Of a stretch of 64,000 nt of DNA, positions 1 to 64,000 are shown in pieces. Within the stretch, counting starts at the first letter, position 1. The number at the start of each line of letters is the position of its first letter. Both the position numbers and the translations under genes were made by a program. The stretch is from an uncultured bacterium (GTDB lineage: Bacteria > Cyanobacteriota > Vampirovibrionia > Gastranaerophilales > Gastranaerophilaceae), in NCBI GenBank assembly GCA_950022495.1, contig CATLLJ010000002.1, forward strand, positions 124,001 through 188,000, written 5' to 3'. The notes below the pieces were generated by a model. That model made no database searches. It saw nothing but the letters and a program-made list of their open reading frames with translations, and was not told the DNA's origin.

Positions 1-86
1 TTTTTACACCCCTGAACCCAGATACAAAACCTCATACCGGGACCTTCAACTGTTGTATTTGGTATTATTTTATAAACATCAATCAT
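1..86 (-). CDS. Radical SAM activating protein, NrdG-like (partial, cut by window edge)
   Basis: Only the first 28 codons are in the window; the gene runs off the left edge. The visible protein contains TVEGPGMRFCIWVQGC, the typical opening of small radical-SAM activases (anaerobic ribonucleotide reductase activating protein and its relatives), where the cysteine after the GPG[ML]R motif begins the FeS-binding CxxxCxxC. The start ATG (86-84) overlaps the TAA of the upstream helix-hairpin-helix gene (TAATG), so the two are translationally coupled. Which glycyl-radical enzyme or other target it serves cannot be told from the fragment. Confidence 0.7.
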   Translation of the reverse strand, partial: MIDVYKIIPNTTVEGPGMRFCIWVQGCK

Positions 87-1045
87 TAAATATCTACAAT
101 TCTACCTGCATCGCTATCATCATTACCTTTTTTAACTGAAGGTTTTTCTGCGACAATCATTGATTTAATTTTAGCTTCAAAATGCTGTTTTACACCGGAA
201 TTCGCAATAAAATCATCTACAGAGTCAAACATTCTTGTTGTATCTCTAAATTCAACAATTTTTTTCGCCATAACAATATTTATACCCGGTAAAACAGCTA
301 ACTCAGCAGCATTAGCTGTATTAACATTAATCTTATTTGGACCGACAGATAAAGCATCGCCAAAATCAACAAGCGGAGAATCTTCTTGCTCTTTTTCAAC
401 TACCGGTTGTGATTTTTGCACACTATCAAGATTTACAAAATTATCGTCAGTTTTTCTTGAGTATTCTGTGCCTCTTGAATACGGATCAGGTGCTATATTA
501 TCCATTTCAACAAATTTAGGACCAACATTAGATGCATCAATCTTAATTGATTTATCTTCTTTCTTAGGCTCTTCTTTTCTACGTGTAGTAGTTGGAATTA
601 AAACGATATTCACATCAACATAAAGCCCGACAAAAGCAGCAAGAGAATCCAAAGAAGAATACTCATCAAAAACTTTACAAACTTGAGACCATGTTTTATT
701 AATTTGTTTATCTGCTGATTTGGCGACTGTAAAAGTTCTCAAATCACGTTTCTGGCTTGAGCCCGCATTATCCATAACAACAATTTTTTCATCCGGAGTA
801 TAACGTACAGTACACAAGCCGTTTCTAATAGTATAGTCATTAAAAACATACCGTTTATCTACATATTTTATAGCTTTTTTGTACATATTATCAGCATATA
901 ACGGCAAACAAAGCAAATATACAACAACTGCAACTATTACAAGACATAACACAAAATTAGCCAGAGCTACTGATACTTGACTTAACATTGAATAAATCAA
1001 AAAAGGTAGTGCTAAATAGCCAATTATTGAATTTCTTCTTCTCAT
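86..1045 (-). CDS. Membrane-anchored helix-hairpin-helix (ComEA-like) protein
   Basis: The first ~55 residues (start MRRRNS) hold two hydrophobic segments, followed by a ~150-residue soluble region and a charged linker. The last ~70 residues are a ComEA-type helix-hairpin-helix: INVNTANAAELAVLPGI, then KKIVEFR. That domain binds DNA non-specifically in ComEA, but an HHH alone does not prove a competence role. A longer reading starting at 1078 is possible. I prefer 1045 because a -10 box (TGG-TATGCT) lies 6 nt before this ATG, the arrangement seen at many genes here, and there is no Shine-Dalgarno. Its stop overlaps the start of the radical-SAM gene. Confidence 0.75.
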   Translation of the reverse strand: MRRRNSIIGYLALPFLIYSMLSQVSVALANFVLCLVIVAVVVYLLCLPLYADNMYKKAIKYVDKRYVFNDYTIRNGLCTVRYTPDEKIVVMDNAGSSQKRDLRTFTVAKSADKQINKTWSQVCKVFDEYSSLDSLAAFVGLYVDVNIVLIPTTTRRKEEPKKEDKSIKIDASNVGPKFVEMDNIAPDPYSRGTEYSRKTDDNFVNLDSVQKSQPVVEKEQEDSPLVDFGDALSVGPNKINVNTANAAELAVLPGINIVMAKKIVEFRDTTRMFDSVDDFIANSGVKQHFEAKIKSMIVAEKPSVKKGNDDSDAGRIVDI

Positions 1046-1050
1046 ATTTA

Positions 1051-1059
1051 CAGCATACC
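1051..1059 (-). promoter_or_regulatory. Extended -10 promoter 6 nt before the HHH gene start
   Basis: Reading on the minus strand, TGG-TATGCT-GTAAAT-ATG places an extended -10 box 6 nt before the ATG at 1045, so transcription would start at or next to the initiation codon (leaderless). Confidence 0.4.
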
Positions 1060-1099
1060 ATATATATATTATTAGCAATGATATGAATAGACGATTTTA

Positions 1100-1108
1100 T
1101 GATAAAAT
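1100..1108 (+). promoter_or_regulatory. Extended -10 promoter of aroA (leaderless arrangement)
   Basis: TGA-TAAAAT followed by exactly 6 nt (ACTTGT) and the aroA ATG. There is no Shine-Dalgarno sequence, and the predicted transcription start coincides with the A of the start codon. Confidence 0.5.
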
Positions 1109-1114
1109 ACTTGT

Positions 1115-2401
1115 ATGGAAAAGGTTGTAGATAAAAAAAATTTCAAAACATTAAAAGGTACTATATCCATTCCTTCTGACAAATCAATGTCACACAGGGC
1201 AGTGCTATTTTCATCACTGGCTGAAGGAACCTCAATTATAAAAAACTTTTCTACAGGAGACGATCCGCATTCATCTATAAAAGTTTGCAGTGCACTCGGT
1301 GCAGATATAAGCTTTGAGGATGAAACAACTGTTATCATAAATTCTGACGGCAAACTAAAACAACCTCAGACTGAATTATACTGCGGAAATTCAGGAACAA
1401 CAATGCGGCTTATGGCAGGAATTCTTGCCGGGCAGAAATTCAACTCTATATTAACCGGAGATGAAAGTCTTTCTAAAAGACCAATGAAACGCGTCACAGA
1501 ACCATTATCATTGATGGGTGCACAAATAAGTTCAGATGAAGGTAAATCACCGCTTTCAATTTGCGGTACAGATTTACATTCAATAAATTACACCTCCCAA
1601 ATAGCTTCAGCTCAGGTAAAATCCTGCATACTGCTTGCCGGAATGCAAACAAATGACAATAAAAAAACTATCTATACAGAACCTTATCTATCAAGAAATC
1701 ATACTGAAATATTGTTAAAACACATGGGTGCATCCATAGTAACGGATAACAATACTACAACTATTGAAAAATCCGAACTTAAGCCTATAAATATTGAAAT
1801 CTTTGGAGACATATCATCTGCCGCATATTTTATAACCGCAGCACTAATTATTCCAAATTCAAATATTATTATAAAAAATGTCGGATTGAACCCAACCAGA
1901 ACAGGAATCATTGAGGTTGCAAAAAAGATGGGCGGTCAAATTGACATTCTTGAACAACGAGAAATTTGTGGAGAAATTGTCGGGGACATACAGGTGAAGT
2001 ATTCCGAACTGAAAGCCTGCAATATAGAGGGTGAAATTATACCAAAATTAATCGATGAAATCCCGATAATAGCAGTTCTTGCAACACAAGCTGAAGGTCA
2101 GACAATAATAAAAGATGCACAGGATTTGAGAAACAAAGAATCTGACAGAATAAAAACTATGGTAAATGAGTTAAAAAAACTGGGTGCAAATATTGAAGAA
2201 TCAGCTGATGGAATGATAATTAACGGAAAAACTCAACTTACAGGGAATTGCAGCGTAGAAACATATCAAGACCACAGACTTGCAATGAGCTTATACGTCG
2301 CAGGGCTTATTTGCAAAAAAGAAATCATTATAAATGGGTTTGAGTGGGTGAACATTTCATTCCCGAATTTTGAAAATTTGTTTGAAACAATTAAACATTA
2401 A
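1115..2401 (+). CDS. aroA: 3-phosphoshikimate 1-carboxyvinyltransferase (EPSP synthase)
   Basis: Sixth step of the shikimate pathway: shikimate-3-phosphate plus phosphoenolpyruvate gives EPSP, in the cytoplasm. At 428 residues it is the usual length. Visible family signatures are the N-terminal PSDKSMSHRA shikimate-phosphate loop, CGNSGTTMRL (PEP-binding region, residues ~90-99), SAQVKSCILLAG, RNKESDRI near residue 340 and YQDHRLAMS near the C-terminus. The gene diverges from the HHH gene with only ~70 bp between the two starts and is followed by lysS in the same orientation. No Shine-Dalgarno is visible; see the promoter entry just upstream. Confidence 0.95.
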   Translation: MEKVVDKKNFKTLKGTISIPSDKSMSHRAVLFSSLAEGTSIIKNFSTGDDPHSSIKVCSALGADISFEDETTVIINSDGKLKQPQTELYCGNSGTTMRLMAGILAGQKFNSILTGDESLSKRPMKRVTEPLSLMGAQISSDEGKSPLSICGTDLHSINYTSQIASAQVKSCILLAGMQTNDNKKTIYTEPYLSRNHTEILLKHMGASIVTDNNTTTIEKSELKPINIEIFGDISSAAYFITAALIIPNSNIIIKNVGLNPTRTGIIEVAKKMGGQIDILEQREICGEIVGDIQVKYSELKACNIEGEIIPKLIDEIPIIAVLATQAEGQTIIKDAQDLRNKESDRIKTMVNELKKLGANIEESADGMIINGKTQLTGNCSVETYQDHRLAMSLYVAGLICKKEIIINGFEWVNISFPNFENLFETIKH

Positions 2402-2476
2402 ACCCTTAATCATCAATATTTTTGTGATAATATAATATTACGATTGTTAGTAAAAAAATAGAAGGATTAAAAAAAG

Positions 2477-3982
2477 ATGACTCAACAATTAGAAAAAAAT
2501 CAAGAATCAAACTCTTCTCAAAATCAAATTCGTCAAGTAAGAATTCAAAAAATGAATAATTTGAGAGAAAGAGGACTTAACCCTTATCCATACGGATATG
2601 ATAAAGATATTATGGCACAGGATTTGCAGGATAAATATAAGGATCTTGCAGTCGGAGAAGAAATTGAAGATTGTTACCATGTAGCCGGTCGTGTAATGGC
2701 TAACCGTAACACAGGTATGTTCATTGACCTTGTTGATGCTTCAGGAAAAATCCAAATTTTCTCCCACAAAGAAAACCTGTCTGAAGAAGATTTAAAAACA
2801 TTAAAAACAATTGATATCGGTGATATGGTTGGATTTTACGGTTCTGTTAGAAGAACTCCTCGCGGCGAACTTACAATCAAAGCTAAATCTTTAGAAATTT
2901 TATCAAAATCTCTATTACCGCTTCCTGAAAAATTCCACGGTCTTACTGATGTTGAAACAAAATACCGTCAAAGATATGTTGATATGATTGTTAACGAAGA
3001 CGTTAAAAAGACTTTCCAACAAAGAAGTTTAATTATTCAAAAAGTAAGAGAATATTTAATCAATAAAGGGTTTATGGAAGTTGAAACTCCAATGCTTCAT
3101 CCGCAGGCAGGCGGTGCAAATGCAAGACCGTTCATTACCCACCACAATACATTAGACATGGATATGTTCTTGAGAATTGCTCCTGAACTTTACCTAAAAC
3201 GTCTTATGGTTGGTGGCGTAAGCGAAAAAATCTTTGAAATCAACAGAAGTTTCAGAAACGAAGGTATTGATACACGTCACAACCCTGAATTCACAATGAT
3301 GGAATTGTATCAGGCTTATGTTGATTACAATGATATGATGGAATTAACTGAAAATCTTGTAGCATTCGTTGCTCAAGAAGTTCTTGGTACAACAAAAATC
3401 CAATACGGCGAAAATGAAATTGATTTAACTCCGCCTTGGGACAGAAAAACTATGCTAGGTGCAGTTGAAGAAGCTACAGGCATTGATTTTGGCAAAATTG
3501 AAACAGTTGAAGAAGCTAAAGAAAAAGCTAAATCAGTTCATGTAGATGCAGATGATTGTGATAACTGGGGACAGGTTGTAGAAAGAGTATTTGAAGAAAA
3601 AATCGAAGGCTCTTTAATTCAGCCAATCCACATTTACGATTACCCGAGAGATATATCACCGCTTGCAAAAGTTCACAGAGACAACCCTAGATTAACAGAA
3701 CGTTTTGAAACTAGAGTTAACGGATGGGAAATCTCTAACGCATTCTCTGAATTAACTGACCCTATTGACCAGAGAGCAAGATTTGAAGCTCAAATGGCAG
3801 CAAAAGCTGCAGGTGATGAAGAAGCAATGCCAATCGATGAAGATTACATCTGTGCATTAGAACACGGCGTACCTCCAATGGGCGGTTTAGGCTTAGGAAT
3901 TGACAGATTGATTATGTTATTAACAAATTCACCTTCAATCCGTGACGTAATCGCTTTCCCAACATTAAAGAAAAGAGATTAG
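2477..3982 (+). CDS. lysS: Lysyl-tRNA synthetase, class II
   Basis: Charges tRNA-Lys with lysine. 501 residues, the normal length. An N-terminal OB-fold anticodon-binding domain (roughly residues 60-165, including VAGRVMANR) is followed by a class II catalytic core. Motif 2 is seen as FRNEGIDTRHNPEFTMMELY and motif 3 as GLGLGIDRLIMLL near the C-terminus. A Shine-Dalgarno-like GAAGGA precedes the start. A bidirectional terminator follows. Confidence 0.97.
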   Translation: MTQQLEKNQESNSSQNQIRQVRIQKMNNLRERGLNPYPYGYDKDIMAQDLQDKYKDLAVGEEIEDCYHVAGRVMANRNTGMFIDLVDASGKIQIFSHKENLSEEDLKTLKTIDIGDMVGFYGSVRRTPRGELTIKAKSLEILSKSLLPLPEKFHGLTDVETKYRQRYVDMIVNEDVKKTFQQRSLIIQKVREYLINKGFMEVETPMLHPQAGGANARPFITHHNTLDMDMFLRIAPELYLKRLMVGGVSEKIFEINRSFRNEGIDTRHNPEFTMMELYQAYVDYNDMMELTENLVAFVAQEVLGTTKIQYGENEIDLTPPWDRKTMLGAVEEATGIDFGKIETVEEAKEKAKSVHVDADDCDNWGQVVERVFEEKIEGSLIQPIHIYDYPRDISPLAKVHRDNPRLTERFETRVNGWEISNAFSELTDPIDQRARFEAQMAAKAAGDEEAMPIDEDYICALEHGVPPMGGLGLGIDRLIMLLTNSPSIRDVIAFPTLKKRD

Positions 3983-4003
3983 TAAAAAATAAAACGAATA
4001 AAA

Positions 4004-4034
4004 AAGACTCAGAAAATTCTGAGTCTTTTTTTAT
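4004..4034. terminator. Bidirectional intrinsic terminator between lysS and the facing gene
   Basis: Stem GACTCAGAA/TTCTGAGTC (4006-4014 with 4017-4025) with A-rich sequence before and a T-run after, so it can serve both lysS (+) and the convergent gene (-). Confidence 0.8.
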
Positions 4035-4054
4035 TAAAACAATTATCTTAAGTT

Positions 4055-4438
4055 CTACAAATCATCTTCATCATCAGCTGCATAAGGATTGCTTGATTTA
4101 TTATGATTTTGAAGTTTTTTTACTCTTAAAATTTCTTTTAAATCTTCAGTGATTTTGTCTTCTTCATCTAAAACAGGTTTTCTCTTTTTTGCATTAAGAA
4201 CATTAGCAACATTCATCATAGCTAGAGAATTCAAGGTCGCACGCAAAATCGCACTTTGATCCATATATTGATTGTTTTGAACAGGCAGCTCTTCTTCACC
4301 GCCGCGTTGAGAGAAATATTCACCGCCCTGGCCCATTTTTTCATCTGACATTTTTGCAGCCGTACCGGAAGGATCACCACTCTTAAAATTAAAAGCACCG
4401 CCTATTCCAAAGAAACCGGCAGATCTGTTATCGACCAT
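4055..4438 (-). CDS. Hypothetical small acidic protein
   Basis: 127 residues, no family recognised. The N-terminal half is Gly-rich and polar (SAGFFGIGGAFNFKSGDPSG). A predicted helical patch (SAILRATLNSLAMMNVANVL) sits in the middle and the C-terminus is very acidic (AADDEDDL). No signal peptide or membrane segment is visible. I start it at the second ATG (4438) because AAGGTGAG lies 4 nt upstream of it; an ATG 9 nt earlier would overlap that site. It is a single gene with its own terminator. The ~265 bp upstream, up to the prepilin gene, hold only AT-rich promoter-like sequence such as GGATATAAT. Confidence 0.6.
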   Translation of the reverse strand: MVDNRSAGFFGIGGAFNFKSGDPSGTAAKMSDEKMGQGGEYFSQRGGEEELPVQNNQYMDQSAILRATLNSLAMMNVANVLNAKKRKPVLDEEDKITEDLKEILRVKKLQNHNKSSNPYAADDEDDL

Positions 4439-4703
4439 AATTCTCACCTTTACCGATTATCTGAGCACAATATTGCCCAAATCTTCGTGTTCATTATATC
4501 CTACACATTATAAAATATGTGATGTGTTATTAACTCATCTGAATATACTATTTTGCTACTATGTAAACAAAATTTTACAATTCAAACCAAATTAATTCTT
4601 ATTTAAACGCTCTCACATACTACTATTATAGCATATCATATTGAAAAATACAACCCAATATGGTATAATAAAGGAATAGGATATAAGAGTTGAGGAATTC
4701 ATA

Positions 4704-5378
4704 ATGAAAAGAGTTAATAACGCATTTACACTAACCGAATTGCTTGTTGCACTAGGTATCATTGGTATTTTATGTGCAATACTTTTACCAATTATATTTA
4801 GTATATTGCCAAACCAGAATACACTGATGGCAAAAAGAGCATACTATGCGGTTCAAACAGTCGTAGCAGAAATGATTAACGATGAAACCTGCTATCCGGA
4901 CTTAACAACTCTTGGTGCGGGAAAACGCAGAGTCGGATTTGACGATGGTTTAGCTTATGTAAACTGTACAAAATGGAACAATCCTGCTTATTACGATAAC
5001 GAATCCGGTCAACAAAATAACAAATTCCTTACAATATTCAAAGATAAACTTGATATCCAAACTGACAGCGGAACTCAATTCACTACAAAAGATGGTATGC
5101 AATGGGCTGTTACAGGAATGAATTATACCTCCACTAACAACGCAAATGCAACTGCATATATCACAATTGATGTTAACGGTACAGATGAACCAAATTGTAC
5201 AAAAACAGCAGCTTATGCATCAGCAATAACAGGTAAGTCCGCTTGTGCTGCCAGCCGAACCAAAGGGATGGACGTATTTACAATCGGTGTAAGAGCAGAC
5301 GGAAGATTACTAATCAGCCCGACGGATACATGGGCAATGGATGCAGTTAAAGTCAGCAAAGATATTACAGAAGAATAA
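4704..5378 (+). CDS. Type IV prepilin / type II secretion pseudopilin-like protein
   Basis: A short 7-residue leader precedes a class III signal, AFTLTELLVALGIIGILCA. It has Thr rather than Gly before the mature-type Phe-rich helix and a Glu at mature position 5, the signature of substrates of prepilin peptidase PilD. The hydrophobic helix is followed by a ~180-residue globular domain with two or three Cys pairs (TCYPD, VNCTKW, NCTK, SACAAS). 224 residues is typical of Gastranaerophilales-type 'prepilin N-terminal cleavage/methylation' proteins. It is the only intact one of three such genes in the window. Its stop codon abuts the RNase P RNA. Confidence 0.85.
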   Translation: MKRVNNAFTLTELLVALGIIGILCAILLPIIFSILPNQNTLMAKRAYYAVQTVVAEMINDETCYPDLTTLGAGKRRVGFDDGLAYVNCTKWNNPAYYDNESGQQNNKFLTIFKDKLDIQTDSGTQFTTKDGMQWAVTGMNYTSTNNANATAYITIDVNGTDEPNCTKTAAYASAITGKSACAASRTKGMDVFTIGVRADGRLLISPTDTWAMDAVKVSKDITEE

Positions 5379-5725
5379 TAAAGCAGCCGGATAATCGCAC
5401 TTAATTAACTTTAAGTGAGGAAAGTCCGTGCATCCCAGAACAGACCGCCGGAGAAACTCCGGACGTCGTGAGGCGGTGGATAGTGCCACAGAAAAGATGA
5501 CTGCCGATGGATTTTATATCACAGGCGATGGTGCAACGGTGAGTTAAGAGCTTCACCAGTGATATCGAGAGGTATCAGCTAGGTAAACCCCGGTCGGATG
5601 CAAGATTGAATCGAAGGTTATAAAGGTTGTTCGCCAACTTCGGAAAAATCGCTAGAGATTAGGAGTAATCCTAATACCAGACAGATGATTATCTAAAACA
5701 GAACACGGCTTACGGGCTGCTTTAT
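5379..5725 (+). ncRNA. rnpB: RNase P RNA, bacterial A-type
   Basis: Catalytic RNA that removes 5' leaders from pre-tRNAs. Visible landmarks are helix P1 (ATAAAGCAGCC at the 5' end pairing with GGCTGCTTTAT at the 3' end), the conserved GAGGAAAGTCCG just after it, the conserved CACAG/GGTAAACCCCG block near 5585, GAACACGGCTTACG at the 3' side (P4 strand) and AGATGATTATC just before it. The 5' end lies immediately after the prepilin TAA, so P1 begins within 1-2 nt of that stop codon. A strong terminator follows. Confidence 0.93.
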
Positions 5726-5733
5726 CTTATTTA

Positions 5734-5765
5734 ACACGAATCCTGTTTTCAGGTTCGTGTTTTTA
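5734..5765 (+). terminator. Intrinsic terminator of rnpB
   Basis: ACACGAAtCCTG-TTTT-CAGGTTCGTGT stem with a following T-run. Confidence 0.85.
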
Positions 5766-5795
5766 AGTTATAATTAAAAAGGGAAAGAGGGATTT

Positions 5796-6410
5796 ATGAA
5801 AAAAGGTTTATTTATAACATTTGAAGGTGCAGACGGATGCGGAAAAACAACCCAGTTAAACCTGCTAAAAGACTATCTTGAAAATAAAGGTTATGAAGTT
5901 GTTATAACAAGAGAACCCGGAGCAAAAGGACTCGGCGAAAAAATAAGAGAAATTCTTCTAAATTATGACGACGAAGTTTCAAACAGATGCGAATCCTTTT
6001 TATTCTTAGCAGACAGAGCCCAAAATATAGACATCATTGTAAATCCTGCAATACAACAGGGGAAAATAGTTCTTTGTGACAGACACACAGACAGCACAGT
6101 TGCATATCAAGGTTATGGCAGAGGGCTTGATATTAAACAAATCAATATGCTGAATAATATTGCAACAAATAACAAAAAACCTGATTTAACACTTGTATTT
6201 GATGTTGATATTGAAACATCTATGAAAAGAGTCGGCAGCCAGCAAGACCGAATGGAAAAATCAGGAAAAGATTTTTTCAACAGAGTCAGAAACGGATATT
6301 TAGAACTTGCAAAACAAGAACCGGAACGTATAAAAGTTATTGATACAACAAAATCAATCGAAGAAGTTCAAAAAGATGTTGTTGAAATTATAGATCAATA
6401 TATAAATTAA
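5796..6410 (+). CDS. tmk: Thymidylate kinase
   Basis: Phosphorylates dTMP to dTDP. 204 residues. The P-loop is FEGADGCGKTTQ at residues 8-19, the DR(Y/H) substrate motif is DRHTDSTVAYQGYGRG at ~93-108, and a C-terminal LID region (QQDRMEKSGKDFF) follows. A good Shine-Dalgarno (GGGAAAGAGGG) precedes the ATG. It stands as a single gene between two terminators. Confidence 0.96.
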   Translation: MKKGLFITFEGADGCGKTTQLNLLKDYLENKGYEVVITREPGAKGLGEKIREILLNYDDEVSNRCESFLFLADRAQNIDIIVNPAIQQGKIVLCDRHTDSTVAYQGYGRGLDIKQINMLNNIATNNKKPDLTLVFDVDIETSMKRVGSQQDRMEKSGKDFFNRVRNGYLELAKQEPERIKVIDTTKSIEEVQKDVVEIIDQYIN

Positions 6411-6411
6411 T

Positions 6412-6440
6412 AAAAAAAGCCCCGTTAAACGGGGTTAAAA
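6412..6440 (+). terminator. Intrinsic terminator of tmk
   Basis: GCCCCGTT-AAA-CGGGGT hairpin preceded by an A-run and followed by a T-rich stretch. From here to 6709 (~270 bp) I see no gene: only AT-rich sequence with CTCTCTCTT-type pyrimidine runs and promoter-like TATATATA. Confidence 0.8.
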
Positions 6441-6709
6441 TTTTGTTAGGAATTAGGAATAGGAATTAATTGTCTCTCTTTACTTAAACGGTTTTCAAAA
6501 TCTCTCTCTTAATATCTCTCGTGTTTATTTAATGCTTACATATATATATAGTATATAAAAACTTATATATTTCAAAGGTTATATTTTTTGTTACAAACCT
6601 TAACATTTTAAACCTAGTGCATTTATTAATTTTTGTTAATAATTATTAAAAACAAGGCAAAAATTATTTTGAAGAGATTTAATATAAATGAAGTGTTAAA
6701 GGTAGAAAA

Positions 6710-8386
6710 ATGATAAACTTACCAAATATTAATCAATCTGCAATGAATAATATTGGCACATTCAAACCAAAAGAAGTGCCAGCAGTCTCTGAACAATCTA
6801 ATAATATACAGCAGCCTCAATATACAACAACAATTTATCCGGACAAAACAGTACCGGTTTATAATACAACGGTAACAGACCCTAAAATAACTCATACAAG
6901 CTGGTTTTATATAAATGACGTCCATGGAAAAATGACAAATATGGAACGTATTTACAACATATCCAAAGAATTTGATAAAACATCAGCTTCCGAAATTGCA
7001 CCGGGATTCTGGTCAAACTCCACAGCTGATATATCTAAATTCAAAGTTTCATCAGGAGATATAATTCTAGGTGCTAATTATACCCACAATAAAGTAGCAA
7101 ATCAGTTCTTAAACTGGAGCGGTTTTATTGCATCTGCACTTGGAAACCATGAACTTGATGTAGTAGAACCTGGAAATCTTGCACAACTTTTAAGTGATGC
7201 AAAATATAAAATGCTTGCTATAAATGTCGATATAGATAAAAATTCACCTGTCAACGGAAAAATCCAAAAATCAATGATTGTTGAAAAAGATGGTGAAAAA
7301 TACGGACTTATCGGTATCGCACCTCCAGATATGCTTGAACGTGTAAAAATGAATAATACATTGAAAGATTTCACTATTGCAAATCATGATGATACTATAA
7401 AACTTGTTCAAGATGAAGTAAATAACTTGAAAAAACAAGGAATAAATAAAATTATAGTACTATCACATCAGGGCATCAAAAACGACAAACGTTTAGCTCA
7501 AGAAACCGAAGGTATTGATATTATATTCGGTGCACATACCCATGACTTAATTGAAGGCATCAAAGATGGTGTTAACCTGTTCCAATCTAAATCTGGCGAA
7601 CCTACTGTTATTACACAGGCAGGTAAAGACGGGGAAAATGTCGGAATTCTAAACGTAGACTTTGATGAAAACGGAATTATCAAAAAAGTCCAGAACAATG
7701 TAATTAAAACAAGAGATTACAATAGACCATTATTTATCAAAGATTCAATTGAAGATATTTTAGGCAAACCTGAAGTTATCGGCAGAGTAAAGGCAGCCGT
7801 TCCACCTCCGGTAAAACGACTTGCAGAAAATAACCCGCACGGCAATCTTATTGCTGATGCAATGAGATGCGAATTAGGAACAGATATAGCAATCCTTAAT
7901 GCCGGAAATATTCGCGGAAGTTTCTCTCAAGGACCTATTGATACAAGATTAATTTCTGATATTACTCCATTTGAAGATAAAATGATGATTTTAGGATTAA
8001 CAGAAAAACAAATTGTTGATTCTATAAAGGTAGGACTAAAATCAGTTACAAGAAGTTCTAACAAACCTGGTATACTATTAGTTTCAGGACTTAAATACAA
8101 AGCCAATACCAAAGGCGAATTATTAGAAATGGAATACATTGATAAGAATAATCAGGTTCATAAAATTGATGTAAATAATCCTGATGCTAACAAAAAATAC
8201 ACAGTAGCCGCCGATGACTTCTACGCTACAGGCGGAGACGGCTATCTGGAAAGTAATAAAAACCCTGACTTTGTTATTCAAAAATTTGATATGGACAAAA
8301 ACAAATTAGCTTGTGATTATATCAAAAAACTTAATCAACCGATAGAAATTACAGATGACCATAGGGTAGAAATTGTTGAAGCATAA
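6710..8386 (+). CDS. 5'-nucleotidase / UDP-sugar hydrolase-type metallophosphoesterase
   Basis: Two-domain UshA-like enzyme of 558 residues that hydrolyses nucleotides or related phosphomonoesters. The N-terminal calcineurin-like domain shows the metal ligands NDVHG (~72), ALGNHELD (~143), SHQG (~252) and GAHTHD (~275). The C-terminal 5'-nucleotidase domain shows NPHGNLIADAMR and NAGNIRGSF, and a YAADDF-type substrate-binding end (YTVAADDFYATGGDGY). Relatives are normally periplasmic or surface-anchored, but no signal peptide is visible: the first ~65 residues are polar and Asn/Pro-rich. Export, if any, must use another signal. Confidence 0.88.
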   Translation: MINLPNINQSAMNNIGTFKPKEVPAVSEQSNNIQQPQYTTTIYPDKTVPVYNTTVTDPKITHTSWFYINDVHGKMTNMERIYNISKEFDKTSASEIAPGFWSNSTADISKFKVSSGDIILGANYTHNKVANQFLNWSGFIASALGNHELDVVEPGNLAQLLSDAKYKMLAINVDIDKNSPVNGKIQKSMIVEKDGEKYGLIGIAPPDMLERVKMNNTLKDFTIANHDDTIKLVQDEVNNLKKQGINKIIVLSHQGIKNDKRLAQETEGIDIIFGAHTHDLIEGIKDGVNLFQSKSGEPTVITQAGKDGENVGILNVDFDENGIIKKVQNNVIKTRDYNRPLFIKDSIEDILGKPEVIGRVKAAVPPPVKRLAENNPHGNLIADAMRCELGTDIAILNAGNIRGSFSQGPIDTRLISDITPFEDKMMILGLTEKQIVDSIKVGLKSVTRSSNKPGILLVSGLKYKANTKGELLEMEYIDKNNQVHKIDVNNPDANKKYTVAADDFYATGGDGYLESNKNPDFVIQKFDMDKNKLACDYIKKLNQPIEITDDHRVEIVEA

Positions 8387-8389
8387 TAC

Positions 8390-8422
8390 AAAAAGGATTG
8401 AGTAAAACTCAATCCTTTTTTA
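8390..8422. terminator. Bidirectional terminator
   Basis: AAAAAGGATTGAGT-AAA-ACTCAATCCTTTTTT lies between the convergent nucleotidase and sigma-factor genes. Confidence 0.85.
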
Positions 8423-8425
8423 TTT

Positions 8426-9088
8426 CTAATAACCATATTGTTCGTGAGCATTCAAGTATTCTCGAACCGTATTCAATGACGATTGTACAATACGAGTAAC
8501 CCTCGACGGTGAAAGACCGATTTGCGTTGCAATATCCTTCACCTGCATATTTCTATAAAATCTATATTCAACAACCGTTCTTTCTTTTGGCGGAAGCTTA
8601 GAGATTGCAGCTCTTATCATTTTACCCATTTCTGAAATTTCAGCACTTTCATCAGGTAAAGCATGCGGATCTTTTACAAAATCAAACGGCGAATCATTAT
8701 CACTTGCGGCAGCAGCCAAACTATCAATAGACAATACAGTTTCGTAAATGGCTTCACGAACTTTTGCCTGTTTCATATCCATGCCGTCAACTGACTCTTC
8801 ATCATCATAATCGTCTACGGCTTTATGTTTTAAAGAATACCATTTATATCTTATTCTTAATTCGTTTCTGATTGCCCAGCGGACAGCAGTTGCAATATAT
8901 GCAGCATTGTATTTTTCTAATTGCTCAGGTGTTTTATTTTTAATCATTACCTGAATTGCAATAATACCAATTGAAAGCAGTTCTTCGTATTCGACCATGT
9001 GAGACGGAATACGTCTATGCTCAACCCGTGCTACCTTTTGAACAAGATCTATATATTGTTGTAATTTTTTCTTTTCATCTTTATTCAT
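8426..9088 (-). CDS. Sigma-70 family RNA polymerase sigma factor (flagellar-linked)
   Basis: About 220 residues. Region 2 is recognisable (EYEELLSIGIIAIQVMIK, then AAYIATAVRWAIRNELR). The C-terminal region 4 helix-turn-helix contains KLPPKERTVVEYRFYRNMQV and DIATQIGLSPSRVTRIVQSS. Region 3 looks reduced and is replaced by an acidic linker (DDYDDEESVDGMD). It lies 30 nt downstream of flhB on the same strand, which suggests a role in flagellar gene control. It is clearly distinct from the FliA-like gene at 21842. An ATG 12 nt further upstream (9100) is equally possible, since ribosome-binding sequence is weak at both. Confidence 0.8.
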   Translation of the reverse strand: MNKDEKKKLQQYIDLVQKVARVEHRRIPSHMVEYEELLSIGIIAIQVMIKNKTPEQLEKYNAAYIATAVRWAIRNELRIRYKWYSLKHKAVDDYDDEESVDGMDMKQAKVREAIYETVLSIDSLAAAASDNDSPFDFVKDPHALPDESAEISEMGKMIRAAISKLPPKERTVVEYRFYRNMQVKDIATQIGLSPSRVTRIVQSSLNTVREYLNAHEQYGY

Positions 9089-9118
9089 AATTTTACACAT
9101 CCATAATACTACAAGATA

Positions 9119-10195
9119 TTAATTTCGCGGTCGTTTATTTGGTGGATTTTTCATTTTGTAAACGAACATCAGAATTTCCGCAACAGCTTTGTACAATTCA
9201 GGAGGGATAGACTGGTTTATATCGACCATCCTGAACAAAGCTCTTGCAACCGGCGGATTTTCAATTACCGGCACATTATGATCTTTTGCAATATTAATAA
9301 TCTTTTTAGCTATCAACTCTGTACCTTTAGCAATAAGCATAGGTGAATCCATTTCTTCGGCTACATATTTCAGAGCACATGCAACATGGGTAGGGTTTGT
9401 AACAACAAAATCCGCAGTAGGAACCGCATCCATTGCACCTTGCTGAAGCATTTGCATACGACGCTGGCGAAGCTGTGCTTTTACATTCGGGTCACCTTCG
9501 GAGTTCTTATATTCATCTTTAATTTCTTTAAACGACATTTTCTGGTCTTTTAAAAATTTTGCTTTTGTAACCCCGTAATCGGCTGCTGCAATAATCAAAA
9601 ATGCAATACACGCTTTAAAAATAAATTCTGTTAAAAGTTCGCCGAATTCTTTCATAACTGCAAAGTTATTATCAACTTGAGCAAGCTGCAAAATATGTTC
9701 AATGTGCTCTTTATAAACCATCCAGCCTATATAACCTAAAATAACAACCTTAACAATGTTTTTGAACAATTCAAACAGGGTTTTCATAGACATAATATTT
9801 TTAAAATATTTTGTAGGGTTTAATTTATCAAGCTTCGGCATCAATGGAGCAATAGCCACAAGCGGACCAACCTGCACAAAATCTGCAAGAATAGCAACAA
9901 GCCATGCCAGAAAAAGGATTGGCCCAATAATCATTGCGGCACCTTTTGATGCAATAAGAAAAATATACAAATATCCTATCTGATCAATATGAGCATTTGG
10001 AATTTGTTCATACAATAGCGTAAAAACCTGAACAATTTGATCCCATATAAAAGGAGCAATCCCAAAAATTGCAGAAAACAAAATAAGCAGCGAAACAGCT
10101 GTTGAAAAGTCTTTTGACTTAACAACCTGCCCTTCTTTTCGTGCACGTTCCAACTTCTGGGGGGTGGCATCAAACTGTTTGTCTTCATCACCCAT
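9119..10195 (-). CDS. flhB: Flagellar biosynthesis protein FlhB
   Basis: Inner-membrane component of the flagellar type III export gate. 358 residues. The N-terminus reads DKQFDATPQKLERARKEGQV, the canonical FlhB opening (E.[T.P.K..AR..G.]). About four transmembrane segments follow (between residues ~30 and ~215). The cytoplasmic domain carries the autocleavage motif NPTH (VVTNPTHVACALKY). This is strong evidence that the organism has a flagellum or a flagellar-type export apparatus. Shine-Dalgarno AAAGGAACT precedes the ATG. Confidence 0.95.
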   Translation of the reverse strand: MGDEDKQFDATPQKLERARKEGQVVKSKDFSTAVSLLILFSAIFGIAPFIWDQIVQVFTLLYEQIPNAHIDQIGYLYIFLIASKGAAMIIGPILFLAWLVAILADFVQVGPLVAIAPLMPKLDKLNPTKYFKNIMSMKTLFELFKNIVKVVILGYIGWMVYKEHIEHILQLAQVDNNFAVMKEFGELLTEFIFKACIAFLIIAAADYGVTKAKFLKDQKMSFKEIKDEYKNSEGDPNVKAQLRQRRMQMLQQGAMDAVPTADFVVTNPTHVACALKYVAEEMDSPMLIAKGTELIAKKIINIAKDHNVPVIENPPVARALFRMVDINQSIPPELYKAVAEILMFVYKMKNPPNKRPRN

Positions 10196-10283
10196 TTTGA
10201 GATAGTTCCTTTCCGATTGATAACATTATAACATGATTACAGATATAATATTACTGAAATTAATCGGAATTTCAAAATTGGAT

Positions 10284-10934
10284 TTACCCTACAATTTTCA
10301 CGCCGCTGCTTGTACCAAGTCTAACTGCACCAGCATTAATCATAGCAATAGCAGCTTCTTTATCTCTGATACCGCCTGAGGCTTTTACCTGCAGACCGGC
10401 ATCTTTTACAGTATTGAACATCAATTCAACGTCTTCTGCTTTAGCACCAACTCCGCCTTTAACAAAACCTGTTGAAGTTTTGACAAAATCAGCACCACCT
10501 TTTACGGATAATTCGCAAGCTGTTTTGATTTCATCCTTAGTTAACAAATCTGTTTCAATAATAACTTTTAAATTATGTCCCTGACATGCGGCTTTAATAC
10601 CTTTGATTTCGTCAACAATAAATCCGTAATCTTTGTCTTTTAATTTTGTAACATTGATTACCATATCAATTTCATCCGCACCGTCACGAACGGCATTGAT
10701 CGTTTCAAAAATTTTAGTTTCAGTTGTGTTGGCACCCAGAGGAAAACCAATAACTGTAACGATTTTCACGCCTGAGTCTTTTAAATAATCTTTTGCAAAT
10801 TTCACATAACAAGGGTTGATACATACACCTAAGAAATTATACTTTTTTGCTTCGACAAAAAGTTTAATTAAATCTTCTTTTTTGGCATCCTGTTTTAATA
10901 AAGTATGTTCAACATATTTGTTTAAATTATCCAT
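10284..10934 (-). CDS. deoC: Deoxyribose-phosphate aldolase
   Basis: Cleaves 2-deoxyribose-5-phosphate to glyceraldehyde-3-phosphate and acetaldehyde (deoxynucleoside salvage). 216 residues, class I aldolase. The Schiff-base lysine is in GGADFVKTSTGF and the second active-site Lys in VKASGGIRD. The start has a strong AGGAGG Shine-Dalgarno. It is downstream of metF by 9 nt, likely one transcript. Confidence 0.96.
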   Translation of the reverse strand: MDNLNKYVEHTLLKQDAKKEDLIKLFVEAKKYNFLGVCINPCYVKFAKDYLKDSGVKIVTVIGFPLGANTTETKIFETINAVRDGADEIDMVINVTKLKDKDYGFIVDEIKGIKAACQGHNLKVIIETDLLTKDEIKTACELSVKGGADFVKTSTGFVKGGVGAKAEDVELMFNTVKDAGLQVKASGGIRDKEAAIAMINAGAVRLGTSSGVKIVG

Positions 10935-10943
10935 AATTTCCTC

Positions 10944-11816
10944 CTAAAATAAAATATTATCTAAAATTTCTGATACTTGATCTGAATGGTTTAGAGTAAA
11001 AAAGTGCAAACCGTCAACTCCATTATCCAACAAATCGTGACATTGATTTGTTGCAAATTCTATCCCTATTTTTAAGGCATCATCAGGGAATTTTTCTAAC
11101 TGTTCAGTCAATTTCTGCGGAATTTCAACATGTGTCATATTAACCATATTTTTAACATGTTTCAAACTTCTTACAGGCATAATTCCGGAAATAATAGGAA
11201 GTTCAATACCAGCCTTTCTCACCAAATCAACATACCTATAAAATTTATCATTGTCAAAAAATAACTGTGTAAATATCGCACTTGCACCGGCATCAACTTT
11301 CCGTTTCAAATTTTCAATATCATTATAAATATTATCGCTTTCAATATGACATTCAGGGTATCCTGCAACACCTATTGATAATGTGGTTTTCTGGTGAATA
11401 AAATCTACGAGTTCGTTCGCATAATGAAAATCAAACATTGAAACATTCATTCCTTCTGGAATATCACCACGCAAAGCCAGTATATTTTCGATACCAAGAT
11501 TTTCAATATCAATAATATGTTTTGCAACCTGTTCTCGAGATAATGAAACACAGGTAAAATGAGGCATTACCGTATATTCTAAATCTATAAGCATCTTAAG
11601 AATTTCTAAGGAAAACTCTTGAGTTTTGCCGCCTGCACCATAAGTCAGTGAAATTAGCACAGGATTATACTTTTTCAACAATCTGATATCGTCAAATAAA
11701 TTAGAAATATTGCCATCTTTTGGAGGAAAAATTTCAAACGATATTTTAGGTGAAATATGCGAATATCCTCCAACTTGCACAATTCTTTTATGCTCGTATA
11801 TTTCCTTTAATTCCAT
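10944..11816 (-). CDS. metF: Methylenetetrahydrofolate reductase
   Basis: Reduces 5,10-methylene-THF to 5-methyl-THF for methionine synthesis. About 290 residues, a TIM-barrel flavoprotein. It shows SFEIFPPKDGN near the start (catalytic Glu), SLTYGAGGKT, FTCVSLSREQVAKHI, ILALRGDIP and AGASAIFTQLFFD. I start it at MELKEIYEHK (11816): an extended -10 box lies exactly 6 nt before that ATG and the longer reading would begin upstream of the promoter. Confidence 0.95.
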   Translation of the reverse strand: MELKEIYEHKRIVQVGGYSHISPKISFEIFPPKDGNISNLFDDIRLLKKYNPVLISLTYGAGGKTQEFSLEILKMLIDLEYTVMPHFTCVSLSREQVAKHIIDIENLGIENILALRGDIPEGMNVSMFDFHYANELVDFIHQKTTLSIGVAGYPECHIESDNIYNDIENLKRKVDAGASAIFTQLFFDNDKFYRYVDLVRKAGIELPIISGIMPVRSLKHVKNMVNMTHVEIPQKLTEQLEKFPDDALKIGIEFATNQCHDLLDNGVDGLHFFTLNHSDQVSEILDNILF

Positions 11817-11822
11817 AAACAA

Positions 11823-11831
11823 ATTATAACA
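11823..11831 (-). promoter_or_regulatory. Extended -10 promoter of metF (leaderless arrangement)
   Basis: On the minus strand TGT-TATAAT-TTGTTT-ATG: a perfect extended -10, 6 nt spacer, then the metF start codon. Confidence 0.55.
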
Positions 11832-11878
11832 TATAATCTTCAATTTAGAATATATTTATCATATAATACAAAGCGGAT

Positions 11879-12817
11879 ATGAATATTGAAGCCCTGAAAA
11901 GAATTAGAATTGAAAGATATATATTTGCCGCAATTATGGCTTTTGCCATGGTGATAATAGCAGAAATTAGCGGAGAAAAAGAAATTATTTTTCCTGAAAT
12001 TTGTGCACTGACTATCGGTGCGTGGATTTCCGAAAAACAACCATGGATGTGCAACAAACGTAAAATGTTTTTCCTTGTCTCAATAGCTTCTTTATTCGGA
12101 GTACTTGTGACAAGATATATCCCCTTGCCACTTATATTTCAAGTTTGTTTGTGTTTTGCATTTACTGGAATTGTTTTAACATTAACAAGAACAACACTAA
12201 TTCCTATAATTTCAGCCTGCATACTCCCTGTCTATCTCGGGACAAAAAGCTGGGTTTATCCGATATCTGTTACAATAATGGCACTAATTATAATTTTTGC
12301 TCAATGGTTGATGGAAAAATCACATTTAAAACCTCAAAATCATTATGTACCTTGCGAATTTAATATTAAAACTCAAATTATTAAATGGACAAAATTACTG
12401 GTTGTATTTGCCATAATAGCGTTAATACCATTTAAAACACATCAAATATTTTTTCTGGCTCCGCCATTAATTGTAACCTTCACAGAATTTTCAAATACAT
12501 CAAGCCCGTTACGTGACAGACCATTTACAATAATCGGACTTATGACTTTAGCGGCAACTGTAGGATGTTTATTACGTGAGACATTGAATATTTATCTTCA
12601 CTTTCCTCTAACAATTTGCACAATTCTAGCGTGCTGTATACTATTTTTCACATTTGATAAAATCAAAACACTTTTTCCGCCTGCAGGTGCAATATTATTA
12701 ATCCCGATGGTATTAAAAACTGAATACTTAAAGTTTCTCCCTTTAGAAGTATTTATTGGAGCTGCTGTATTGATTTTTATAGCAAAAATTATTTTCCCTA
12801 AGACTCAATCTGACTAA
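11879..12817 (+). CDS. HPP-like integral membrane protein
   Basis: 312 residues with about eight to ten hydrophobic segments. The motifs SPLRDRPFT and LFPPAGAILLI resemble the second half of HPP-family membrane proteins (which typically show a PPxGA motif), and the N-terminal half resembles a duplicated copy (GAWISEKQPWMC). The HPP family includes chloroplast and bacterial nitrite or unknown-solute transporters, but no substrate can be assigned here. A TATAAT box lies 11 nt before the ATG. Its stop overlaps the stop of the convergent HEAT-like gene. Confidence 0.55.
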   Translation: MNIEALKRIRIERYIFAAIMAFAMVIIAEISGEKEIIFPEICALTIGAWISEKQPWMCNKRKMFFLVSIASLFGVLVTRYIPLPLIFQVCLCFAFTGIVLTLTRTTLIPIISACILPVYLGTKSWVYPISVTIMALIIIFAQWLMEKSHLKPQNHYVPCEFNIKTQIIKWTKLLVVFAIIALIPFKTHQIFFLAPPLIVTFTEFSNTSSPLRDRPFTIIGLMTLAATVGCLLRETLNIYLHFPLTICTILACCILFFTFDKIKTLFPPAGAILLIPMVLKTEYLKFLPLEVFIGAAVLIFIAKIIFPKTQSD

Positions 12818-13524
12818 AATCTGCGGACATAATAATTTCTATCATTTTTAAGTTCAGTTCTAGCCTTTTCTAAATCTTCGTCATCAAAACAACGGGTCAA
12901 AATTTTAGCAGCCTTTTCGCGTATTGTATATTCTTCAATATTTTTTGAACGCAAAATTATTTGTTTTATATCATCAAAAGCAACTTTATCCCAGAATTCA
13001 TAAATGGTTTCAAGGCACCAGTACAACTTAAAAACTTCTTTATTAACTTTATATTTCCCATCCTGAAAATCAAATTTTTCAATTTTATCCAGCAAATCAA
13101 AAGATAAATCAACTAAATCCTTGCAGAACAAATTACAGAATTCCTGATTATTTTTAAGATTGGATATTGCAGAAATAACATTTCTGCAAATATTTGCGTT
13201 AATATCAATAATTGCAGCTAAAAATATTTTATAATTTTCAGGAGTTTGAAAATACGAAATCAAATCAGGATTAGACATAAACTCATTCAATCTTAATGAG
13301 ACTGCCTCCCTGATTTTTCCATCCTGTCCCACAAGATTAGATACAAGAATTTGTGCATCTTCAATTGAATTTATAGTTTCTAACCTTAACGCAGATATCT
13401 GCTTTTGCACAATATTGCCGGATTGTAGAAATTCTAAAAGTTGCTCATGAGAATAATCAGCCTCGTATAAATTCAAGGCTTGTGTAAAATTTTCATCTAA
13501 AGTTTCATAATAACTATTATTCAA
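12814..13524 (-). CDS. Hypothetical HEAT-repeat-like protein
   Basis: 236 residues, all-helical in appearance, without signal peptide. Repeating patterns such as VSLRLNEFMSNPDLISYF and CRNVISAISNLKNNQEF, with DD/NN turns and a terminal EKAAKILTRCFDDEDLEKARTEL, suggest HEAT/ARM-like repeats. The start is TTG, preceded by AAGGAT at 7 nt; there is no ATG near. A second HEAT-like protein lies at 13833-14504 on the same strand, with a micro-gene on the other strand between them. Function unknown. Confidence 0.6.
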   Translation of the reverse strand: MNNSYYETLDENFTQALNLYEADYSHEQLLEFLQSGNIVQKQISALRLETINSIEDAQILVSNLVGQDGKIREAVSLRLNEFMSNPDLISYFQTPENYKIFLAAIIDINANICRNVISAISNLKNNQEFCNLFCKDLVDLSFDLLDKIEKFDFQDGKYKVNKEVFKLYWCLETIYEFWDKVAFDDIKQIILRSKNIEEYTIREKAAKILTRCFDDEDLEKARTELKNDRNYYVRRF

Positions 13525-13651
13525 ATTTTAATCCTTAATATCCGAACACCTTAAATATAACATAAAGTATAATGAAATTTTAGTCCAAAATCGTTTAAAT
13601 GTATGATATGAAAGCCTAAAATTCAGATATAATAATTGTAGGAGAAGTATT

Positions 13652-13831
13652 ATGGGTAACATTATATCAATATTACAAGAAATATTTATGCTTAAAGAAA
13701 ATAATAGTGCTAAAGTTGGTCTTTCTGATTTTAGAGAAACAAAATCTCCAATTGAAAAACCTAAAAGAAATATCAATCAAGCACCTAAAGAGTTAAGATT
13801 ATCCGAATTAATGAGAAAAAATAGCTATTAG
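13652..13831 (+). CDS. Micro-protein, 59 aa, unknown
   Basis: Begins MGNIISILQEIFMLKENNSA and ends ELRLSELMRKNSY; basic C-terminal half. Supported by a strong Shine-Dalgarno (AGGAGAAG, 6 nt from ATG) and a TATAAT box ~24 nt upstream. It lies on the strand opposite to the two flanking HEAT-like genes, and its stop is 1 nt from the stop of the next gene. No family recognised. Confidence 0.55.
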   Translation: MGNIISILQEIFMLKENNSAKVGLSDFRETKSPIEKPKRNINQAPKELRLSELMRKNSY

Positions 13832-13832
13832 T

Positions 13833-14504
13833 CTATTTTTTACGTTTAGAAACTTGATAAATTTGAGCAAGAGTTGCAATTGCATTAGCCTGCACAATAG
13901 GATTTGCATCATCACACAATGTAATCAGCGGTGAGATAAATTTTTCAAATTCTATATTGTCGCTTTCTGCCAATTGAGAAATACATGATATCGCAGAATT
14001 TTTTGCAATCCAATTTGAAGATTGGCAAGCTTCGATTATCCTATCTGTTAAAATCCGCCCGTAACGGCAAATACCGGAAATTGCATTTTTGCGGATTAAA
14101 TCATTTTCTTCCCCAATCTTTTCAAACAAAATATTAAAAGTTTCTTCGGTCGAAAATTCACAAATTGCAGAAACCGCAGCCGCACAAACATTTGAATTTG
14201 AAGAATTTATCTTAGCCCTAATAGTTTCATATATTAAATTATCAATATCCTGTGCTGATTTTGATTGAATTACAACAGGTTCAGATTTTATTTCATTTTT
14301 TCCATCAGGCAAAATATAAGAAAAGCCGGCAAGACTGATTGCTTCTTTTGCTTCGTCAAGAGTTTTATAAGTCAAAATGTCCGAACCAAGCGGATGCGGA
14401 ATTTTTTGCACTACTGATTGATTTTTGTTTTTGAGAGGAATTGCATTTACTACAAATACCATTTCGCCATTTTGTTCTTTTTGTTTAATTGCAATATACT
14501 GCAT
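13833..14504 (-). CDS. HEAT-repeat protein
   Basis: 223 residues. The first ~75 are a separate beta-rich domain (MQYIAIKQKEQNGEMVFVV). The rest is a run of HEAT-like helical repeats: NVCAAAVSAICEFS, LIRKNAISGICRYG, WIAKNSAISCISQLA and PIVQANAIATLAQIY. Probably a protein-interaction scaffold. It is the last gene of the minus-strand cluster that starts at 16136, lying 2 nt after the exported protein at 14507. Shine-Dalgarno GAGGG precedes ATG. Confidence 0.7.
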   Translation of the reverse strand: MQYIAIKQKEQNGEMVFVVNAIPLKNKNQSVVQKIPHPLGSDILTYKTLDEAKEAISLAGFSYILPDGKNEIKSEPVVIQSKSAQDIDNLIYETIRAKINSSNSNVCAAAVSAICEFSTEETFNILFEKIGEENDLIRKNAISGICRYGRILTDRIIEACQSSNWIAKNSAISCISQLAESDNIEFEKFISPLITLCDDANPIVQANAIATLAQIYQVSKRKK

Positions 14505-14506
14505 AA

Positions 14507-15106
14507 TTAAATTCCCTCATAAAATATACTTTTATCCATTTGTGCGAAAAATTCTTGATATAACTGAGGGTTATATATTCTTACAACCTTCATTGGTGCT
14601 GATTTTACAAAAGAATATCCGTCAGCGTTCTGCAAAAATTTCTCAACCAGAACAAAACGAACCTTTGTTTTGTCATCTCCAAATTTTTCAATATTTACAT
14701 TAGAATCCACAACAACGGTTTTATCTCTAAATTCATTGGAAACTCTCATTGCAGGGTCATACATATAACCTGCAGCAGTACCATAAGATAGAACTGTCAT
14801 TGCTGTCATTGCCGCCAGATACAAAGACCATCCGGCAACACGTTTTTTATTAACATGATGATGTTTAAAAGTTTTTCTAGCATGCAAATAACCAAGTTCA
14901 GGTTCAATTTCTTGAATAACAAAACCGCTGTCCTGCAAAGTGTTTATTGCAGCTTTCATTACACGGTTATAATCTGATGTATCAAAAAGTCTTGTCTCCA
15001 TTTCACGACGTTCTAATTGAGAAATTGTTTTCTTTGCCATTGCACAATTAGAAGAAATCGTAAGAAATATTATTGATAAAAATACAGTAAAAAACTTTTT
15101 CATCAT
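14507..15106 (-). CDS. Exported hypothetical protein, paralogue of the next gene
   Basis: 199 residues with a signal peptide (MMKKFFTVFLSIIFLTISS, then NCAMAKK), possibly lipoprotein-like at Cys21. The conserved block LERREMETRLFDTSDYNRVM and LQDSGFVIQEIEPELGYLHA closely matches the product of 15103-15627 (LEKRQFQTRTYDSADKALVM and LQDEGFIVYNANPLLGFIYG), so the two arose by duplication. This copy has an extra hydrophobic hairpin (residues ~88-112) in the middle. The ATG overlaps the stop of the upstream paralogue (ATGATGA), showing translational coupling. Envelope role likely, function unknown. Confidence 0.65.
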   Translation of the reverse strand: MMKKFFTVFLSIIFLTISSNCAMAKKTISQLERREMETRLFDTSDYNRVMKAAINTLQDSGFVIQEIEPELGYLHARKTFKHHHVNKKRVAGWSLYLAAMTAMTVLSYGTAAGYMYDPAMRVSNEFRDKTVVVDSNVNIEKFGDDKTKVRFVLVEKFLQNADGYSFVKSAPMKVVRIYNPQLYQEFFAQMDKSIFYEGI

Positions 15107-15627
15107 ATCTTTTGTTTCTGTAAAAATATAGCCTTGTCAACTTTTGAGAAAAAATCTTGATAATAATTTTCATCATTTACATCATCAATAAATTGGGCAT
15201 TCCCATAAACATTCAAAAGCTTGCGTTTAAAATTAACTCTTACACGCATATTTTTACCATATTCAGTAATATTAGCAGTTGTTTCAATAGTTGCAACACT
15301 AACACCATTCCAGTTCAATCTTGCTTTTGAAAGCCCGAATTCTTTAGTGATATCAATATTTTTATCGGATGTATCAAAATCCTTTACACCATAAATAAAA
15401 CCTAACAAAGGATTTGCATTGTAAACAATAAAACCTTCATCCTGCAAAACATTTAACATTGCTTTCATAACAAGAGCTTTATCCGCGGAATCGTAAGTTC
15501 TAGTTTGGAACTGGCGTTTTTCAAGCTGTGTCATAGGTGTAATAATAGTTTCAGCCTGACGTTTTCTGGCAAAAACAGGCAATGAAAAACACATGATAAA
15601 TAAAATTGCTAATAACTTTTTAATCAT
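15103..15627 (-). CDS. Exported hypothetical protein, paralogue of the preceding gene
   Basis: 174 residues with signal peptide MIKKLLAILFIMCFSLPVFA cleaved before RKR. The mature part holds the same LExRxxxTRxxD and LQDxGF motifs as its neighbour and ends NYYQDFFSKVDKAIFLQ, matching LYQEFFAQMDKSIFYEG of the paralogue. It lies 11 nt after the SmpA/OmlA-like gene in the same operon, which suggests a shared outer-envelope function. Confidence 0.65.
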   Translation of the reverse strand: MIKKLLAILFIMCFSLPVFARKRQAETIITPMTQLEKRQFQTRTYDSADKALVMKAMLNVLQDEGFIVYNANPLLGFIYGVKDFDTSDKNIDITKEFGLSKARLNWNGVSVATIETTANITEYGKNMRVRVNFKRKLLNVYGNAQFIDDVNDENYYQDFFSKVDKAIFLQKQKI

Positions 15628-15638
15628 TACTAACTCTC

Positions 15639-16136
15639 CTAGAATGAACTCATGTGATAATTCAAATTAGCTACATTACCATTTGCATCAAATTTCAAAA
15701 CAACAGTCAATGTTTTTTGAACAGATTGTACTGTACCCCCGCGTTTGTTATAACCGATATTAGCAATACCGCCGCCGAAACCGCCTGAGCCATAGCCGCC
15801 GCCAATTCCGCCAAGCCCTACACCAAAGCCGGAGCTGTTATATGATGTAATAGAAGAAACTTTATCATATATCCATGTTTCTTTGCCGTCAGCATCTTGA
15901 GTAACAATATTTGGCGAACCAAGAACAGAAGCAACTTCAGCTTGAGATGTACCAATTTTGATATCTCTTTGCACAATACCAAGTGTCATTTGCTGCTCTT
16001 GAACAGGAGTTGTCATAGGAACCTGACATCTTTCAGGATGTTTTCTACATTTTCTGCTATTCATATTAATATCATTTATCGCAAATGCAGGAAGTGTTAT
16101 TCCTAATACCAAAAGTAATGCTAAAATCTTTTTCAT
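15639..16136 (-). CDS. SmpA/OmlA (BamE-like) domain exported protein
   Basis: 165 residues. Signal peptide MKKILALLLVLGITLPAFA. The domain reads TLGIVQRDIKIGTSQAEVAS..LGSPNIV..DADGKETWIYD, the typical 'IkiGmsqaeVlavLGsP' pattern of the SmpA/OmlA fold, interrupted by a Gly-rich loop (VGLGGIGGGYGSGGFGGGI). In other bacteria this fold takes part in outer-membrane beta-barrel assembly or is a general exported module; exact role here unknown. First gene of a minus-strand operon of four. ATG chosen at 16136, with AAGGAT upstream. Confidence 0.75.
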   Translation of the reverse strand: MKKILALLLVLGITLPAFAINDINMNSRKCRKHPERCQVPMTTPVQEQQMTLGIVQRDIKIGTSQAEVASVLGSPNIVTQDADGKETWIYDKVSSITSYNSSGFGVGLGGIGGGYGSGGFGGGIANIGYNKRGGTVQSVQKTLTVVLKFDANGNVANLNYHMSSF

Positions 16137-16247
16137 AATCAAAATCCTTATACTTCCAATTATTAAGTTTTACCATATTATAGCAGACTATTAATAATTT
16201 TTAAATAGCCAGATTGATATTTTTGTAAAAATTATTAAAAATTTTAT

Positions 16248-16775
16248 ATGAAAGAATTTCTATTATTATTGTTTACACTCTTCCTATGCATGCCTGTACA
16301 CTCCCAAATCCTGAATGGAGAAGTAAAGTATACAGATACTGAAGCTCAAAGATTAGTTCTTGAAAATACTCCTCCTGAAATCTCACAAACACTCATCCAA
16401 AACAATTTTTACGACATAAACAAATCAGAGAATAGCACCGCAATTCTGCAAGGATACACAAGTATAAAAGACAGAATTTTAGGACATTTTTCAGATGAAA
16501 GTTACGCTATAAAATATTTAGACAATCCCAAATACGTCTGGTATTACAATTCTGAAGGGATTTTGACCCATACCGAAAAACAGACCTCATCAGATTACCC
16601 TTACAAAACCTACAAATACAACACCCGGGGACAACTCATCAACATGACATTAAGAGTATCTGAAGATGAAACCTTTATCTTTACGCCTTCCGGAACACTA
16701 ATTGCTCACTGGGTCGGGAAAAATTGCTTCGACAAAAACGGAAATATTATAATGACCAGAAATATAGAAAAATAA
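16248..16775 (+). CDS. Exported hypothetical protein with MORN-like repeats
   Basis: 175 residues with a signal peptide MKEFLLLLFTLFLCMPVHS. The C-terminal half has repeated Y/F-x-x-x-G-x-L/I motifs (WYYNSEGILTHT, YKYNTRGQLINM, FIFTPSGTLIAH, CFDKNGNIIM), the pattern of MORN/YD-type beta-hairpin repeats. No Shine-Dalgarno is visible. Stand-alone gene just before a dispersed repeat. Confidence 0.65.
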   Translation: MKEFLLLLFTLFLCMPVHSQILNGEVKYTDTEAQRLVLENTPPEISQTLIQNNFYDINKSENSTAILQGYTSIKDRILGHFSDESYAIKYLDNPKYVWYYNSEGILTHTEKQTSSDYPYKTYKYNTRGQLINMTLRVSEDETFIFTPSGTLIAHWVGKNCFDKNGNIIMTRNIEK

Positions 16776-16815
16776 AAGAAGGCGAGGAGTTGGGCTGAAT
16801 ACCAAACCTAAAGGA

Positions 16816-16867
16816 TTATTCCCCGCCATTGATGGGAGGGGAAGTAAATGGGAGGGTGTCAAAGTTT
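16816..16867 (+). repeat. Dispersed GC-rich repeat, copy A
   Basis: About 50 bp (core TTGATGGGAGGGG followed by AGTAAA and GGGAGGGTGT, then AAAGTT) recur, inverted, at 62603-62653. It contains a hairpin CCCCGCC-ATTGAT-GGGAGGGG. GC content is far above that of the surroundings. The sequence immediately to the right (16868-16915, containing GATTGCCGCGG and CTCGCAATGAC) resembles the common bacterial 'CATTGCGAGG…GCGGCAATC' dispersed repeat. Confidence 0.7.
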
Positions 16868-16870
16868 GGG

Positions 16871-17128
16871 TCACTCAGTGATGGATTGCCGCGGTATAAA
16901 TCCCTCGCAATGACAATATACGTAAAATTGTAAGAAGGTTCGGAAACGTAGTTTCTGATTACTCGAGCAACAAAAACCAAAACCATATTTTTCTGCATTG
17001 TCGACAAACTGAGTCAATCTTTTAGATGGAACCAGAGTAAGTTTATTATTTACCAAAACTCCGCCGTATTTTTTACCCGTCAATAAATTTGATGCACAAG
17101 CACCTAAATTGTTTAATGTTGTTCCCAT
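16871..17128 (-). CDS. Small ORF running into a dispersed repeat (probably truncated gene)
   Basis: 85 codons. The start is convincing: GAAAAGGGAATTGTT then ATG, and the first ~50 residues (MGTTLNNLGACASNLLTGKK, then YGGVLVNNKLTLVPSKRLTQ) look like a real protein. From about residue 60 the frame reads through repeat sequence (YCHCEGFIPRQSITE), so the natural C-terminus has probably been replaced or lost by repeat insertion. No family recognised. Confidence 0.4.
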   Translation of the reverse strand: MGTTLNNLGACASNLLTGKKYGGVLVNNKLTLVPSKRLTQFVDNAEKYGFGFCCSSNQKLRFRTFLQFYVYCHCEGFIPRQSITE

Positions 17129-17302
17129 AACAATTCCCTTTTCAAGATAAATATTTAATTCCCCGGACTCATATATAAAAAATTTTTAAAAAGTAGAATT
17201 GCCATACTATATCATATAATGACATATTATATTGGCAGTATAACTGGATTTGATGGATACCAAACTTAACTTAACAAACATTTACAATTAAGACCTAAAA
17301 AT

Positions 17303-17330
17303 TAAAGTTTCTACAAGTATATGCCGAATA
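17303..17330 (+). promoter_or_regulatory. Sigma-28 (FliA-type) promoter
   Basis: TAAAGTTT (17303-17310), 12-nt spacer, GCCGAATA (17323-17330), close to the enterobacterial FliA consensus TAAAGTTT-N11-GCCGATAA. It lies 34 nt upstream of the ATG at 17364. An 11-bp palindrome (TACAAGTATAT/ATATACTTGTA) straddles the -10. Confidence 0.75.
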
Positions 17331-17363
17331 TATACTTGTAAGGAAACAAAAGGGATAAGTCTA

Positions 17364-17891
17364 ATGAGTCTAAACGTAAATTATACTTCATTATACAAGA
17401 ACGGTATCGATACCTCTATCCTTAAAGAAGTATCTAAAGAAATCCTTAACCGTGCTGCTGAAAAAAGTTCCCGTTTTGTTAACACTTCTGCTTCTCAACA
17501 AGTAAATTCAATTGCAAAACCTGTAGAATTAGGTATTGACTTATATCAGGGTAAACTTGAAGTTAATGCTCAAAAACAAATTGCAATGAATAATACTTTA
17601 CAATTCCAATTCAACCAGACTACACTAAATTCTATTCAATATTTAAACTCTCAAGCTGCAATAGCAAAAAGAGTTGACGGCAAATACATGCCTGCTGTTA
17701 ATGAAGTTGTTACTGAAACTCAAAAATCAGTTGAAACAAATTCAGCATCACACTTCATAAGTATTTTCACAGCAGCAACTGCCAAAGATAAAGAAGGTTC
17801 AAACCCTTTCTACAACGGTGAACTTCTTACTAAAAATGCTAAAAAAGAAGAACAAAAAGACGTTGAACCATTAAAAAGTATTTTTGCATAA
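17364..17891 (+). CDS. Unknown protein under a sigma-28 promoter (flagellar-class candidate)
   Basis: 175 residues, no signal peptide, Asn/Gln/Ser-rich, predicted helical with coiled-coil character (QKQIAMNNTLQFQFNQTTLN, LNSIQYLNSQAAIAKR). It begins MSLNVNYTSLYKNGIDTSIL. No family recognised. Shine-Dalgarno-like AAAGGGATAAG precedes the start. The sigma-28 promoter directly upstream implies expression late in the flagellar cascade, so it may be a secreted or structural flagellar component or a chaperone; this is inference only. Confidence 0.7.
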   Translation: MSLNVNYTSLYKNGIDTSILKEVSKEILNRAAEKSSRFVNTSASQQVNSIAKPVELGIDLYQGKLEVNAQKQIAMNNTLQFQFNQTTLNSIQYLNSQAAIAKRVDGKYMPAVNEVVTETQKSVETNSASHFISIFTAATAKDKEGSNPFYNGELLTKNAKKEEQKDVEPLKSIFA

Positions 17892-17950
17892 TAAATAAAA
17901 AATTATATATTTCTCAATTTTGATTTCCTTATGTTTACAAAAATGTTTTA

Positions 17951-17977
17951 TTCCCCTTTTCGGGGAATTTTTTTTGC
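17951..17977 (+). terminator. Intrinsic terminator
   Basis: TTCCCC-TTTTC-GGGGAA hairpin followed by a T8 run, ~60 nt after the stop at 17891. Confidence 0.8.
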
Positions 17978-18045
17978 CTTATCGGGGGGTAAATTTCATC
18001 AAAAAAGCCCTTATAATTTTTGTATTCAGAAAGGTTAGGGATATT

Positions 18046-18507
18046 ATGAAAAACAACTTTTGGTTTATAGTAGCATGTGTTTTAGTATTTTTTGTCGGTT
18101 ACAACATGAATAATGTTGCTGTATCATCTTCAAAATACAAAGTGGCGGTGGTAGATGTACCGACAATACTTTCTAATTCTCCGGAAATACAATCCTTGAA
18201 AATTTCACAGGATAAACAAATGGAAGAATTAAACACAATGATTTCTAAGGCTCAAAACGATATCATAAATGAGCCAAACAGAAGCAAAGCTCTTGAAAAA
18301 GAAGCAACTTACAGAAAACAAATTGAAGACAAGAAAAAACAGATGGATGAGGAATATAACAACAAAATTTCTCAGATTACACTGAAAATTAAATCACTTA
18401 TATCAAATGAAGCTAAAAAAACAAACTATAATCTTGTACTTCCAACAGGAATGGTTGTTTCCGGCGGAGAAGATATCACAGGTGACATAGTCAAGAAACT
18501 AAAATAA
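18046..18507 (+). CDS. OmpH/Skp-family periplasmic chaperone-like protein
   Basis: 153 residues. N-terminal membrane/signal segment (FWFIVACVLVFFVGYNM), then KVAVVDVPTILSNSPEIQSL, the Skp/OmpH opening strand. A long charged coiled coil follows (residues ~55-125) and a final strand, NYNLVLPTGMVVSGGEDIT, corresponds to the Skp 'Y..V....gvlY.....DIT' ending. Skp holds unfolded outer-membrane proteins in the periplasm. The signal segment may stay as an anchor. Start at 18046 chosen because AAGGTTAGGG sits just upstream. Confidence 0.8.
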   Translation: MKNNFWFIVACVLVFFVGYNMNNVAVSSSKYKVAVVDVPTILSNSPEIQSLKISQDKQMEELNTMISKAQNDIINEPNRSKALEKEATYRKQIEDKKKQMDEEYNNKISQITLKIKSLISNEAKKTNYNLVLPTGMVVSGGEDITGDIVKKLK

Positions 18508-18530
18508 ACAGCTCATTGTTTATCCATATA

Positions 18531-19373
18531 TTAAATAAGATTTGCTGCATTATAAGAACTTCTCACAAGAGGTCCTATCTGGTAATGTTTAATTCCAGCC
18601 TGTGCAGCAAGTCTTTTTATTTCTTCATACTCTTCCAATTGGTAATACTTATCAACAGGAAGATGTTCTTTTGATGGCTGAATATACTGTCCAACGGTCA
18701 CAATATCACATTTTACATTATATAAATCATCAAATGTTTCTTTGATTTGTTCAAAAGTTTCGCCAAGACCGATCATCAACCCTGATTTTGTTTTAATATC
18801 ACTATTATCGCTAATATATTTTAAAACACTCAATGAGTTATCGTAATTGCCTTGAGGTCGTGCAGTTTTAAATACACTGCGTACAGTTTCAATATTATGA
18901 TTAAAAACATCCGGATGAGCTTTAATAATAATGTCCAGCGACTCTTTATTATTTTTAAAATCCGGTGTAAGAATTTCTATTTTAGTATCAGGAGAAACTT
19001 TTCGGATTTCTTCAATACATCTTGCGAAATGTTCAGCTCCGCCATCAGGTAAATCGTCTCTTGTAACAGAGGTAATTACAGCATATTTCAGACCTAATTC
19101 TTTAACTGCTTTTGCAACATTTAAGGGCTCTTCGTTATCAAGAGGCTGCGGCTTTTGGCAAGAAATATTACAATATTTGCAATTTCTTGTACAGACATTC
19201 CCCATAATCAAAAATGTTGCCGTATGCTGTGAATAGCACTCATTTTTATTAGGACATCTTGCCCCTTCACAAACTGTATTTAGACAATTTGATTTAAGAA
19301 TTTTTCTAACAAATCTTGTTTTTTCTGTATCAATAATCGGTCGTTTTAAATATTCCGGCAATCTTTCCCGCAC
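18531..19373 (-). CDS. lipA: Lipoyl synthase
   Basis: Radical-SAM enzyme that inserts two sulfurs into protein-bound octanoate. 280 residues. The auxiliary cluster motif is CEGARCPNKNEC, the radical-SAM motif is CTRNCKYCNI, and the C-terminal RSSYNA supplies the serine ligand of the auxiliary cluster. The start is GTG, with AAGGAGC 8 nt upstream. Confidence 0.97.
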   Translation of the reverse strand: MRERLPEYLKRPIIDTEKTRFVRKILKSNCLNTVCEGARCPNKNECYSQHTATFLIMGNVCTRNCKYCNISCQKPQPLDNEEPLNVAKAVKELGLKYAVITSVTRDDLPDGGAEHFARCIEEIRKVSPDTKIEILTPDFKNNKESLDIIIKAHPDVFNHNIETVRSVFKTARPQGNYDNSLSVLKYISDNSDIKTKSGLMIGLGETFEQIKETFDDLYNVKCDIVTVGQYIQPSKEHLPVDKYYQLEEYEEIKRLAAQAGIKHYQIGPLVRSSYNAANLI

Positions 19374-19483
19374 TTTTTTGCTCCTTCATGTTTTATATAA
19401 TTATATAACAAATTATTTTTTGTTTGATTTTTATACAATTACGTTATATAAATATATTAAGAATACAATATAGGAGTCATAAA

Positions 19484-19825
19484 ATGAAAAAGATTTTATT
19501 ATTACTGGCGATTACAGCATTCGCAGCATCTGCTAATGCAGCAGAGCCTTTATTATTAGAACCTCTTAATCCGGCATTATTACCAGTTGGTGCAAAATCT
19601 ATCTCCAGCTCAAACGGACAAGTTATGGTTCACGGACAAAACGGCGAAGTTCTTGGAACTTATGTACCAAACTTAGGTGAAAACATGGTTCCCCAAAATG
19701 CAGCTGCAGAAGGAAAACCTGTTCCTGTAAAAGACTTACCTAGAGTAAGAATTCAAACAAAACAAGGAAGACAAACAAACACTCAATGGAATCCGGGTGG
19801 AAAAGGTACAAAATCCTTCTTCTAA
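19484..19825 (+). CDS. Small exported protein, unknown
   Basis: 113 residues. Signal peptide MKKILLLLAITAFAASANA, cleavage before AEPLL. The mature protein is ~94 residues, Pro/Gly/Asn-rich with a basic C-terminal tail (RVRIQTKQGRQTNTQWNPGG). No cysteine. Start at 19484 chosen because TAGGAGT lies 8 nt upstream. Its own terminator follows. No family recognised. Confidence 0.65.
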   Translation: MKKILLLLAITAFAASANAAEPLLLEPLNPALLPVGAKSISSSNGQVMVHGQNGEVLGTYVPNLGENMVPQNAAAEGKPVPVKDLPRVRIQTKQGRQTNTQWNPGGKGTKSFF

Positions 19826-19840
19826 AAAGAAATTTAAAAA

Positions 19841-19875
19841 TCAAAAAAGACCACTGAGAAAGTGGTCTTTTTTAT
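19841..19875 (+). terminator. Intrinsic terminator
   Basis: AAAAAAGACCACT-GAGAA-AGTGGTCTTTTTT, a strong symmetric hairpin separating the exported protein gene from the restriction-modification pair. Confidence 0.88.
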
Positions 19876-19939
19876 TTGAAAAGCTTTACATAATACTTTA
19901 TATTGAAATTTTATGCTAAAATGTGTTCTGGAGTATAAA

Positions 19940-20950
19940 ATGGCAGCAAACGCAGTCTTAGAAGAAATTAAGGATACAAAAAAAACATTAGTATTGCATA
20001 CATTCATGGATTTCTGCTCCGGAATCGGAGGCGGAAGACTTGGAATGACAAACAATAACCTAAAATGTGTTGCTTATAGTGAAATTGAGAATGCTCCGGC
20101 TTCAACTTACCAATTATTTTTTGGAAATGAAGAAAAAAACTATGGGGATTTGATGAGTATTGAACCATCAAACCTGCCGGATTTCGACCTGCTGGTATGC
20201 GGATTTCCATGCCAAACATTTAGTATTGTAGGGAAAAGAGCCGGATTTGAAGACCTGAGAGGGCAGGTAATTTATGGTATTGCAAGAATTTTAAAAGAAA
20301 AGCAGGTTCCATGCTTTATTTTAGAAAATGTTAAAGGACTGCTAAATCATAACAAAGGCAAAACTTTAAATGCAATTATCTCAATGCTGAAAAACCTCGG
20401 GTATGACATAAATTACGAGCTGTTAGACAGTTCAAACTATGGTGTTCCGCAAATGAGAGAACGCGTTTATATAGTCGGAATTCATCAGAATTATTTACAT
20501 AAAGAGTTTAAATTCCCTGAACCGGTAAAAGAAGCACAATTATCGGACTATCTGATTGATAGCAGCAGCGAAGTTTTACCTGTAACAAACCCGACTTTTC
20601 AAAAATACTTAAACAATAAGTACAACAAAAACAAATTCGATATCCACGAAATATTAAAAGAAGACTACACAATAATTGACACCAGACAAAGCGATTTAAG
20701 AATTTATAAAACAAAATGCCCAACACTCCGCACCGGAAGACATGGTATTTTATATACAAAAAATGGTCAGCTGCATAAGTTATCAGACCTAGAAGCACTC
20801 TTACTGCAAGGATTTCCTCATGAACTTGCGATAAAGGCAAAACAGTCAGGTATTCCGATGAGCAAATTATTATCTCAAGCCGGAAACGCAATGACGGTCA
20901 ACGTAATGGAAAAAATTTGCGGTCAATTAATATCATGCCTGAAAGTTTAA
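19940..20950 (+). CDS. DNA (cytosine-5) methyltransferase of a type II R-M system
   Basis: 336 residues. C5-MTase motifs in order are I (DFCSGIGGGRLGM), IV (GFPCQTFS with the catalytic PCQ), VI (ILENVKGLL), VIII (QMRERVYIVG) and X (QAGNAMTVNV), with a ~90-residue target-recognition region between VIII and X. The next gene is a HinP1I-like endonuclease, so the expected target is GCGC (inference from the endonuclease relative). Start at 19940 chosen for GGAG 6 nt upstream; a TGCTAAAAT -10 lies about 20 nt before the ATG. Confidence 0.92.
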   Translation: MAANAVLEEIKDTKKTLVLHTFMDFCSGIGGGRLGMTNNNLKCVAYSEIENAPASTYQLFFGNEEKNYGDLMSIEPSNLPDFDLLVCGFPCQTFSIVGKRAGFEDLRGQVIYGIARILKEKQVPCFILENVKGLLNHNKGKTLNAIISMLKNLGYDINYELLDSSNYGVPQMRERVYIVGIHQNYLHKEFKFPEPVKEAQLSDYLIDSSSEVLPVTNPTFQKYLNNKYNKNKFDIHEILKEDYTIIDTRQSDLRIYKTKCPTLRTGRHGILYTKNGQLHKLSDLEALLLQGFPHELAIKAKQSGIPMSKLLSQAGNAMTVNVMEKICGQLISCLKV

Positions 20951-20963
20951 AGAAAGGATTAGC

Positions 20964-21707
20964 ATGACAAATCTGGTTGAATTAGGTTCAAATACAGCAC
21001 GTAACGGATTTCGCAACGAACACTTTGTAGCAGATAAATTTAACAACTGGAACAAAGATGCTGAAGCTCAACAATGGTTATCATTATTAGGCTGTAACTT
21101 AGATGATATTGAACAGGTAAATGCAAATGTATTACACGGTTACAAAGCTGATGTTAATGTCCAAATAAAACTTAAAAATAGTTCAGAAATCAAAACCGAA
21201 AACATTCAGGTAAAATTAGTTTCTAACAAATGCGGATTCAATCAAGTTGATAAACGCTGGTTATCGCATTATCAAGAGTTATGGGACATGCCGGAAGACG
21301 TTTTTCACCTGCTGCAATACTTTACCGGAGAAATTCCGCCATATAAACAAGGTACCAGAGATTCACGCAGAATGTTTTTCCCTGAAATGACAGGAAATGA
21401 ACGGGAAATCATATACAACTGGTTTTCGCAAAATAAAGCCCTGATTCTTACAGATATAATAAAAGGTCGTGGAGAATTCTGTGCAAACTGGATACTTGTA
21501 ATAAGAAAAATTGAAGATAACATGTCATGGTCTTTAAAAAGTACAGAAGAAGCCTTGGAACACTATGGTTCCGGAGGGGTAACATTCAGCCCTAGGGGTT
21601 CACTAAACATTGGTCAGGTTGGCATGCAGAGAAAAGGCGGCGACGGAGGAAGAAAAACCGCTAACATGCTTCAATTCAAGCTTGATCCGACATCACTGAT
21701 GAAATAA
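20964..21707 (+). CDS. HinP1I-like type II restriction endonuclease
   Basis: 247 residues. From memory of R.HinP1I (recognises G^CGC), the resemblance runs the whole length: NLVELGSNTARNGFRNEHFV, GYKADVNVQIK, NIQVKLVSNKCGFNQVDKRW, LTDIIKGRGEF, LEHYGSGGVTFSPRGS and GGDGGRKTANMLQFKLDPT. The PD-(D/E)xK-type catalytic residues would be the Asp in GYKAD and the QVK in NIQVK. Located 13 nt after the methyltransferase in one operon. This completes a type II R-M system against unmethylated foreign DNA. Confidence 0.9.
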   Translation: MTNLVELGSNTARNGFRNEHFVADKFNNWNKDAEAQQWLSLLGCNLDDIEQVNANVLHGYKADVNVQIKLKNSSEIKTENIQVKLVSNKCGFNQVDKRWLSHYQELWDMPEDVFHLLQYFTGEIPPYKQGTRDSRRMFFPEMTGNEREIIYNWFSQNKALILTDIIKGRGEFCANWILVIRKIEDNMSWSLKSTEEALEHYGSGGVTFSPRGSLNIGQVGMQRKGGDGGRKTANMLQFKLDPTSLMK

Positions 21708-21841
21708 AAATTTTATCTACCCACTACATGTATTAGAAAAACTTTAATCCATGTATATTGTTTTCATCTTTTTAAATGATGTTTAAAACTTAATATATTA
21801 TAGAATAGAAATGTAATAAAGATTAAATTGGGTAGAGGTTA

Positions 21842-22666
21842 ATGGAACAGAGTTTTGATTTTTCTTCTTATAACAACATAAAACGATTATCCGAGAACGA
21901 ACTTGAAGTGCTCTGGGAAAAATATCTTTCTGACAAATCAGATAAACATTCCCGCGACCTTCTTATTGTTCAATATATCTACCTTGTAAGATATGCGGTA
22001 GGTCGTGTTAAAGTATCTCTTCCGGCAACTATATCAATAGAAGATATCACAGGATACGGGGTTGAGGGTTTAATCAATGCAGTTGAACGTTTCTCTCCAC
22101 AGAAAGCAACACGTTTTGAAACTTACGCTCTAATTAGAATTAGAGGCTCTATTATTGATAAAATCAGAGCACAGGATTTCCTACCAAGAACTGTAAGAAA
22201 AAAAATTAAAGATATTAAGCAGGCTACAGAAATTCTTAAACAAGAATTAGGAAGAGTTCCTACAGCTACAGAAATTGCTAACTATCTTGATATGGATGTT
22301 GAAAAAGTTAACCAGATAATGTCTGAAGATGTAACTATAACCTCTATATATGATAAAAGAGGTTCTTCTGAAGACAGCATGGAAATCATTGATACAATTG
22401 AAGATTCTCATAAATTAAATCCACAAGAACGAATGGAAGAAAAAAATGTCAAAACAGACTTGCAAAAGGCACTTCAAAGACTTCCTGAAAGAGAAAGAGT
22501 TCTCTTAGTTCTTTACTATCAAGAAAACATGACTATGAAAGAAATCGGCTCTACATTAGGAATGTCCGAATCCAGAGTATGCCAGCTTCATGCTCAAGGT
22601 ATCATGAAACTTAAAAACATACTTAATGAAAACCGTACATCAAGACTTCAACAAGCTATTGTTTAA
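21842..22666 (+). CDS. fliA: RNA polymerase sigma factor, FliA/WhiG (sigma-28) family
   Basis: 274 residues. Region 2 is LIVQYIYLVRYAVGRV and FETYALIRIRGSIIDKIRAQ (the FliA/WhiG 'YA..RIRGAilD.lR..D' signature), then region 3 (LPRTVRKK, VPTATEIANYL) and region 4 (LPERERVLLVLYYQENMTMK, IGSTLGMSESRVCQLHAQ). FliA directs late flagellar genes from TAAA-N15-GCCGA promoters. Three such promoters occur in this window, at 17303, 34457 and 62744. Shine-Dalgarno TAGAGGT precedes the ATG. The 3' end overlaps the convergent OmpA-like gene by 11 nt. Confidence 0.9.
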   Translation: MEQSFDFSSYNNIKRLSENELEVLWEKYLSDKSDKHSRDLLIVQYIYLVRYAVGRVKVSLPATISIEDITGYGVEGLINAVERFSPQKATRFETYALIRIRGSIIDKIRAQDFLPRTVRKKIKDIKQATEILKQELGRVPTATEIANYLDMDVEKVNQIMSEDVTITSIYDKRGSSEDSMEIIDTIEDSHKLNPQERMEEKNVKTDLQKALQRLPERERVLLVLYYQENMTMKEIGSTLGMSESRVCQLHAQGIMKLKNILNENRTSRLQQAIV

Positions 22667-23228
22667 TATCTGTTTTATCATAATTGATGATGACAAAATC
22701 AATACGGTTGTTCATATTCTCAATAACCGGCGAAATGTCACCCAATCCGATTGACTGTATATTTCGTGCATTTAATTTTTTCACTTTAATAAAATACTCG
22801 GCAATTTTATCAGCTCTTACTGCTGATAATTCCCAGTTATATAAAGAAACCGAATTCTCATTAATATTAGAATTTCCCTCAATGACACATTCTTTATCCA
22901 GATAAACAACAATATCTGCAATTGTATCAAGTATAGGTTTTGAATTTTCTAAGATATCAGTTTCGCCATCTTCAAAAAAAGTTTTTGAATCAATACTAAC
23001 GATAAGCCCTCTTGGGACTTTTGTATACTTTATATTCTGGACAGAAGACAGATATTGCCTGAATATTCCCTCAATTTCAGCAGTTGAATAATAATTCTGT
23101 GACATTTGGACAGAAACTTTTGCCGGAGATTTTGTCAACACACATTCACCTGTAAAAACAGGAGAAGCTGTCCAGAAGAGGATTGTAAAAGAAATAAAAT
23201 ATATAATTTTCTTAATTTTATTCTTCAC
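22656..23228 (-). CDS. OmpA-like peptidoglycan-binding domain protein
   Basis: 190 residues. An N-terminal hydrophobic signal or anchor (KIIYFISFTILFWTASPVF) is followed by an OmpA/MotB-type domain: FFEDGETDILENSKPILDTI, VIEGNSNINE, LSAVRADKIAEYFI and NIQSIGLGDISPVI. The domain is the one by which OmpA and MotB hold peptidoglycan. The classic 'NRRV' end is replaced by MNNRIDFVI. It faces the fliA-like gene, so a MotB-like role is possible, but the usual MotB N-terminal helix with its essential Asp is not seen. GTG start with GAGAGGA upstream. Confidence 0.75.
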   Translation of the reverse strand: MKNKIKKIIYFISFTILFWTASPVFTGECVLTKSPAKVSVQMSQNYYSTAEIEGIFRQYLSSVQNIKYTKVPRGLIVSIDSKTFFEDGETDILENSKPILDTIADIVVYLDKECVIEGNSNINENSVSLYNWELSAVRADKIAEYFIKVKKLNARNIQSIGLGDISPVIENMNNRIDFVIINYDKTDIKQ

Positions 23229-23290
23229 AACACAATCCTCTCAAGTAAGATTATTTGCAAATATAACAAAGAAAACTATTACCTGATAAG

Positions 23291-24505
23291 TTATGGTTTA
23301 ATAATTGACAGTACACTGTTTCCGGAGAAATATCGCTGTGCACAATTAAGCACCTGTTCAGCAGTGACAGCTTTAACACTTTCTTTCATCTCTTCAGAAT
23401 AATCAAAGCCTAAGTCCAATACTCCGTATTTAGCAAAAGTGCATGCCTGCTGAATATTTGTTTCTGCTAAAAATGCACATTTACCGATAAAGTTATTTTT
23501 AGCATCTTCAAGTTCTTTTTCTGAAACCAAAACAGTTTTTATTTTTTCAATTTCTTCTTCAAATCCTTTTAAAGAAACCTCAATATTTTTAGGTTCTGTT
23601 GCAATATAAATCATAAAATTGCCAGTAAGTTTAAATGTTTCATAAGAACTTCTGACAACATAGGCAAGCCCTTTTTTATCCCTTAATTCAAGAAACAATC
23701 TTGACGATAAACCGGAGGCACCTAATATCACATTCAATAAAATCAAAACAGGATAATCTTCTTCTTTATAAGTAGCAGCCTGCCATCCTTTAATAATATG
23801 TGCTTGATTTAAATCAGAACGAACATTTATAACCTCTTTATTTTCAGTAAGTTCAGGTTTTTCGATATTAAAATTACCTTCAACTGACGGCTGGAATTTA
23901 CCTACAGTGTCTTCAATTTGTGGAAGAATTTCATCATTTTCCATCGCTCCGACAACTGCAAGTGTTTTTTTACTGTTATTCATTATATTTTTATAAGCTT
24001 CAACAACATCCTCTTTTGTAATTGAATCAATGTTTTCTAAAACTTTAGTCATTGAGTTGCCATAGTAATGGTTTCCGAACATTGCTTTATAATAAGCATC
24101 CATAGCGGTTGCTCTAGGAGAATCCAAATCTGCAGTAATTTCACCTTTTATTTTAATTCGCTCTTTTTCAAACTCATCAAATGTAGAATTTTTAACAACT
24201 TCATCTAATAATTCAACAGCTTTTGAAAAATCTTCATTCAAACAAACAAATTTTAATCTCAAAAAATTTGGAAGTAAATCTACAGAAAAATCTATAGCAT
24301 ATTTCTCAAACTCATTAGCAAGTTCTTCTGACGAATATTTTGTTGTACCCTGTAACAATAATCTTGCCATCAATGAATATACACCCGGAATTTTTTCAGC
24401 AACATTAATTGAAAAATTCAAACAAAATGCCATTCGCGGAGTATTATCATTCTTTTTGTAAATATATTCTATATTATTTTTTAATCTTAAAATTTGCTTA
24501 TCCAT
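23291..24505 (-). CDS. M16-family peptidase-like protein lacking the zinc motif
   Basis: 404 residues, the normal single-unit (~45 kDa) M16 length with two related halves. The fold is recognisable from RMAFCLNFSINVAEKIPGVY, LARLLLQGTTKYSSEELAN, LLNVILGASGLSSRLFLELR and KKGLAYVVRSSYE. Where active members have HxxEH, this protein reads GVYSLMARLLLQGT, so the zinc ligands are absent. It resembles the non-catalytic partner of two-subunit M16 systems, yet no active partner gene adjoins it here. ATG at 24505 chosen for GAGGGACAG upstream. Confidence 0.85.
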   Translation of the reverse strand: MDKQILRLKNNIEYIYKKNDNTPRMAFCLNFSINVAEKIPGVYSLMARLLLQGTTKYSSEELANEFEKYAIDFSVDLLPNFLRLKFVCLNEDFSKAVELLDEVVKNSTFDEFEKERIKIKGEITADLDSPRATAMDAYYKAMFGNHYYGNSMTKVLENIDSITKEDVVEAYKNIMNNSKKTLAVVGAMENDEILPQIEDTVGKFQPSVEGNFNIEKPELTENKEVINVRSDLNQAHIIKGWQAATYKEEDYPVLILLNVILGASGLSSRLFLELRDKKGLAYVVRSSYETFKLTGNFMIYIATEPKNIEVSLKGFEEEIEKIKTVLVSEKELEDAKNNFIGKCAFLAETNIQQACTFAKYGVLDLGFDYSEEMKESVKAVTAEQVLNCAQRYFSGNSVLSIIKP

Positions 24506-24574
24506 AAAAAACTGTCCCTCTTCTACGTTCAAATTTTATCATAATTCACCCCGAAACACAAATAATATTATTCG

Positions 24575-24583
24575 TGCTATACT
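24575..24583 (+). promoter_or_regulatory. Extended -10 promoter of comM (leaderless arrangement)
   Basis: TGC-TATACT, then 6 nt (AGCCGT), then the comM ATG at 24590; no Shine-Dalgarno. Confidence 0.55.
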
Positions 24584-24589
24584 AGCCGT

Positions 24590-26131
24590 ATGGTTAATAG
24601 AATTAAAACAGGAACCGTAATCGGATTAAATGCATACGAAGTATCTGTAGAAACAGATGTCTCCAACTCCTTACCGGGAATGTCGATTGTTGGATTGCCT
24701 GACGCGTCAGTAAACGAAGCCAGAGACAGGGTTAAATCTGCAATAAAAAATTCAGGATATACATTTCCATCAAAAAAAGTCATTATAAATCTGGCACCTG
24801 CAGATTTAAAAAAAGTTGGAACAAGTTTTGATTTGCCAATAGCAATAGGAATACTGACAGAAGAAGAAACTCTTGATTGGGAAAAAATTAAAAACTATGC
24901 ATTTATCGGAGAACTTGCCCTCGACGGAATGATAAGAGGAGTAAACGGGGTATTACCGTTAGTTCTGGGCTTAAAAGATGCCGGAATTACTGAGATTTTT
25001 GTACCAAAATCAAACGCAAAAGAAGCTGCACTTATTGAAGGCGTGAATGTTTACGGTGCAGAATATCTTTGCGATGTAGTTAACCATTTTACAGAAAATA
25101 AAATTCAACCGACAAAAATAAATGTTAAAGAATATCTCGCTCAAAAAGTTGAACAAAATTACCTGTTTGATTTCAAGGATGTAAAAGGACAGCAAAAAGC
25201 TAAAAAAGCACTGGAAATTGCAGCCGCAGGCGGACATAATATTTTAATGATAGGTTCCCCGGGGTCAGGTAAAACTCTTATGGCTAAATGCTTTGCATCA
25301 ATCTTACCTCCGTTAGAACTTTCCGAAGCACTTGAATTAACCAAAATTTATAGTATTTGCGGACTTCTTTCCGAAGACGAACCTCTAATGGCAAAACGAC
25401 CTTTTAGAGGAGTTCACCACACAGCTTCAGCAAATGGTATTATCGGCGGCGGAACAAATCCAAAACCGGGAGAAATCACACTAGCTCATAGAGGCGTACT
25501 GTTTCTTGATGAAATGGTAGAATTTCCAAGATCAGTTTTAGAGGTATTAAGACAACCTTTAGAAGATGGCGAAATCGTGATTTCAAGGGCAAAACATTCA
25601 ATTAAATATCCTGCTAATTTCATGCTTCTGGGAGCAATGAACCCTTGTCCCTGCGGATATTTAGGAGACAAAGAAAAACAGTGTAAATGCTCTGATTTTC
25701 AAATATCCAGATATTTAGCAAAACTTTCCGGCCCATTATTAGACAGGATTGATATTCAAATAGATGTTCCAAGACTCACACCAACTGAACTTTTAAATTC
25801 AAACACTCAAGAGGAAGATTCTGCCACAATCAGAAAGCGTGTAATTAAAGCAAGAAAAATGCAAGCTGACAGATACAAAAACGAATCAATATTAACAAAT
25901 TCAGAATTAACATCTGAACTTATAAAAAAATACTGCCAAATAGATGAACCGTCAAAAAGTCTGCTTAAAACTGCAATTGTTAAATATCAGCTTTCGGGAA
26001 GGCGTTATGACAGAGTTCTAAAATTAGCCCGAACAATTGCAGATTTAGACGGGAAAAATAATATTGAACAAATACATTTAATGCAGGCACTTCAATACCG
26101 CATGTTTAATCCTGATGAATACAGAGGATAA
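24590..26131 (+). CDS. comM: YifB/ComM family magnesium-chelatase-like AAA+ ATPase
   Basis: 513 residues. In naturally transformable bacteria ComM is a helicase that promotes branch migration during integration of incoming DNA. Domains: N-terminal Lon-type fold (GMSIVGLPDASVNEARDRVK, INLAPADLKKVGTSFDLPIA), AAA+ Mg-chelatase domain with Walker A GSPGSGKT, Walker B GVLFLDEM, GAMNPCPCGYLGD and sensor region, then the C-terminal YifB domain (LSGRRYDRVLKLARTIADL). It suggests a competence route, fitting the ComEA-like HHH protein and prepilins in the window. Confidence 0.93.
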   Translation: MVNRIKTGTVIGLNAYEVSVETDVSNSLPGMSIVGLPDASVNEARDRVKSAIKNSGYTFPSKKVIINLAPADLKKVGTSFDLPIAIGILTEEETLDWEKIKNYAFIGELALDGMIRGVNGVLPLVLGLKDAGITEIFVPKSNAKEAALIEGVNVYGAEYLCDVVNHFTENKIQPTKINVKEYLAQKVEQNYLFDFKDVKGQQKAKKALEIAAAGGHNILMIGSPGSGKTLMAKCFASILPPLELSEALELTKIYSICGLLSEDEPLMAKRPFRGVHHTASANGIIGGGTNPKPGEITLAHRGVLFLDEMVEFPRSVLEVLRQPLEDGEIVISRAKHSIKYPANFMLLGAMNPCPCGYLGDKEKQCKCSDFQISRYLAKLSGPLLDRIDIQIDVPRLTPTELLNSNTQEEDSATIRKRVIKARKMQADRYKNESILTNSELTSELIKKYCQIDEPSKSLLKTAIVKYQLSGRRYDRVLKLARTIADLDGKNNIEQIHLMQALQYRMFNPDEYRG

Positions 26132-26138
26132 AATAAAA

Positions 26139-26993
26139 TTAGTCTAATTTATCCAAAATAAATTTGCCGATTTTTCCTTCTCGAAAATCTCTTAAAATAT
26201 AAACAGAAGTTCTTTCTCTGTCAGTGCTTCCGCCTGTTAATAACCAATTTCTTTCCAGAGAAATATTATCAACGTTTAATTCTTTATCTTCAGGCAGTTT
26301 GTAATATTCACGAAAAGCTTTTTCCTGATTTTCATCAAGCATACTTAAAAGTTCTTCCGCCACGATTTCATTAGAATATGCATTTTCAGAAACAGAATTA
26401 ACAAACGCTAATTTCTTTGCCCTTTCCTGATCTTCTTGCTTCATAGGGATAATCCCCGGAGTATCTAAGAGTTCCAATTGCGGATTAATTCTAACCCACT
26501 GCTGCTGGCGAGTAACACCGGCTTTTGCACCAATTTTTGTTTTTGAAGAACGTGTTAATTTATTTATAATACTGGATTTACCGACATTAGGCATTCCAAC
26601 AACCATAATACGTGCAGGACGTCTTAGCAAACCTTTTGCCATAATAGCTTGAATACGTGGTTCTGACAGTTCAACCGCCTTCTTAATTATAGTATTCAAA
26701 TCCTTTGAATGCTTAGCGTCTGTCGGAATTACCTCTGTTGCATTTTTTTCTTTTAAATAGTCAATGAATTTTTTCAATTCATTTCTATCAACCAAATCAG
26801 ATTTATTAAGCAACAAAAATCTGGGCTTTCCGTTTAGGAGCCCAGATATATTGTCATAACTGCTTGATATAGGTAATCTCGCATCTAAAACTTCAATCAC
26901 GGCATCCACTAAAGAAAGCTGTTCTTTAAGCTTTTTCTCTGCTTTTGCAATATGTCCCGGATACCAGTGAATATGAGTCTTATCTTTTTTCAA
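26139..26993 (-). CDS. ylqF: Ribosome biogenesis GTPase YlqF/RbgA
   Basis: 284 residues; circularly permuted GTPase that helps late 50S subunit assembly. G-motifs appear in permuted order: G4 LLNKSDLVD (~62), G5-like PTDAKHS, G1 VVGMPNVGKSSIINKL (~133) and G3 LLDTPGI (~176). N-terminal HWYPGHIAKAEKKL is the family signature. Starts inside the 3' end of rplS (14-nt overlap), a common pairing of L19 with this GTPase. Confidence 0.94.
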   Translation of the reverse strand: MKKDKTHIHWYPGHIAKAEKKLKEQLSLVDAVIEVLDARLPISSSYDNISGLLNGKPRFLLLNKSDLVDRNELKKFIDYLKEKNATEVIPTDAKHSKDLNTIIKKAVELSEPRIQAIMAKGLLRRPARIMVVGMPNVGKSSIINKLTRSSKTKIGAKAGVTRQQQWVRINPQLELLDTPGIIPMKQEDQERAKKLAFVNSVSENAYSNEIVAEELLSMLDENQEKAFREYYKLPEDKELNVDNISLERNWLLTGGSTDRERTSVYILRDFREGKIGKFILDKLD

Positions 26994-27336
26994 TTTTTTC
27001 CTTAATACGAGTTGCTTTACCTGAACGTTCTCTTAAGTAGTACAATTTAGCACGTTTAACGTCACCGCGTCTTAGAACATTGATTTTATCAATTCTTGGA
27101 GAGTTGATTAAGAATACACGTTCTACACCAACACCCTGGAATACTTTTCTAACAGTGATGGTTTTGTTAAGACCTGAACCGTGTAATTTAATAATTGTAC
27201 CTTCAAAAGCCTGAATTCTTTCTTTGTTTCCTTCAACGATTTTTACGAAAACTTTTACTGTATCACCAGCATTAAGTTCAGGAAGATCCTTACCTAAATA
27301 GCTTTTTTCTAATTCATCAATAATTGGATTATTCAT
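26980..27336 (-). CDS. rplS: 50S ribosomal protein L19
   Basis: 118 residues. Signature segments are LNAGDTVKVFVKIVEGNKER, QAFEGTIIKLHGSG, TVRKVFQGVGVERVF and RAKLYYLRERSGKATRIKEK. Located at the 30S/50S interface. Shine-Dalgarno AAAGGAAAGC precedes the ATG. Cotranscribed with ylqF. Confidence 0.97.
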   Translation of the reverse strand: MNNPIIDELEKSYLGKDLPELNAGDTVKVFVKIVEGNKERIQAFEGTIIKLHGSGLNKTITVRKVFQGVGVERVFLINSPRIDKINVLRRGDVKRAKLYYLRERSGKATRIKEKIEKR

Positions 27337-27550
27337 CGCTTGCTTTCCTTTATATTTCTAAACTATTACTTATTATGTAATTCCTTTATCGACGTTAATG
27401 ACTTTTTCCACACAAAAATCCGCCGACGCACGTTCGTATCATGAATCGTATAATAAATATACTAAATTTGCAAGCAGTCAAACCAATGTTTGTTACTAAG
27501 TGTAACAGGATTTTTCCTTGTAAAATAAGTGTTTATCGAAAATTTTGCAA

Positions 27551-27585
27551 TAAAAATGCCGGTTGCACACATGGTACCGGCGTTA
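27551..27585 (-). terminator. Intrinsic terminator on the minus strand
   Basis: On the minus strand GCCGGT (27581-27576) pairs with ACCGGC (27563-27558), followed by ATTTTTA. It lies ~45 nt after the small ORF at 27631-27786 and supports that ORF being transcribed. The stretch 27337-27550 holds the rplS leader and no gene that I can see. Confidence 0.65.
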
Positions 27586-27630
27586 TTAATACTCTCTTTT
27601 CTTATCATTTGTAGAAGGTTATACTCTATT

Positions 27631-27786
27631 TTACTTAACTGCAGACAGGTTAGCTTTAATACCTGAATCTGAGTTAATTTCGCACGCATTAGCATAAGCT
27701 AATGAACGGCGTTTTTTAGCTCCTCTTAATATTAATTCAACACTTTCGCATCTGTTGCTTGAGGGTGTTGTTATCTTCTTTATCAT
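27631..27786 (-). CDS. Micro-protein, 51 aa, unknown
   Basis: Reads MIKKITTPSSNRCESVELIL, then RGAKKRRSLAYANACEINSD and ends LSAVK. It has two Cys, a basic middle and no membrane segment. Supported by GGAGTAAAG 5 nt before the ATG and by an intrinsic terminator downstream. The longer overlapping frame at 27462-27695 does not have these signals. No family recognised. Confidence 0.5.
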   Translation of the reverse strand: MIKKITTPSSNRCESVELILRGAKKRRSLAYANACEINSDSGIKANLSAVK

Positions 27787-27934
27787 TATTCTTTACTCCA
27801 TAGATTCTATCTGATTACAAATTATTTATCGGCAGTTTCAAATATAATCTTTAAAAATCCGGAGAGTTTGTTAACAAATATTAATATAAAAAATTTCAAT
27901 TCAATAACGTATACAAATAAAAACTGAATTAATA

Positions 27935-27940
27935 TAAAAT
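27935..27940 (+). promoter_or_regulatory. -10 box 6 nt before the start at 27947
   Basis: TAAAAT, 6-nt spacer of A, then ATG. No TG extension and no Shine-Dalgarno; same geometry as the other leaderless candidates. Confidence 0.35.
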
Positions 27941-27946
27941 AAAAAA

Positions 27947-28750
27947 ATGAATAAAATATTCAATGACTATTCAACTCTTGAAATTGATGCAAAATTATAT
28001 AGAGATATTTTAGCCAGAGAAGAACAGATTAAAAAAGGTTGCATAATCGGATTTTTAATTCTTGTTTTTATTTTCCGCGGTGCAATTGGATACTGGCTGA
28101 AATTCGGTATTGCAATCCCGAGCAGAAGAGCATCTTCACCCATAAACGTACAAAACTTTCCGGTTCAAATTGATTATACACCTGAAGAACAGCTAAAAAA
28201 AACATTCACCTATAAGTCATTAATTAACAACAACGAAATGGAAATTATTCCTCAAGCACACTACGAATTATCCGGCCGTGTGGTTGCATACAATCATGAT
28301 TTTATATTTATAAATAAATTTTTTGACAGTGCAGCATTATATGATCTAGGAGCAGCATGGGGTGAATTAGCAGATACGAAAATATTCAAAAAATACTTCA
28401 AAATATACAGCCAGAAAGTCGAAATGACGGGTTCCCGAAGGTTAAACTGGCAATGGAAATACAACACACCATATTCAGCAGATTATATTAATTCCCATCT
28501 TTCACATACCCATATAATTCCTGCCAATAGGAATGTTATGGCTGCAATGTTAAAACTAAAACTTTACGATACAGTGAAAGTTGAAGGAGACTTAGTTGAT
28601 ATGGTATACACTGATAAAAAAACATCCAGAAGATTTGAATATAGAACAAGTCTTACCCGAAACGATACCGATGCATCAAGTAGAGGAAACGGAGCCTGCG
28701 AAACATTATATGTAACCAAAGTTCAAATTGGTAACACTATTTATCAGTAG
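27947..28750 (+). CDS. Membrane-anchored hypothetical protein
   Basis: 267 residues. One hydrophobic segment near the N-terminus (CIIGFLILVFIFRGAIGYWL, residues ~32-51), followed by a ~210-residue domain expected outside the cytoplasm, with DYTPEEQLKKTFTYKSLINN, LSGRVVAYNHDF and YDLGAAWGELADTK. The middle part resembles small 'inner membrane protein' families of unknown function, but I do not recognise a domain. It converges with rnhB; 5 bp separate the stops. Confidence 0.6.
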   Translation: MNKIFNDYSTLEIDAKLYRDILAREEQIKKGCIIGFLILVFIFRGAIGYWLKFGIAIPSRRASSPINVQNFPVQIDYTPEEQLKKTFTYKSLINNNEMEIIPQAHYELSGRVVAYNHDFIFINKFFDSAALYDLGAAWGELADTKIFKKYFKIYSQKVEMTGSRRLNWQWKYNTPYSADYINSHLSHTHIIPANRNVMAAMLKLKLYDTVKVEGDLVDMVYTDKKTSRRFEYRTSLTRNDTDASSRGNGACETLYVTKVQIGNTIYQ

Positions 28751-28755
28751 TAAAA

Positions 28756-29388
28756 TTAAAACAAGCTTAGTTGTTTTTCAAAATGTTTTCTCAAAAATGA
28801 TGGTCTATGATATTTAGACAAACCATACTCATCAATTGCTTTTATATGCTCGGGAGTTAAGTAACCTGAATTTCTATTCCAGCCATATTGAGGAAATTGA
28901 GATGCAAGTTCATCCATATATCTATCTCTTGTAACCTTTGCTAAAATACTCGCAGCTGCAATTGATGCAGATTTTCCATCACCTTTAATAATAAATTTTT
29001 GAGGATAAGTATAATTTTTTATTAATTTATTGCCGTCAACAAGAGTGATAAACTCTTTCAAACCTGCTTCTTTTATAACATTTTCACAAGATAATTTCAT
29101 TGCTTTTAATGAAGCATTCAAAATATTGATTTTTTCAATTTCTTCAACATCAACGCAAACAACTGAATTTACTGAATTATTTAAAATAATATCGTACAAT
29201 TTTTCCCGTGCGACTTCTGACAACTTTTTTGAGTCATTCAGACGCTCTAAGTCTGTTATAAGGGAATTACTAAATTCAGGGAAATAAACGGCAGCAGCAA
29301 AAACTCCGCCAGCAGCAGGACCTCTTCCGGCTTCATCTGTACCTATAACATTTCCATAAGTTCTATCAAAATCAAATAATTCCTTCAT
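28756..29388 (-). CDS. rnhB: Ribonuclease HII
   Basis: Removes ribonucleotides from DNA:RNA hybrids. 210 residues. The catalytic DEAGRG motif is in VIGTDEAGRGPAAGGVFAA, followed by LNDSKKLSE, VDGNKLI (third Asp) and KVTRDRYM (fourth Asp); it ends with the hydrophobic tail KQLSLF. A TATAAT box lies 11 nt before the ATG and no clear Shine-Dalgarno is visible. Confidence 0.95.
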   Translation of the reverse strand: MKELFDFDRTYGNVIGTDEAGRGPAAGGVFAAAVYFPEFSNSLITDLERLNDSKKLSEVAREKLYDIILNNSVNSVVCVDVEEIEKINILNASLKAMKLSCENVIKEAGLKEFITLVDGNKLIKNYTYPQKFIIKGDGKSASIAAASILAKVTRDRYMDELASQFPQYGWNRNSGYLTPEHIKAIDEYGLSKYHRPSFLRKHFEKQLSLF

Positions 29389-29415
29389 AAAAATATTCTA
29401 TTATAAAAACATAAA

Positions 29416-29424
29416 TGATATAAT
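29416..29424 (+). promoter_or_regulatory. Extended -10 promoter 6 nt before the start at 29431
   Basis: TGA-TATAAT (perfect -10), 6-nt spacer TATTTT, then ATG. No Shine-Dalgarno can fit, so the mRNA would be leaderless. Confidence 0.6.
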
Positions 29425-29430
29425 TATTTT

Positions 29431-29886
29431 ATGAGTAAAATTTTAAAACCTGAAACTGAAGAACGACCAATTATGATTTTGTGCGGAATTATGACATTAT
29501 ATTTGCTGATTATAGGTTTTATTATTTATCTTTTTCTGTTACATAGATTAAACCTTTCAGTGGCAGTAATTTCCGGTACTATATTTACAGGCATTTATAT
29601 CCCGAGATTTTTAATTCTAAATAAACTAAGAAAAAAAGACGATGTAAAAATTATTGATGAATACTTAATGATAAATAACAATGGAATACACTTATCTGAA
29701 ATCGAAGATTATAGAGTAAAAGAACCCAAACCACAGGTAATATTTTTTATCAACAATAAAATGATAGTTTATCAGGAAGCAGAATTTCACCTCAAAACAC
29801 AAAACGGACAAATTAGTTTTAAAATTATTGGAACAGAAAAAATTAATTTATTAAAAGAATTTTTAGATAATATCATTCAGTCATGA
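29431..29886 (+). CDS. Hypothetical membrane protein with two transmembrane segments
   Basis: 151 residues. Two hydrophobic helices (PIMILCGIMTLYLLIIGFII and LNLSVAVISGTIFTGIYI) are followed by a soluble ~85-residue beta-rich domain (VKIIDEYLMINNNGIHLSEI, FFINNKMIVYQEAEFHL). The layout resembles small bacterial PH-domain-like membrane proteins, but I cannot confirm this. Followed 12 nt later by a micro-ORF. Confidence 0.6.
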   Translation: MSKILKPETEERPIMILCGIMTLYLLIIGFIIYLFLLHRLNLSVAVISGTIFTGIYIPRFLILNKLRKKDDVKIIDEYLMINNNGIHLSEIEDYRVKEPKPQVIFFINNKMIVYQEAEFHLKTQNGQISFKIIGTEKINLLKEFLDNIIQS

Positions 29887-29898
29887 TATATTTATTTT

Positions 29899-30054
29899 AT
29901 GGGACAGGACTACAAAAAACTTTTAAATAAAAAAAAGAAAAAATACTGCGATATAAAAACCATGGGTGTAAATATCGATAAAAACGAATATTACGAAATT
30001 ATTCTGTCAAATTCTGCAAACCCGGAAGGCGGAACAAAAGGCAGTAATAAATAA
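29899..30054 (+). CDS. Micro-protein, 51 aa, lysine-rich
   Basis: Starts MGQDYKKLLNKKKKKYCDIK and ends NPEGGTKGSNK. No membrane segment. It sits 12 nt after the membrane protein gene, with no evident Shine-Dalgarno, and ahead of a strong terminator, so it may be the last gene of that transcript. Low certainty that it is translated. Confidence 0.4.
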   Translation: MGQDYKKLLNKKKKKYCDIKTMGVNIDKNEYYEIILSNSANPEGGTKGSNK

Positions 30055-30077
30055 ACTGCGAATGTATGAACATAACT

Positions 30078-30112
30078 AAAAGCGGAAGTTCTGTTAGAAC
30101 TTCCGCTTTTTT
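30078..30112 (+). terminator. Intrinsic terminator
   Basis: AAAAGCGGAAGTTCT-GTT-AGAACTTCCGCTTTTTT; it may act in both directions, also for pyk. Confidence 0.88.
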
Positions 30113-30115
30113 ATC

Positions 30116-31549
30116 TTAAACAATTGTATGAATTTTTAAAAAGTTCGTAGATAAACCCGACATTAAATGAGGGATTGAACCCGTTAATATCGCATTATCA
30201 TCTTTTTCCATTTTCAACTCGTTTTTCAAAAAGTTATTGAGGTTAAGTATAGATTCTTTATCACATTTAACCTCTTCTTCCTCAATCAAAATTGAAGAAA
30301 CATTACTGTATAACTGCATAAATCTGCAAATTTTGAAATCAGAACAAAGTGCATAAATAGGAACCGACGGTCTGCACTCTGAAATTAATGCCGGAGTATA
30401 ACCGGTTGCGGTTAGGGCAATAATCCCTTTAACTTTAGGTAGAGTTTTTAAAATATCTGCAACTGATAATGCTATAGATAATGGAATTGCGTCATTATCA
30501 GTAAGAATTTTTGCAGGAAATTTATTTTTTCTGATAAATTGTGAATTATTAATATCTTCAGCGATTTTTTTCATTGTCATGACAGCTTCAACCGGATATT
30601 GTCCCATTGCGGTTTCGCCTGATAACATAACAGCATCCGCACCATCTATAATCGCATTAGCTACATCAGAAGTTTCTGCTCTTGTTGGAATTGGATTTTC
30701 AATCATACTTTCAAGCATTTGTGTTGCAACAATTACAGGTTTTCTGGCTAAATTAGCTTTCTTAATAATTGTTTTCTGTGCAATTGGCAGTGATTCAGTT
30801 TGAATTTCAATCCCCAAATCTCCCCTTGCAACCATAATTGCATCAGAATATTCAATAATATCGTCAATATTTTCTAATGCTTGAGGTTTTTCAACCTTTG
30901 AAATTATACGAATCCTTGCATTATTTTTATTCAAAATATGACGTAATTTAATGATATCTTCTTTTGTTCTTACAAAAGATAAACCAAGATAATCTATATC
31001 ATTTTTAACTGCGAATTCAATATACTTCAAATCTGTTTCAGTTAAAATATCAATACTACCGGTTCCTCCGGGGATATTTAAACCTTTACGCGGTTTTATT
31101 TCTCCGGAAGTTAAAGCTTTGGCATAAACAACATGATTTTCAGTTTTTTCTACTACAAGCTGAATTCTGCCATCATCAATCAGTATTTTTTCACCCTGCT
31201 TTATGTCACTTGCGATACCTTCGTAATCAACAGGAATTATTCCATTTTTATAATTTTCACTATGCTGAAACTTTAGAACCTCTCCAACTTGAACTTTAAT
31301 TGGTTCTTCTAATCTGCCAATACGAATTTTGGGCCCCTGTAAATCTAACAATACTGGAATAATTGCATTTTCTTCTTTTTCGATTTTTCTTATTTTATTT
31401 ATTGTCGCCTGATGTGTTTCCATAGTGTCATGCGAAGAATTTATTCTAAACATAGTAACACCGGCTTTGTATAGTTTTCTTATTATTTCTTCCGGAGTTG
31501 ATACCGGTCCTAAAGTAGACACAATCTTTGTTTCAGGGTAATCTGTCAT
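30116..31549 (-). CDS. pyk: Pyruvate kinase
   Basis: Last step of glycolysis, phosphoenolpyruvate + ADP to pyruvate + ATP. 477 residues from the chosen start. Motifs: KIVSTLGPVS at the N-terminus, RINSSHD, LDLQGPKIRIG, the active-site IISKVEKPQALENIDDII, MVARGDLGIE and KPVIVATQMLESM. The C-terminal domain is shorter and more divergent than in E. coli. Start at 31549 chosen because AAGGAGAAAATAT precedes MTDYPETK; an upstream in-frame ATG at 31573 precedes the Shine-Dalgarno. Confidence 0.95.
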   Translation of the reverse strand: MTDYPETKIVSTLGPVSTPEEIIRKLYKAGVTMFRINSSHDTMETHQATINKIRKIEKEENAIIPVLLDLQGPKIRIGRLEEPIKVQVGEVLKFQHSENYKNGIIPVDYEGIASDIKQGEKILIDDGRIQLVVEKTENHVVYAKALTSGEIKPRKGLNIPGGTGSIDILTETDLKYIEFAVKNDIDYLGLSFVRTKEDIIKLRHILNKNNARIRIISKVEKPQALENIDDIIEYSDAIMVARGDLGIEIQTESLPIAQKTIIKKANLARKPVIVATQMLESMIENPIPTRAETSDVANAIIDGADAVMLSGETAMGQYPVEAVMTMKKIAEDINNSQFIRKNKFPAKILTDNDAIPLSIALSVADILKTLPKVKGIIALTATGYTPALISECRPSVPIYALCSDFKICRFMQLYSNVSSILIEEEEVKCDKESILNLNNFLKNELKMEKDDNAILTGSIPHLMSGLSTNFLKIHTIV

Positions 31550-31662
31550 ATATTTTCTCCTTAATATATTCATGGGGTAAGCTATTTACATTTTCATATT
31601 ACTATAATATAATAAAAAAAAATAATGGTTTACTATCTTAATAGAGAAGTGAGGAAGTACAA

Positions 31663-32937
31663 ATGAAAAAATTATTAGCAGGATTATTGGTTTGCGGTAT
31701 GCTAACCATCAACACAATTCCAGCATTCGCTTTCAATGGCATCAATGATGTTACTGAAAACTATTGGGCACAAACTGAAATTTCAAGTGTAGTTAGTGAC
31801 TCTGTTATGTCTTTAACTGACGGAAACTTCAACCCTGAAAACAAAATCTCAAGAGTTGAATTCGTTGAAGCTTTATTAAAAGTTTTAGGTAATTCTGATT
31901 TAGAAATCAAATCAAATTACAAATTCTCAGATGTTAAAAAATCAAGTGCAGATTATGCTCCAATCGCAAGATCTCAACAATTAGGTCTTGTTTATGGTTA
32001 TCCGGATGGAACATTCAGACCGGCTGGTCATATCCTAAGAGATGAAGCTCAATCTGTAATCAGCCATATCACTATTGATGGTACAGTTGATAACAATATT
32101 GTATCAAAATACTCTGATGCAGCTAAAGTTCCTGGATGGGCTAAAAAAGTTTACGCTAAAACATTATCTTATGGTATTTACGTAAATCATCCAAATGAAA
32201 ACGAATTAAGACCAACTGAAGATTTAACAAGAGCTGAAGCTGCTGTATTATTATACAGATTAAGACAAAGATTAGACCTTGTTAAAGCTCAATACAAAAA
32301 CGTTGAAGAAACAGTTTTAGGAACAGAACACTTAAATGTTACTAAAAAAGCTCCTTGCAACGAAGTTACAATCACTAACTTAAGAAATATCATCAAAGAA
32401 GGCAACGTATTAGAAATTGAATTCAATGAAGCATTCAAATCTAAATTACACGCTGCTGGTGATTGCGTAACATTCACAAATTCAGAAGATATCGTAACTG
32501 AAGAAGGTACTGTATTATTCCCAGCAGGATCAATCTTCTACGGTTCAGTATTAGATATTAAAGATCCACAATGGTTCAACAAAAACGCTAGAGTATATGC
32601 TCAAATAAACAAAGTTGTTACTCCTTGCGGTAAAACAGTTGACTTAAATGCAAAACCATTCTACAAAGATTACGCTTTAAAAGAAGGTCCTTGGATGACA
32701 GCTGGTAAAGTTGCATTATACACTGTTGGCGGTGCTGCAGTTGGTATCGGTTCAGGTGTTGGTTTATCATTCATTCCTGACCCAACTAAAGTTGGTACCG
32801 GTATTGCTATCGGTGCTCCTGTAGGTTCTGCTGTTGGTTTAATCACTGGTTTAGTAACTCCAGGTTTGAACTACAGTGCTAAACAAGGTGAAGATGTTAG
32901 AGTTATCTTATTAGAAGATGCAAGCATCAATAAATAG
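31663..32937 (+). CDS. S-layer homology (SLH) domain exported protein
   Basis: 424 residues. Signal peptide MKKLLAGLLVCGMLTINTIP, cleaved after AFA. SLH repeats: FNGINDVTENYWAQTEISSV, YKFSDVKKSSADYAPIARSQ with GLVYGYPDGTFRPAGHILRD, then KYSDAAKVPGWAKKVYAKTL with RPTEDLTRAEAAVLLYRL. After ~100 residues of beta-rich sequence the C-terminus has a Gly-zipper hydrophobic region (GGAAVGIGSGVGLSFI, GAPVGSAVGLITGLV). SLH domains bind secondary cell-wall polymers or peptidoglycan, and in cyanobacteria sit on outer-membrane proteins. Likely abundant: strong Shine-Dalgarno GTGAGGAAG, codon choice biased to common codons. Confidence 0.88.
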   Translation: MKKLLAGLLVCGMLTINTIPAFAFNGINDVTENYWAQTEISSVVSDSVMSLTDGNFNPENKISRVEFVEALLKVLGNSDLEIKSNYKFSDVKKSSADYAPIARSQQLGLVYGYPDGTFRPAGHILRDEAQSVISHITIDGTVDNNIVSKYSDAAKVPGWAKKVYAKTLSYGIYVNHPNENELRPTEDLTRAEAAVLLYRLRQRLDLVKAQYKNVEETVLGTEHLNVTKKAPCNEVTITNLRNIIKEGNVLEIEFNEAFKSKLHAAGDCVTFTNSEDIVTEEGTVLFPAGSIFYGSVLDIKDPQWFNKNARVYAQINKVVTPCGKTVDLNAKPFYKDYALKEGPWMTAGKVALYTVGGAAVGIGSGVGLSFIPDPTKVGTGIAIGAPVGSAVGLITGLVTPGLNYSAKQGEDVRVILLEDASINK

Positions 32938-32959
32938 TCAACCTTTTTAGACAAACTTA

Positions 32960-32999
32960 AAAACTCAGATTTGAAAATTTTCAAATCTGAGTTTTTTAT
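32960..32999 (+). terminator. Intrinsic terminator of the SLH gene
   Basis: Long perfect hairpin AAACTCAGATTTGAAAA with its complement, then T6. Confidence 0.9.
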
Positions 33000-33134
33000 T
33001 GCAAAACATTATACAAATCTCCTAGACAAAAAGACTATATCAAATATGCCATTTGGACATAGTAATAGAATTTAAAACTTATACAATTAAAATGTAACCG
33101 ATAAATGTAACCGACTTAACGATAAGGAGATTGT

Positions 33135-33443
33135 ATGAAAAAATTTTTATCTGTATTAGCACTATTTGGATTTTTAACTATTCCTGCTCAAGGAGCTTTT
33201 GCATGGACTTATGATGGACTGGGAAGCTTAAATCCGTTTACCGGCTTTGGTATGCGTAGCAGAAACGGATACTGCTGTGAAAAAGTAGAAAAATGTAAAA
33301 AACCTAAACTTACAAAATGTGAAAAATTACATGGCGTAAAAATTAAAAGAGCTGAAGGTCAGCCATGCGGATGTGCTGCACCCGTTGAATATATTAAAGT
33401 AGTTCCTGCCAATAATTGTACCGACTGTCAGCGTGCATTCTAA
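33135..33443 (+). CDS. Small cysteine-rich exported protein
   Basis: 102 residues. Signal peptide MKKFLSVLALFGFLTIPAQG, cleavage near AFA-W. The mature protein has about ten Cys in ~80 residues (YCCEKVEKCKK, TKCEKLHG, QPCGCAAP, NNCTDCQ), suggesting disulfides or metal binding. No family recognised. Its leader has a tandem TGTAACCGA-type duplication (33092-33116), and AAGGAG precedes the ATG. Confidence 0.65.
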   Translation: MKKFLSVLALFGFLTIPAQGAFAWTYDGLGSLNPFTGFGMRSRNGYCCEKVEKCKKPKLTKCEKLHGVKIKRAEGQPCGCAAPVEYIKVVPANNCTDCQRAF

Positions 33444-33466
33444 AGGTTTTACTTCCTTTAGTAGTT

Positions 33467-33508
33467 AAACAAAGAGGCGGCTCTAATGAGCCGCCTCTTT
33501 GTTTAATA
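33467..33508 (+). terminator. Intrinsic terminator (possibly bidirectional)
   Basis: AAACAAAGAGGCGGCTC-TAAT-GAGCCGCCTCTTTGTTT, a 17-bp perfect stem between convergent genes. Confidence 0.88.
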
Positions 33509-33522
33509 TCCTCTTAATTTAT

Positions 33523-34359
33523 TTAATATTCAATATTTTTCAACGCATAGAAAATTTTATCAGTAATTTCCTGAATATATTCTTGACTTACAAGCCCATT
33601 AATAACAGCATCAGCTATCTGATAAGTTGGTCTAATATATTGTTGAGCAGTTCTATTAACATCAGCAAATTGTAAATCTGCAGCTGAACCTGATTTTCCA
33701 CGCTCAGCAGCACGTCTGTACCAGCGGTCCTTTATAACTTCTAAAGGTGTAAATACATAAACTTTAACGTCCATAATATCTCTAACACCTTCATTCAAAA
33801 CGTATAAACCTTCTGTTAAAATAATTTTAGCAGGTTTCTTTTCATCTCCGTTTGGATCAGATTCACAGGTCACAAAATTATAACGTGGGGATTTAATAGT
33901 TAATCCCTCTTTTAAAGATACTAAGTGACTCTTCATCAAATCTAAATCAATTACATCAGGTGTATCAAAGCTAAATCCTGTTTTAAAAAGAGCTTCATAA
34001 CTTCCTGCTTCTTTCAATTCTTTTGATGTATCTTTATAATAATCATCACATCTGATTACAGTATAAATACCTTCGGTCTTATTCTTTACACAAGCTTTAA
34101 TTGTATTATCAACAAATACGGTTTTACCGGAAGCACTTTCACCGGTTATACCAATAAGAAAAGTTTGTTTTTTTTCTTGAACAACTTTTCTAGCAATATT
34201 CATAATCAAATTATCCGAAATTTTTAAAAACAACGGTTGTTCTTGTTTTTTATCTTCTTCCAAAATTTTTTTCAAGGCATCGACAATATTAGAAATAATT
34301 TCCATATCTCGTCTGTTTGAATAATAATCATAACTTGTCAATTCGTAATCCTTTAACAT
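33523..34359 (-). CDS. Uridine kinase / phosphoribulokinase-family nucleoside kinase
   Basis: 278 residues. The P-loop is LIGITGESASGKTVFV at ~75-90. Downstream are RCDDYYKD (catalytic Asp/Tyr region), FDTPDVIDLDLMKSHL, SPRYNFVT and KIILTEGLYVLNEGV, as in uridine kinases. The N-terminal ~65 residues are extra relative to a standard Udk. Likely phosphorylates uridine/cytidine or a similar nucleoside, but phosphoribulokinase-like relatives cannot be excluded. Confidence 0.8.
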   Translation of the reverse strand: MLKDYELTSYDYYSNRRDMEIISNIVDALKKILEEDKKQEQPLFLKISDNLIMNIARKVVQEKKQTFLIGITGESASGKTVFVDNTIKACVKNKTEGIYTVIRCDDYYKDTSKELKEAGSYEALFKTGFSFDTPDVIDLDLMKSHLVSLKEGLTIKSPRYNFVTCESDPNGDEKKPAKIILTEGLYVLNEGVRDIMDVKVYVFTPLEVIKDRWYRRAAERGKSGSAADLQFADVNRTAQQYIRPTYQIADAVINGLVSQEYIQEITDKIFYALKNIEY

Positions 34360-34456
34360 TCATACATCCCCTTCACAAACATGTTATCATTCTACTGTAA
34401 AATTATTAAAAGCTCCATAAAAGATGAAATTTTGTAACAAAAAGTTTATGAAAAAT

Positions 34457-34483
34457 TAAAGTTTAAAAAAAATATGCCGAATA
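34457..34483 (+). promoter_or_regulatory. Sigma-28 (FliA-type) promoter
   Basis: TAAAGTTT (34457-34464), 11-nt spacer, GCCGAATA (34476-34483): optimal spacing for FliA. It lies 33 nt upstream of the micro-gene ATG at 34516. Confidence 0.78.
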
Positions 34484-34515
34484 CTATTTTGTTAAGAAAA
34501 TAAGGAGTATAATTT

Positions 34516-34689
34516 ATGTACAATGATGAAATTTTTGAAAGTGCTTTAAAGGAATCAAGAGAAGAAAGTTTTAAAGAATTGCAATGCGAAGTTAAAACAG
34601 TTGAACGTGTAATTGAAAGATTATTAACTCAACTATTAGAAAGTTCTTCATTTGTATCTGAAAGAGACTTTCACGTTTGTGCAATGTAA
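34516..34689 (+). CDS. Micro-protein, 57 aa, under a sigma-28 promoter
   Basis: Reads MYNDEIFESALKESREESFK, then ELQCEVKTVERVIERLLTQL and ends ERDFHVCAM. Predicted almost entirely helical and acidic, with two Cys. Strong support: sigma-28 promoter, AAGGAGTATAATTT-ATG ribosome-binding site, and a strong terminator right after the stop. The size and helical nature would suit a flagellar chaperone or an anti-sigma factor (FlgM-like), but no FlgM motif is recognisable, so the function is open. Confidence 0.7.
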   Translation: MYNDEIFESALKESREESFKELQCEVKTVERVIERLLTQLLESSSFVSERDFHVCAM

Positions 34690-34701
34690 AAGAATTCAGT
34701 G

Positions 34702-34736
34702 AAAAAGAGCACCCTCATTAGAGGGTGCTCTTTTTC
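34702..34736 (+). terminator. Intrinsic terminator (bidirectional)
   Basis: AAAAAGAGCACCCTC-ATTA-GAGGGTGCTCTTTTT, between the micro-gene and the facing gene at 34754. Confidence 0.9.
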
Positions 34737-34753
34737 TATTTAATTTATATTCA

Positions 34754-35758
34754 TTATGCAGCTTGCTGAACTGCCGCATTCAAATCAATTTCTTGACCTA
34801 TGAGTTTTTCAATTTCAGCTTTTGCAAGCATATCATCTTGAGTTAATTGACCTGCTGCCGCACGTTGAACTAACTGATTATAAGATTCTTGAATTAACTG
34901 ATTAGTTGAACCCGCATCCCTAATAGCTGATTTTGCAATATCTTGTGTTGCTTCTTTTTGAGCTAATTCAACTTCGCTAGGACCGGTAATTTTCTTAGCA
35001 ACCTTACCGAATAAGAAGCTGCCCAGCATACCGCCTAAGAAACCGACAACACCGCCGACTGCAGTACCGATAGGTCCACAGAAAGAACCGATTGCTGCAC
35101 CGAGTTTAGCACCTGCAGCTGAACCGACTGCCCAACCTGCAACCTCGGCACCTGTTTGAACAACAGTTTTACCTAATTGTTTAAAGCCTTTGCCAACTCC
35201 CAGTTTAAATGCAGGTACAACATCTGATACTATACCCATACCTAAAGATATTGCAGCGAAACCAGCATTACCTTTCAAGCATTTCCATGCAGATTTACCT
35301 GCACCTTTTGCGAGAGCTCCTATTTTAGATGTTGCTTTAGCAGCTGTTTGAGTCGCTGCACCTGATGCGCCTGTAGTTGCTGCCCCGGCTGCCGCATTAG
35401 CTGCAGAATTACCTGAAGCTCTGACCAATCCTGTTTCAGCTGTACGGACACCTGCAGCATACTCGCCGGCACCTTTCCATCTAGCTTTCATATTTTGCCA
35501 TATGCTTGCATCTTTGCTGACATATTTATTAACAACACTTTTTTGTACAGCTGCATCTTGTGCCAGCTGCCGTAAACCGCCCCTTATATCTTTTCTATTT
35601 TTCCAGGCCCAAGTACCGGCAGATATTCCGCCCATCATGGCAGTACCGGAAACAATACCGGATGATTCTCCCTGTTGGTTAACGCTTGCACCAATCAAAT
35701 AACGTGACAACCTGTTAACAGACTCGTACTGATTAACAGACAAGTTACTAAATCCCAT
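34754..35758 (-). CDS. Glycine/alanine-rich protein with glycine-zipper hydrophobic region
   Basis: 334 residues, no classical signal peptide. An Ala/Gly/Thr-rich low-complexity part (AANAAAGAATTGASGAATQT) is followed by a long hydrophobic Gly-zipper stretch (residues ~195-255: AAGAKLGAAIGSFCGPIG, TAVGGVVGFLGGMLGSFLFG). The helical C-terminus reads QKEATQDIAKSAIRDAG. The next gene (35919-36767) has the same layout and a similar segment (GSAFGPIGSIVGWIAGEWL), so they are distant paralogues. Reminiscent of membrane-inserting exported proteins; no function assigned. Shine-Dalgarno TAGGAGAAA. Confidence 0.6.
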   Translation of the reverse strand: MGFSNLSVNQYESVNRLSRYLIGASVNQQGESSGIVSGTAMMGGISAGTWAWKNRKDIRGGLRQLAQDAAVQKSVVNKYVSKDASIWQNMKARWKGAGEYAAGVRTAETGLVRASGNSAANAAAGAATTGASGAATQTAAKATSKIGALAKGAGKSAWKCLKGNAGFAAISLGMGIVSDVVPAFKLGVGKGFKQLGKTVVQTGAEVAGWAVGSAAGAKLGAAIGSFCGPIGTAVGGVVGFLGGMLGSFLFGKVAKKITGPSEVELAQKEATQDIAKSAIRDAGSTNQLIQESYNQLVQRAAAGQLTQDDMLAKAEIEKLIGQEIDLNAAVQQAA

Positions 35759-35918
35759 TTTTAAATTTCTCCTATAGATTAATTTCCCCTGTACCCTATT
35801 AAAGTTTTTTTTTATTTTAAAATTGCGTCTGCAATATAAAATATTAACAAATGTTAAGATAGGACTTAGAAATCTAAATCCTATCTTTTAGGTTATGTTA
35901 TATAGAAAAAAGGGAGGG

Positions 35919-36767
35919 TTATGCGATTTGATTGAATGCCGGAATTTGCTGCATCATTATATCATTTGAGTAATTATTTGTTAATCCAAAGTTGTTAACC
36001 GAATTTGTCATTCCGAAATTAAAATTCGGATTTGCTGTAAATGGAGGCTGTTGAACAGGTTGTTGCTGCATTTGAGATTGAAGAGCCATATACTGCTGAG
36101 GATTTTGCATTATTTCCATAGCTAATTCTTGTTTCTTTTGTTCATCTTCAGCTTTTTTCTCGGTATATGATTTACCTACAATTTTACCGGTTAACCATTC
36201 ACCTGCAATCCAACCAACAATACTGCCAATTGGTCCAAATGCTGATCCTGCAACCGCACCTGCAAGTGATGCACCTGTTAATCTTGCACCTGATTTACCA
36301 ACTTCTGCAAGACCTTGTCCAATACCTTTTTCTTTGATTGCTGAAATTATATTTGGTAATTCAAATGCTATTAACATTAAGTTACCAATTAATGGCATTT
36401 TCTTACCGATACCTTTAAAGAAACCTTTTATACCACCCATAACTTGACTTTTACCTGCAGCTTTTGCAAGTCTGGCTCCTGCTAAAGTTTGACCCTTAAT
36501 TTTAGACGGAGTTGTTTTCAAAGATTTCCAAAATCTTGAGAAGAAACTTGTTTTATGAGCATTTTTAACTGCACTGCCGCCAGCTTTTACCGCATCCCAA
36601 ACTGTTCTTGCAGTTGTTTTACCGCCGGCTTTAGCAGCATTATTTGCAGCTTTAACAAAAGTATCTGCACCATTTCCGAAAATAATATCCGGAACAATTT
36701 TTACACCTTTTTTTGCATAGGAAAAAGCTTTTGTTGCCATATTTCCAATTGCCGAAATTGAAACCAT
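35919..36767 (-). CDS. Glycine-zipper hydrophobic protein, paralogue of the preceding one
   Basis: 282 residues. Basic N-terminal half rich in Lys/Ala (GGKTTARTVWDAVKAGGSAV), two hydrophobic stretches (KMPLIGNLMLIAFELPNIIS; LAGAVAGSAFGPIGSIVGWI), then Gln/Asn/Met/Pro-rich tail (MQQQPVQQPPFTANPNFNFG). Upstream of its start an inverted repeat TGCAATTTTT/AAAAATTGCA (about 36786-36836) surrounds the likely promoter. Not recognised as a known family. Confidence 0.6.
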   Translation of the reverse strand: MVSISAIGNMATKAFSYAKKGVKIVPDIIFGNGADTFVKAANNAAKAGGKTTARTVWDAVKAGGSAVKNAHKTSFFSRFWKSLKTTPSKIKGQTLAGARLAKAAGKSQVMGGIKGFFKGIGKKMPLIGNLMLIAFELPNIISAIKEKGIGQGLAEVGKSGARLTGASLAGAVAGSAFGPIGSIVGWIAGEWLTGKIVGKSYTEKKAEDEQKKQELAMEIMQNPQQYMALQSQMQQQPVQQPPFTANPNFNFGMTNSVNNFGLTNNYSNDIMMQQIPAFNQIA

Positions 36768-36892
36768 AATACACCTACCTTTAAAAATGCAATTTTTCTA
36801 ACCTACATATTTATAAAAAAAATCCGGTTTTAAAAATTGCATAAAAAAGACATTGTGTTAACATTTGTTAATACAAAAAACTAAAAATAAAT

Positions 36893-37657
36893 TTAAACGC
36901 TTAGCAACTTATCTACTCCGGAAACCCCATAACCAAACATTGCAAAGTCATATTTCACAGGGTCTTCCGGACACAATAGCTTCAAATTATTTGTTAATTC
37001 CACAACTGATTTAAAATCGTTTGCATTTCTTGTTAAAAGTCCCATTTGACGTGAAATTCTCCCAACATGCACATCAAGCGGGATATATAATTCAGAAGGG
37101 GTTATAAAATTCCACACACCCAAATCCACAGGGCCTTTTCTAACCATCCAGCGAAGATACATACACATTCTTTTCATTGCTCCGCCATTATGAGGGTTTG
37201 GTATCATGTGATAAAAACCGTGTCCTGCTGCAACTGATGAATTATTTACACGGGAATAAAAATAATCAACTACAGTTTCAAATATTTTATTTTGTTTATA
37301 ACCATGCTCAAACAATTCTTCTAATCCATTTGAAGAATTATAGAGATTTTTTAATATTAAAAATATTGCTTTAAAATCATCAGGTTTACCAAATCTATAA
37401 TTAAAATCTCCAATCATTTCAGGTTCAAAATTCTGTACAAAATTTAGCGGTTCATTTTGTGCAATTTCAAATAATTGATCTAATTTTTTGATAAACTGTT
37501 TTCTGCTGCCATAAGCAAGTAAGGATGCAATAAAACCTGCAAGCTCAATATCTTTTTTACTGCTAAATCTATGCGGAAACTGAACCGGATCATCTTTAAT
37601 AAAATCCCCGGTTTCATATTGTGCAGCAAGTTTATCTATTTCTGTCTTTGTAATCAT
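36893..37657 (-). CDS. TIGR02757 (DUF2400) family protein
   Basis: 254 residues from the chosen start. Family features visible are DPVQFPHRFSSKKDIELAGF, ASLLAYGSRKQFIKKLDQL, GGAMKRMCMYLRWMVRKGPV and PLDVHVGRISRQMGLLTR, with an HhH-GPD-glycosylase-like topology. Function in the literature is not established. Start at 37657 (MITKTE) because a TGC-CATAAT box lies 6 nt before it and no Shine-Dalgarno is present. Confidence 0.85.
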   Translation of the reverse strand: MITKTEIDKLAAQYETGDFIKDDPVQFPHRFSSKKDIELAGFIASLLAYGSRKQFIKKLDQLFEIAQNEPLNFVQNFEPEMIGDFNYRFGKPDDFKAIFLILKNLYNSSNGLEELFEHGYKQNKIFETVVDYFYSRVNNSSVAAGHGFYHMIPNPHNGGAMKRMCMYLRWMVRKGPVDLGVWNFITPSELYIPLDVHVGRISRQMGLLTRNANDFKSVVELTNNLKLLCPEDPVKYDFAMFGYGVSGVDKLLSV

Positions 37658-37663
37658 AATTAT

Positions 37664-37672
37664 ATTATGGCA
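37664..37672 (-). promoter_or_regulatory. Extended -10 promoter 6 nt before the TIGR02757 gene
   Basis: On the minus strand TGC-CATAAT-ATAATT-ATG. Confidence 0.4.
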
Positions 37673-37696
37673 CAAAGTTTAAAATTTAGTTAAAAT

Positions 37697-38071
37697 TTAG
37701 CGATTTGAATATGGTAAAACCTTATATTTATCCATCAAATCATTTTTCATCTTATAAGAAACAACAGAAGAGATCAGAACACCGACTAAACCGCCGGCAA
37801 TCACCCCGATTCCTGCAGGCAAAAATCTATTTTTTGCAATCAAATTTTTATGTTCTTTTGCACTTAAAAACGCTCCAAAACCGCATGATAATGCAGCTAC
37901 AAATGTTGCAGCCTTTAGTTCTTTATCCTGTTTATTGTACTTCTTAACAAACTCATCTGCTTTGTCAGAACGAATTATATAACTCGGAGTATTTTTAGGT
38001 CTGTCAGGACTTGATTTAAAATCCAGCCTAACTCTATTTTCATCTATATTAGGGCCAATCTTTAATTTCAT
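37697..38071 (-). CDS. Small membrane protein, unknown
   Basis: 124 residues. After a polar N-terminal ~50 residues come two hydrophobic segments (AATFVAALSCGFGAFLSA; FLPAGIGVIAGGLVGVLISS) with Gly-zipper character, and a short basic tail. No family recognised. A TAAAAT box lies 6 nt before the ATG. Confidence 0.55.
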   Translation of the reverse strand: MKLKIGPNIDENRVRLDFKSSPDRPKNTPSYIIRSDKADEFVKKYNKQDKELKAATFVAALSCGFGAFLSAKEHKNLIAKNRFLPAGIGVIAGGLVGVLISSVVSYKMKNDLMDKYKVLPYSNR

Positions 38072-38111
38072 ATTTAAATTTTAACTCTTTTATTTCAATA
38101 AAAAAATTGCT

Positions 38112-39710
38112 CTATTTTCTTATAAATCTTGCGGATAATCTATTAAATAATTCGCTAGCATATTCCATTCTAAATAGTAAGTTTAGAGGGATATAAATCA
38201 CCAGACAAGCTATTGCAACTGAGAATATTTTCAATAATTCAAACGGAATTTTTGACAGATGAACAAACTTATCAAATTCTACAGCCAGCAACCAGCAGCC
38301 TATTCCAGTTATAACACCTGCAATAATCATTTTCAAGAGATTTATAAATAGTGTTTTGTAATCCATTTTCATTTTTCTGGTAATCAAAACACCCAAAACT
38401 ATTGCATTAAATAAAGTTACAAGAGAAGTTGAAAGAGTAATTCCACCGATACCGAAATGCATTTTTGATATTAAAACCCAGTTTAAAATAAGTTTCAAAA
38501 CAATAGATGAGAACGCAACAATAAACGGTGTGGCTGAATCATTGAATGAATAATAAACTCTTGTAATAGAATCTCTAAACACATAAGGAATAATAGACAC
38601 TGACAGGAACCAGAGTGCTTCTGTCACCATAAAAGTCGCATTAGAATCAAAAACACCGTGTTCAAAAACTAAACGGACAGCATCCAACCCTACAACGGCA
38701 ATGCCTATAATAATCGGGATTGCTCCGAAGAATAATACCCCGACACCTTTGTTGAAATAATTTTTTATACCTTCATAATCCTTATCCGCAACAAGTCTTG
38801 CAAAAATTGGAAACAATGGCACCAAAAACGCAGTAACTAAAATTCCTACAGGGAATTGGAAAACTCTGTTTGCATATCCTATTGCAGTCCATGCTCCCTC
38901 TGATATTGCAGATGTGAAAAACATATCAACATATATGTGAATTTGTCCGACAGTAGAACTTAGAATTGCAGGGAATAAAAGCTCGCAAATCTCTTTGAAA
39001 TGCGGATTATGTGTAAATTCAAAGTTCGGCCTTAAGCGATAACCTAGCTTTTTTATATTAGGATATTGAATAATTAGCTGAAAAATAGCACCAATGGTTG
39101 TAGCCCATGCCAGAGCATAACCCTTCTGGTCGCTTGGAGCAGCAATAACGATACCAATTATTGCCAGACTCATCACAATCGGCGATAAATTAGGCAGCAT
39201 AAATTGTTTATATATAATCAGAATTCCGTAATAAATCCCGACAATTCCGCCTATCACAAGAAGCGGAGTCATAATTTTCAAATGCATAGCTGCAAGATTA
39301 ACCATTTCCGCAGAACCGTTAGAAATAATCAATCCCATAATCTGCTTTGGAAAAACAAACATTAAAACAGATAGTGCCAGGAAAAATATTATCGTACCAG
39401 TCATAAAAGTTGAATATAATTTATTAACCTGCTCTGAAGGTTTTTCCTGCAAATTCGGAATTAATTTTGAAAAAATAGCAACAGTTGCACTATGAAATGG
39501 ACCACCGACACCGCCAAGCAGGATTAACGATAACGATGGAATTTGATAAGCATAATAGTAAGCATCAGACACCAGAGACGCACCGTAATAATTTGCAATT
39601 ATAATATCGCGGACAAATCCGATTAATTTACTCACAATAGTAACAACCGCAATCATCCATGCAGCCTTTAACAAACTTGGTGTCTTATCTTCCTTAATCG
39701 CTGTACTCAT
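38112..39710 (-). CDS. murJ: Lipid II flippase MurJ (MviN family)
   Basis: 532 residues with about 14 transmembrane segments. Typical family segments: AAWMIAVVTIVSKLIGFVRD at the N-terminus, YYGASLVSDAYYYAYQIPSL, GGVGGPFHSATVAIFSKLIP and RVFQFPVGILVTAFLVPLFP. MurJ moves lipid-linked peptidoglycan precursors across the inner membrane. Its start lies inside the end of the spoIID-like gene (17-nt overlap), so both are translated from one message and probably work on the cell wall together. Confidence 0.94.
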   Translation of the reverse strand: MSTAIKEDKTPSLLKAAWMIAVVTIVSKLIGFVRDIIIANYYGASLVSDAYYYAYQIPSLSLILLGGVGGPFHSATVAIFSKLIPNLQEKPSEQVNKLYSTFMTGTIIFFLALSVLMFVFPKQIMGLIISNGSAEMVNLAAMHLKIMTPLLVIGGIVGIYYGILIIYKQFMLPNLSPIVMSLAIIGIVIAAPSDQKGYALAWATTIGAIFQLIIQYPNIKKLGYRLRPNFEFTHNPHFKEICELLFPAILSSTVGQIHIYVDMFFTSAISEGAWTAIGYANRVFQFPVGILVTAFLVPLFPIFARLVADKDYEGIKNYFNKGVGVLFFGAIPIIIGIAVVGLDAVRLVFEHGVFDSNATFMVTEALWFLSVSIIPYVFRDSITRVYYSFNDSATPFIVAFSSIVLKLILNWVLISKMHFGIGGITLSTSLVTLFNAIVLGVLITRKMKMDYKTLFINLLKMIIAGVITGIGCWLLAVEFDKFVHLSKIPFELLKIFSVAIACLVIYIPLNLLFRMEYASELFNRLSARFIRK

Positions 39711-41412
39711 TCTTTCCTGCCAATTCTATATACATTCTAAGTCCTTTATTTTGACCTTCTGATGCCGGATAATAAAATGTTATTGTATTCAATCCTTTTT
39801 TCAAATATTGAGAAATATCTACTTTATTAAATCGTTGAGAGGTGTCCAGTTGAATTTTTTCATCACAATCATTTATTCTCGCATCCAAATAACTTACTTT
39901 ATATTTGTTATCTACAACAATTTTAGCATGCCTGTTTCCGGTAAAAAATGTCTGTGTAACTTTATTCTGTTCGCAGTTAGAAGCCAGAATAAACGGTTCT
40001 GTTGCAAGAGAAATACCTGTATAGTAATGCTGAAGAATTTTTTCATACGGCATTTTTTCAACAGTTCCCATATAACCTGCCCCGTATTGGCTCATACCGA
40101 CACCATGCCCGAAACCTCCGCCATAAGCCTTAATATAAATTAAATCACCGTTTTCATCATATTCATGCTCAAACACAACATTGGCACTCGGTAGAGCTTT
40201 CCCTTTATTAGTAAAAAGTCTGCGGATTACAAGTTCTTTTTCTACAATATAATTACCGTTGTCAGTTTGAATTTCCAGCCTCATAATCTTTCCGGACTCA
40301 CCGCGTTGTAAAACTTTCAAACATTTAATAATGCCGATAGTTTCACCTTGCTTCACCGCAGGTTTAACAAAACCGGTATTGCTTTGTGCGGCAATATTTT
40401 TTTGAACTTCATCCTGAATTTCCTGACCATTCCACTCTCTTTCCCAGCGATAATAAGTTGAATTTACATCATTTGATTTTGGTTTTGATTTATAGAACTT
40501 TGCAGCAGCCTCTTCTGTATTTAACGGTTCAAAATCCTCTCTGTCAGGTTTTGCGACAAGATACGGCTTAGGTTTTGCCGGAAATTCTTTTGTGTAAGGT
40601 TCTGAAAACGCATTTTGATAACTTTCTGTATAACCGCCGGCAGTTGAAGAATATTGTGCAAGAATTAAATCCCAATCATAAATCGCAACAACCCCTCTGG
40701 TTTCTTCGACAGCTTGAGTTGATAAATCTCTTTCGGTATTTGCACCAAAATAAACCTGACTTGCAACAGAATCAACAACATCATAATTTGAATTTGCTTT
40801 GACCCTCGGCGATAATACATAATTTCTTGCCGCAACACTTTGAGCCTTTAAAGCTTCCAGACCAAAATGGACAGGCATTTCATTAGGTACAACACCTTTT
40901 AAATATTCTTCCAGAGGTAAAGAATTTACAATATAAAACTTACCCTCTTTAGGTGTAGAAATGAGTTCTAACTGCCCCCTATATATTGCACATTTACCGC
41001 CTCTTTTAAGCCCTTTTACTCCGATAAATCCATAGTCTGTTTTAAAAATTATAGGCCCTGAAACTTTTGCAATAACATTATTTTCAGCATCTGTAAGAAC
41101 AAAAATCTTACCAACCATTGAAATATTAATAACATTTTCGCTGTCAAAAGTGTTTATATAATTCTCATTATTATAAACTTCAAATTCACCTGTTCCATAA
41201 ATTGCAACAGTTTCATGTTCATATTTTGAAAAATTCTGGTCACCTATTGCAACCCTCACAATTTTTGATTGCGGTGCAGAAAAATAATTATTTGATTGGG
41301 TCTCACGTGCAATCTGCAGTGTTTTTTGCGGAATATTTCCGAAAAATGCAGAATATGCAGGCATTGATATTAATAAAGCGTTTATTAGTATAGCTGCAGC
41401 AAATTTTTTCAT
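39694..41412 (-). CDS. SpoIID/LytB-domain exported protein (peptidoglycan lytic enzyme family)
   Basis: 572 residues. Signal peptide MKKFAAAILINALLISMPAY. The SpoIID core reads YRGQLELIS..EGKFYIVNSLPLEEYLKGVVPNEMP, ALKAQSVAARNYVLS and the C-terminal GGGFGHGVGMSQYGAGYM, which is the family hallmark. SpoIID cuts glycan strands lacking stem peptides in Bacillus; homologues are widespread in non-sporulating cyanobacteria. Start at 41412: a TATAAT box lies 6 nt before it (TCA-TATAAT-AATCTT-ATG). Confidence 0.9.
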   Translation of the reverse strand: MKKFAAAILINALLISMPAYSAFFGNIPQKTLQIARETQSNNYFSAPQSKIVRVAIGDQNFSKYEHETVAIYGTGEFEVYNNENYINTFDSENVINISMVGKIFVLTDAENNVIAKVSGPIIFKTDYGFIGVKGLKRGGKCAIYRGQLELISTPKEGKFYIVNSLPLEEYLKGVVPNEMPVHFGLEALKAQSVAARNYVLSPRVKANSNYDVVDSVASQVYFGANTERDLSTQAVEETRGVVAIYDWDLILAQYSSTAGGYTESYQNAFSEPYTKEFPAKPKPYLVAKPDREDFEPLNTEEAAAKFYKSKPKSNDVNSTYYRWEREWNGQEIQDEVQKNIAAQSNTGFVKPAVKQGETIGIIKCLKVLQRGESGKIMRLEIQTDNGNYIVEKELVIRRLFTNKGKALPSANVVFEHEYDENGDLIYIKAYGGGFGHGVGMSQYGAGYMGTVEKMPYEKILQHYYTGISLATEPFILASNCEQNKVTQTFFTGNRHAKIVVDNKYKVSYLDARINDCDEKIQLDTSQRFNKVDISQYLKKGLNTITFYYPASEGQNKGLRMYIELAGKNEYSD

Positions 41413-41418
41413 AAGATT

Positions 41419-41424
41419 ATTATA
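41419..41424 (-). promoter_or_regulatory. -10 box 6 nt before the spoIID-like start
   Basis: Perfect TATAAT, 6-nt spacer AATCTT, then ATG on the minus strand. It lies downstream of the small gene at 41434, giving spoIID-murJ their own promoter. Confidence 0.5.
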
Positions 41425-41433
41425 TGACAAATA

Positions 41434-41625
41434 TCAAATGTAGGAAATAAGTGTATCTATTTCTTTAATGATAATTACCAATAGGGAATCAATATTTGCA
41501 ACCTCTTCACTTTTAACACTCTCAACTTTGGTGTAACCTTTAAGAATATGCAGCCAGCTGTATAATTTGTCTAAGCCTGAAACCACTTCATTGTAGTTTT
41601 TCTCAAGTAAACTTATTTTTGCCAT
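41434..41625 (-). CDS. Small helical protein, 63 aa, unknown
   Basis: Starts MAKISLLEKNYNEVVSGLDK, then LYSWLHILKGYTKVESVKSE; two predicted helices, no membrane segment. A TATAAT at ~13 nt and an AGG upstream of the ATG support expression. It is divergent from the AbrB-like antitoxin gene 110 bp away; whether the two interact is unknown. Confidence 0.5.
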   Translation of the reverse strand: MAKISLLEKNYNEVVSGLDKLYSWLHILKGYTKVESVKSEEVANIDSLLVIIIKEIDTLISYI

Positions 41626-41735
41626 TTTAAAACCTATTATTATAACTTAATCATAATTTAGTTATAACAAAATTATGACTGTAAGTCAATAATTGGTGTT
41701 ACAATAATATTACAAAGTTTTAATAGGAGTTATAA

Positions 41736-41897
41736 ATGCTAAAAAAGAAAATAACCAGTATAGGTAACAGCTGGGGAGTTATTATTCCTAAAGTAATACT
41801 TGACTGCTTAAATATTAACCCCGTCAGAGATGAAGTTACTATAGAAATTGAACCAGACGGAATTAAAATCAAAAAAGCAAAAAAAGAAGAGAATTAA
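41736..41897 (+). CDS. SpoVT/AbrB-MazE-type DNA-binding protein (orphan antitoxin-like)
   Basis: 53 residues: begins MLKKKITSIGNSWGVIIPKV, continues ILDCLNINPVRDEVTIEIE and ends with a Lys-rich tail. The 'k.GNSwgviIPk.il..l' pattern is the swapped-hairpin AbrB fold found in MazE-like antitoxins and transition regulators. No toxin gene adjoins it. TAGGAGTTATAA-ATG is a good ribosome-binding site. Its last codons form the 5' arm of its own terminator. Confidence 0.75.
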   Translation: MLKKKITSIGNSWGVIIPKVILDCLNINPVRDEVTIEIEPDGIKIKKAKKEEN

Positions 41898-41911
41898 ATC
41901 TCTTCTTTTTA
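41880..41911 (+). terminator. Terminator overlapping the stop codon of the AbrB-like gene
   Basis: AAAAAGAAGAG-AATTAAAT-CTCTTCTTTTT: the stem includes the final coding codons and the loop contains the TAA. Confidence 0.7.
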
Positions 41912-41932
41912 ATTATTAATTTATTCGCTTTC

Positions 41933-43306
41933 TTATTTCAGTTCAACTGTTGTGCCTTCTTTTGTATCTTTCAATACAATCCCGACTTCATCCAGTGCAA
42001 TTCTAATTTTATCCGCAACATCCCAATTCTTTTCTGCACGGGCTTGTTTGCGAACTTCAATAATTTCATCCATTGTTGAAAATTCTTGTCCCAGAGTTTC
42101 AGAAACATATGATACTGCATTTTGCAAATCGTCTTCAGAAAGTGAAGCTTTTTCAAACGTAAAACCAAGCACTGAGCCGAGTTTATAAAGAATTGTGTAA
42201 GCATCTTTTTCGTCTTTGTTTGCACGGGTAGCAAGGTCAAATAGAATTGCAAGAGCTTTTGAAGTGTTCAAATCATCGTCCATAGCTTCCACAAATGCCT
42301 TGTATTCTTCTGTTGATGTAATATCAAGTTCTTCATTTATCGGTGTTTGTTTTGCGTTAGTCAAACGTTTTGCACCTGCTTGAGCTGCTGTTAAAGCTTC
42401 GTCTGAAAATTCAACAGGCATTCTGTAATGATTTGTCAAAATGAACAATCTCAAAGTGTTTGCGTCATAGTTTTTCAACATATCATCAATAGTTAAGAAA
42501 TTACCTAAAGATTTTGACATTTTTTCTTTATTGATAGTTACAAAACCGTTGTGCAGCCAGTAATTTACAAACTTGCAGCCGTTAGCACATTCAGATTGAG
42601 CAATTTCGTTTTCGTGGTGAGGGAATATTAAATCAGCACCACCGGCGTGAATATCAATGGTTTTGCCAAGATATTTTCTGCTCATTGCAGAACATTCAAT
42701 GTGCCATCCCGGTCTACCTACACCCCAAGGTGAATTGTAACCGAATTTTTCATCTTTTTTCCACAATGCAAAATCAAGCGGATCTTCTTTTTGGTCGCCG
42801 ACTTCAATTCTTGCACCGCTTTCCAACTGGTCAATCGGCTGTTTTGAAAGCTGTCCGTATTTTGAGAATTTTTTTACTCTAAAATACACGTCTCCATTTG
42901 CTTCGTAAGCATATCCATTTGCGATTAAATCTTTTACGATAGATATCATTTCGCCTAATGTTTTTGTTGCAAAAGGTTCAATATCCGGCTTTAAGGTATT
43001 TAAGGCTTTCATTGAATTTTCAAATTGTTTGTACCAGTATTGAGAAACTTCTGTCGGTGTTTTACCTTCTTTATCAGCTTTTTTCAGGATTTTGTCATCA
43101 ACATCAGTTACGTTGCGGCAATATGTTACATCATAGCCTTTAAATTTTAAATATCTGTACAAAACATCCCATGTAATATAACATCTTGCGTGTCCAAGGT
43201 GTGCAAAATCATATACTGTAGGTCCGCAGACATACATTTTAACTTTATTACCGTCAATCGGTGTGAATTCTTCAACGTTATTTGTGTAAGAGTTAAAAAG
43301 TCTCAT
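41933..43306 (-). CDS. cysS: Cysteinyl-tRNA synthetase
   Basis: 457 residues, class I synthetase. The HIGH motif is in YDFAHLGHARCYITWDVLYR and KMSKS in NKEKMSKSLGNFLTI. Zinc ligands include the Cys of VCGPTVYD, then C..S (HIECSAMSRKYLG) and HHENEIAQSE. DALR domain at the C-terminal end. The start is preceded by GAGGAAATATT. Confidence 0.97.
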   Translation of the reverse strand: MRLFNSYTNNVEEFTPIDGNKVKMYVCGPTVYDFAHLGHARCYITWDVLYRYLKFKGYDVTYCRNVTDVDDKILKKADKEGKTPTEVSQYWYKQFENSMKALNTLKPDIEPFATKTLGEMISIVKDLIANGYAYEANGDVYFRVKKFSKYGQLSKQPIDQLESGARIEVGDQKEDPLDFALWKKDEKFGYNSPWGVGRPGWHIECSAMSRKYLGKTIDIHAGGADLIFPHHENEIAQSECANGCKFVNYWLHNGFVTINKEKMSKSLGNFLTIDDMLKNYDANTLRLFILTNHYRMPVEFSDEALTAAQAGAKRLTNAKQTPINEELDITSTEEYKAFVEAMDDDLNTSKALAILFDLATRANKDEKDAYTILYKLGSVLGFTFEKASLSEDDLQNAVSYVSETLGQEFSTMDEIIEVRKQARAEKNWDVADKIRIALDEVGIVLKDTKEGTTVELK

Positions 43307-43450
43307 AATATTTCCTCATTTCTAAGTAGATTTTACTACAAACACAATAAAATTATTAACAAATGTAAATCATTATAAAATTTATAACAATTATTCTCAA
43401 AAAAAATACTTAATGAATATATACAAATTATACAAAATTGGGGGAATATC

Positions 43451-43876
43451 ATGGGGAATTTAACTGTCGCTTATAAAGGTGACGATATGAGAAGAACAAA
43501 GTTTACAGTCAATGTTGAAGGCAATTTTACAATCAGCAATACCAAGAACAAAGGTAAGTTAGCAAACCACGAAACCAGAACTACTGTTAAAAACGGTCGT
43601 GCAAATACTTATTATAAATGGGGCAACACTCCAAATGCTACACTTGAAAGCGTATTAAATCTTAATTATACAAATTACACTATTTTTGACGGCATAAGAA
43701 AAGCAGACAAAAATGATAAAAAAGGTGAAAAATTAACACAATCAGACCTTGAAGCATTAAGAAAAGACAAAGCTCTTCAAAAGAAATTAGGTGTCACTGT
43801 AAAATATGATGCACAGGAAAAAGTTTATGGTATCTATGGCAAAAATGATGCCAAACTATATTTCGATTTTGATTAA
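43451..43876 (+). CDS. Hypothetical protein, 141 aa
   Basis: MGNLTVAYKGDDMRRTKFTV at the N-terminus; hydrophilic, Asn/Lys/Thr-rich, no signal peptide, with KLTQSDLEALRKDKALQKKL as a likely helix near the C-terminus and a terminal beta hairpin (VYGIYGKNDAKLYFDFD). Ribosome-binding site GGGGGAATATC. Its stop overlaps that of the convergent carboxypeptidase gene by 4 nt. No family recognised. Confidence 0.6.
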   Translation: MGNLTVAYKGDDMRRTKFTVNVEGNFTISNTKNKGKLANHETRTTVKNGRANTYYKWGNTPNATLESVLNLNYTNYTIFDGIRKADKNDKKGEKLTQSDLEALRKDKALQKKLGVTVKYDAQEKVYGIYGKNDAKLYFDFD

Positions 43877-45006
43877 ACTTTCTCAGACAATAAGTCAAAG
43901 ATTTTAAATACCGGTTGAACTAACTCTTCGACCGGTATTTCTTCATCCAGTTCAAGAGTAATCGTTGGAATATTTCTTTCTACACCGCAATAAGTTCCAA
44001 AACTGCCAGGGGTAGGATAGCCGATACTTCCTTCTGCAGGGTAACGAATGATTTCAGAAATTTTTTCAGCAATTTCTTTTGCAGGACCATCGTAATTTAC
44101 AACTTTATACGGAGCATGCAAAGTCAAAATCATACTTGGAGAATATTTTTCGATAACATCTATTACAAATCTTGTTTCAATTTCGCTTGCCGGAGATTTA
44201 CCGCCATAATAATTGGTAGTTTCATCATCGCAAGTTGCGTTATCTCCTTCGTTCTTCCCCCAGTTTTTTGTCGGGAAGTTTCTATTTAAATCTACTCCGT
44301 TTGAATTAGTTCTGGTATTTTTCGACATTCCGTCAGGGTTTAAGCAAGGGATGAATAAAGGTGTATTTGCTTTATCACCTCTTTCTTCCATTTTACCCCT
44401 CCTCGGAATTAAAAATTCCGGTCCTCCCTCAAGGGGAGGACATTCTAATATTGTATTTCTTATTTTTAAAAGTACGTTTTCTAAGTTATTATTGATTTCA
44501 TTATTCCAAAAGCGTAATACTTTATATCCTTTTGAAGTTAACCAAGCGTCCATTGTTTCATCTTTCAAGAGTTGTGAATTTTGGTTATGTTGCCCTCCAT
44601 CTAGCTCTATAACTATTCTTCTTTCAAAACTGACAAAATCACAAATATAGGCCCCTATTTGCTGCTGCCTACGGAATTTTGTGTTTTCTATTTGCCTGTT
44701 TCGTATATGCTGCCATAATATAACTTCTTCTTTTGTCATATTATTTCTTAAATTTTGTGCTAAACGGACAAGTTTTATGTCCTCCACCGGCGGGAGGACC
44801 GGAATCTCTGATTCCGAGGAGGGGGCTGACATGCAAGTGAGGGGGCAGGAATATCTTTCTTCTAAATACTTTTCAATTAAGTATTTTCCCTGCGGTTCAT
44901 CTCCATGAAATACACCGATAATTAGCGGACGGTTTTTACCATCTTCGCCAATAAGTTCTATTGAGTTCCCTAACTCTGTTTTTGCAGATTCTAAAGTTTT
45001 TAACAT
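43873..45006 (-). CDS. M14 zinc carboxypeptidase (MpaA-like) interrupted in frame by a DUF559 nuclease domain
   Basis: 377 residues with two unrelated domains nested. Outer domain, residues 1-53 and 211-377: M14 peptidase with zinc ligands in FHGDEPQG (His34, Glu37) and TLHAPY (His297), CLNPDGMSKNTRTN, VDLNRNFPTKNW and catalytic Glu in TITLELDEE. This resembles MpaA-type murein-peptide amidases. Inner domain, residues ~78-187: a full DUF559 (Vsr-like) nuclease (RNNMTKEEVILWQHIRNRQI, KFRRQQQIGAYICDFVSFE, IVIELDGGQH, KGYKVLRFWNNEI). Removing the insert plus one 9-bp duplication leaves a 219-residue protein reading KYLEERGDKANTPLFIPC across the joint. Whether the fused protein is active is unknown. 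Confidence 0.85.
   Translation of the reverse strand: MLKTLESAKTELGNSIELIGEDGKNRPLIIGVFHGDEPQGKYLIEKYLEERYSCPLTCMSAPSSESEIPVLPPVEDIKLVRLAQNLRNNMTKEEVILWQHIRNRQIENTKFRRQQQIGAYICDFVSFERRIVIELDGGQHNQNSQLLKDETMDAWLTSKGYKVLRFWNNEINNNLENVLLKIRNTILECPPLEGGPEFLIPRRGKMEERGDKANTPLFIPCLNPDGMSKNTRTNSNGVDLNRNFPTKNWGKNEGDNATCDDETTNYYGGKSPASEIETRFVIDVIEKYSPSMILTLHAPYKVVNYDGPAKEIAEKISEIIRYPAEGSIGYPTPGSFGTYCGVERNIPTITLELDEEIPVEELVQPVFKIFDLLSEKV
44380..44388 (-). repeat. 9-bp direct repeat flanking the DUF559 element (right copy in gene sense)
   Basis: GAAGAAAGA (gene sense), identical to the copy at 44854-44862; likely target-site duplication. Confidence 0.65.
44396..44427 (+). repeat. Terminal inverted repeat of the DUF559 element, end 1
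   Basis: Starts CCCCTCCTCGGAATT and ends ATTCCGGTCCTCC; itself contains the palindrome CGGAAT…ATTCCG. Confidence 0.75.
44793..44824 (-). repeat. Terminal inverted repeat of the DUF559 element, end 2
   Basis: Inverted match to 44396-44427 with three substitutions, all in the loop between CGGAAT and ATTCCG, so that both stems are conserved. Confidence 0.75.
44854..44862 (-). repeat. 9-bp direct repeat flanking the DUF559 element (left copy in gene sense)
   Basis: GAAGAAAGA, identical to 44380-44388. Confidence 0.65.
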
Positions 45007-45009
45007 TAA

Positions 45010-45930
45010 CTACCCCTCAAAGAGTGCATTAATAAAATCATCCGGATTGAATGATTTCAAATCTTCCATTTTTTCACCCACCCCAACAAGTTTTACAGGA
45101 AGATTCATTTCTTTAGCTATTGCAATAATTATTGCACCTTTTGCACTTCCATCAAGTTTTGTAAGGGCAACAGAAGTAAGATTTACAGCTTCTGAGAAAA
45201 CTTTTGCCTGCTGCAAACCGTTTTGACCTGTATTTGCGTCTATAACAAGAATACTTTCTCTCAATGCGTCCGGAGCCTGTTTATCAATTACAGTTTTAAT
45301 CTTCTTTAACTCTTCCATCAAATTAAATTTATTTTGAAGTCTTCCGGCTGTATCAACTAAGATTATGTCATAGTTTTCGTTCTTTGCTTTTTGAATAGCT
45401 TCATAAACAACTGATGCAGGATCAGCTTTGTCTCGGCGAACAATATCAGCACCAGCTCTTTCTGACCAGATGTTTAATTGTTCTTCTGCAGCAGCCCTGA
45501 AGGTATCACCTGCCGCGATTAGAACTTTTTTACCTTCTTGTTTGAATTTGTGTGCCAGTTTCGCAATCAATGTTGTTTTACCGGCACCGTTTACACCTGC
45601 AATAAAATATATATTTAGTTCATTATCTTTGTAATTTAGTTCTGTAGAACCGGCTTTTATAAGAGTTTTTTTAAATTCATCTTTTAAATAATTTTTTAAT
45701 TCTGACGGTTTTGCATCTTTTTTGGCACGCAAATTATCTACCAATTCCGCAGCATAGCCTACCCCTAAATCTGCACTGATAAGAGTATCTTCAATATCAT
45801 CAAGTGCAAATTCTGAGTATTGCTCTTCTGTTTCATCAACATTAGCCAGAACATTTCCTACAAGGGACTGTGCAGTATTAGAAACTGCCTGTTTTAAATT
45901 ATCAAATTTATCTTTAAAGAATCCAAACAT
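45010..45930 (-). CDS. ftsY: Signal recognition particle receptor FtsY
   Basis: GTPase that docks the SRP-ribosome complex at the membrane. 306 residues: N domain, then NG GTPase with GVNGAGKTTLIAKLA (P-loop), GDTFRAAAEEQL, DTAGRLQ, TKLDGSAKGG-like TKLDGSAKGAII and GVGEKMEDL. Lacks the long acidic A domain of E. coli. ATG at 45930 begins MFGFFKDKFD. An extended -10 lies 6 nt before it. It is 3 nt upstream of the carboxypeptidase gene, probably on one transcript. Confidence 0.96.
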   Translation of the reverse strand: MFGFFKDKFDNLKQAVSNTAQSLVGNVLANVDETEEQYSEFALDDIEDTLISADLGVGYAAELVDNLRAKKDAKPSELKNYLKDEFKKTLIKAGSTELNYKDNELNIYFIAGVNGAGKTTLIAKLAHKFKQEGKKVLIAAGDTFRAAAEEQLNIWSERAGADIVRRDKADPASVVYEAIQKAKNENYDIILVDTAGRLQNKFNLMEELKKIKTVIDKQAPDALRESILVIDANTGQNGLQQAKVFSEAVNLTSVALTKLDGSAKGAIIIAIAKEMNLPVKLVGVGEKMEDLKSFNPDDFINALFEG

Positions 45931-45936
45931 AGTGGT

Positions 45937-45945
45937 ATAATAGCA
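45937..45945 (-). promoter_or_regulatory. Extended -10 promoter of ftsY (leaderless arrangement)
   Basis: On the minus strand TGC-TATTAT-ACCACT-ATG; no Shine-Dalgarno. Confidence 0.55.
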
Positions 45946-45966
45946 TAAAATCATCTATTTTGCATT

Positions 45967-46016
45967 AGAAAAAGGGCGTCTAGTTATATATAACCAGACG
46001 CCCTTTTTTAAATATT
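45967..46016 (-). terminator. Intrinsic terminator of nusB
   Basis: AAAGGGCGTCT pairs with AGACGCCCTTT around an AT-rich loop that is itself self-complementary (TTATATATAA); T/A-runs flank both sides. Confidence 0.85.
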
Positions 46017-46024
46017 TAAACTTA

Positions 46025-46684
46025 TTATTTCAAGCCGTTTTCAACAATAACTTTTGCAAGAACACCATTTACAAATGATGCACTGTCATCAGTTGAATAT
46101 TTTTTAGCAAGTTCTAAAGCTTCATCTACAACAACCTTCATAGGAGTTTCTTTTATATATAAAAGTTCAGAAATCGCAATTCTTAAAATATCTTTATCCA
46201 TTTTTACAAGTCTGTCAAAATCCCAGCCTGTAGAATATTTCTTAATAATTTCATCTATTTCTTCATGATTTTTTTGGAAAGCTTCAGCAATTTGAATGGC
46301 ATAATTTTTCACTTCACCTTCGGATTCAAGAGTTGCAAACTCGGCAATTTCAAGGGCCAACAACGCTTTTTCCGCAACATTTATCATTTCGTCAATTCTG
46401 CCGGTCATATCAGATGTCATCGGAAGTGGAACAGGAATATTTGATGCTTCCATAGGACGATTCAAATTAATTTCATGTTCTGCTTCATAATCGTCAATTT
46501 TATTTTTCATATCCATCAATGCTCCAAGTGACAATTTCAATTCATCACTTGCACTGCTTGATAAAATTCTAACAGATTTCAATATAATATCATCCAAATT
46601 TTCTTTAGAATAATTTGATATTTTCTTATCAAATTGAGAAAATAAAATAAATGCCAATTCTCTAGATGCTCTGCGGGCTTGCAT
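46025..46684 (-). CDS. nusB: Transcription antitermination factor NusB
   Basis: 219 residues, longer than the ~140 of E. coli but similar to cyanobacterial NusB, with an extra middle region (residues ~40-110). The core is ARRASRELAFILFSQFD at the N-terminus and RLVKMDKDILRIAISELLYI, PMKVVVDEALELAKKYSTDD and FVNGVLAKVI at the C-terminus. Binds boxA RNA with NusE for rRNA antitermination. AAGAGGT precedes the ATG. Confidence 0.93.
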   Translation of the reverse strand: MQARRASRELAFILFSQFDKKISNYSKENLDDIILKSVRILSSSASDELKLSLGALMDMKNKIDDYEAEHEINLNRPMEASNIPVPLPMTSDMTGRIDEMINVAEKALLALEIAEFATLESEGEVKNYAIQIAEAFQKNHEEIDEIIKKYSTGWDFDRLVKMDKDILRIAISELLYIKETPMKVVVDEALELAKKYSTDDSASFVNGVLAKVIVENGLK

Positions 46685-46766
46685 ATTTAATACCTCTTAA
46701 TTTTTCATATTTTACTCGTGATTTAATGCTATCATGAAAAACATTTTGCGTAAAGTTCATTTAAAA

Positions 46767-47360
46767 TTATGAATGTTTCTTTCTGCTCATAGAAATACAC
46801 ATAACTTTAAAGAGATCCTTATAATAATCAACAAAATTTTTCATTTTAAATTTAACAATTTCAATACGGGAAGCCTTTTCCGGACATCTGTTAATTGGAG
46901 CAGGATCAGTTCCGAATTCCCTGCAAATTGGTGGACGTTCTGAATAAACGCTGCATCTGCCGTAATCTGTTATAAATGGACAATAATTTTTATTTTTTTG
47001 GTAATCTTCCAGCAACGCCTGAATTTGTTCCTGGCTCTTAATCTGCATTTTCTTCATTACATCTTTTGGAATACCTACAAGCCTATTACCATTTTGGTCA
47101 AAACCTATAAACTGAATTGGATTACCTGTAGTATTAAACATTACAGAATCATAAGTATCTCTTGGATCATTATGACCAATATTAATTATATTATATATTG
47201 GTCTTTGAACTTTATCTTTATACTTTGGCAAAAAATCAACAGGTATTGGAGCGTCCGCACAACAGCGGGCTTTACACTTTGGAATGAAGCACTTTGAAGG
47301 ACTTGTTAAATATGTTTTTATACCTGTTAATTTCATAATATTTGTATTAAATCCAAACAT
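46767..47360 (-). CDS. YkgJ-type zinc/iron-chelating cysteine-cluster protein
   Basis: 197 residues. A YkgJ-like cysteine pattern is visible: CFIPKCKARCCADAPIPVDF near residue 25, then CPFITDYGRCSVYSERPPIC and FGTDPAPINRCP. Members are thought to bind metal and their role is unknown. Start uncertain: MFGFNTN at 47360 or MKLTG at 47336; neither has a clear Shine-Dalgarno. Confidence 0.75.
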   Translation of the reverse strand: MFGFNTNIMKLTGIKTYLTSPSKCFIPKCKARCCADAPIPVDFLPKYKDKVQRPIYNIINIGHNDPRDTYDSVMFNTTGNPIQFIGFDQNGNRLVGIPKDVMKKMQIKSQEQIQALLEDYQKNKNYCPFITDYGRCSVYSERPPICREFGTDPAPINRCPEKASRIEIVKFKMKNFVDYYKDLFKVMCISMSRKKHS

Positions 47361-47383
47361 AATATTTTTTGTTATCTGAAGCG

Positions 47384-47420
47384 AAAAAAAGGCCGGATAA
47401 AATTTATCCGACCTTTTTAA
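47384..47420 (-). terminator. Intrinsic terminator of rpsA
   Basis: AAAAAGGTCGGATAAA pairs with TTTATCCGGCCTTTTTTT (one G-T position), 15 nt after the rpsA stop on the minus strand. Confidence 0.82.
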
Positions 47421-47434
47421 AGTTAATAATTCAA

Positions 47435-48502
47435 TTATTCACTAACTTCTTCATTGTTCATATCTTTGATGCTCAAAGCTATTCTATGTTCTTGTGGAGT
47501 GAATTTCTTGATAAGAACTTCAATGCTGTCACCAACTTTGAATTTGTTGAATGGATTTACATTTCCTTCAGCAATTTCAGAAGCTGGTAATAATGCTTCA
47601 ACACCAGGGAAGATATTAATAAATGCACCAAATCCTGTAACTTTATTTACAGTACCTGTGATTACTTGACCTTCTGAGAATTGACCTTCGATTTGCTGCC
47701 ATGGATCTTCGCCCATTCTTTTTAATGACAATGAAATTCTCTTAAGTTCTGTATCAATTTTAATAATTTTAACTTCTAAAGTTTCGCCTAATGAAATAAC
47801 ATCAGATGGGTGTTTAATTCTTTGCCAAGAAATTTCAGAAATTGGAAGTAAACCGTCGATACCATTGATGTCAACGAATGCACCAAAGTCAGCAATTCTT
47901 ACAACTTCACCTTTAACAACTTGATCTTCTTCAAGTGTTGAAAGAATGTTATCAACAACTTGATCACGTTGTTCAGCAACAGCTTGTCTTTGAGACAAGA
48001 TAAGTTTGTTTTTCTTAGGATCAGCTTCAAGAACTTTAACTTCGATTTTCTGATCTAATAGACCATCAAATGGAGTACCTGTTCTAAGTTGAGATGATGG
48101 AATGAAACCTTTCAAATCAGCAACGTCAACTAAAACACCGCCTTTAACAACTGAAACAACTTTAGCAAGGATTGTATCGCCTTGAACTTTTGCATCATTA
48201 AGTTGAGCCCAAGCTTGAGCAAATGCAAGTCTTTTCAATGATAATAACATACCATCTTCATCATTTTCTTCTTTTAATACGTAGAATTCTTTTACATCGC
48301 CTTCTTCAACAGGGGTTGCATCTTCTGCAGATGAGATTTCTCTGTTTGGTAAGAAAGCTTCAGTTTTAGCACCGCGAACACTTACTAAGTAACCATCTTG
48401 TTCTTTTCTTAGAACTGTTCCTTCTACGATGTCAGCTACTGAATGGCTGTTTGAAAAACTTTCTTCTAATAGTTTTTCAAATTCGTCTAATACTTGTGTC
48501 AT
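47435..48502 (-). CDS. rpsA: 30S ribosomal protein S1 (four S1 domains)
   Basis: 355 residues with four S1 RNA-binding domains beginning near residues 23 (VEGTVLRKEQDGYLVSVRGA), 110 (ILAKVVSVVKGGVLVDVADL), 195 (VKGEVVRIADFGAFVDINGI) and 280 (ITGTVNKVTGFGAFINIFPG). E. coli S1 has six, while cyanobacterial and many Gram-positive S1 proteins are shorter like this one. S1 helps mRNA binding to the 30S subunit. Directly downstream of ispH, a pairing also seen in Firmicutes, where the two may be fused. Shine-Dalgarno AAAGGAGAAAA. Confidence 0.92.
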   Translation of the reverse strand: MTQVLDEFEKLLEESFSNSHSVADIVEGTVLRKEQDGYLVSVRGAKTEAFLPNREISSAEDATPVEEGDVKEFYVLKEENDEDGMLLSLKRLAFAQAWAQLNDAKVQGDTILAKVVSVVKGGVLVDVADLKGFIPSSQLRTGTPFDGLLDQKIEVKVLEADPKKNKLILSQRQAVAEQRDQVVDNILSTLEEDQVVKGEVVRIADFGAFVDINGIDGLLPISEISWQRIKHPSDVISLGETLEVKIIKIDTELKRISLSLKRMGEDPWQQIEGQFSEGQVITGTVNKVTGFGAFINIFPGVEALLPASEIAEGNVNPFNKFKVGDSIEVLIKKFTPQEHRIALSIKDMNNEEVSE

Positions 48503-48552
48503 TTTTATTTTCTCCTTTTCTTTGGTTTTATTTTAAAGAGGTGACGCCTCTT

Positions 48553-49449
48553 TTATACTTTTATTTTTTCAATAACATTATCAATTACATTCTGTGGAGT
48601 TGAAGCCCCTGCTGTAATTGAAATATTACTGGATTTTTCAATCAATTCAGAATATTCATCCAATTCTTTTTCAGTTTCAATATGAATTGTTGAAGTAATA
48701 TCTTTTAAAATTTCTGCAAGATGAGTTGTATTGGCACTTTTCTTAGAACCAACAACTATCATCAAATCACTTTCTTTTGCTAACTCTTTTGCTTCAGATT
48801 GACGCATTGAAGTACTCTGGCAAATTGTATTTGCAATATGCAGTTCTTTAGCAATTGGAGTTAAATACCCGATAATATTGTTCAAGGTTGAAAGCATTTG
48901 AGTTGTTTGAACAACCACACCTATTTTTTTATGATTTTTCAATTCTTGTTCAAAAGGTTTTAATTGTTCAACATCAGCAGCAACAAGAATTTTATCACCA
49001 TATTGTTCTGCATTGGCTTTTATTGCTACAACTTCAGGGTGTTCAGCTTTGCCTACAATAACCAGATAATAACCTTCTTTAACGAGTTCAATAGCTTTTT
49101 GTTGAACTTTTTTAACATCAGGACAGGTCAGGTCATAAACTTCAAACCCTGCATTTTTAATATCTTCAAAAACTTTAGGACTTTCGCCATGACTTCTTAC
49201 AACACAAATACCATTACCTTTTTCAGGTAACTCAGTCAACGATTCAACACCTAAAGATTTTAACTCCTCTATAACTTGAGCATTATGAATAAGTTCACCG
49301 AGAACACAAATATTGCGTTCAGGGTTTTCTGCTTTTAACTTTTTTACGGTATCTACGGCTCTTTTAACTCCGTAACAAAAACCGGCAAATTTCGCTATTT
49401 TTATATTTTTCGGCAATTTTAAATTGTCTTCTTTCAATTGAACTCGCAA
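48553..49449 (-). CDS. ispH: 4-hydroxy-3-methylbut-2-enyl diphosphate reductase (IspH/LytB)
   Basis: Last step of the MEP isoprenoid pathway, a [4Fe-4S] enzyme. 298 residues. Cluster cysteines are in AGFCYGVKRAV, DLTCPDVKKVQ and NTICQSTSMRQ. Other family segments: GELIHNAQVI, VRSHGESP, VGKAEHPEV, VVGSKKSANT and ITAGASTPQ. The start codon is uncertain (TTG at 49449 or TTG 12 nt later); no ATG is near and no Shine-Dalgarno is obvious. Confidence 0.93.
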   Translation of the reverse strand: MRVQLKEDNLKLPKNIKIAKFAGFCYGVKRAVDTVKKLKAENPERNICVLGELIHNAQVIEELKSLGVESLTELPEKGNGICVVRSHGESPKVFEDIKNAGFEVYDLTCPDVKKVQQKAIELVKEGYYLVIVGKAEHPEVVAIKANAEQYGDKILVAADVEQLKPFEQELKNHKKIGVVVQTTQMLSTLNNIIGYLTPIAKELHIANTICQSTSMRQSEAKELAKESDLMIVVGSKKSANTTHLAEILKDITSTIHIETEKELDEYSELIEKSSNISITAGASTPQNVIDNVIEKIKV

Positions 49450-49521
49450 ATTAGTAAATTATTTACTCTTTTGCTGTAATAAGATTAGACCATGAATACA
49501 GCTTTAAATCAAGTAGGAGAT

Positions 49522-49800
49522 TTACCCCGGACACAAACTTTCCCAATCTGTATCGTCTTCATCTTCACCGGGCTCTACTATGTGCTCGCCACATTCTAAC
49601 ATGACCTGAATTGATAATTTAAGCTGTTTTTTATAATTTTCACGTGCTCTTGCTAAAGTTTTTGCACAAAATGTGAAACTTGGAATTTCTTTAATTTCAA
49701 TATAGTAATATGGATTGCCGTCAAAATCCAAATCCTGACCTTCAATAAGGGTCCAGTTCAAATTCAAATAATAATCTATATCTTTAATTACTTCTGCCAT
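49522..49800 (-). CDS. HicB-like small protein
   Basis: 92 residues. The pattern YYIEIKEIPSFTFCAKTLAR, then ARENYKKQLKLSIQVMLECG, resembles the partial RNase-H-fold 'HicB-like antitoxin' family, followed by an acidic tail (EPGEDEDDTDWES). No HicA toxin gene lies beside it. It is the last gene of the truB-GerMN strand block, 10 nt after the GerMN gene. Confidence 0.5.
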   Translation of the reverse strand: MAEVIKDIDYYLNLNWTLIEGQDLDFDGNPYYYIEIKEIPSFTFCAKTLARARENYKKQLKLSIQVMLECGEHIVEPGEDEDDTDWESLCPG

Positions 49801-49810
49801 ATTAATTATA

Positions 49811-50410
49811 CTAATTATCTAATGAAGAATTACTCAACGGTTGTGTAAGCATAATGCCTTCACCACCGACAACATCAGCCTGATGACCGTCAATATACAG
49901 ATAAACAGGTAATGTTGAATTTAATTTTACAGTTTTTATAAGTTGATAAAGTCTTTTGTACAAACTTTCTGTTCCGCCGCCATTTACGAAAGCTGAATTC
50001 AAGTTCACAATAACTTTATCTGGCTGTTCTGTTATATTGATAATTTCAGAACCGGAAGGAATTTCTGTATAAACACCTTTCTGGCGTTCTTCCTGTTTCG
50101 GTCCGCGAACCAGTGAATTTATTGCAAATTTCACTTTTGAACCATCAACATCTTTATTATAAACACGTTTTACAGCCTTATAAACCTCTTCGTTGTGTTC
50201 ATTTTTACCAATAAAGTATACATTAACATATTCTTTTTCTTTTGTATCAGCAGGTTCAGCTTCGTCTTCCTGAACCGAACGTTCAGAAACCTCGATTTGA
50301 TCAGGTTTAACTTCCGGTTTTGGCATCAATACATTAAACGCAACCAGCCCGATAACTGCCAGCATACAAAATCCAATAAATATTAAAAGTATTTTCTGAT
50401 TTTTATTCAT
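49811..50410 (-). CDS. GerMN-domain membrane-anchored protein
   Basis: 199 residues. N-terminal transmembrane anchor (ILLIFIGFCMLAVIGLVAFN), acidic linker, then a GerMN domain (residues ~63-190): VNVYFIGKNEHNEEVYKAVK, INSLVRGPKQEERQKGVYTE, IPSGSEIINI, VNLNSAFVNGGG and LPVYLYIDGH. GerMN modules occur in cell-wall-related proteins of spore formers and cyanobacteria. Likely periplasmic envelope function. Ribosome-binding site AGGATTTTAT. Confidence 0.82.
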   Translation of the reverse strand: MNKNQKILLIFIGFCMLAVIGLVAFNVLMPKPEVKPDQIEVSERSVQEDEAEPADTKEKEYVNVYFIGKNEHNEEVYKAVKRVYNKDVDGSKVKFAINSLVRGPKQEERQKGVYTEIPSGSEIINITEQPDKVIVNLNSAFVNGGGTESLYKRLYQLIKTVKLNSTLPVYLYIDGHQADVVGGEGIMLTQPLSNSSLDN

Positions 50411-50419
50411 ATAAAATCC

Positions 50420-51271
50420 TTAGTCTTTTGGAATAACAATAACACCATCTGTAATTATTGTATTATTCTTTATTGCAACATTTTTTACTGAAACCTTCGC
50501 ATCTTTATTATCTAAAATATTCACAGAAAAATCAAGCGGATTTAAGTAATTCAAAATAAAATCAAGCTTATGCAAATCAGCATTAAACAAATCTGAAACA
50601 AGCTGGGTATTGCTAAAATCAATTTTACCTTTGCGGACAACTAAATCAGAAGTTATTACGAGTTTTTGTTCAGCTCTTATGAATGGAAGAGTAACTCCGA
50701 TTACATAATAGAATTTGTTAGCTTTAATTGAAACTCTTGTAGATGAGATTTTCACACCGGAAGCAAATCCCTTGCCTAAGCTATTCAAATCATTGATAAC
50801 TTTTTGATATTTTGAAGAATTGATTGTTTTATTAAGATCATTAGCAGTCATTTTTATATTAAATGACATAGGAAAATCTTCCATAAAGATAATATCATCT
50901 TTAGTTTGTTTAATATAATTAAAATCACATAGAGTCTGCATTTCAAGATAAGTCAAATGAATATCATTTATTGCAACGTCATCGCCTTGAATATAAAGCG
51001 ATTTAAATATACCGTTTTTCAAATCTTTTGAACTATAAGACTCAAGTTTAACTTTTAAATTATCACCATCAATAGTTTTTGACATGGCTTTTCTTAAAAT
51101 TGCCTGAGTAGTTTTTTCAGTAGCAAAATTCAAGCCTGAAACACCGCTGATAAAAGTTCTAAAACCTGAATTCATATCGTATGGTTCAACACACTTATAT
51201 TCACAAGCTGCAAACGCAGTAGATGCCTGCATTGCTAAAAACAAACCCGCTAATAAAATTATCTTTTTCAT
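50420..51271 (-). CDS. DUF2993 (LmeA-like) exported lipid-binding-type protein
   Basis: 283 residues. Signal peptide MKKIILLAGLFLAMQASTAFA. The rest resembles the DUF2993 family: KVKLESYSSKDLKNGIFKSL with YIQGDDVAINDIHL, a repeating amphipathic beta pattern, then NDLNKTINSSKYQKVIND. Related proteins bind phospholipid (LmeA in mycobacteria) or belong to the cyanobacterial 'DUF2993' group. Its ATG overlaps the truB stop (4 nt). Confidence 0.65.
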   Translation of the reverse strand: MKKIILLAGLFLAMQASTAFAACEYKCVEPYDMNSGFRTFISGVSGLNFATEKTTQAILRKAMSKTIDGDNLKVKLESYSSKDLKNGIFKSLYIQGDDVAINDIHLTYLEMQTLCDFNYIKQTKDDIIFMEDFPMSFNIKMTANDLNKTINSSKYQKVINDLNSLGKGFASGVKISSTRVSIKANKFYYVIGVTLPFIRAEQKLVITSDLVVRKGKIDFSNTQLVSDLFNADLHKLDFILNYLNPLDFSVNILDNKDAKVSVKNVAIKNNTIITDGVIVIPKD

Positions 51272-52182
51272 AAAACCTCAAATACTTTTTTAACAAGAAT
51301 TTTATTCTTTTCAACCTTACCTATAGCATATATTTTATCACTATAAACTAAAATTACAATATCCGAATCTTTAAAACTTTCGTTGCGTAAACTCATACCA
51401 TGAGAAACTCTTTCAACTTCAGAATCATTAAGTTCATAACACGGATATTCCAGAACATCCAAAGGATTTATAATAACGTTATCGACGTCAGGAATTTCCT
51501 TCAAACAATCCAATGCAACAGAATTCTCAACCATAAATCTACCGGCTTTTGTCCTGATTAAATTTGTAAGATATCCGCCACAACCGAGAATTTTACCCAT
51601 ATCATAAGCAATTGAGCGAATATAAGTTCCTTTTGAACACGCAATCCTTATAACAGCAGTTTGCTCAATTTCGTCAAAACATTCTAATTCTATTTTTGAT
51701 ATAAATATTTTTCTTGGTTTAATTTCGACATCCTGTCCTTGACGGGCATAATCATACAACTTTTTACCGTTAACCTTAATAGCAGAATATATCGGCGGCA
51801 ATTGTTCAATTTCACCTCTAAATTTATCAAGAACATCTAAAATATCTTGCTGAGAAACTTTTTTATCAAAACTTTCTACAACATCCCCTTCTATATCATA
51901 AGTTGTTGTATTTTTTCCTAACTGTACGGTTGCAAGATATTCTTTATCGTCGTTAAGATATTCAATAAGACGTGTAGCTTTGCCGATACATACAGGTAAA
52001 ACACCTTCTGCAAAAGGATCAAGTGTGCCGGTATGACCGATTTGCTTAATTTTAGTAACCCTACGCAATCGGCTGACAACATCATGAGACGTCATTCCAA
52101 CAGGTTTATAAACATTTAAAAACCCGAAAAGTGAAGCCTTCGGAGCAGCTTTATTTCCGGCGGCAACACTATTTTCTACCAT
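51268..52182 (-). CDS. truB: tRNA pseudouridine(55) synthase
   Basis: 304 residues. Catalytic Asp in HTGTLDPFAEGVLPVCIG; other signatures are GFLNVYKPVGMTSHDVVSRL, DKEYLATVQLG, QLPPIYSAIKVNGKKLYDYA and CSKGTYIRSIAYDMG. A C-terminal PUA-like part follows. Start overlaps the rbfA stop by 1 nt, a classic rbfA-truB arrangement. Confidence 0.95.
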   Translation of the reverse strand: MVENSVAAGNKAAPKASLFGFLNVYKPVGMTSHDVVSRLRRVTKIKQIGHTGTLDPFAEGVLPVCIGKATRLIEYLNDDKEYLATVQLGKNTTTYDIEGDVVESFDKKVSQQDILDVLDKFRGEIEQLPPIYSAIKVNGKKLYDYARQGQDVEIKPRKIFISKIELECFDEIEQTAVIRIACSKGTYIRSIAYDMGKILGCGGYLTNLIRTKAGRFMVENSVALDCLKEIPDVDNVIINPLDVLEYPCYELNDSEVERVSHGMSLRNESFKDSDIVILVYSDKIYAIGKVEKNKILVKKVFEVL

Positions 52183-52529
52183 TATTTTATTTCCCCTCTT
52201 GAGATTTTATTAATTAAATCTATAACTCGTGAAGATTCTTCCAAACCGTTTGTATAGACAAAACGAAGTTCTGGAGTTAATCTTAAACGAAGAACTTTAC
52301 CAACTTCGTAACGAATTTTCGGGGTGCTTTTTTCAATCAAAGCTTTTGTTTTTTCAATATCTTCTTCTGAACCTAATACGCTATATATAACTTTTGCAAA
52401 AGAATTATCATGGGAGACTTCAACATCTACAATTGAAACAACTCCACACAAACCTCTGATTTCTTTTCTTAAAATTTCAGAGATATCTCGCATTAATTCT
52501 TTTCTTACACGTTCATTTCGTAATGACAT
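52182..52529 (-). CDS. rbfA: Ribosome-binding factor A
   Basis: 115 residues, KH-type fold assisting 16S rRNA 5'-end maturation. Signature segments: NERVRKELMRDISEILRKEI, VVSIVDVEVSHDNSFAKVIY, RYEVGKVLRLRLTPELRFVY. Infrequently separate from infB; here a regulator gene and a decayed prepilin gene lie between it and infB (53676). Confidence 0.93.
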   Translation of the reverse strand: MSLRNERVRKELMRDISEILRKEIRGLCGVVSIVDVEVSHDNSFAKVIYSVLGSEEDIEKTKALIEKSTPKIRYEVGKVLRLRLTPELRFVYTNGLEESSRVIDLINKISRGEIK

Positions 52530-52574
52530 AATTTGCTCCTTATAATCAAGAATTATAACATAAAATCAAAAATT

Positions 52575-52799
52575 TTAACGCCCCAATCGGATTTCATCAA
52601 AGTCAATATAAATTCTATAGCCTAAAATTTTACATATAAGCTTCATTTCGGAATATCTTAAAGACTCACTCTTTAACTTATGTGAAAGTAAACTTTGCGA
52701 ATAATTTTTGCCTGACAAGTCAGTCATCCGTTTTGCAAGTTCTGTCAATGTCATTCTTTTAGACATAAGCATAATTTTTACTTCTTCACGTACATTCAT
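52575..52799 (-). CDS. XRE/LLM-type helix-turn-helix regulator, small
   Basis: 74 residues from MNVREE. The N-terminal half is an HTH: EEVKIMLMSKRMTLTELAKR, then NYSQSLLSHKLKSESLRYSE; the C-terminal half (MKLICKILGYRIYIDFDEI) is a conserved 'LGY.i.i' segment. The frame-shifted gene at 61843-62062 is a paralogue. ATG at 52799 chosen because TATAAT lies 6 nt upstream. A perfect palindrome overlaps that box, consistent with autoregulation. Confidence 0.7.
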   Translation of the reverse strand: MNVREEVKIMLMSKRMTLTELAKRMTDLSGKNYSQSLLSHKLKSESLRYSEMKLICKILGYRIYIDFDEIRLGR

Positions 52800-52805
52800 A
52801 TTCAA

Positions 52806-52820
52806 ATTATACAATTGTAT
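52806..52820. promoter_or_regulatory. -10 box with overlapping 12-bp palindrome (possible operator)
   Basis: Minus-strand TATAAT-TTGAAT-ATG promoter of the XRE-like gene. The sequence ATACAATTGTAT (52809-52820) is a perfect palindrome sharing bases with the -10, a plausible repressor site. Confidence 0.45.
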
Positions 52821-52910
52821 TGACTTGGTATGAAATATATTGTATTTTGATGAATATTATTCATATGTATTAATTTTATTCATTATCTATTTACAAGAAT
52901 GGAGTTAAAA

Positions 52911-53671
52911 ATGAGAAAAGCATTTACATTAGCAGGTACTACACATGCAACTCTGCGAAAGAATGCCGTAAAATTTGGCTTTACACTGGCTGAGGTATTG
53001 ATAACTCTTGGAATAATTGGTGTAGTTGCAGCAATGACTATTCCTAATCTTATTCAATAATATAAAGAAATAGAAATCGTAGTAAAATTAAAAAAAGCAT
53101 ATTCGGTACTTATAAATGCTCATAGACAAGCTAAAAATGAATACGGATTTGATTATAAAAGTGATCTTGACTGGTCATCAAGTCAAAGCTATCAAAGAGG
53201 GTTCCTTGAAAAATTGATGGCTTATTTAAATATAGCAAATGATTGTAAAAACAGTAGAAATGCTTGTTATGTCAGTATAAACAGTAAAGGCGATGCAGCA
53301 TATTATACAAGTTTAAAACCCAAAACAGGATATAATAATTTTCAAAGTTCAATCAATTCCTCGGTATTATTGCAAGATGGTACACTTATTGCAATAACAC
53401 AAAGTGGGAACAAAGAAAAACACCACATAATATAATGATAGATATAAATGGTCCCCAAAAACCAAATCAATACGGATATGATACTTTTTTCTTTGAAATG
53501 GCAGACTATATAGCAAACGACCAAATTATTCCACATGGTGGAACAGGTGCACATGACTGCAAACGAAAAGATACAAATAAACAGGGCACAGGTTGTGCGT
53601 GGTGGGTTTTAAATAAAGAAAACACTAAATATCAGCGCTGTGATAATCCTACATTACTGACATGTAAATAA
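52911..53671 (+). pseudogene. Decayed prepilin gene (nonsense codon plus frameshift)
   Basis: Starts well: GGAGTTAAAA-ATG, leader MRKAFTLAGTTHATLRKNAV, then FGFTLAEVLITLGIIGVVAA and MTIPNLIQ. Codon 50 is TAA (53058-53060). The same frame continues to 53435 with YKEIEIVVKLKKAYSVLINA and MAYLNIANDCKNSRNACYVS, and the remainder (INGPQKPNQYGYDTFFFEMA, CAWWVLNKENTKYQRC) is in another frame, joined at TAATG (53433-53437). The family normally has 'vDvNG.kgPN.yGyD.f' here, so both parts belong to one ~250-residue ancestral protein. Located between rbfA and infB on the opposite strand. Confidence 0.85.
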
Positions 53672-53675
53672 TTAT

Positions 53676-56219
53676 CTACAGTGACTTTCTTTCAACTTCT
53701 TCGGTTGTTGAAACTTCAATAATATCACCTTCTTGAATATCATTAAACTTGCTGAATGAAATACCGCATTCAAAACCTTGTGCAACCTCTTTAACGTCAT
53801 CTTTGAAACGTTTCAACTGATCAATTGCACCGCGGAATATTTCTTCACCGTTTCTGATAAGAACCGCATCTTTAGAGCGTACAATTTTTCCTTCAAGTAC
53901 ATAACATCCGGCAATTTTATTAGTTTTACCGATTGTGAATACCTGACGAACTTCGGCTTTACCAAGTTCAACTTCTTTAATTTCAGGTTCAAGAAGTGAT
54001 AACAATGTTTTTTCGATATCTTCTAACAATTGATAGATAATATCATATTTTTTAATTGTTACACCTTCTCGCTCTGCAGATGCTAAAGCGTTTCCGTCTT
54101 CTTTTACTGTAAATCCAAGAATTAAAGCATTTGATGCTGATGCTAACATAACGTCAGCTTCTGAAATATCACCAACACCAACGTGAATAATTTTTGTTGT
54201 AATTTCAGTTGATTCAACACCTGCAATTGCTTGTGCAACAGCTTCAGCAGAACCGTGTGTATTTGCTTTAATAATCAAGTTCAATTGAGGAATTGCATCA
54301 TCACCTGCAACAGATTCTTTTCTGATATGTGCAGGGAGCATAGCTTCTAAACGTTTGTCACGTTCTTTTTCTTTTCTGTCTGCAATAATTGACTTCATTT
54401 CTTTTTCATTTTGAACAACTTCAAAATAATCACCTGCCTGAGGGACTTCTGACAAGCCTAAAATCTCAACAGGTGTAGAAGGCTCAGCTTTTTGAATTCT
54501 TTCGCCGCTATCTGATAACAACGCACGAACACGACCGCAAGCAGTACCTACAACAATACAGTTACCTGTTCTTAAAGTTCCGTTTTGAACTAATAATGTT
54601 GCAACAGGACCTTTACCTTTATCAAGGTTAGCTTCAATTACAACACCGGAAGCCTCAGCCTTAGGATTTGCTTTCAAGTCTTGAACATCCGCAACGAGCA
54701 GAATATATTCTAACAACTCGTCAATACCAGTACCTTGAAGAGCTGATACTTTAACAGTAATAGTATCTCCGCCCCAATCTTCCGGAACAAGACCGTGTTC
54801 TGTTAACTGTTGTAAAACTTTATCAGGATTAGCACCCGGTTTATCTATTTTGTTAACTGCAACAATAATAGGAATTTCAGCAGCTTTTGCGTGGTTAATA
54901 GCTTCAATAGTTTGAGGCATTATACCATCATCAGCAGCCACAACAAGAATAGCAATATCTGTTGCCTTTGCACCACGTGCTCTCATTTCGGTAAATGCTT
55001 CGTGACCCGGTGTATCTAAGAATACGATTTTCTTTTCGTCTTTTTCACCGAGATAAACTGTATACGCACCGATAGATTGAGTAATACCGCCGACTTCGGA
55101 CGCTACAATTTTATGCTTAGAAGCACGGATACTATCTAACAATGTAGTTTTACCGTGGTCAACGTGACCCATAATACTTATAACAGGTGCACGTTTTTTG
55201 AGTAATTTTTTATCAACTTCTGTTAAAGCTTTTGCTTTTTCTTCTTTTTCTAATTCTTGTTCAATAAATGCATCTAAGTCTTCTTCCAGAACTTCCAAAT
55301 CATATTCCGCACAGACTTTTTTAATTACATCCACGTCAATAAGCTGGTTAACAGTAGCCATAACACCGTTTAGCATCAAAAATTTAACAATTTCTGCCGG
55401 AGTTTTCTTAATTTTTTCAGACAATTCAGAAATTGTCATTGCCTGATTAACAACTATTTGTTTTACTTCTTCAACTTCTTCTACTTTTTGAACTTTCTTT
55501 TTATGGTGCTGAGCTGCAGCTTTTTCTAAAGAAATTCTTTCTTGTTCTTCTTTTTTAGAATTAAAATCTTTTTCTTTTTTCTTACTATCAGGCTTACGCT
55601 TAGATGAAGAACCTTTATTATCATACATATCAGGCGATATGATACGGCGTTCTAAAGGTTTTTTACCGCCAAAATCTTTGTTTCCTGTTTTTGAAGAATC
55701 CGGACGTTGAGGTTTATCTCCTCTAGGCGGGAATTTTTTATCAGAATTTTGAGGTCTGTCACCTTTTGTAAATTTACGTTCACCGTTATTTCTGTCTCTG
55801 GAAGGTCTAGAATCTCTGCCTTCTGAATTATTAGATTCATTTAACGGTTTTCTAGGAGCACGTCTAACAATTTCCAAACGGCTTACAGGTTTTACAACTT
55901 CTACTTTTGGTCTTTCAACTTTTTCAATCTTTGACTTTGGAGCTTCAGGTTTAACCTCTTCTACCGGAGCTTTAACTTCTGCTTTTGGCTCTTCTACAGG
56001 CTGTTTTGCTTTCTTAACAACAAAAGCTTTCGGCTTTGCAGTTTTCTTAACACCGCCATCTGCTATGAAAGATTTTAATCTTTTAATCTGTTCTTGAGTA
56101 ACAGTACTTGAATGAGTTTTACCAGTAACTCCAATTGCTGCGAATTTCTCAACAACTTCCTTGCTCGGAAGCCCAAGTTCTTTTGCTAATTCACTTATTC
56201 TAACTGTTTCGTAACTCAT
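53676..56219 (-). CDS. infB: Translation initiation factor IF-2
   Basis: 847 residues. N-terminal IF2_N modules ([20 protein letters not shown] and [20 protein letters not shown]) separated by a long charged, Lys/Arg/Pro-rich linker (residues ~55-250). G domain: [64 protein letters not shown]-terminal domains II-IV complete. The ATG lies inside ylxR (20-nt overlap). Confidence 0.96.
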
Positions 56220-56454
56220 CTAGTAATTGTCCTTTCAATTCGTTTGGTATAGAGTGTTTTAAATGCTTTTCAATTTTATTTTTTTTGAAAGCAGTCTCTA
56301 TACAGGTTTTATTATAGCAAAGATATACAGATCTGCCAAATGTTACAGAATCCGGATTAATAATGACCTTTCCGTCAGCACTATTTGCGGTAATTTTAAT
56401 CAATTCATCTCTGTTTTTGATTTGCCAACAACTAATGCAACGTCTCTCTGTCAC
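56200..56454 (-). CDS. ylxR: YlxR family RNA-binding protein (DUF448)
   Basis: 84 residues. Family pattern TERRCISCWQIKNRDELIKI and GRSVYLCYNKTCIETAFKKN; YlxR usually has 'R.C..C......kdLiRiv' and 'GRgaYlc....C...A.kk'. YlxR proteins bind RNA; in some bacteria this family influences RNase P, which is consistent with but not shown by its place next to infB. Confidence 0.88.
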   Translation of the reverse strand: MTERRCISCWQIKNRDELIKITANSADGKVIINPDSVTFGRSVYLCYNKTCIETAFKKNKIEKHLKHSIPNELKGQLLDELRNS

Positions 56455-56463
56455 TAAATACCT

Positions 56464-57546
56464 CTACTGCACCTGTGCTAATTTTTCTAGTTTTAATTTC
56501 TGGTCATATTCAACCAGTAAATTAATAAGTTCATCCAACTCGCCGTCAATAACAGTCCATACATTCAAATTGTGATTTAATCTATGGTCTGTTAATCTGC
56601 CCTGAGGGAAATTATAAGTTCTGATTCGTTCAGATCTGTCGCCTGAACCAACCTGAGAGCGTCTTAAATCTGTAATTTCCTGAGTTTGTTTTTGAACTTC
56701 CATATCATAAAGTTTTGCTTTAAGAATTTCCAAAGCACGTTCTTTGTTTTGTAATTGAGAACGTTCTTCTGTACAGAAAATCATAATTCCTGTAGGTTTG
56801 TGGAAAACTCTGGCTGCAGTTTCAACTTTATTTACGTTTTGTCCGCCTGCACCGCCTGAACGAGCTGTAGTAATTTCAACATCGTTCATATTCAAGTTAA
56901 CTTCAACATCATCAACTTGAGGCATAACAGCAACGGTTGCTGTAGATGTGTGAACCCTGCCCTGCGATTCTGTTGCAGGAACACGCTGTACTCTGTGAAC
57001 CCCTGATTCATATTTCAATCTGGAGAAAATACTATCCCCTTTCATTGAAATAATAACTTCGGATACTCCGCCGGCTTCGCAATCAGTTTTACTTAAGATT
57101 TGAGTCTGCCAACCCATTTTGTCAGCATATCTTAAGTACATTCTCATCAAATCTCCGGCAAAGATGTTTGCTTCATCACCGCCTGCACCGCCGCGGATTT
57201 CTAACATAATATCTTTATCATCCATAGGGTCGCGAGGCAGTAAAAGAACCTTCATTTTTTCTTCAAAGACAGGAAGTTTAGCTTCATTTTCTTCCATTTC
57301 AGCTTTCAAAAATGAACGCATTTCTTCGTCTTTTTCTTCATGAAGCATTTCTTTTGCATCTTCAATAGCGTCAGTTGTTTCTTTCCACTGGTAATACAAT
57401 TCAACGGTTTCTTCCATTGATTTTCTTTGTTTAGACAAATCTCTAAACTTATTATAATCCTGAATTACCGCAGGATCTGACAATGTTTCGCCTAATTCTT
57501 TATATTTCTTCTCAATTTGAAGAATTTTATCTAACATATCTTTCAT
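56464..57546 (-). CDS. prfA: Peptide chain release factor 1
   Basis: 360 residues, the usual length. GGQ motif in [18 protein letters not shown], the RF1-type stop-recognition tripeptide PAT in [17 protein letters not shown], and [16 protein letters not shown] near the end. Recognises UAA and UAG. Start at 57546 (MKDMLDK): an extended -10 (TGT-TATCAT) lies 6 nt upstream. The alternative at 57537 is equally close in length. Followed by ylxR-infB on the same strand. Confidence 0.95.
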
Positions 57547-57552
57547 ACCTGA

Positions 57553-57561
57553 ATGATAACA
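57553..57561 (-). promoter_or_regulatory. Extended -10 promoter of prfA (leaderless arrangement)
   Basis: On the minus strand TGT-TATCAT-TCAGGT-ATG. Confidence 0.5.
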
Positions 57562-57632
57562 AGAACATGAAAATTTTTCAAATTTCAATAGTTACAAACC
57601 GGTACTTAATTAAAAAATCTAAAAAGAATAAG

Positions 57633-58471
57633 CTATTTGTACAAGGAATCCCAATAACCTTTTGCCGGATTCTGCGGATTTTGATCTTTTTTCGCCCAAT
57701 CATAACAACCTCGTCCGTTAAAACGAGATGTATCTGTATTATTACAGAGTTTATTCCAGCCACCAGTTGTATAAATAAACAAATCATATCCATATCTGTT
57801 TGGACCTTGAAATGGACCATTAGTATCAAATGTAAATGTTATACCGTCCCCTGCACCATGATAGAAATAAGTTAAAGAAGTAACAGTCGCACCGCTTTGT
57901 AACAAATACATATAGGGTTGATTAACAGTTATATACTCCATTCCGTAGACATTTTCATAATTAAGTACTTCCTTAGTACCTTTAAAATTTGTTACCTTCT
58001 TTTTATAAGTTCTAAGGTCATTTCTCGTCAGACGGGTTACACCTGCGAATTGACTCCCCCAGTACAAATCAACTTCGCTAAAATAGGGTTTATTTTCTTC
58101 TTTAGGAACAGTATTAAGAGTATTAAAATCATTAAAACTGTCCACCGAAAATTCCTGAGAAGTTTTTTTCATAGCTTGCTGCAAAACCGCATCCATTTTC
58201 GTAAATTGAACTTTTAAGACTTTTCGCTGGATATTTTGATAAATTGAAGGCATAGTCATAGCAGCAATAACACCAATGACACCAAGGGTGATTAGAACTT
58301 CTACTAATGTAAAACCAAATCTCGCGGCAATTGGCAGCAAAGTTACGGGCCTAGCACCTTCTGCAAGGGGAAAAGCCGAACCAAAATTAATAGCACCGGA
58401 AAAACCAGTAAAAGAAAGCTTTAAACGGTTACCCCCCCCCGAACTTCCTTATGTAATAATAATTTTGACAT
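57633..58471 (-). CDS. Prepilin-like gene switched off by a poly-G frame (phase-variable candidate)
   Basis: ATG at 58471 with AGGAG 7 nt upstream gives MSKLLLHKEVRGGVTV and then TAA, because of a G9 tract (58432-58440). With G10 (or G7) the frame runs through a ~55-residue leader containing NFGSAFPLAEGARPVTLLPI into ARFGFTLVEVLITLGVIGVI and a complete ~225-residue prepilin with QFAGVTRLTRNDL, DTNGPFQGPNRYGYDLFIY and CNNTDTSRFNGRGCYDWAKK. As sequenced, only an internal TTG (58340) could start the intact part. The homopolymer just after the start codon is the classic layout of slipped-strand ON/OFF switching; an assembly error is the alternative. Confidence 0.8.
58432..58440 (-). repeat. G9 homopolymer in prepilin 5' coding region
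   Basis: Nine consecutive G (C on the plus strand) in an AT-rich genome; no other G/C run of this length occurs in the window. Confidence 0.85.
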
Positions 58472-58491
58472 TTTTACTCTCCTATATTTTA

Positions 58492-59409
58492 CTAGTTATT
58501 TTTTCTATTTTGAAGTCTCAAATTTGCAATTTCTTCTCTAATTTCATTTGAGCGATGCGACAATTGGTTATAAACCTGCGAATTTATTTCACCACCAATC
58601 AGAAGAAGGATTGACGTATAATAAAGCCATATCATTAGAATGAAAAACGCACCAATCGTACCATATACAAGGTTATATGTACTTAAATTATTTACATACA
58701 CCGAAAATCCCCACGAACCTACAAGCCAGAATGTTGTAAAAAATACTGTTCCTGGCAGTGCACTTTTACGTTTAAATTTTTCATTTCCTCTCAAATCAGG
58801 CAGGATATAGTAACTCAAAAATGCCATTAAATATAATGCTAAAAATGACACCGGCCAACGTAAAGTTAAAATAGTAATAGCAACTGTTTTAGACATATTA
58901 AAATGAGCTACCAAAAACATTATAATAACTTTACCAAAAATGATGACGTTAATTGTTAAAAACAGAACCAGAATATTTACAAACACCATCAAAAAAGATA
59001 AAATCCTTGTATAAATAAAACTTCGTGTCTCTTCAACTTTGTAAGCTCTGTTCAAGCCCTTCAGCACAACGGCAACCCCGTTAGTTGAAAGTACTATTGT
59101 CATTATAATCCCGATTACAGCAAGCAATTTGCCGTGGTTAAATATCATAGTTTCTTCAAGTACGGATTTTAACAAATTCATAGCCTGCATCGGCATAATG
59201 TTTGAAAGAACTCTCAAAATCGAATCCAGATAGGAACGATTGCCCATCCAGCCAAAAATTGCCATTAAAAATAACATAAAAGGAAAAATTCCAACAACAA
59301 GCATAAAGCCCATTTCTGCTGCCATTCCGTAAAAATCATTTTGAATAACAGATTTAATAAGACGAACCAACCCTCTTATATATTTATTTTTAAGCAGTTT
59401 CTTTAACAT
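58492..59409 (-). CDS. YihY/BrkB (UPF0761) family membrane protein
   Basis: 305 residues with six predicted transmembrane helices. Family marks: DFYGMAAEMGFMLVVGIFPF at the N-terminus, STNGVAVVLKGLNRAYKVEE, PGTVFFTTFWLVGSWGFSVY and YGTIGAFFILMIWLYYTSIL with LLIGGEINSQVY. Once mis-annotated as RNase BN; function unknown. Overlaps the end of nrnA by 7 nt. Confidence 0.9.
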   Translation of the reverse strand: MLKKLLKNKYIRGLVRLIKSVIQNDFYGMAAEMGFMLVVGIFPFMLFLMAIFGWMGNRSYLDSILRVLSNIMPMQAMNLLKSVLEETMIFNHGKLLAVIGIIMTIVLSTNGVAVVLKGLNRAYKVEETRSFIYTRILSFLMVFVNILVLFLTINVIIFGKVIIMFLVAHFNMSKTVAITILTLRWPVSFLALYLMAFLSYYILPDLRGNEKFKRKSALPGTVFFTTFWLVGSWGFSVYVNNLSTYNLVYGTIGAFFILMIWLYYTSILLLIGGEINSQVYNQLSHRSNEIREEIANLRLQNRKNN

Positions 59410-60374
59410 AATCCTTGTTTTTTAATTTCATCCAATATCATTTTAACAGCATGTTCAGGATTTGCTTTGATTACAGCACCGGCAGCAAGCTTATGTCCGC
59501 CGCCGCCAAAAGCTGAACAGATTTTTGCAATGTCCTTTTCTTTACTACGCATTGACAATTTTGAAACTGACGAATTAAGTTCTTTTACCACAAATGCAAT
59601 TTCTGTAGTCTTGATTGCTCGCAGCTTTTCAGTCAAACCATCCGTAAAATCTTCGCCGTTATAATTATATTTTTCCAAATCTTTTTTGTACACAATTGTA
59701 TAAGCGATTTTATCATTATTGAGAAAATTTGCCTTGTTAACACAATAACTCTGGAATAGAACCATATCCTTAGAATTCGATTCATAACATTTTTGATAAA
59801 TTTCAGAAGGATTTAACCCGACAGAAATCAATTTTCCGGCATATTCCATTGTTCTTTTGGTTGTATTAGAGAATTTGAAGCAACCGGTATCTGTCATAAT
59901 TCCGGTGTATAAGCAAATTGCAGTATCCAAAGAAATTTTCCAATTTAAATCTAATGCTATACCCAGCAAGACTTCTGCCGTCGCGGATGCATCAGGTTCA
60001 ATAATATTTATTCCAGCATAACCAATATTAGTTTCATGATGGTCAATATTAATTGTTTTTTTTGCTTTTGCAAAAAGAGTTTGAGCATCCGCACATCTAT
60101 CCAGTGCCGCAACATCTAGATTAATTAATAAATCATATTCCCTCGAGAAATCAAATTCTTCAATATACTTAGCTTCATCAATATACGGAACAAAAGTATA
60201 AGTTTCCGGAACTTTTGAAACCACAGCCATATCGCATTTTTTCTTATAATTATCTTTAATTAAAGAATATAAACCACACATTGACCCCAAAGTGTCACCA
60301 TCAGGATTTATATGTGAAACCAACAATATATTCTTAGAATTTTTTATGCTAATATCTAATTGTTCAATGGTCAT
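59403..60374 (-). CDS. DHH/DHHA1 phosphoesterase, NrnA-like
   Basis: 323 residues. DHH domain: VSHINPDGDTLGSMCGLYSL, LINLDVAALDR, INIDHHETNIGYAG (the DHH) and YTGIMTDTGCFKFSN. DHHA1 domain ends AFGGGGHKLAAGAVIK. Such proteins degrade nanoRNAs, pAp or cyclic-dinucleotide products. Promoter TGC-TAAAAT lies 6 nt before the ATG. Confidence 0.92.
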   Translation of the reverse strand: MTIEQLDISIKNSKNILLVSHINPDGDTLGSMCGLYSLIKDNYKKKCDMAVVSKVPETYTFVPYIDEAKYIEEFDFSREYDLLINLDVAALDRCADAQTLFAKAKKTINIDHHETNIGYAGINIIEPDASATAEVLLGIALDLNWKISLDTAICLYTGIMTDTGCFKFSNTTKRTMEYAGKLISVGLNPSEIYQKCYESNSKDMVLFQSYCVNKANFLNNDKIAYTIVYKKDLEKYNYNGEDFTDGLTEKLRAIKTTEIAFVVKELNSSVSKLSMRSKEKDIAKICSAFGGGGHKLAAGAVIKANPEHAVKMILDEIKKQGLC

Positions 60375-60380
60375 TTCTGA

Positions 60381-60389
60381 ATTTTAGCA
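60381..60389 (-). promoter_or_regulatory. Extended -10 promoter of the nrnA-like gene (leaderless arrangement)
   Basis: On the minus strand TGC-TAAAAT-TCAGAA-ATG. Confidence 0.5.
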
Positions 60390-60413
60390 CAAAAAATCAG
60401 GGACACAAAACTT

Positions 60414-60746
60414 ATGAAGAAAATTTTATATACAAAATTCCAAAATATTGATGAAATAATTGCGAAACTGATGGAACGTGCAGAAATAAGAAAAGCAATT
60501 ACACGCAGTAACCTGTGCAAATTCTGGGCAAAAGTTGCAGGAGAGAAATTTGCACAGAATTCAAAACCATATTCAATGTTAAAAGGTTCAATCATGGTTA
60601 TTGCCTGCAAAACCCCGACCGTTGCTCAGGAATTGATGCTGCGAAAAACTCAGCTGTTAGTAAAATTCAAACCTTATGTAGAATCATTAAATATGAAGAT
60701 TACAGACCTGAAATTTGATGCAAAAAAATGGGTAGATGAGGGGTAA
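60414..60746 (+). CDS. DUF721/DciA-like protein
   Basis: 110 residues. Pattern ITRSNLCKFWAKVAGEKFAQ, then NSKPYSMLKGSIMVIACKTP and VAQELMLRKTQLLVKF, the DUF721 KH-like fold (compare 'W..vvG..ia.ht.p..l..g.L.V.v.s..wa.eL'). DciA loads the replicative helicase in most bacteria. No Shine-Dalgarno is clear. A weak hairpin (AGGCGGTA/TACCGCCT, 60753-60775) follows the stop. Confidence 0.75.
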   Translation: MKKILYTKFQNIDEIIAKLMERAEIRKAITRSNLCKFWAKVAGEKFAQNSKPYSMLKGSIMVIACKTPTVAQELMLRKTQLLVKFKPYVESLNMKITDLKFDAKKWVDEG

Positions 60747-60884
60747 AACAAAAGGCGGTAGTGATGTTACCGCCTATTAACCAGATTTACACTATGTAAG
60801 TGTTCAGAAAGGACCTGTTCAAATCCTGCTTTCGCAGAATTTACTTTCTCTCTCTAAGTAAAGTTCACAGAGATTTATTTACCC

Positions 60885-61760
60885 CTAGCCTTCACCTAAA
60901 TTCAAGTGAGAGAACTGAACAACTTTATTTTTACCGCGTTTTTTAGCATTGTATAAAGCGTGTTCAGCATATCTAATAATTGTGTTTGCATCCTCTTCAG
61001 TATCAGGAATACAAGGGAATGTTGAAATTCCGCCTGAAATTGTGATTGGATGACGTTCTTCTTCGCCTGCTGGAATAAATTCCATTCTTTCGATTTCTTT
61101 TCTAAATCTTTCAGCGAATAAGAAAGCATTATCTTCCGGAGTATTTGGAAGAACAACAATAAATTCTTCATCTCCGTATCTAGTAATAATATCTTCTTTT
61201 CTTATTAATTGTTTCAATTTATCAGCGATAGATTTCAATAATACATCGCCCCATTCATATCCGTAAATATCATTAACAGATTTGAAAAAGTCTAAATCGA
61301 ATAGCAATACAGAAAGAGCATTGCCATAACGTTTAGATCTTGAAATTTCTTGATCCATACGTTCAAGTAAATATTTTCTGTTATGTAAGCCTGTTAATTC
61401 ATCAGTTGTAGAAAGAGTTCTCAATTTGTCTCTTAATTCTCTGATTTTTAACATATTTTTAACACGAACAACCAATTCCTGATTATCAACAGGAGTTTTA
61501 ACATAATCAAAAGCAACTGCTCTGACAGTTGAACCTTTAAATACTTCGCCGATAAATAAAATCGGGTGTTTAAATTTAGTTACCATAAGAACATCTTTAA
61601 TATCAGGAACGTTTTCAACAATGATTACGCCCGGATTTAAAGCTTCATAATTTCTTAAATTTTCGGCATTTTCCAGTCTTATATTAGCATCATCTATAGA
61701 GGATAATACCTCTGCAAGAGCTGAAGATTTTTTATCTGTATAAATTACAATATTTTTCAT
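60885..61760 (-). CDS. Response-regulator-like GGDEF protein with degenerate signature
   Basis: 291 residues. The N-terminal ~115 residues look like a receiver fold (NIVIYTDKKSSALAEVLSSI, VIIVENVPD, YVKTPVDNQELVVRV), but the phospho-acceptor position appears to be Glu/Asn rather than Asp. A linker (LRDKLRTLSTTDELTGLHNR) leads into a GGDEF domain with LLFDLDFFKSVNDIYGYEWG, an RKED inhibitory-site motif, then RYGDEEF where RYGGDEF is expected. The second Gly of the catalytic loop is Asp, so cyclic-di-GMP synthesis may be impaired. The flanking region 60747-60884 has no gene that I can see. Confidence 0.88.
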   Translation of the reverse strand: MKNIVIYTDKKSSALAEVLSSIDDANIRLENAENLRNYEALNPGVIIVENVPDIKDVLMVTKFKHPILFIGEVFKGSTVRAVAFDYVKTPVDNQELVVRVKNMLKIRELRDKLRTLSTTDELTGLHNRKYLLERMDQEISRSKRYGNALSVLLFDLDFFKSVNDIYGYEWGDVLLKSIADKLKQLIRKEDIITRYGDEEFIVVLPNTPEDNAFLFAERFRKEIERMEFIPAGEEERHPITISGGISTFPCIPDTEEDANTIIRYAEHALYNAKKRGKNKVVQFSHLNLGEG

Positions 61761-61842
61761 ACGAAATCCTTTCTCTAGTAGATTAGCATATTATTAGAAG
61801 GCTAGCAAAAATGTTACGAATGTTAATAATTGAAGAGAGGAG

Positions 61843-62062
61843 TTATTTTTGCTTCTCTCTAATCACGAGTTCGTAGCCTAAATAATCTAAGATTTCTTGA
61901 ACTGTTTGAAATCTTACGCGTTTTTTTTTTATTAAAAGAAGTCGAAAGACCACCTTGGGCAGGAATATCACAGCCCAATTCTAACAACCTTATTGCCAAC
62001 TTTCTCATTGACAAACCTTTTCTGAGCAATAATATTTTAACTTCCTCGTATATATTTAACAT
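61843..62062 (-). pseudogene. XRE-like regulator with a frameshift at an A10 tract
   Basis: MLNIYEEVKILLLRKGLSMR, then LELGCDIPAQGGLSTSFN matches the regulator at 52575-52799 (NVREEVKIMLMSKRMTLTEL). After NKKK the zero frame gives an unrelated tail, but with nine instead of ten A (61921-61930 on the plus strand) the frame reads RVRFQTVQEILDYLGYELVI and REKQK, matching the paralogue's ending. Could be a dead gene, a slippage-regulated gene or a sequencing error. A TACACT box lies 6 nt before the ATG. Confidence 0.75.
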
Positions 62063-62175
62063 ACTAACAGTGTATTTCTATTTGCACTACGAGACAAAAC
62101 TATAAACTATTGTCAAATTATAGATAACAATATATAATTTTAGACGACAGATATTAAGAATAGGAAGTGATTAGT

Positions 62176-62379
62176 ATGAAAAAATACACTGAAGATACTG
62201 TGCCAATATTACCAAACACAGTAGAGAATGAAGTACTTTGTCTAAAATATTTTACACAGAAATTAGAAAAGAACCCTAAAAAATACAAAGACATACTAAA
62301 TTTCGCAAGGCTACAAATAAAATTTTTCCTTACCAATATGGATGATATTGAAAAAAATAAAAATAAGAACAAACAATAA
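62176..62379 (+). CDS. Micro-protein, 67 aa, first of a tandem pair
   Basis: MKKYTEDTVPILPNTVENEV, then LCLKYFTQKLEKNPKKYKDI, with a Lys/Asn-rich tail. Preceded by AGGAAGTGATTAGT-ATG. The next gene has the same upstream AGGAAGTGATTA and the same start (MRKHTEDTVPAIPYTVQDEV), so this is a recent tandem duplication. Predicted helical, no membrane segment, function unknown. Confidence 0.6.
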   Translation: MKKYTEDTVPILPNTVENEVLCLKYFTQKLEKNPKKYKDILNFARLQIKFFLTNMDDIEKNKNKNKQ

Positions 62380-62408
62380 TAAATATAAGCCCACAGGAAG
62401 TGATTACC

Positions 62409-62579
62409 ATGAGAAAACACACAGAAGATACAGTACCAGCAATCCCATACACAGTACAGGATGAGGTATTATGTCTTAGAGTTCTGACAAACCACTTAGA
62501 AAAGAATCCTGATGATTACTACAGCATTCTTCTTGCCATACAACTTCAAATTACGAAATTTCTTAAACAGATGCATTAA
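62409..62579 (+). CDS. Micro-protein, 56 aa, second of the tandem pair
   Basis: MRKHTEDTVPAIPYTVQDEV, then LCLRVLTNHLEKNPDDYYSI; ends TKFLKQMH. Homologous to the 62176 product throughout the first ~50 residues, including its ribosome-binding sequence AGGAAGTGATTACC. 29 nt separate the two genes. Confidence 0.6.
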   Translation: MRKHTEDTVPAIPYTVQDEVLCLRVLTNHLEKNPDDYYSILLAIQLQITKFLKQMH

Positions 62580-62602
62580 CATTTAACTTTCTGCCCTCCT
62601 AT

Positions 62603-62653
62603 AACTTTTACACCCTCCCCTTTACTCCCCCTCCCATCAAGGGCGGGGAACAA
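62603..62653 (-). repeat. Dispersed GC-rich repeat, copy B
   Basis: Inverted relative to copy A at 16816-16867; shares GCC-(A/C)-TTGATGGGAGGGG and GGAGGGTGT with a CCCC…GGGG hairpin. Adjoining sequence to ~62710 ends CCGCCGAGGAG, resembling both copy A (GGCGAGGAG) and the DUF559 element end (CTCCTCGG). Confidence 0.7.
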
Positions 62654-62743
62654 TCAGGTTAGTCCGGTTTCCACGTCAACTAAATCTCCCCACTCCGCCG
62701 AGGAGTTATTGTAACAAATTCTTAACATTACACAACAATTTCC

Positions 62744-62771
62744 TAAAGATTACACCAATATGTGCCGAAAA
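62744..62771 (+). promoter_or_regulatory. Sigma-28 (FliA-type) promoter
   Basis: TAAAGATT (62744-62751), 12-nt spacer, GCCGAAAA (62764-62771), 45 nt upstream of the large ORF start. Confidence 0.65.
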
Positions 62772-62816
62772 CATGAATACGATAACGAAAATTGATGAAA
62801 GGATTTGTTAAACACT

Positions 62817-64000
62817 ATGGGAATGGCAGCATCACAAGCAAGATTATTAAGCATGACCGCCAGAATTTCAAACAATGAGTTTGAACAACAGTCAATTGCT
62901 TATTCTAAACAGCGTCTTGCTGACGATTCTTCTCGTGTTAACGATGCTTATCTTGAAGCTTTAAACAAAACTCAATTCCAGGTTTTAACAGGATACAACG
63001 GTGCAGAAGCTTGTTATGAAGATTTAACTTACAATCAAATTACAGGCTGCAACAAAATTGCAAACGGCAAACAATACATCGTTAAAAATAACAAAGGAAA
63101 AGTTCTTGTTTCTGAAGCAATTGCTAAAGCTTTTAGAGAAAATAACGGCGACTACAACAAATTCTTGAGAGATTTAGGATACAGACAGGCTAATATTGAT
63201 GTTAAAAATCACACTGAATCAGTTGAAGCTATTCACGAAGCCTGGGATAAATATTTAAATACTGTTGGTAAAAGTATTAATGATGCAGACAATCAACATA
63301 TTTTAGGTTTTGGTTACACATCATTTGGTGATGAGTCATTCAACGGCTACCCTACATACAATACTGCAACTGGAACAGATTCTACAGGTAAAGCTTATTC
63401 ATTATACAAAGATGAACAAGGTTACTATTTAACAAATTCTGTAGTCGTTCCTAAAAAGAATGATGACGGAAAATATGAATGCTATTATCAAACTCCGGAA
63501 CAATACGGAACAGATGAATATAACAAATTAGAAGATATAACTTACGACGACAAAACTAAAAAATTCACTTATAAAAATTCTGACGGCACAACAAAACAAG
63601 TAGATGTTTTATATGCAACTCAAACTGATGCAGGTAATGCATACGTAAGCGAAGATGAAAAAAATCGCTTATCTGAATACGGCTCACAATATAGAGCTGA
63701 AAACGGTATTCTTTACACTGTAAAAGATAAATTCAAAGCATTAAACTTTGAAGGTACAACTCAAGCTCAAAGAGAACTATATGACTATGCTTTAGCTTTA
63801 ACCGAAGCATACTATGACAGAGCTAATTCTAACACTACAGGCAATCCTAATTTAAAATACGATGCTGAACAAATTAACTATTACAAAAATATCTTCAATG
63901 AAATGAGAACATGCGACTTCACTACATTAAAAGAATCTTATGCTCAAAATCTTGATAGCGCTGAAGATGCAAACAAATCTTCAAATGTATTCACCGGTGA
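62817..64000 (+). CDS. Large protein with conserved MGMAASQARLL start, sigma-28 promoter (partial)
   Basis: At least 394 codons, open to the right edge. It begins MGMAASQARLLSMTARISNN, then EFEQQSIAYSKQRLADDSSR. I recall similar 'M.G.AsSQARLL.LTAR..D.E..' openings on unassigned proteins of several Gram-negative lineages. The remainder is Asn/Asp/Tyr-rich and repetitive in character (YKDEQGYYLTNS, LEDITYDDKTKKFTYKNSDG), without signal peptide. With a sigma-28 promoter in front, a protein secreted by the flagellar apparatus or a structural flagellar protein is a reasonable guess, not more. AAAGGA lies 11 nt before the ATG. Confidence 0.75.
   Translation, partial: MGMAASQARLLSMTARISNNEFEQQSIAYSKQRLADDSSRVNDAYLEALNKTQFQVLTGYNGAEACYEDLTYNQITGCNKIANGKQYIVKNNKGKVLVSEAIAKAFRENNGDYNKFLRDLGYRQANIDVKNHTESVEAIHEAWDKYLNTVGKSINDADNQHILGFGYTSFGDESFNGYPTYNTATGTDSTGKAYSLYKDEQGYYLTNSVVVPKKNDDGKYECYYQTPEQYGTDEYNKLEDITYDDKTKKFTYKNSDGTTKQVDVLYATQTDAGNAYVSEDEKNRLSEYGSQYRAENGILYTVKDKFKALNFEGTTQAQRELYDYALALTEAYYDRANSNTTGNPNLKYDAEQINYYKNIFNEMRTCDFTTLKESYAQNLDSAEDANKSSNVFTG

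What the first reader, a model, noticed from the sequence alone, without database searches (positions are those of the whole stretch)
17303..17891. Sigma-28 promoter in front of an unknown 175-aa protein
TAAAGTTT-N12-GCCGAATA is a near-consensus FliA promoter, and a FliA/WhiG sigma factor and flhB are present in the same window. The downstream protein matches no flagellar family that I recognise, so it may be a lineage-specific flagellar component. The -10 is embedded in an 11-bp palindrome that could bind a regulator.
Basis: partly seen in the sequence, partly recalled or inferred. Interest (0 to 1): 0.6.

Follow-up and report, generated by a model that had tools for sequence, protein, structure and literature searches.

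The report
Swimming-gene switch without a swimming tail
A gut bacterium from a branch that has lost its swimming tail still carries the genetic switch that normally turns the tail on, here in front of a conserved and probably abundant protein that may be exported by a second, tail-like machine.

Summary
The promoter is real. TAAAGTTT-N12-GCCGAATA (17303-17330) precedes a 175-aa gene (17364-17891). A box of this type lies at nearly the same distance in 40 of 40 close orthologues with upstream sequence and scores at least 13/16 in 13 of 15 distant homologues. The palindrome is present but not generally conserved.

The flagellar reading fails. The genus lacks flagellin (35 of 36 genomes) and CsrA (36 of 36) but keeps FliA (35 of 36). 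Homologues occur in 114 of 122 order genomes without flagellar-type FlhA and 43 of 70 with it. The order carries two FlhA classes about 37% identical; this genome keeps only the second, clustered with fliE, fliF and fliH. I read it as a second, flagellum-derived, non-flagellar export system.

The family is almost free of Cys and Trp (1 and 0 in 8,324 residues), single-copy, and near the top for codon bias in its genome. Best explanation: an abundant sigma-28-driven substrate, perhaps structural, of that system. Promoter conservation is shown; FliA dependence, export and structural role are inferred. The fold is unresolved (pLDDT 54.6). A further element, direct repeats TGTAACA-N5-TTAACAA about 33 bp before the -35, marks many promoters of this type.

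The parts
17303..17330 (+). sigma-28-type promoter: -35 TAAAGTTT 17303-17310, 12-nt spacer, -10 GCCGAATA 17323-17330
17270..17288 (+). degenerate copy of the upstream direct-repeat box (CTTAACAAACATTTACAAT, 9 of 14 positions)
   Evidence: strong (12-14 of 14) in 23 of 40 P0001 upstream regions scored there, weak in the window itself
17312..17340 (.). perfect 11-bp inverted repeat with 7-nt loop, not generally conserved
17336..17363 (+). conserved leader TTGTAAGGAAACAAAAGGGATAAGTCTA with two AAGGRA-like motifs; function unknown
   Evidence: by eye; no RNA structure, no Rfam match, no CsrA in the genus
17364..17891 (+). P0001, 175 aa, family of unknown structure
17950..17977 (+). intrinsic terminator with T tail: the gene appears to be transcribed alone
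   Evidence: stem 17950-17968
21842..22666 (+). FliA/WhiG-family sigma factor, presumed to read the box
9119..10195 (-). flhB of the retained export system (just under both flagellar and injectisome equivalog cut-offs)
27826..27853 (-). another box of this type, before a 51-aa ORF of a family with two other box-bearing members
34457..34483 (+). another box of this type, before a 57-aa ORF of a family with five other box-bearing members
62744..62771 (+). another box of this type, before an MGxAASQARLL-type protein that runs off the window
62710..62728 (+). direct-repeat box TGTAACAAATTCTTAACAT (13 of 14) upstream of the preceding promoter

Best explanation
P0001 is an abundant late-class substrate, probably structural (an axial, needle, tip or filament-like subunit), of a second, flagellum-derived but non-flagellar type III export system of Gastranaerophilales. 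Its gene is transcribed alone from a FliA (sigma-28) promoter. In the genus of the window the true flagellum is gone while FliA and the second system remain, and FliA serves a set of lineage-specific genes of which P0001 is a conserved single-copy member. Shown: conserved promoter, loss of flagellin with fliA kept, two FlhA classes, Cys/Trp depletion, strong codon bias. Inferred: FliA dependence, export, structural role, and that the second system is the exporter.
For: Box in 41 of 41 close upstream regions and at least 13/16 in 13 of 15 distant ones. Flagellin missing in 35 of 36 and CsrA in 36 of 36 genus genomes while FliA is over the cut-off in 35 of 36. FlhA2 in the own genome, distinct from flagellar FlhA1, next to fliE/fliF/fliH. 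One homologue per genome in 157 of 192 order genomes. 1 Cys and 0 Trp in 8,324 residues of 48 homologues against 1.13% and 0.64% in window ORFs and 0.76% Cys in other regulon ORFs; low Cys is typical of exported flagellar axial proteins (recalled), and the rod and FliE proteins here have 0.36%. Codon bias at the 95th-96th percentile of 109 own-genome ORFs. A 14/16 box also lies in the second-system cluster itself.
Against: No export or expression data. AlphaFold model poor (pLDDT 54.6) with a disordered C-terminal half, unlike flagellin's paired end helices. P0001 is not linked to the export genes; in the genus its usual neighbours are a Skp/OmpH-like gene and lipA. Two of 36 genus genomes lack it, one of them (G008) 96% complete. 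Codon bias is weaker in relatives (mean percentile 0.82 and 0.65 over 36 loci).
Confidence: 0.45

Rival explanations
1. Secreted effector or matrix protein: P0001 is exported by the second system but acts outside the cell, on host or microbial neighbours, without a structural role.
For: Same Cys/Trp depletion; predicted disorder; other box-bearing genes encode varied large proteins with Ser/Asn/Gln-rich starts, such as EF-hand and LysM-amidase proteins.
Against: Strictly single-copy, conserved over 34 of 45 genera sampled; effectors usually vary and duplicate (general knowledge).
Confidence: 0.2
2. Regulator of the FliA circuit, for example an exported FlgM-like anti-sigma factor or a substrate chaperone.
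For: Single-copy, FliA-type promoter, disordered C-terminal half; FlgM is itself exported and late-expressed (recalled).
Against: No FlgM match in Pfam or NCBIfam at E up to 1; 175 aa is long for FlgM (recalled); codon bias of a very abundant protein.
Confidence: 0.13
3. One reading: a lineage-specific component of the flagellum.
For: FliA-type promoter; homologues also in 43 of 70 genomes with flagellar FlhA, in one of them beside flhA1 (G038:C22).
Against: Present in 114 of 122 genomes without flagellar FlhA and in 34 of 36 genomes of a genus without flagellin.
Confidence: 0.07
4. A FliA-regulated or otherwise regulated cytoplasmic protein with no link to export; the box may be read by another sigma factor.
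For: The box families include HD-GYP-like and very small proteins with no known export link; several sigma-70-family genes per genome; 7 of 8 flagellin loci of relatives lack a near-consensus box.
Against: Near-absence of Cys and Trp, far below other regulon ORFs; the box is close to the recalled sigma-28 consensus, and FliA is the one sigma over the FliA/WhiG cut-off in this genome.
Confidence: 0.15

Closest known systems
Flagellin and other late (class 3) flagellar genes under FliA (recalled)
   Same: FliA-type promoter, short monocistronic unit, high predicted expression, Cys-free product
   Different: No flagellin match, no paired terminal helices in the model, kept where flagellin is lost
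Campylobacter jejuni Feds, FliA-dependent non-flagellar proteins exported by the flagellar system (recalled; the term only seen in listings)
   Same: Non-flagellar genes switched by sigma-28, candidate export through a flagellar-type gate
   Different: C. jejuni is flagellated; here flagellin is absent and the gate is a different FlhA class
sigma-28 of Chlamydia trachomatis (PMC10597470, abstract and section headings read)
   Same: sigma-28 kept in a bacterium without flagella (that Chlamydia has none is recalled)
   Different: One heading gives its regulon as two genes; here 10 candidate sites in the own genome and 131 in 12 congeners
Partial flagellar gene sets of Gastranaerophilales (Soo et al. 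2014, PMC4040986, passages)
   Same: Only 3 of 9 genomes had complete sets; non-motile members inferred
   Different: The passages treat the rest as a subset that would not make a flagellum; here the retained FlhA is a distinct class that coexists with the flagellar one in flagellated relatives, with a conserved FliA-type regulon

Membership tests
sigma-28 (FliA) dependent promoter | TAAAGTTT-N11-GCCGATAA-type box (recalled consensus), conserved upstream of orthologues | tested here: met
   spacer 11 or 12
sigma-28 (FliA) dependent promoter | transcription lost without FliA | not testable with these tools
   no expression data
flagellin / flagellar rod-hook proteins | sequence match to the Pfam or NCBIfam families | tested here: not met
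flagellin / flagellar rod-hook proteins | low cysteine content | tested here: met
flagellin / flagellar rod-hook proteins | N- and C-terminal helices that pair | tested here: inconclusive
   low-confidence model, no C-terminal helix
flagellar T3SS (the export system kept in the genus) | flagellin | tested here: not met
   none in 35 of 36 genus genomes
flagellar T3SS (the export system kept in the genus) | FlhA over the flagellar equivalog cut-off | tested here: not met
   700.4 against 772.1 bits in the own genome
flagellar T3SS (the export system kept in the genus) | FliE, FliF, FliH and rod proteins of flagellar type | tested here: met
   (rod genes tested in G022; FliE, FliF, FliH in the own genome)
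injectisome (non-flagellar T3SS) | SctV / SctU equivalogs | tested here: not met
   588.7 against 692.25 and 319.7 against 358 bits
injectisome (non-flagellar T3SS) | secretin and needle genes | not tested
FlgM anti-sigma factor | match to the FlgM family | tested here: not met
   E up to 1
CsrA-controlled leader as in hag (two GGA sites; recalled) | CsrA encoded in the genome | tested here: not met
   0 of 36 genus genomes
OmpR/PhoB-type response-regulator site (upstream element) | direct repeats with about 11-bp period at a fixed place before the promoter | tested here: met
   for the regulon; the window's own copy is degenerate (9 of 14)
OmpR/PhoB-type response-regulator site (upstream element) | a binding regulator | not tested
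   not sought

The most novel reading that the evidence does not exclude
P0001 is the main building block of an undescribed surface appendage that is neither flagellum nor injectisome: a flagellum-type export machine with FliE and FlgB/FlgC/FlgF-G-like rod but no flagellin, old in Gastranaerophilales and coexisting with true flagella in some families, whose late genes are switched by sigma-28 together with an OmpR-type activator.
Probability: 0.22. Interest if true: 0.88.

Novelty: new variant of a known kind. Interest (0 to 1): 0.67.

Why it matters
sigma-28 is usually treated as the flagellar sigma factor. Here a gut-dwelling genus has lost flagellin but kept sigma-28, a set of conserved target promoters before unknown proteins, and a second flagellum-like export system. 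If the reading is right it is a natural case of a flagellum-type exporter turned to another use, it points to a surface or secreted system in uncultured gut bacteria, and the promoter signature lists its candidate substrates.

Tried and rejected
Palindrome as operator: rejected on conservation. CsrA-type leader: rejected, CsrA absent in all 36 genus genomes. Structured or known RNA in the leader: no support. Known protein family: Pfam, NCBIfam, PHROGs and a PDB profile search gave nothing convincing. Structure: the AlphaFold model was poor, so no fold search was run; distant homologues from genome-fetch loci were not handed to the structure tool because its stated rule does not list that source. 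Flagellin promoters of relatives as a positive control: the first scan read most loci on the wrong strand; repeated on the right strand, only 1 of 8 loci shows a near-consensus box. The first direct-repeat scan used a 4-nt gap and was redone with 5 nt. The first own-genome pattern had too short a gap and missed the window's own site; redone. Co-occurrence with FlhA2 cannot discriminate because FlhA2 is nearly everywhere. Literature: searches for Gastranaerophilales + flagell, Melainabacteria + type III secretion + flagell, flagellum-derived T3SS terms, Gastranaerophil + secretion/sigma, and Vampirovibrionia + flagell + secretion listed nothing whose title or abstract start describes a second T3SS or a sigma-28 regulon in this order; I saw only the listed rows and, of three papers, passages.

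Full report
OBSERVATION. The box pattern occurs 4 times in the window against 0.27 expected, 10 times in the whole genome against 3 for the reversed control, and 131 times against 19 in 12 congeners.

FOOTPRINT. Of 41 related loci in the named genome collection, 40 hold upstream sequence. With the window's copy, 41 of 41 carry a box 56-63 nt before the ATG scoring 13-16 of 16; 13 or more was reached in 4 of 2,050 shuffles. The spacers differ freely. Of 15 distant homologues in other genera and families, 13 score at least 13 at 51-66 nt before the ATG and two score 12 and 11. The palindrome is perfect here, but its left arm is the variable spacer; orthologues pair at 5.9 of 11 positions on average, random sequence at 4.7, and 4 of 40 reach 9 or more, so a few relatives share it in part.

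KEPT AND LOST. In 36 genomes of the genus P0001 is found in 34, FliA over its curated cut-off in 35, flagellin in 1 (G013, 88% complete, 6% contaminated) and CsrA in 0. Among 22 same-order genomes outside the family, flagellin is found in 21 and CsrA in 17. Soo et al. 2014 (PMC4040986, passages) already reported partial flagellar sets in most Gastranaerophilales genomes and inferred non-motile members; PMC5877343 (passages) describes a probably motile termite species.

A SECOND EXPORT SYSTEM. The FlhA family searched in 192 order genomes shows a score gap: a flagellar-type class (FlhA1, 817-891 bits) in 70, and a second class (FlhA2, about 700-736 bits) as the best full-length match in nearly all the others; two genomes (G035, G150) had no full-length match. 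Flagellated relatives often have both. In nine sequences compared, identity is 69-74% within FlhA1, about 70-81% within FlhA2 and 30-39% between. The own FlhA2 fails both the flagellar (700.4 against 772.1) and the injectisome (588.7 against 692.25) equivalog cut-offs, while a FlhA1 (G038) passes the flagellar one (854.3); the window's FlhB is also under both. In the own genome flhA2 follows fliE, fliF, an unnamed 335-aa gene and fliH. The unnamed gene has only a weak MgtE_N match (E 0.015); FliG and MgtE_N are held to share a fold (recalled), so it may be a remote FliG. In G050, G041 and G047 the cluster also holds two flgF/G-like genes, flgB and flgC (these by eye, against the G022 genes tested), a further gene that is a lytic transglycosylase by match in G041, and a FliI-type ATPase by match in G050. 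In three genus genomes the four rod genes lie together elsewhere. In the own cluster a box of 14/16 precedes the gene p90, and before it ends a gene related to the MGxAASQARLL proteins. That this system secretes anything is inference.

THE PROTEIN. No convincing relative in Pfam, NCBIfam, PHROGs or, as a profile, in the PDB. With the profile, homologues occur in 157 of 192 order genomes, one match each: 114 of 122 without FlhA1 and 43 of 70 with it (Fisher p 8e-8, not corrected for kinship; remote ones may be missed). By eye the conserved features are an N-terminal helix, LGxDLYxGxxD, an N/Q-rich helix, KDxxGSNPF and a short C-terminal motif. In 48 homologues there are 1 Cys and 0 Trp in 8,324 residues, against 1.13% and 0.64% in 54 window ORFs. 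Rod and FliE proteins of the second system have 0.36% Cys, its core 0.92%, MGxAASQAR proteins 0.49%, other regulon ORFs 0.76%. Codon bias puts it at the 95th-96th percentile of 109 own-genome ORFs, above the S1 gene (named by eye); over 36 orthologue loci the mean percentile is 0.82 for U-ending four-fold codons and 0.65 for C-ending two-fold codons. AlphaFold on 33 sequences: pLDDT 54.6, helices 18-42 and 67-103, the rest without order.

THE REGULON. Of 100 sites examined (10 own, 90 of 131 from 12 congeners), 72 fall into 15 families of two or more, 19 are single and 9 have no ORF by my rule. A few are plainly inside genes and probably chance, such as L083. Families include MGxAASQARLL proteins (12 sites; six complete ones share helix-like N- and C-terminal ends), a 46-aa family (9), HD-GYP-like proteins (8, by eye), a 57-aa family (6) and proteins with an EF hand. 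Upstream lies a direct repeat, TGTAACA-N5-TTAACAA: 15 of 100 sites match at 13 or more of 14 positions, all starting 34 to 32 nt before the -35 element, against 0 of 10,000 shuffled sequences and 0 of 3,904 AT-rich window segments. The period resembles OmpR-family sites (PMC4832192, abstract start in a listing: 7-bp repeats with a 4-bp spacer). At P0001 it is strong in many orthologues but weak (9 of 14) in the window itself. A built-in activator site at sigma-28 promoters would be unusual (general knowledge).

READING. The evidence favours a conserved, highly expressed, nearly Cys-free late gene under FliA in a lineage where FliA no longer serves flagellin. It works most like a class 3 flagellar substrate; membership in flagellin or rod families was tested and not met. 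The structural role is my best guess among exported roles. Against it stand the poor fold, the lack of linkage to the export cluster (neighbours are Skp/OmpH-like and lipA), and that only 1 of 8 flagellin loci in relatives has a near-consensus box, so the sigma factor that reads the box is not proven.

Noticed in passing
L226:5084-6568 (own genome G000:C8): A 494-aa protein with only the C-terminal (cytoplasmic) part of FlhA, matched in genomes of every family sampled; lies near deoD- and skp-like genes.
   Followed up: partly
window 8426-9100, minus strand: A short, divergent FliA/WhiG-like sigma (77 bits, cut-off 189.6) directly after flhB; may be a second sigma tied to the export system.
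   Followed up: no
window 62817-64000; L077, L162, L179, L186, L208: MGxAASQARLL proteins: several per genome, box-driven, conserved helix-like N- and C-terminal ends around a variable middle, an axial-protein-like layout without a family match.
   Followed up: partly
L225:7167-8174: 335-aa gene between fliF and fliH where fliG usually sits; weak MgtE_N match only, perhaps a remote FliG.
   Followed up: partly
L109-L116, upstream of flagellin: Flagellin genes of flagellated relatives mostly lack the near-consensus box within 400 nt (1 of 8 has it) but share an ACAAGGAGAGT-like leader.
   Followed up: partly
window 17336-17363: Strongly conserved leader with two AAGGRA motifs in a genus without CsrA; unexplained.
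   Followed up: partly
window 19913-21707: DNA cytosine methyltransferase-like gene followed by a 247-aa gene that may be its restriction partner (by eye).
   Followed up: no

Follow-up and report, generated by a model that had tools for sequence, protein, structure and literature searches.

A run of nine guanines parts a start codon from a prepilin frame

Why does a prepilin gene of an uncultured Gastranaerophilales bacterium lie out of frame with the start codon in front of it, parted from it by a run of nine guanines? The locus belongs to a 64,000-nt stretch of DNA, here called the window, and an earlier note on this DNA had described a ribosome-binding site and ATG leading into a G9 tract, with a stop at codon 17 and a prepilin frame that one extra G would open without any other lesion. 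Both parts of that description were borne out. On the minus strand, the order of elements is AGGAG-AGTAAAA-ATG-28 nt-G9-TAACCGTTTAAAGC; the first G of the tract (58440-58432) lies 31 nt past the A of the start codon (58471), and at G9 the ATG frame closes with TAA at 58423-58421. With one more G, the frame runs to the stop at 57635-57633, giving ~279 codons compared with the ~275 estimated earlier. From the tract onward, ~266 codons of the prepilin frame are open without other lesion. The features of the locus are as follows.

58479..58483, minus strand: Shine-Dalgarno AGGAG, read from the sequence; AAGGAGAG-type sites lie 5′ of the ATG in most sister cassettes
58469..58471, minus strand: start codon ATG of the leader, read from the sequence; the ATG-to-tract distance of 28-31 nt is alike in most sister cassettes
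58432..58440, minus strand: G9 tract, the putative switch, read from the sequence; homologous tracts are G8-G14
58421..58423, minus strand: TAA closing the ATG frame at G9 (codon 17), read from the sequence
58314..58440, minus strand: part of the leader read in the prepilin frame, with no stop between tract and predicted cleavage site, and containing a duplicated prepilin-start module (FPLAEGARPVTLLPIAARFG)
57633..58313, minus strand: predicted mature prepilin FTLVEVLITLGVIGVIAAM... with stop codon, 226 aa, based on TIGR02532, Pfam N_methyl and predicted fold
58486..58514, minus strand: weak sigma-70-like promoter match 5′ of the ATG, a consensus match only

Promoter-like matches to the sigma-70 consensus number 9 in this region against 6.2 expected. 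The G9 run is the sole run of G8 or longer in the window, and dinucleotide shuffles of the window contain a mean of 0.14 G8 positions. By poly-G criteria the locus is a candidate for switching: a G run of at least 7 lies in the 5′ coding region, and its length sets the joining to a long frame. The prepilin gene is flanked by a YihY/BrkB-family gene and prfA, and its DNA over ~58374-58249 shares 82-84% identity with three other prepilin loci of the same genome. A second prepilin in the window (52911-53671, plus strand) is broken by TAA ~26 codons past FTLAEV; this pseudogene has no G tract and carries a duplicated start module (FTLAGTTHATLRKNAVKFG).

The product is a predicted type IV-like prepilin

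The window protein scores 19.6 bits against TIGR02532, the prepilin N-terminal domain (cut-off 16.3), and is also matched by Pfam N_methyl. It combines a GFxxxE cleavage/methylation motif with a predicted N-terminal hydrophobic helix, as expected of a prepilin, whereas equivalog models for the named pilins GspG, ComGC and PilA all scored far under their cut-offs. An AlphaFold model of low confidence (mean pLDDT 64) shows a long N-terminal helix and then beta strands; owing to the low confidence, a PDB structure search with the model returned no significant match. Machinery for processing and assembly is encoded in the host genome, including a prepilin peptidase (A24_N_bact domain 116.8 bits, with Peptidase_A24 itself under cut-off) and GspE/PilB-type assembly ATPases (T2SSE ATPase 417.6 bits). 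A termite-gut relative possesses pilA, pilB, pilC, pilT and pilD (PMC5877343).

Most long G tracts of the host genome front prepilins

The 1.93 Mb host genome contains 48 prepilin N-terminus matches and just 16 runs of G8 or longer, 12 of which, on the coding strand, follow a start region and precede a prepilin gene. The chance of 12 of 16 such runs fronting prepilins is ~1e-26 by a binomial calculation that ignores paralogy. A common cassette recurs at the 12 loci, comprising AAGGAGAG, ATG, a TTGAAATTCAATAATATTAAGAAAATC-like leader, G9 or G10, and TAACCTTTTAAAGC. The Shine-Dalgarno site and ATG are clear in 11 cassettes, and all 11 are out of frame as assembled. Most other prepilins in the genome have no G tract and begin with short leaders such as MKKAFTLAEV. 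One further cassette copy (L095) has a decayed tract; tracts broken by substitution in relatives, which the earlier note had named as speaking against switching, amounted to an occasional decayed copy of this kind.

Two other G9 tracts of the host genome (L063 657-665, C3:138656; L072 811-819, C18:12010) lie in frame inside genes that, by eye, encode a small Gly/His/Pro-rich secreted protein and a hexapeptide-type acetyltransferase.

A shared 5′ cassette is spread unevenly among relatives

Of 46 genomes of the genus, 14 contain the G8-TAACC pattern, as do 19 of 286 sampled from the order; the reversed control gave almost no matches. A longer form of the pattern occurs on eight contigs of the GTDB r220 collection, including Gastranaerophilales Zag_111 and Cyanobacteria SIG26. 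Counts of CG9 tracts are very uneven: 50 in G007, 35 in G013, 30 in G001, 22 in G060, 13 in the host and none in many genomes. Elsewhere the same layout appears with its own flanks, namely G11-CACCGTTAAAG (G007), G12-CATTTTTAGC (G044) and G11-14-TAAAAGCC (G051). Ascertainment bias from searching for G8 or longer was set aside, as the right flank alone recovered essentially the same sites.

Leaders and flanks are on the whole closer within a genome than between genomes, and the mature parts are diverse. Leader identity is 0.83 within versus 0.58 between genomes for G007 and 0.88 versus 0.53 for G040, with little or no such difference in the sister genomes G001 and G060. This within-genome likeness of leaders, combined with diverse mature parts, points to spread of the 5′ cassette over the prepilin family by gene conversion or recent duplication. 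The cassette also fronts secreted proteins other than prepilins.

Tract-fronted prepilin frames are open and under purifying selection

We collected 108 loci from the host and related genomes in which a prepilin start lies at most 600 nt from a tract. In 104 of these, no stop interrupts the prepilin frame between tract and prepilin start; a neutral leader, with stops as dense as in the other frames, would give ~43. Among leaders 40 codons long or longer, 33 of 37 are open against 3.4 expected. The other two frames are blocked in 169 of 170 cases. Orthologue pairs gave dN/dS values of 0.09-0.25, though most of the genes are out of frame as assembled. These values come from sister genes, since the window gene yielded no usable orthologue, its nearest match having 39% identity at a contig edge. 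Taken together, open tract-to-prepilin frames and low dN/dS suggest that translation of tract-fronted prepilins probably begins, at least on occasion, at the upstream start, and that these genes are under selection. In G013, intergenic short repeats (e.g. CHSEGEARKNPADSLKSWIAS) are inserted into leaders with the frame unbroken (L144-L166, L282), and many contigs of this genome end at these cassettes.

Tract lengths vary and are mostly out of frame

Homologous tracts span lengths of 8-14. Syntenic orthologues L183 (G060) and L332 (G001) are a single G apart: L183 has G9 and is out of frame, and L332 has G10 and is in frame. Their DNA identity is 89% downstream and 84% upstream; the L183 leader also resembles that of a second G001 locus, L331. 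A second syntenic pair, L179 (G11) and L182 (G9), is two G apart at 89.5% identity over 1.55 kb. These comparisons concern sister loci, with one genome per species, and the window locus is not among them. Within G001, prepilin cassettes with equal ATG-tract distance include ten G9, three G10 (in frame) and one G11 tract. Such a spread of G9, G10 and G11 among like cassettes and between orthologues is the sequence signature of a slipping tract. The earlier proposal that the prepilin undergoes slipped-strand poly-G phase variation thus gains support from comparison, through more than 100 loci, open frames, frame-flipping lengths and purifying selection.

As assembled, only 8 of 93 prepilin loci are in frame (85 OFF), where neutral random phase expects one-third. 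Truncated leader-only loci are in frame in 0 of 23 cases, and other secreted or unassigned frames in 4 of 17. The commonest tract length varies by genome (9, 11 or 12), but in almost all genomes it is one that leaves the gene out of frame. We rejected treating the 93 loci as independent, because the cassettes share descent and simple tests are thereby inflated. Counting each genome-configuration once left 6 of 41 in frame (p 0.006), shuffling lengths within genomes gave p 0.001 for the OFF excess, and conservative per-configuration tests gave p 0.006-0.017. The excess of OFF states beyond two-thirds is partly due to shared descent. We read it as a population whose default is OFF, with ON cells rare.

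Probable slipped-strand switching and its alternatives

The best explanation, to which we assign a probability of about 80% on the comparative evidence, is that the locus is a translationally phase-variable prepilin gene switched by slipped-strand changes in its poly-G tract. Ribosomes would begin at the ATG at 58471 and pass into the G tract of the leader; at G9 they would terminate at codon 17, and no pilin would be made (OFF). Replication slippage to a length that joins leader and prepilin frame would turn the gene ON. The leader would then be cut off by prepilin peptidase together with the residues that the tract encodes, so that the mature pilin would be identical at any permissive length. 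About a dozen loci in the host genome, and dozens in some relatives, share the start-leader-tract cassette; with independent slippage, every cell would express a small pilin set of its own. With such a G run in front of dozens of sister pilin genes across the host and its relatives, random on-off switching of many surface fibres is probable in these bacteria. We infer that the tract slips in the living population and that ON protein is made and assembled, with a role in adhesion or in immune or phage escape. As a point against switching, MutS1 is present throughout the genus, in genomes with or without tracts alike, so mismatch repair is not obviously missing; loss of MutS was accordingly ruled out as the cause of the many tracts.

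The shortage of in-frame loci relative to the neutral one-third counts against this explanation and is where programmed slippage enters as its main rival. In that model the tract is held out of frame, and slipping by RNA polymerase or the ribosome yields a low, steady pilin level without DNA switching. Under-representation of in-frame states (8/93 loci; 6/41 configurations, p 0.006; permutation p 0.001) would fit, as would purifying selection that persists on out-of-frame genes. However, the frame correction needed is +1 at about half of the loci and -1 at the others, even within one genome, which rules out a programmed ribosomal frameshift of fixed direction. Tract length also drifts among orthologues, some of which are in frame, and the avoidance of in-frame lengths suggests a role for the length of the DNA tract itself. 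We therefore consider programmed slippage unlikely as the principal account, and possible as an added or alternative route.

Less probable still, the window gene could be a pseudogene, dead or decaying, with a leftover cassette. Sister copies do decay (L070 has lost its start, L073 has a break in the N-terminal helix and L095 has a broken tract), and another prepilin pseudogene lies nearby at 52911; against this, the ~266 open codons include a leader that would have been free to gather stops. Least credible is an assembly or sequencing error concealing a constant, in-frame length: published G-tract lengths can depart from the commonest length in culture (PMC9187656), but many independent assemblies, with over 100 such loci between them, show lengths of 8-14, mostly out of frame, and a frame-blind error would not avoid in-frame lengths.

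Relation to known phase-variable systems

Poly-G phase variation is known mainly from the pathogen lines Campylobacter, Helicobacter and Neisseria, and from Bifidobacterium pili. Neisseria pilC and the Chlamydia polymorphic membrane proteins (Pmp) are phase-variable through a homopolymeric G tract early in the gene. The loci described here resemble them in having an early G tract in a pilus-related or outer-membrane gene, and one relative (G042) encodes Pmp repeats; unlike them, pilin-like subunits themselves would be controlled, and the tract sits in a leader expected to be cleaved.

The nearest known case is the pilus G tract of Bifidobacterium breve, in which a poly-G switch of G10-G12 acts on sortase-dependent pilus genes; the tracts were ON in ~3% and 6.5% of a culture at two loci, and this share rose in mice (PMC9187656). 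Both cases involve a gut commensal, a G tract early in a pilin gene and an out-of-frame reference sequence. In B. breve, the pili are sortase-dependent, one or two clusters occur per genome and the tract lies between signal peptide and LPXTG part, whereas here the shared cassette fronts a family of type IV-like prepilins that numbers from one dozen to several dozen. In Campylobacter, poly-G/C tracts of 7 or more, many per genome, have been proposed to be phase-variable (PMC6321876). Some of the present genomes likewise carry many tracts, with run lengths within the Campylobacter range. Campylobacter poly-G tracts serve diverse, mostly unrelated genes; in the present genomes a single paralogous family predominates, and even the start cassette is common to its members.

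Poly-G switching is thus already known, and what is new is its concentration on one pilin family, the shared start cassette, the tract in the leader and the strong OFF excess. In the open-licence literature, we found no report of poly-G phase variation in Gastranaerophilales or Vampirovibrionia, and pairing Melainabacteria with phase variation gave one match there, a flagellin survey. We tentatively propose, at slightly under even odds, a wider reading for gut Gastranaerophilales. Gene conversion or duplication would have carried a dedicated cassette (Shine-Dalgarno, start, short basic leader, G tract and TAACC-type flank) across a large family of prepilins and also onto Pmp-like secreted proteins; most copies would be OFF by default, and each cell would show few of its dozens of pilins. 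Such a system would be the first simple-repeat phasome reported from the Melainabacteria/Cyanobacteriota line. In this gut lineage, few members of which have been cultured, most long G tracts belong to one pilin family, and because the tract sits in a leader expected to be cleaved, switching would leave the mature product unchanged. Such a switch would help explain the large number of prepilins in these genomes, and automatic annotation may miss or shorten them.

Secreted proteins and repeated starts behind G tracts

In other species, large secreted proteins lie behind the G-tract motif of the prepilin cassettes and start with VTLKALSxAALAG (that motif read in another frame) or VTSKALLAALLLG signal peptides. 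Loci of this kind are L131 and L167 (G007), L108 and L122 (G010), L132 (G040), L111, L172 and L173 (G042), L116 (G058), L192 (G188) and L193 (G084); several are in frame as assembled, and the L111 protein has Chlamydia-type Pmp repeats. Other genera of the family carry repeated G12-TAACC contexts peculiar to them (L191-L227 in G154; L195-L228 in G201), some of which front prepilin-like frames in G154 and some of which, in G201, lack an obvious gene. Prepilin leaders often hold one or two extra prepilin-like starts (FTLAxGATHVxxxPxxAxxG) 5′ of the real FTLAEV, as in L075, L076, L077, L079, L178 and L277, and the window gene has one (58374-58314). These extra starts look as if the leader grows by partial duplication.
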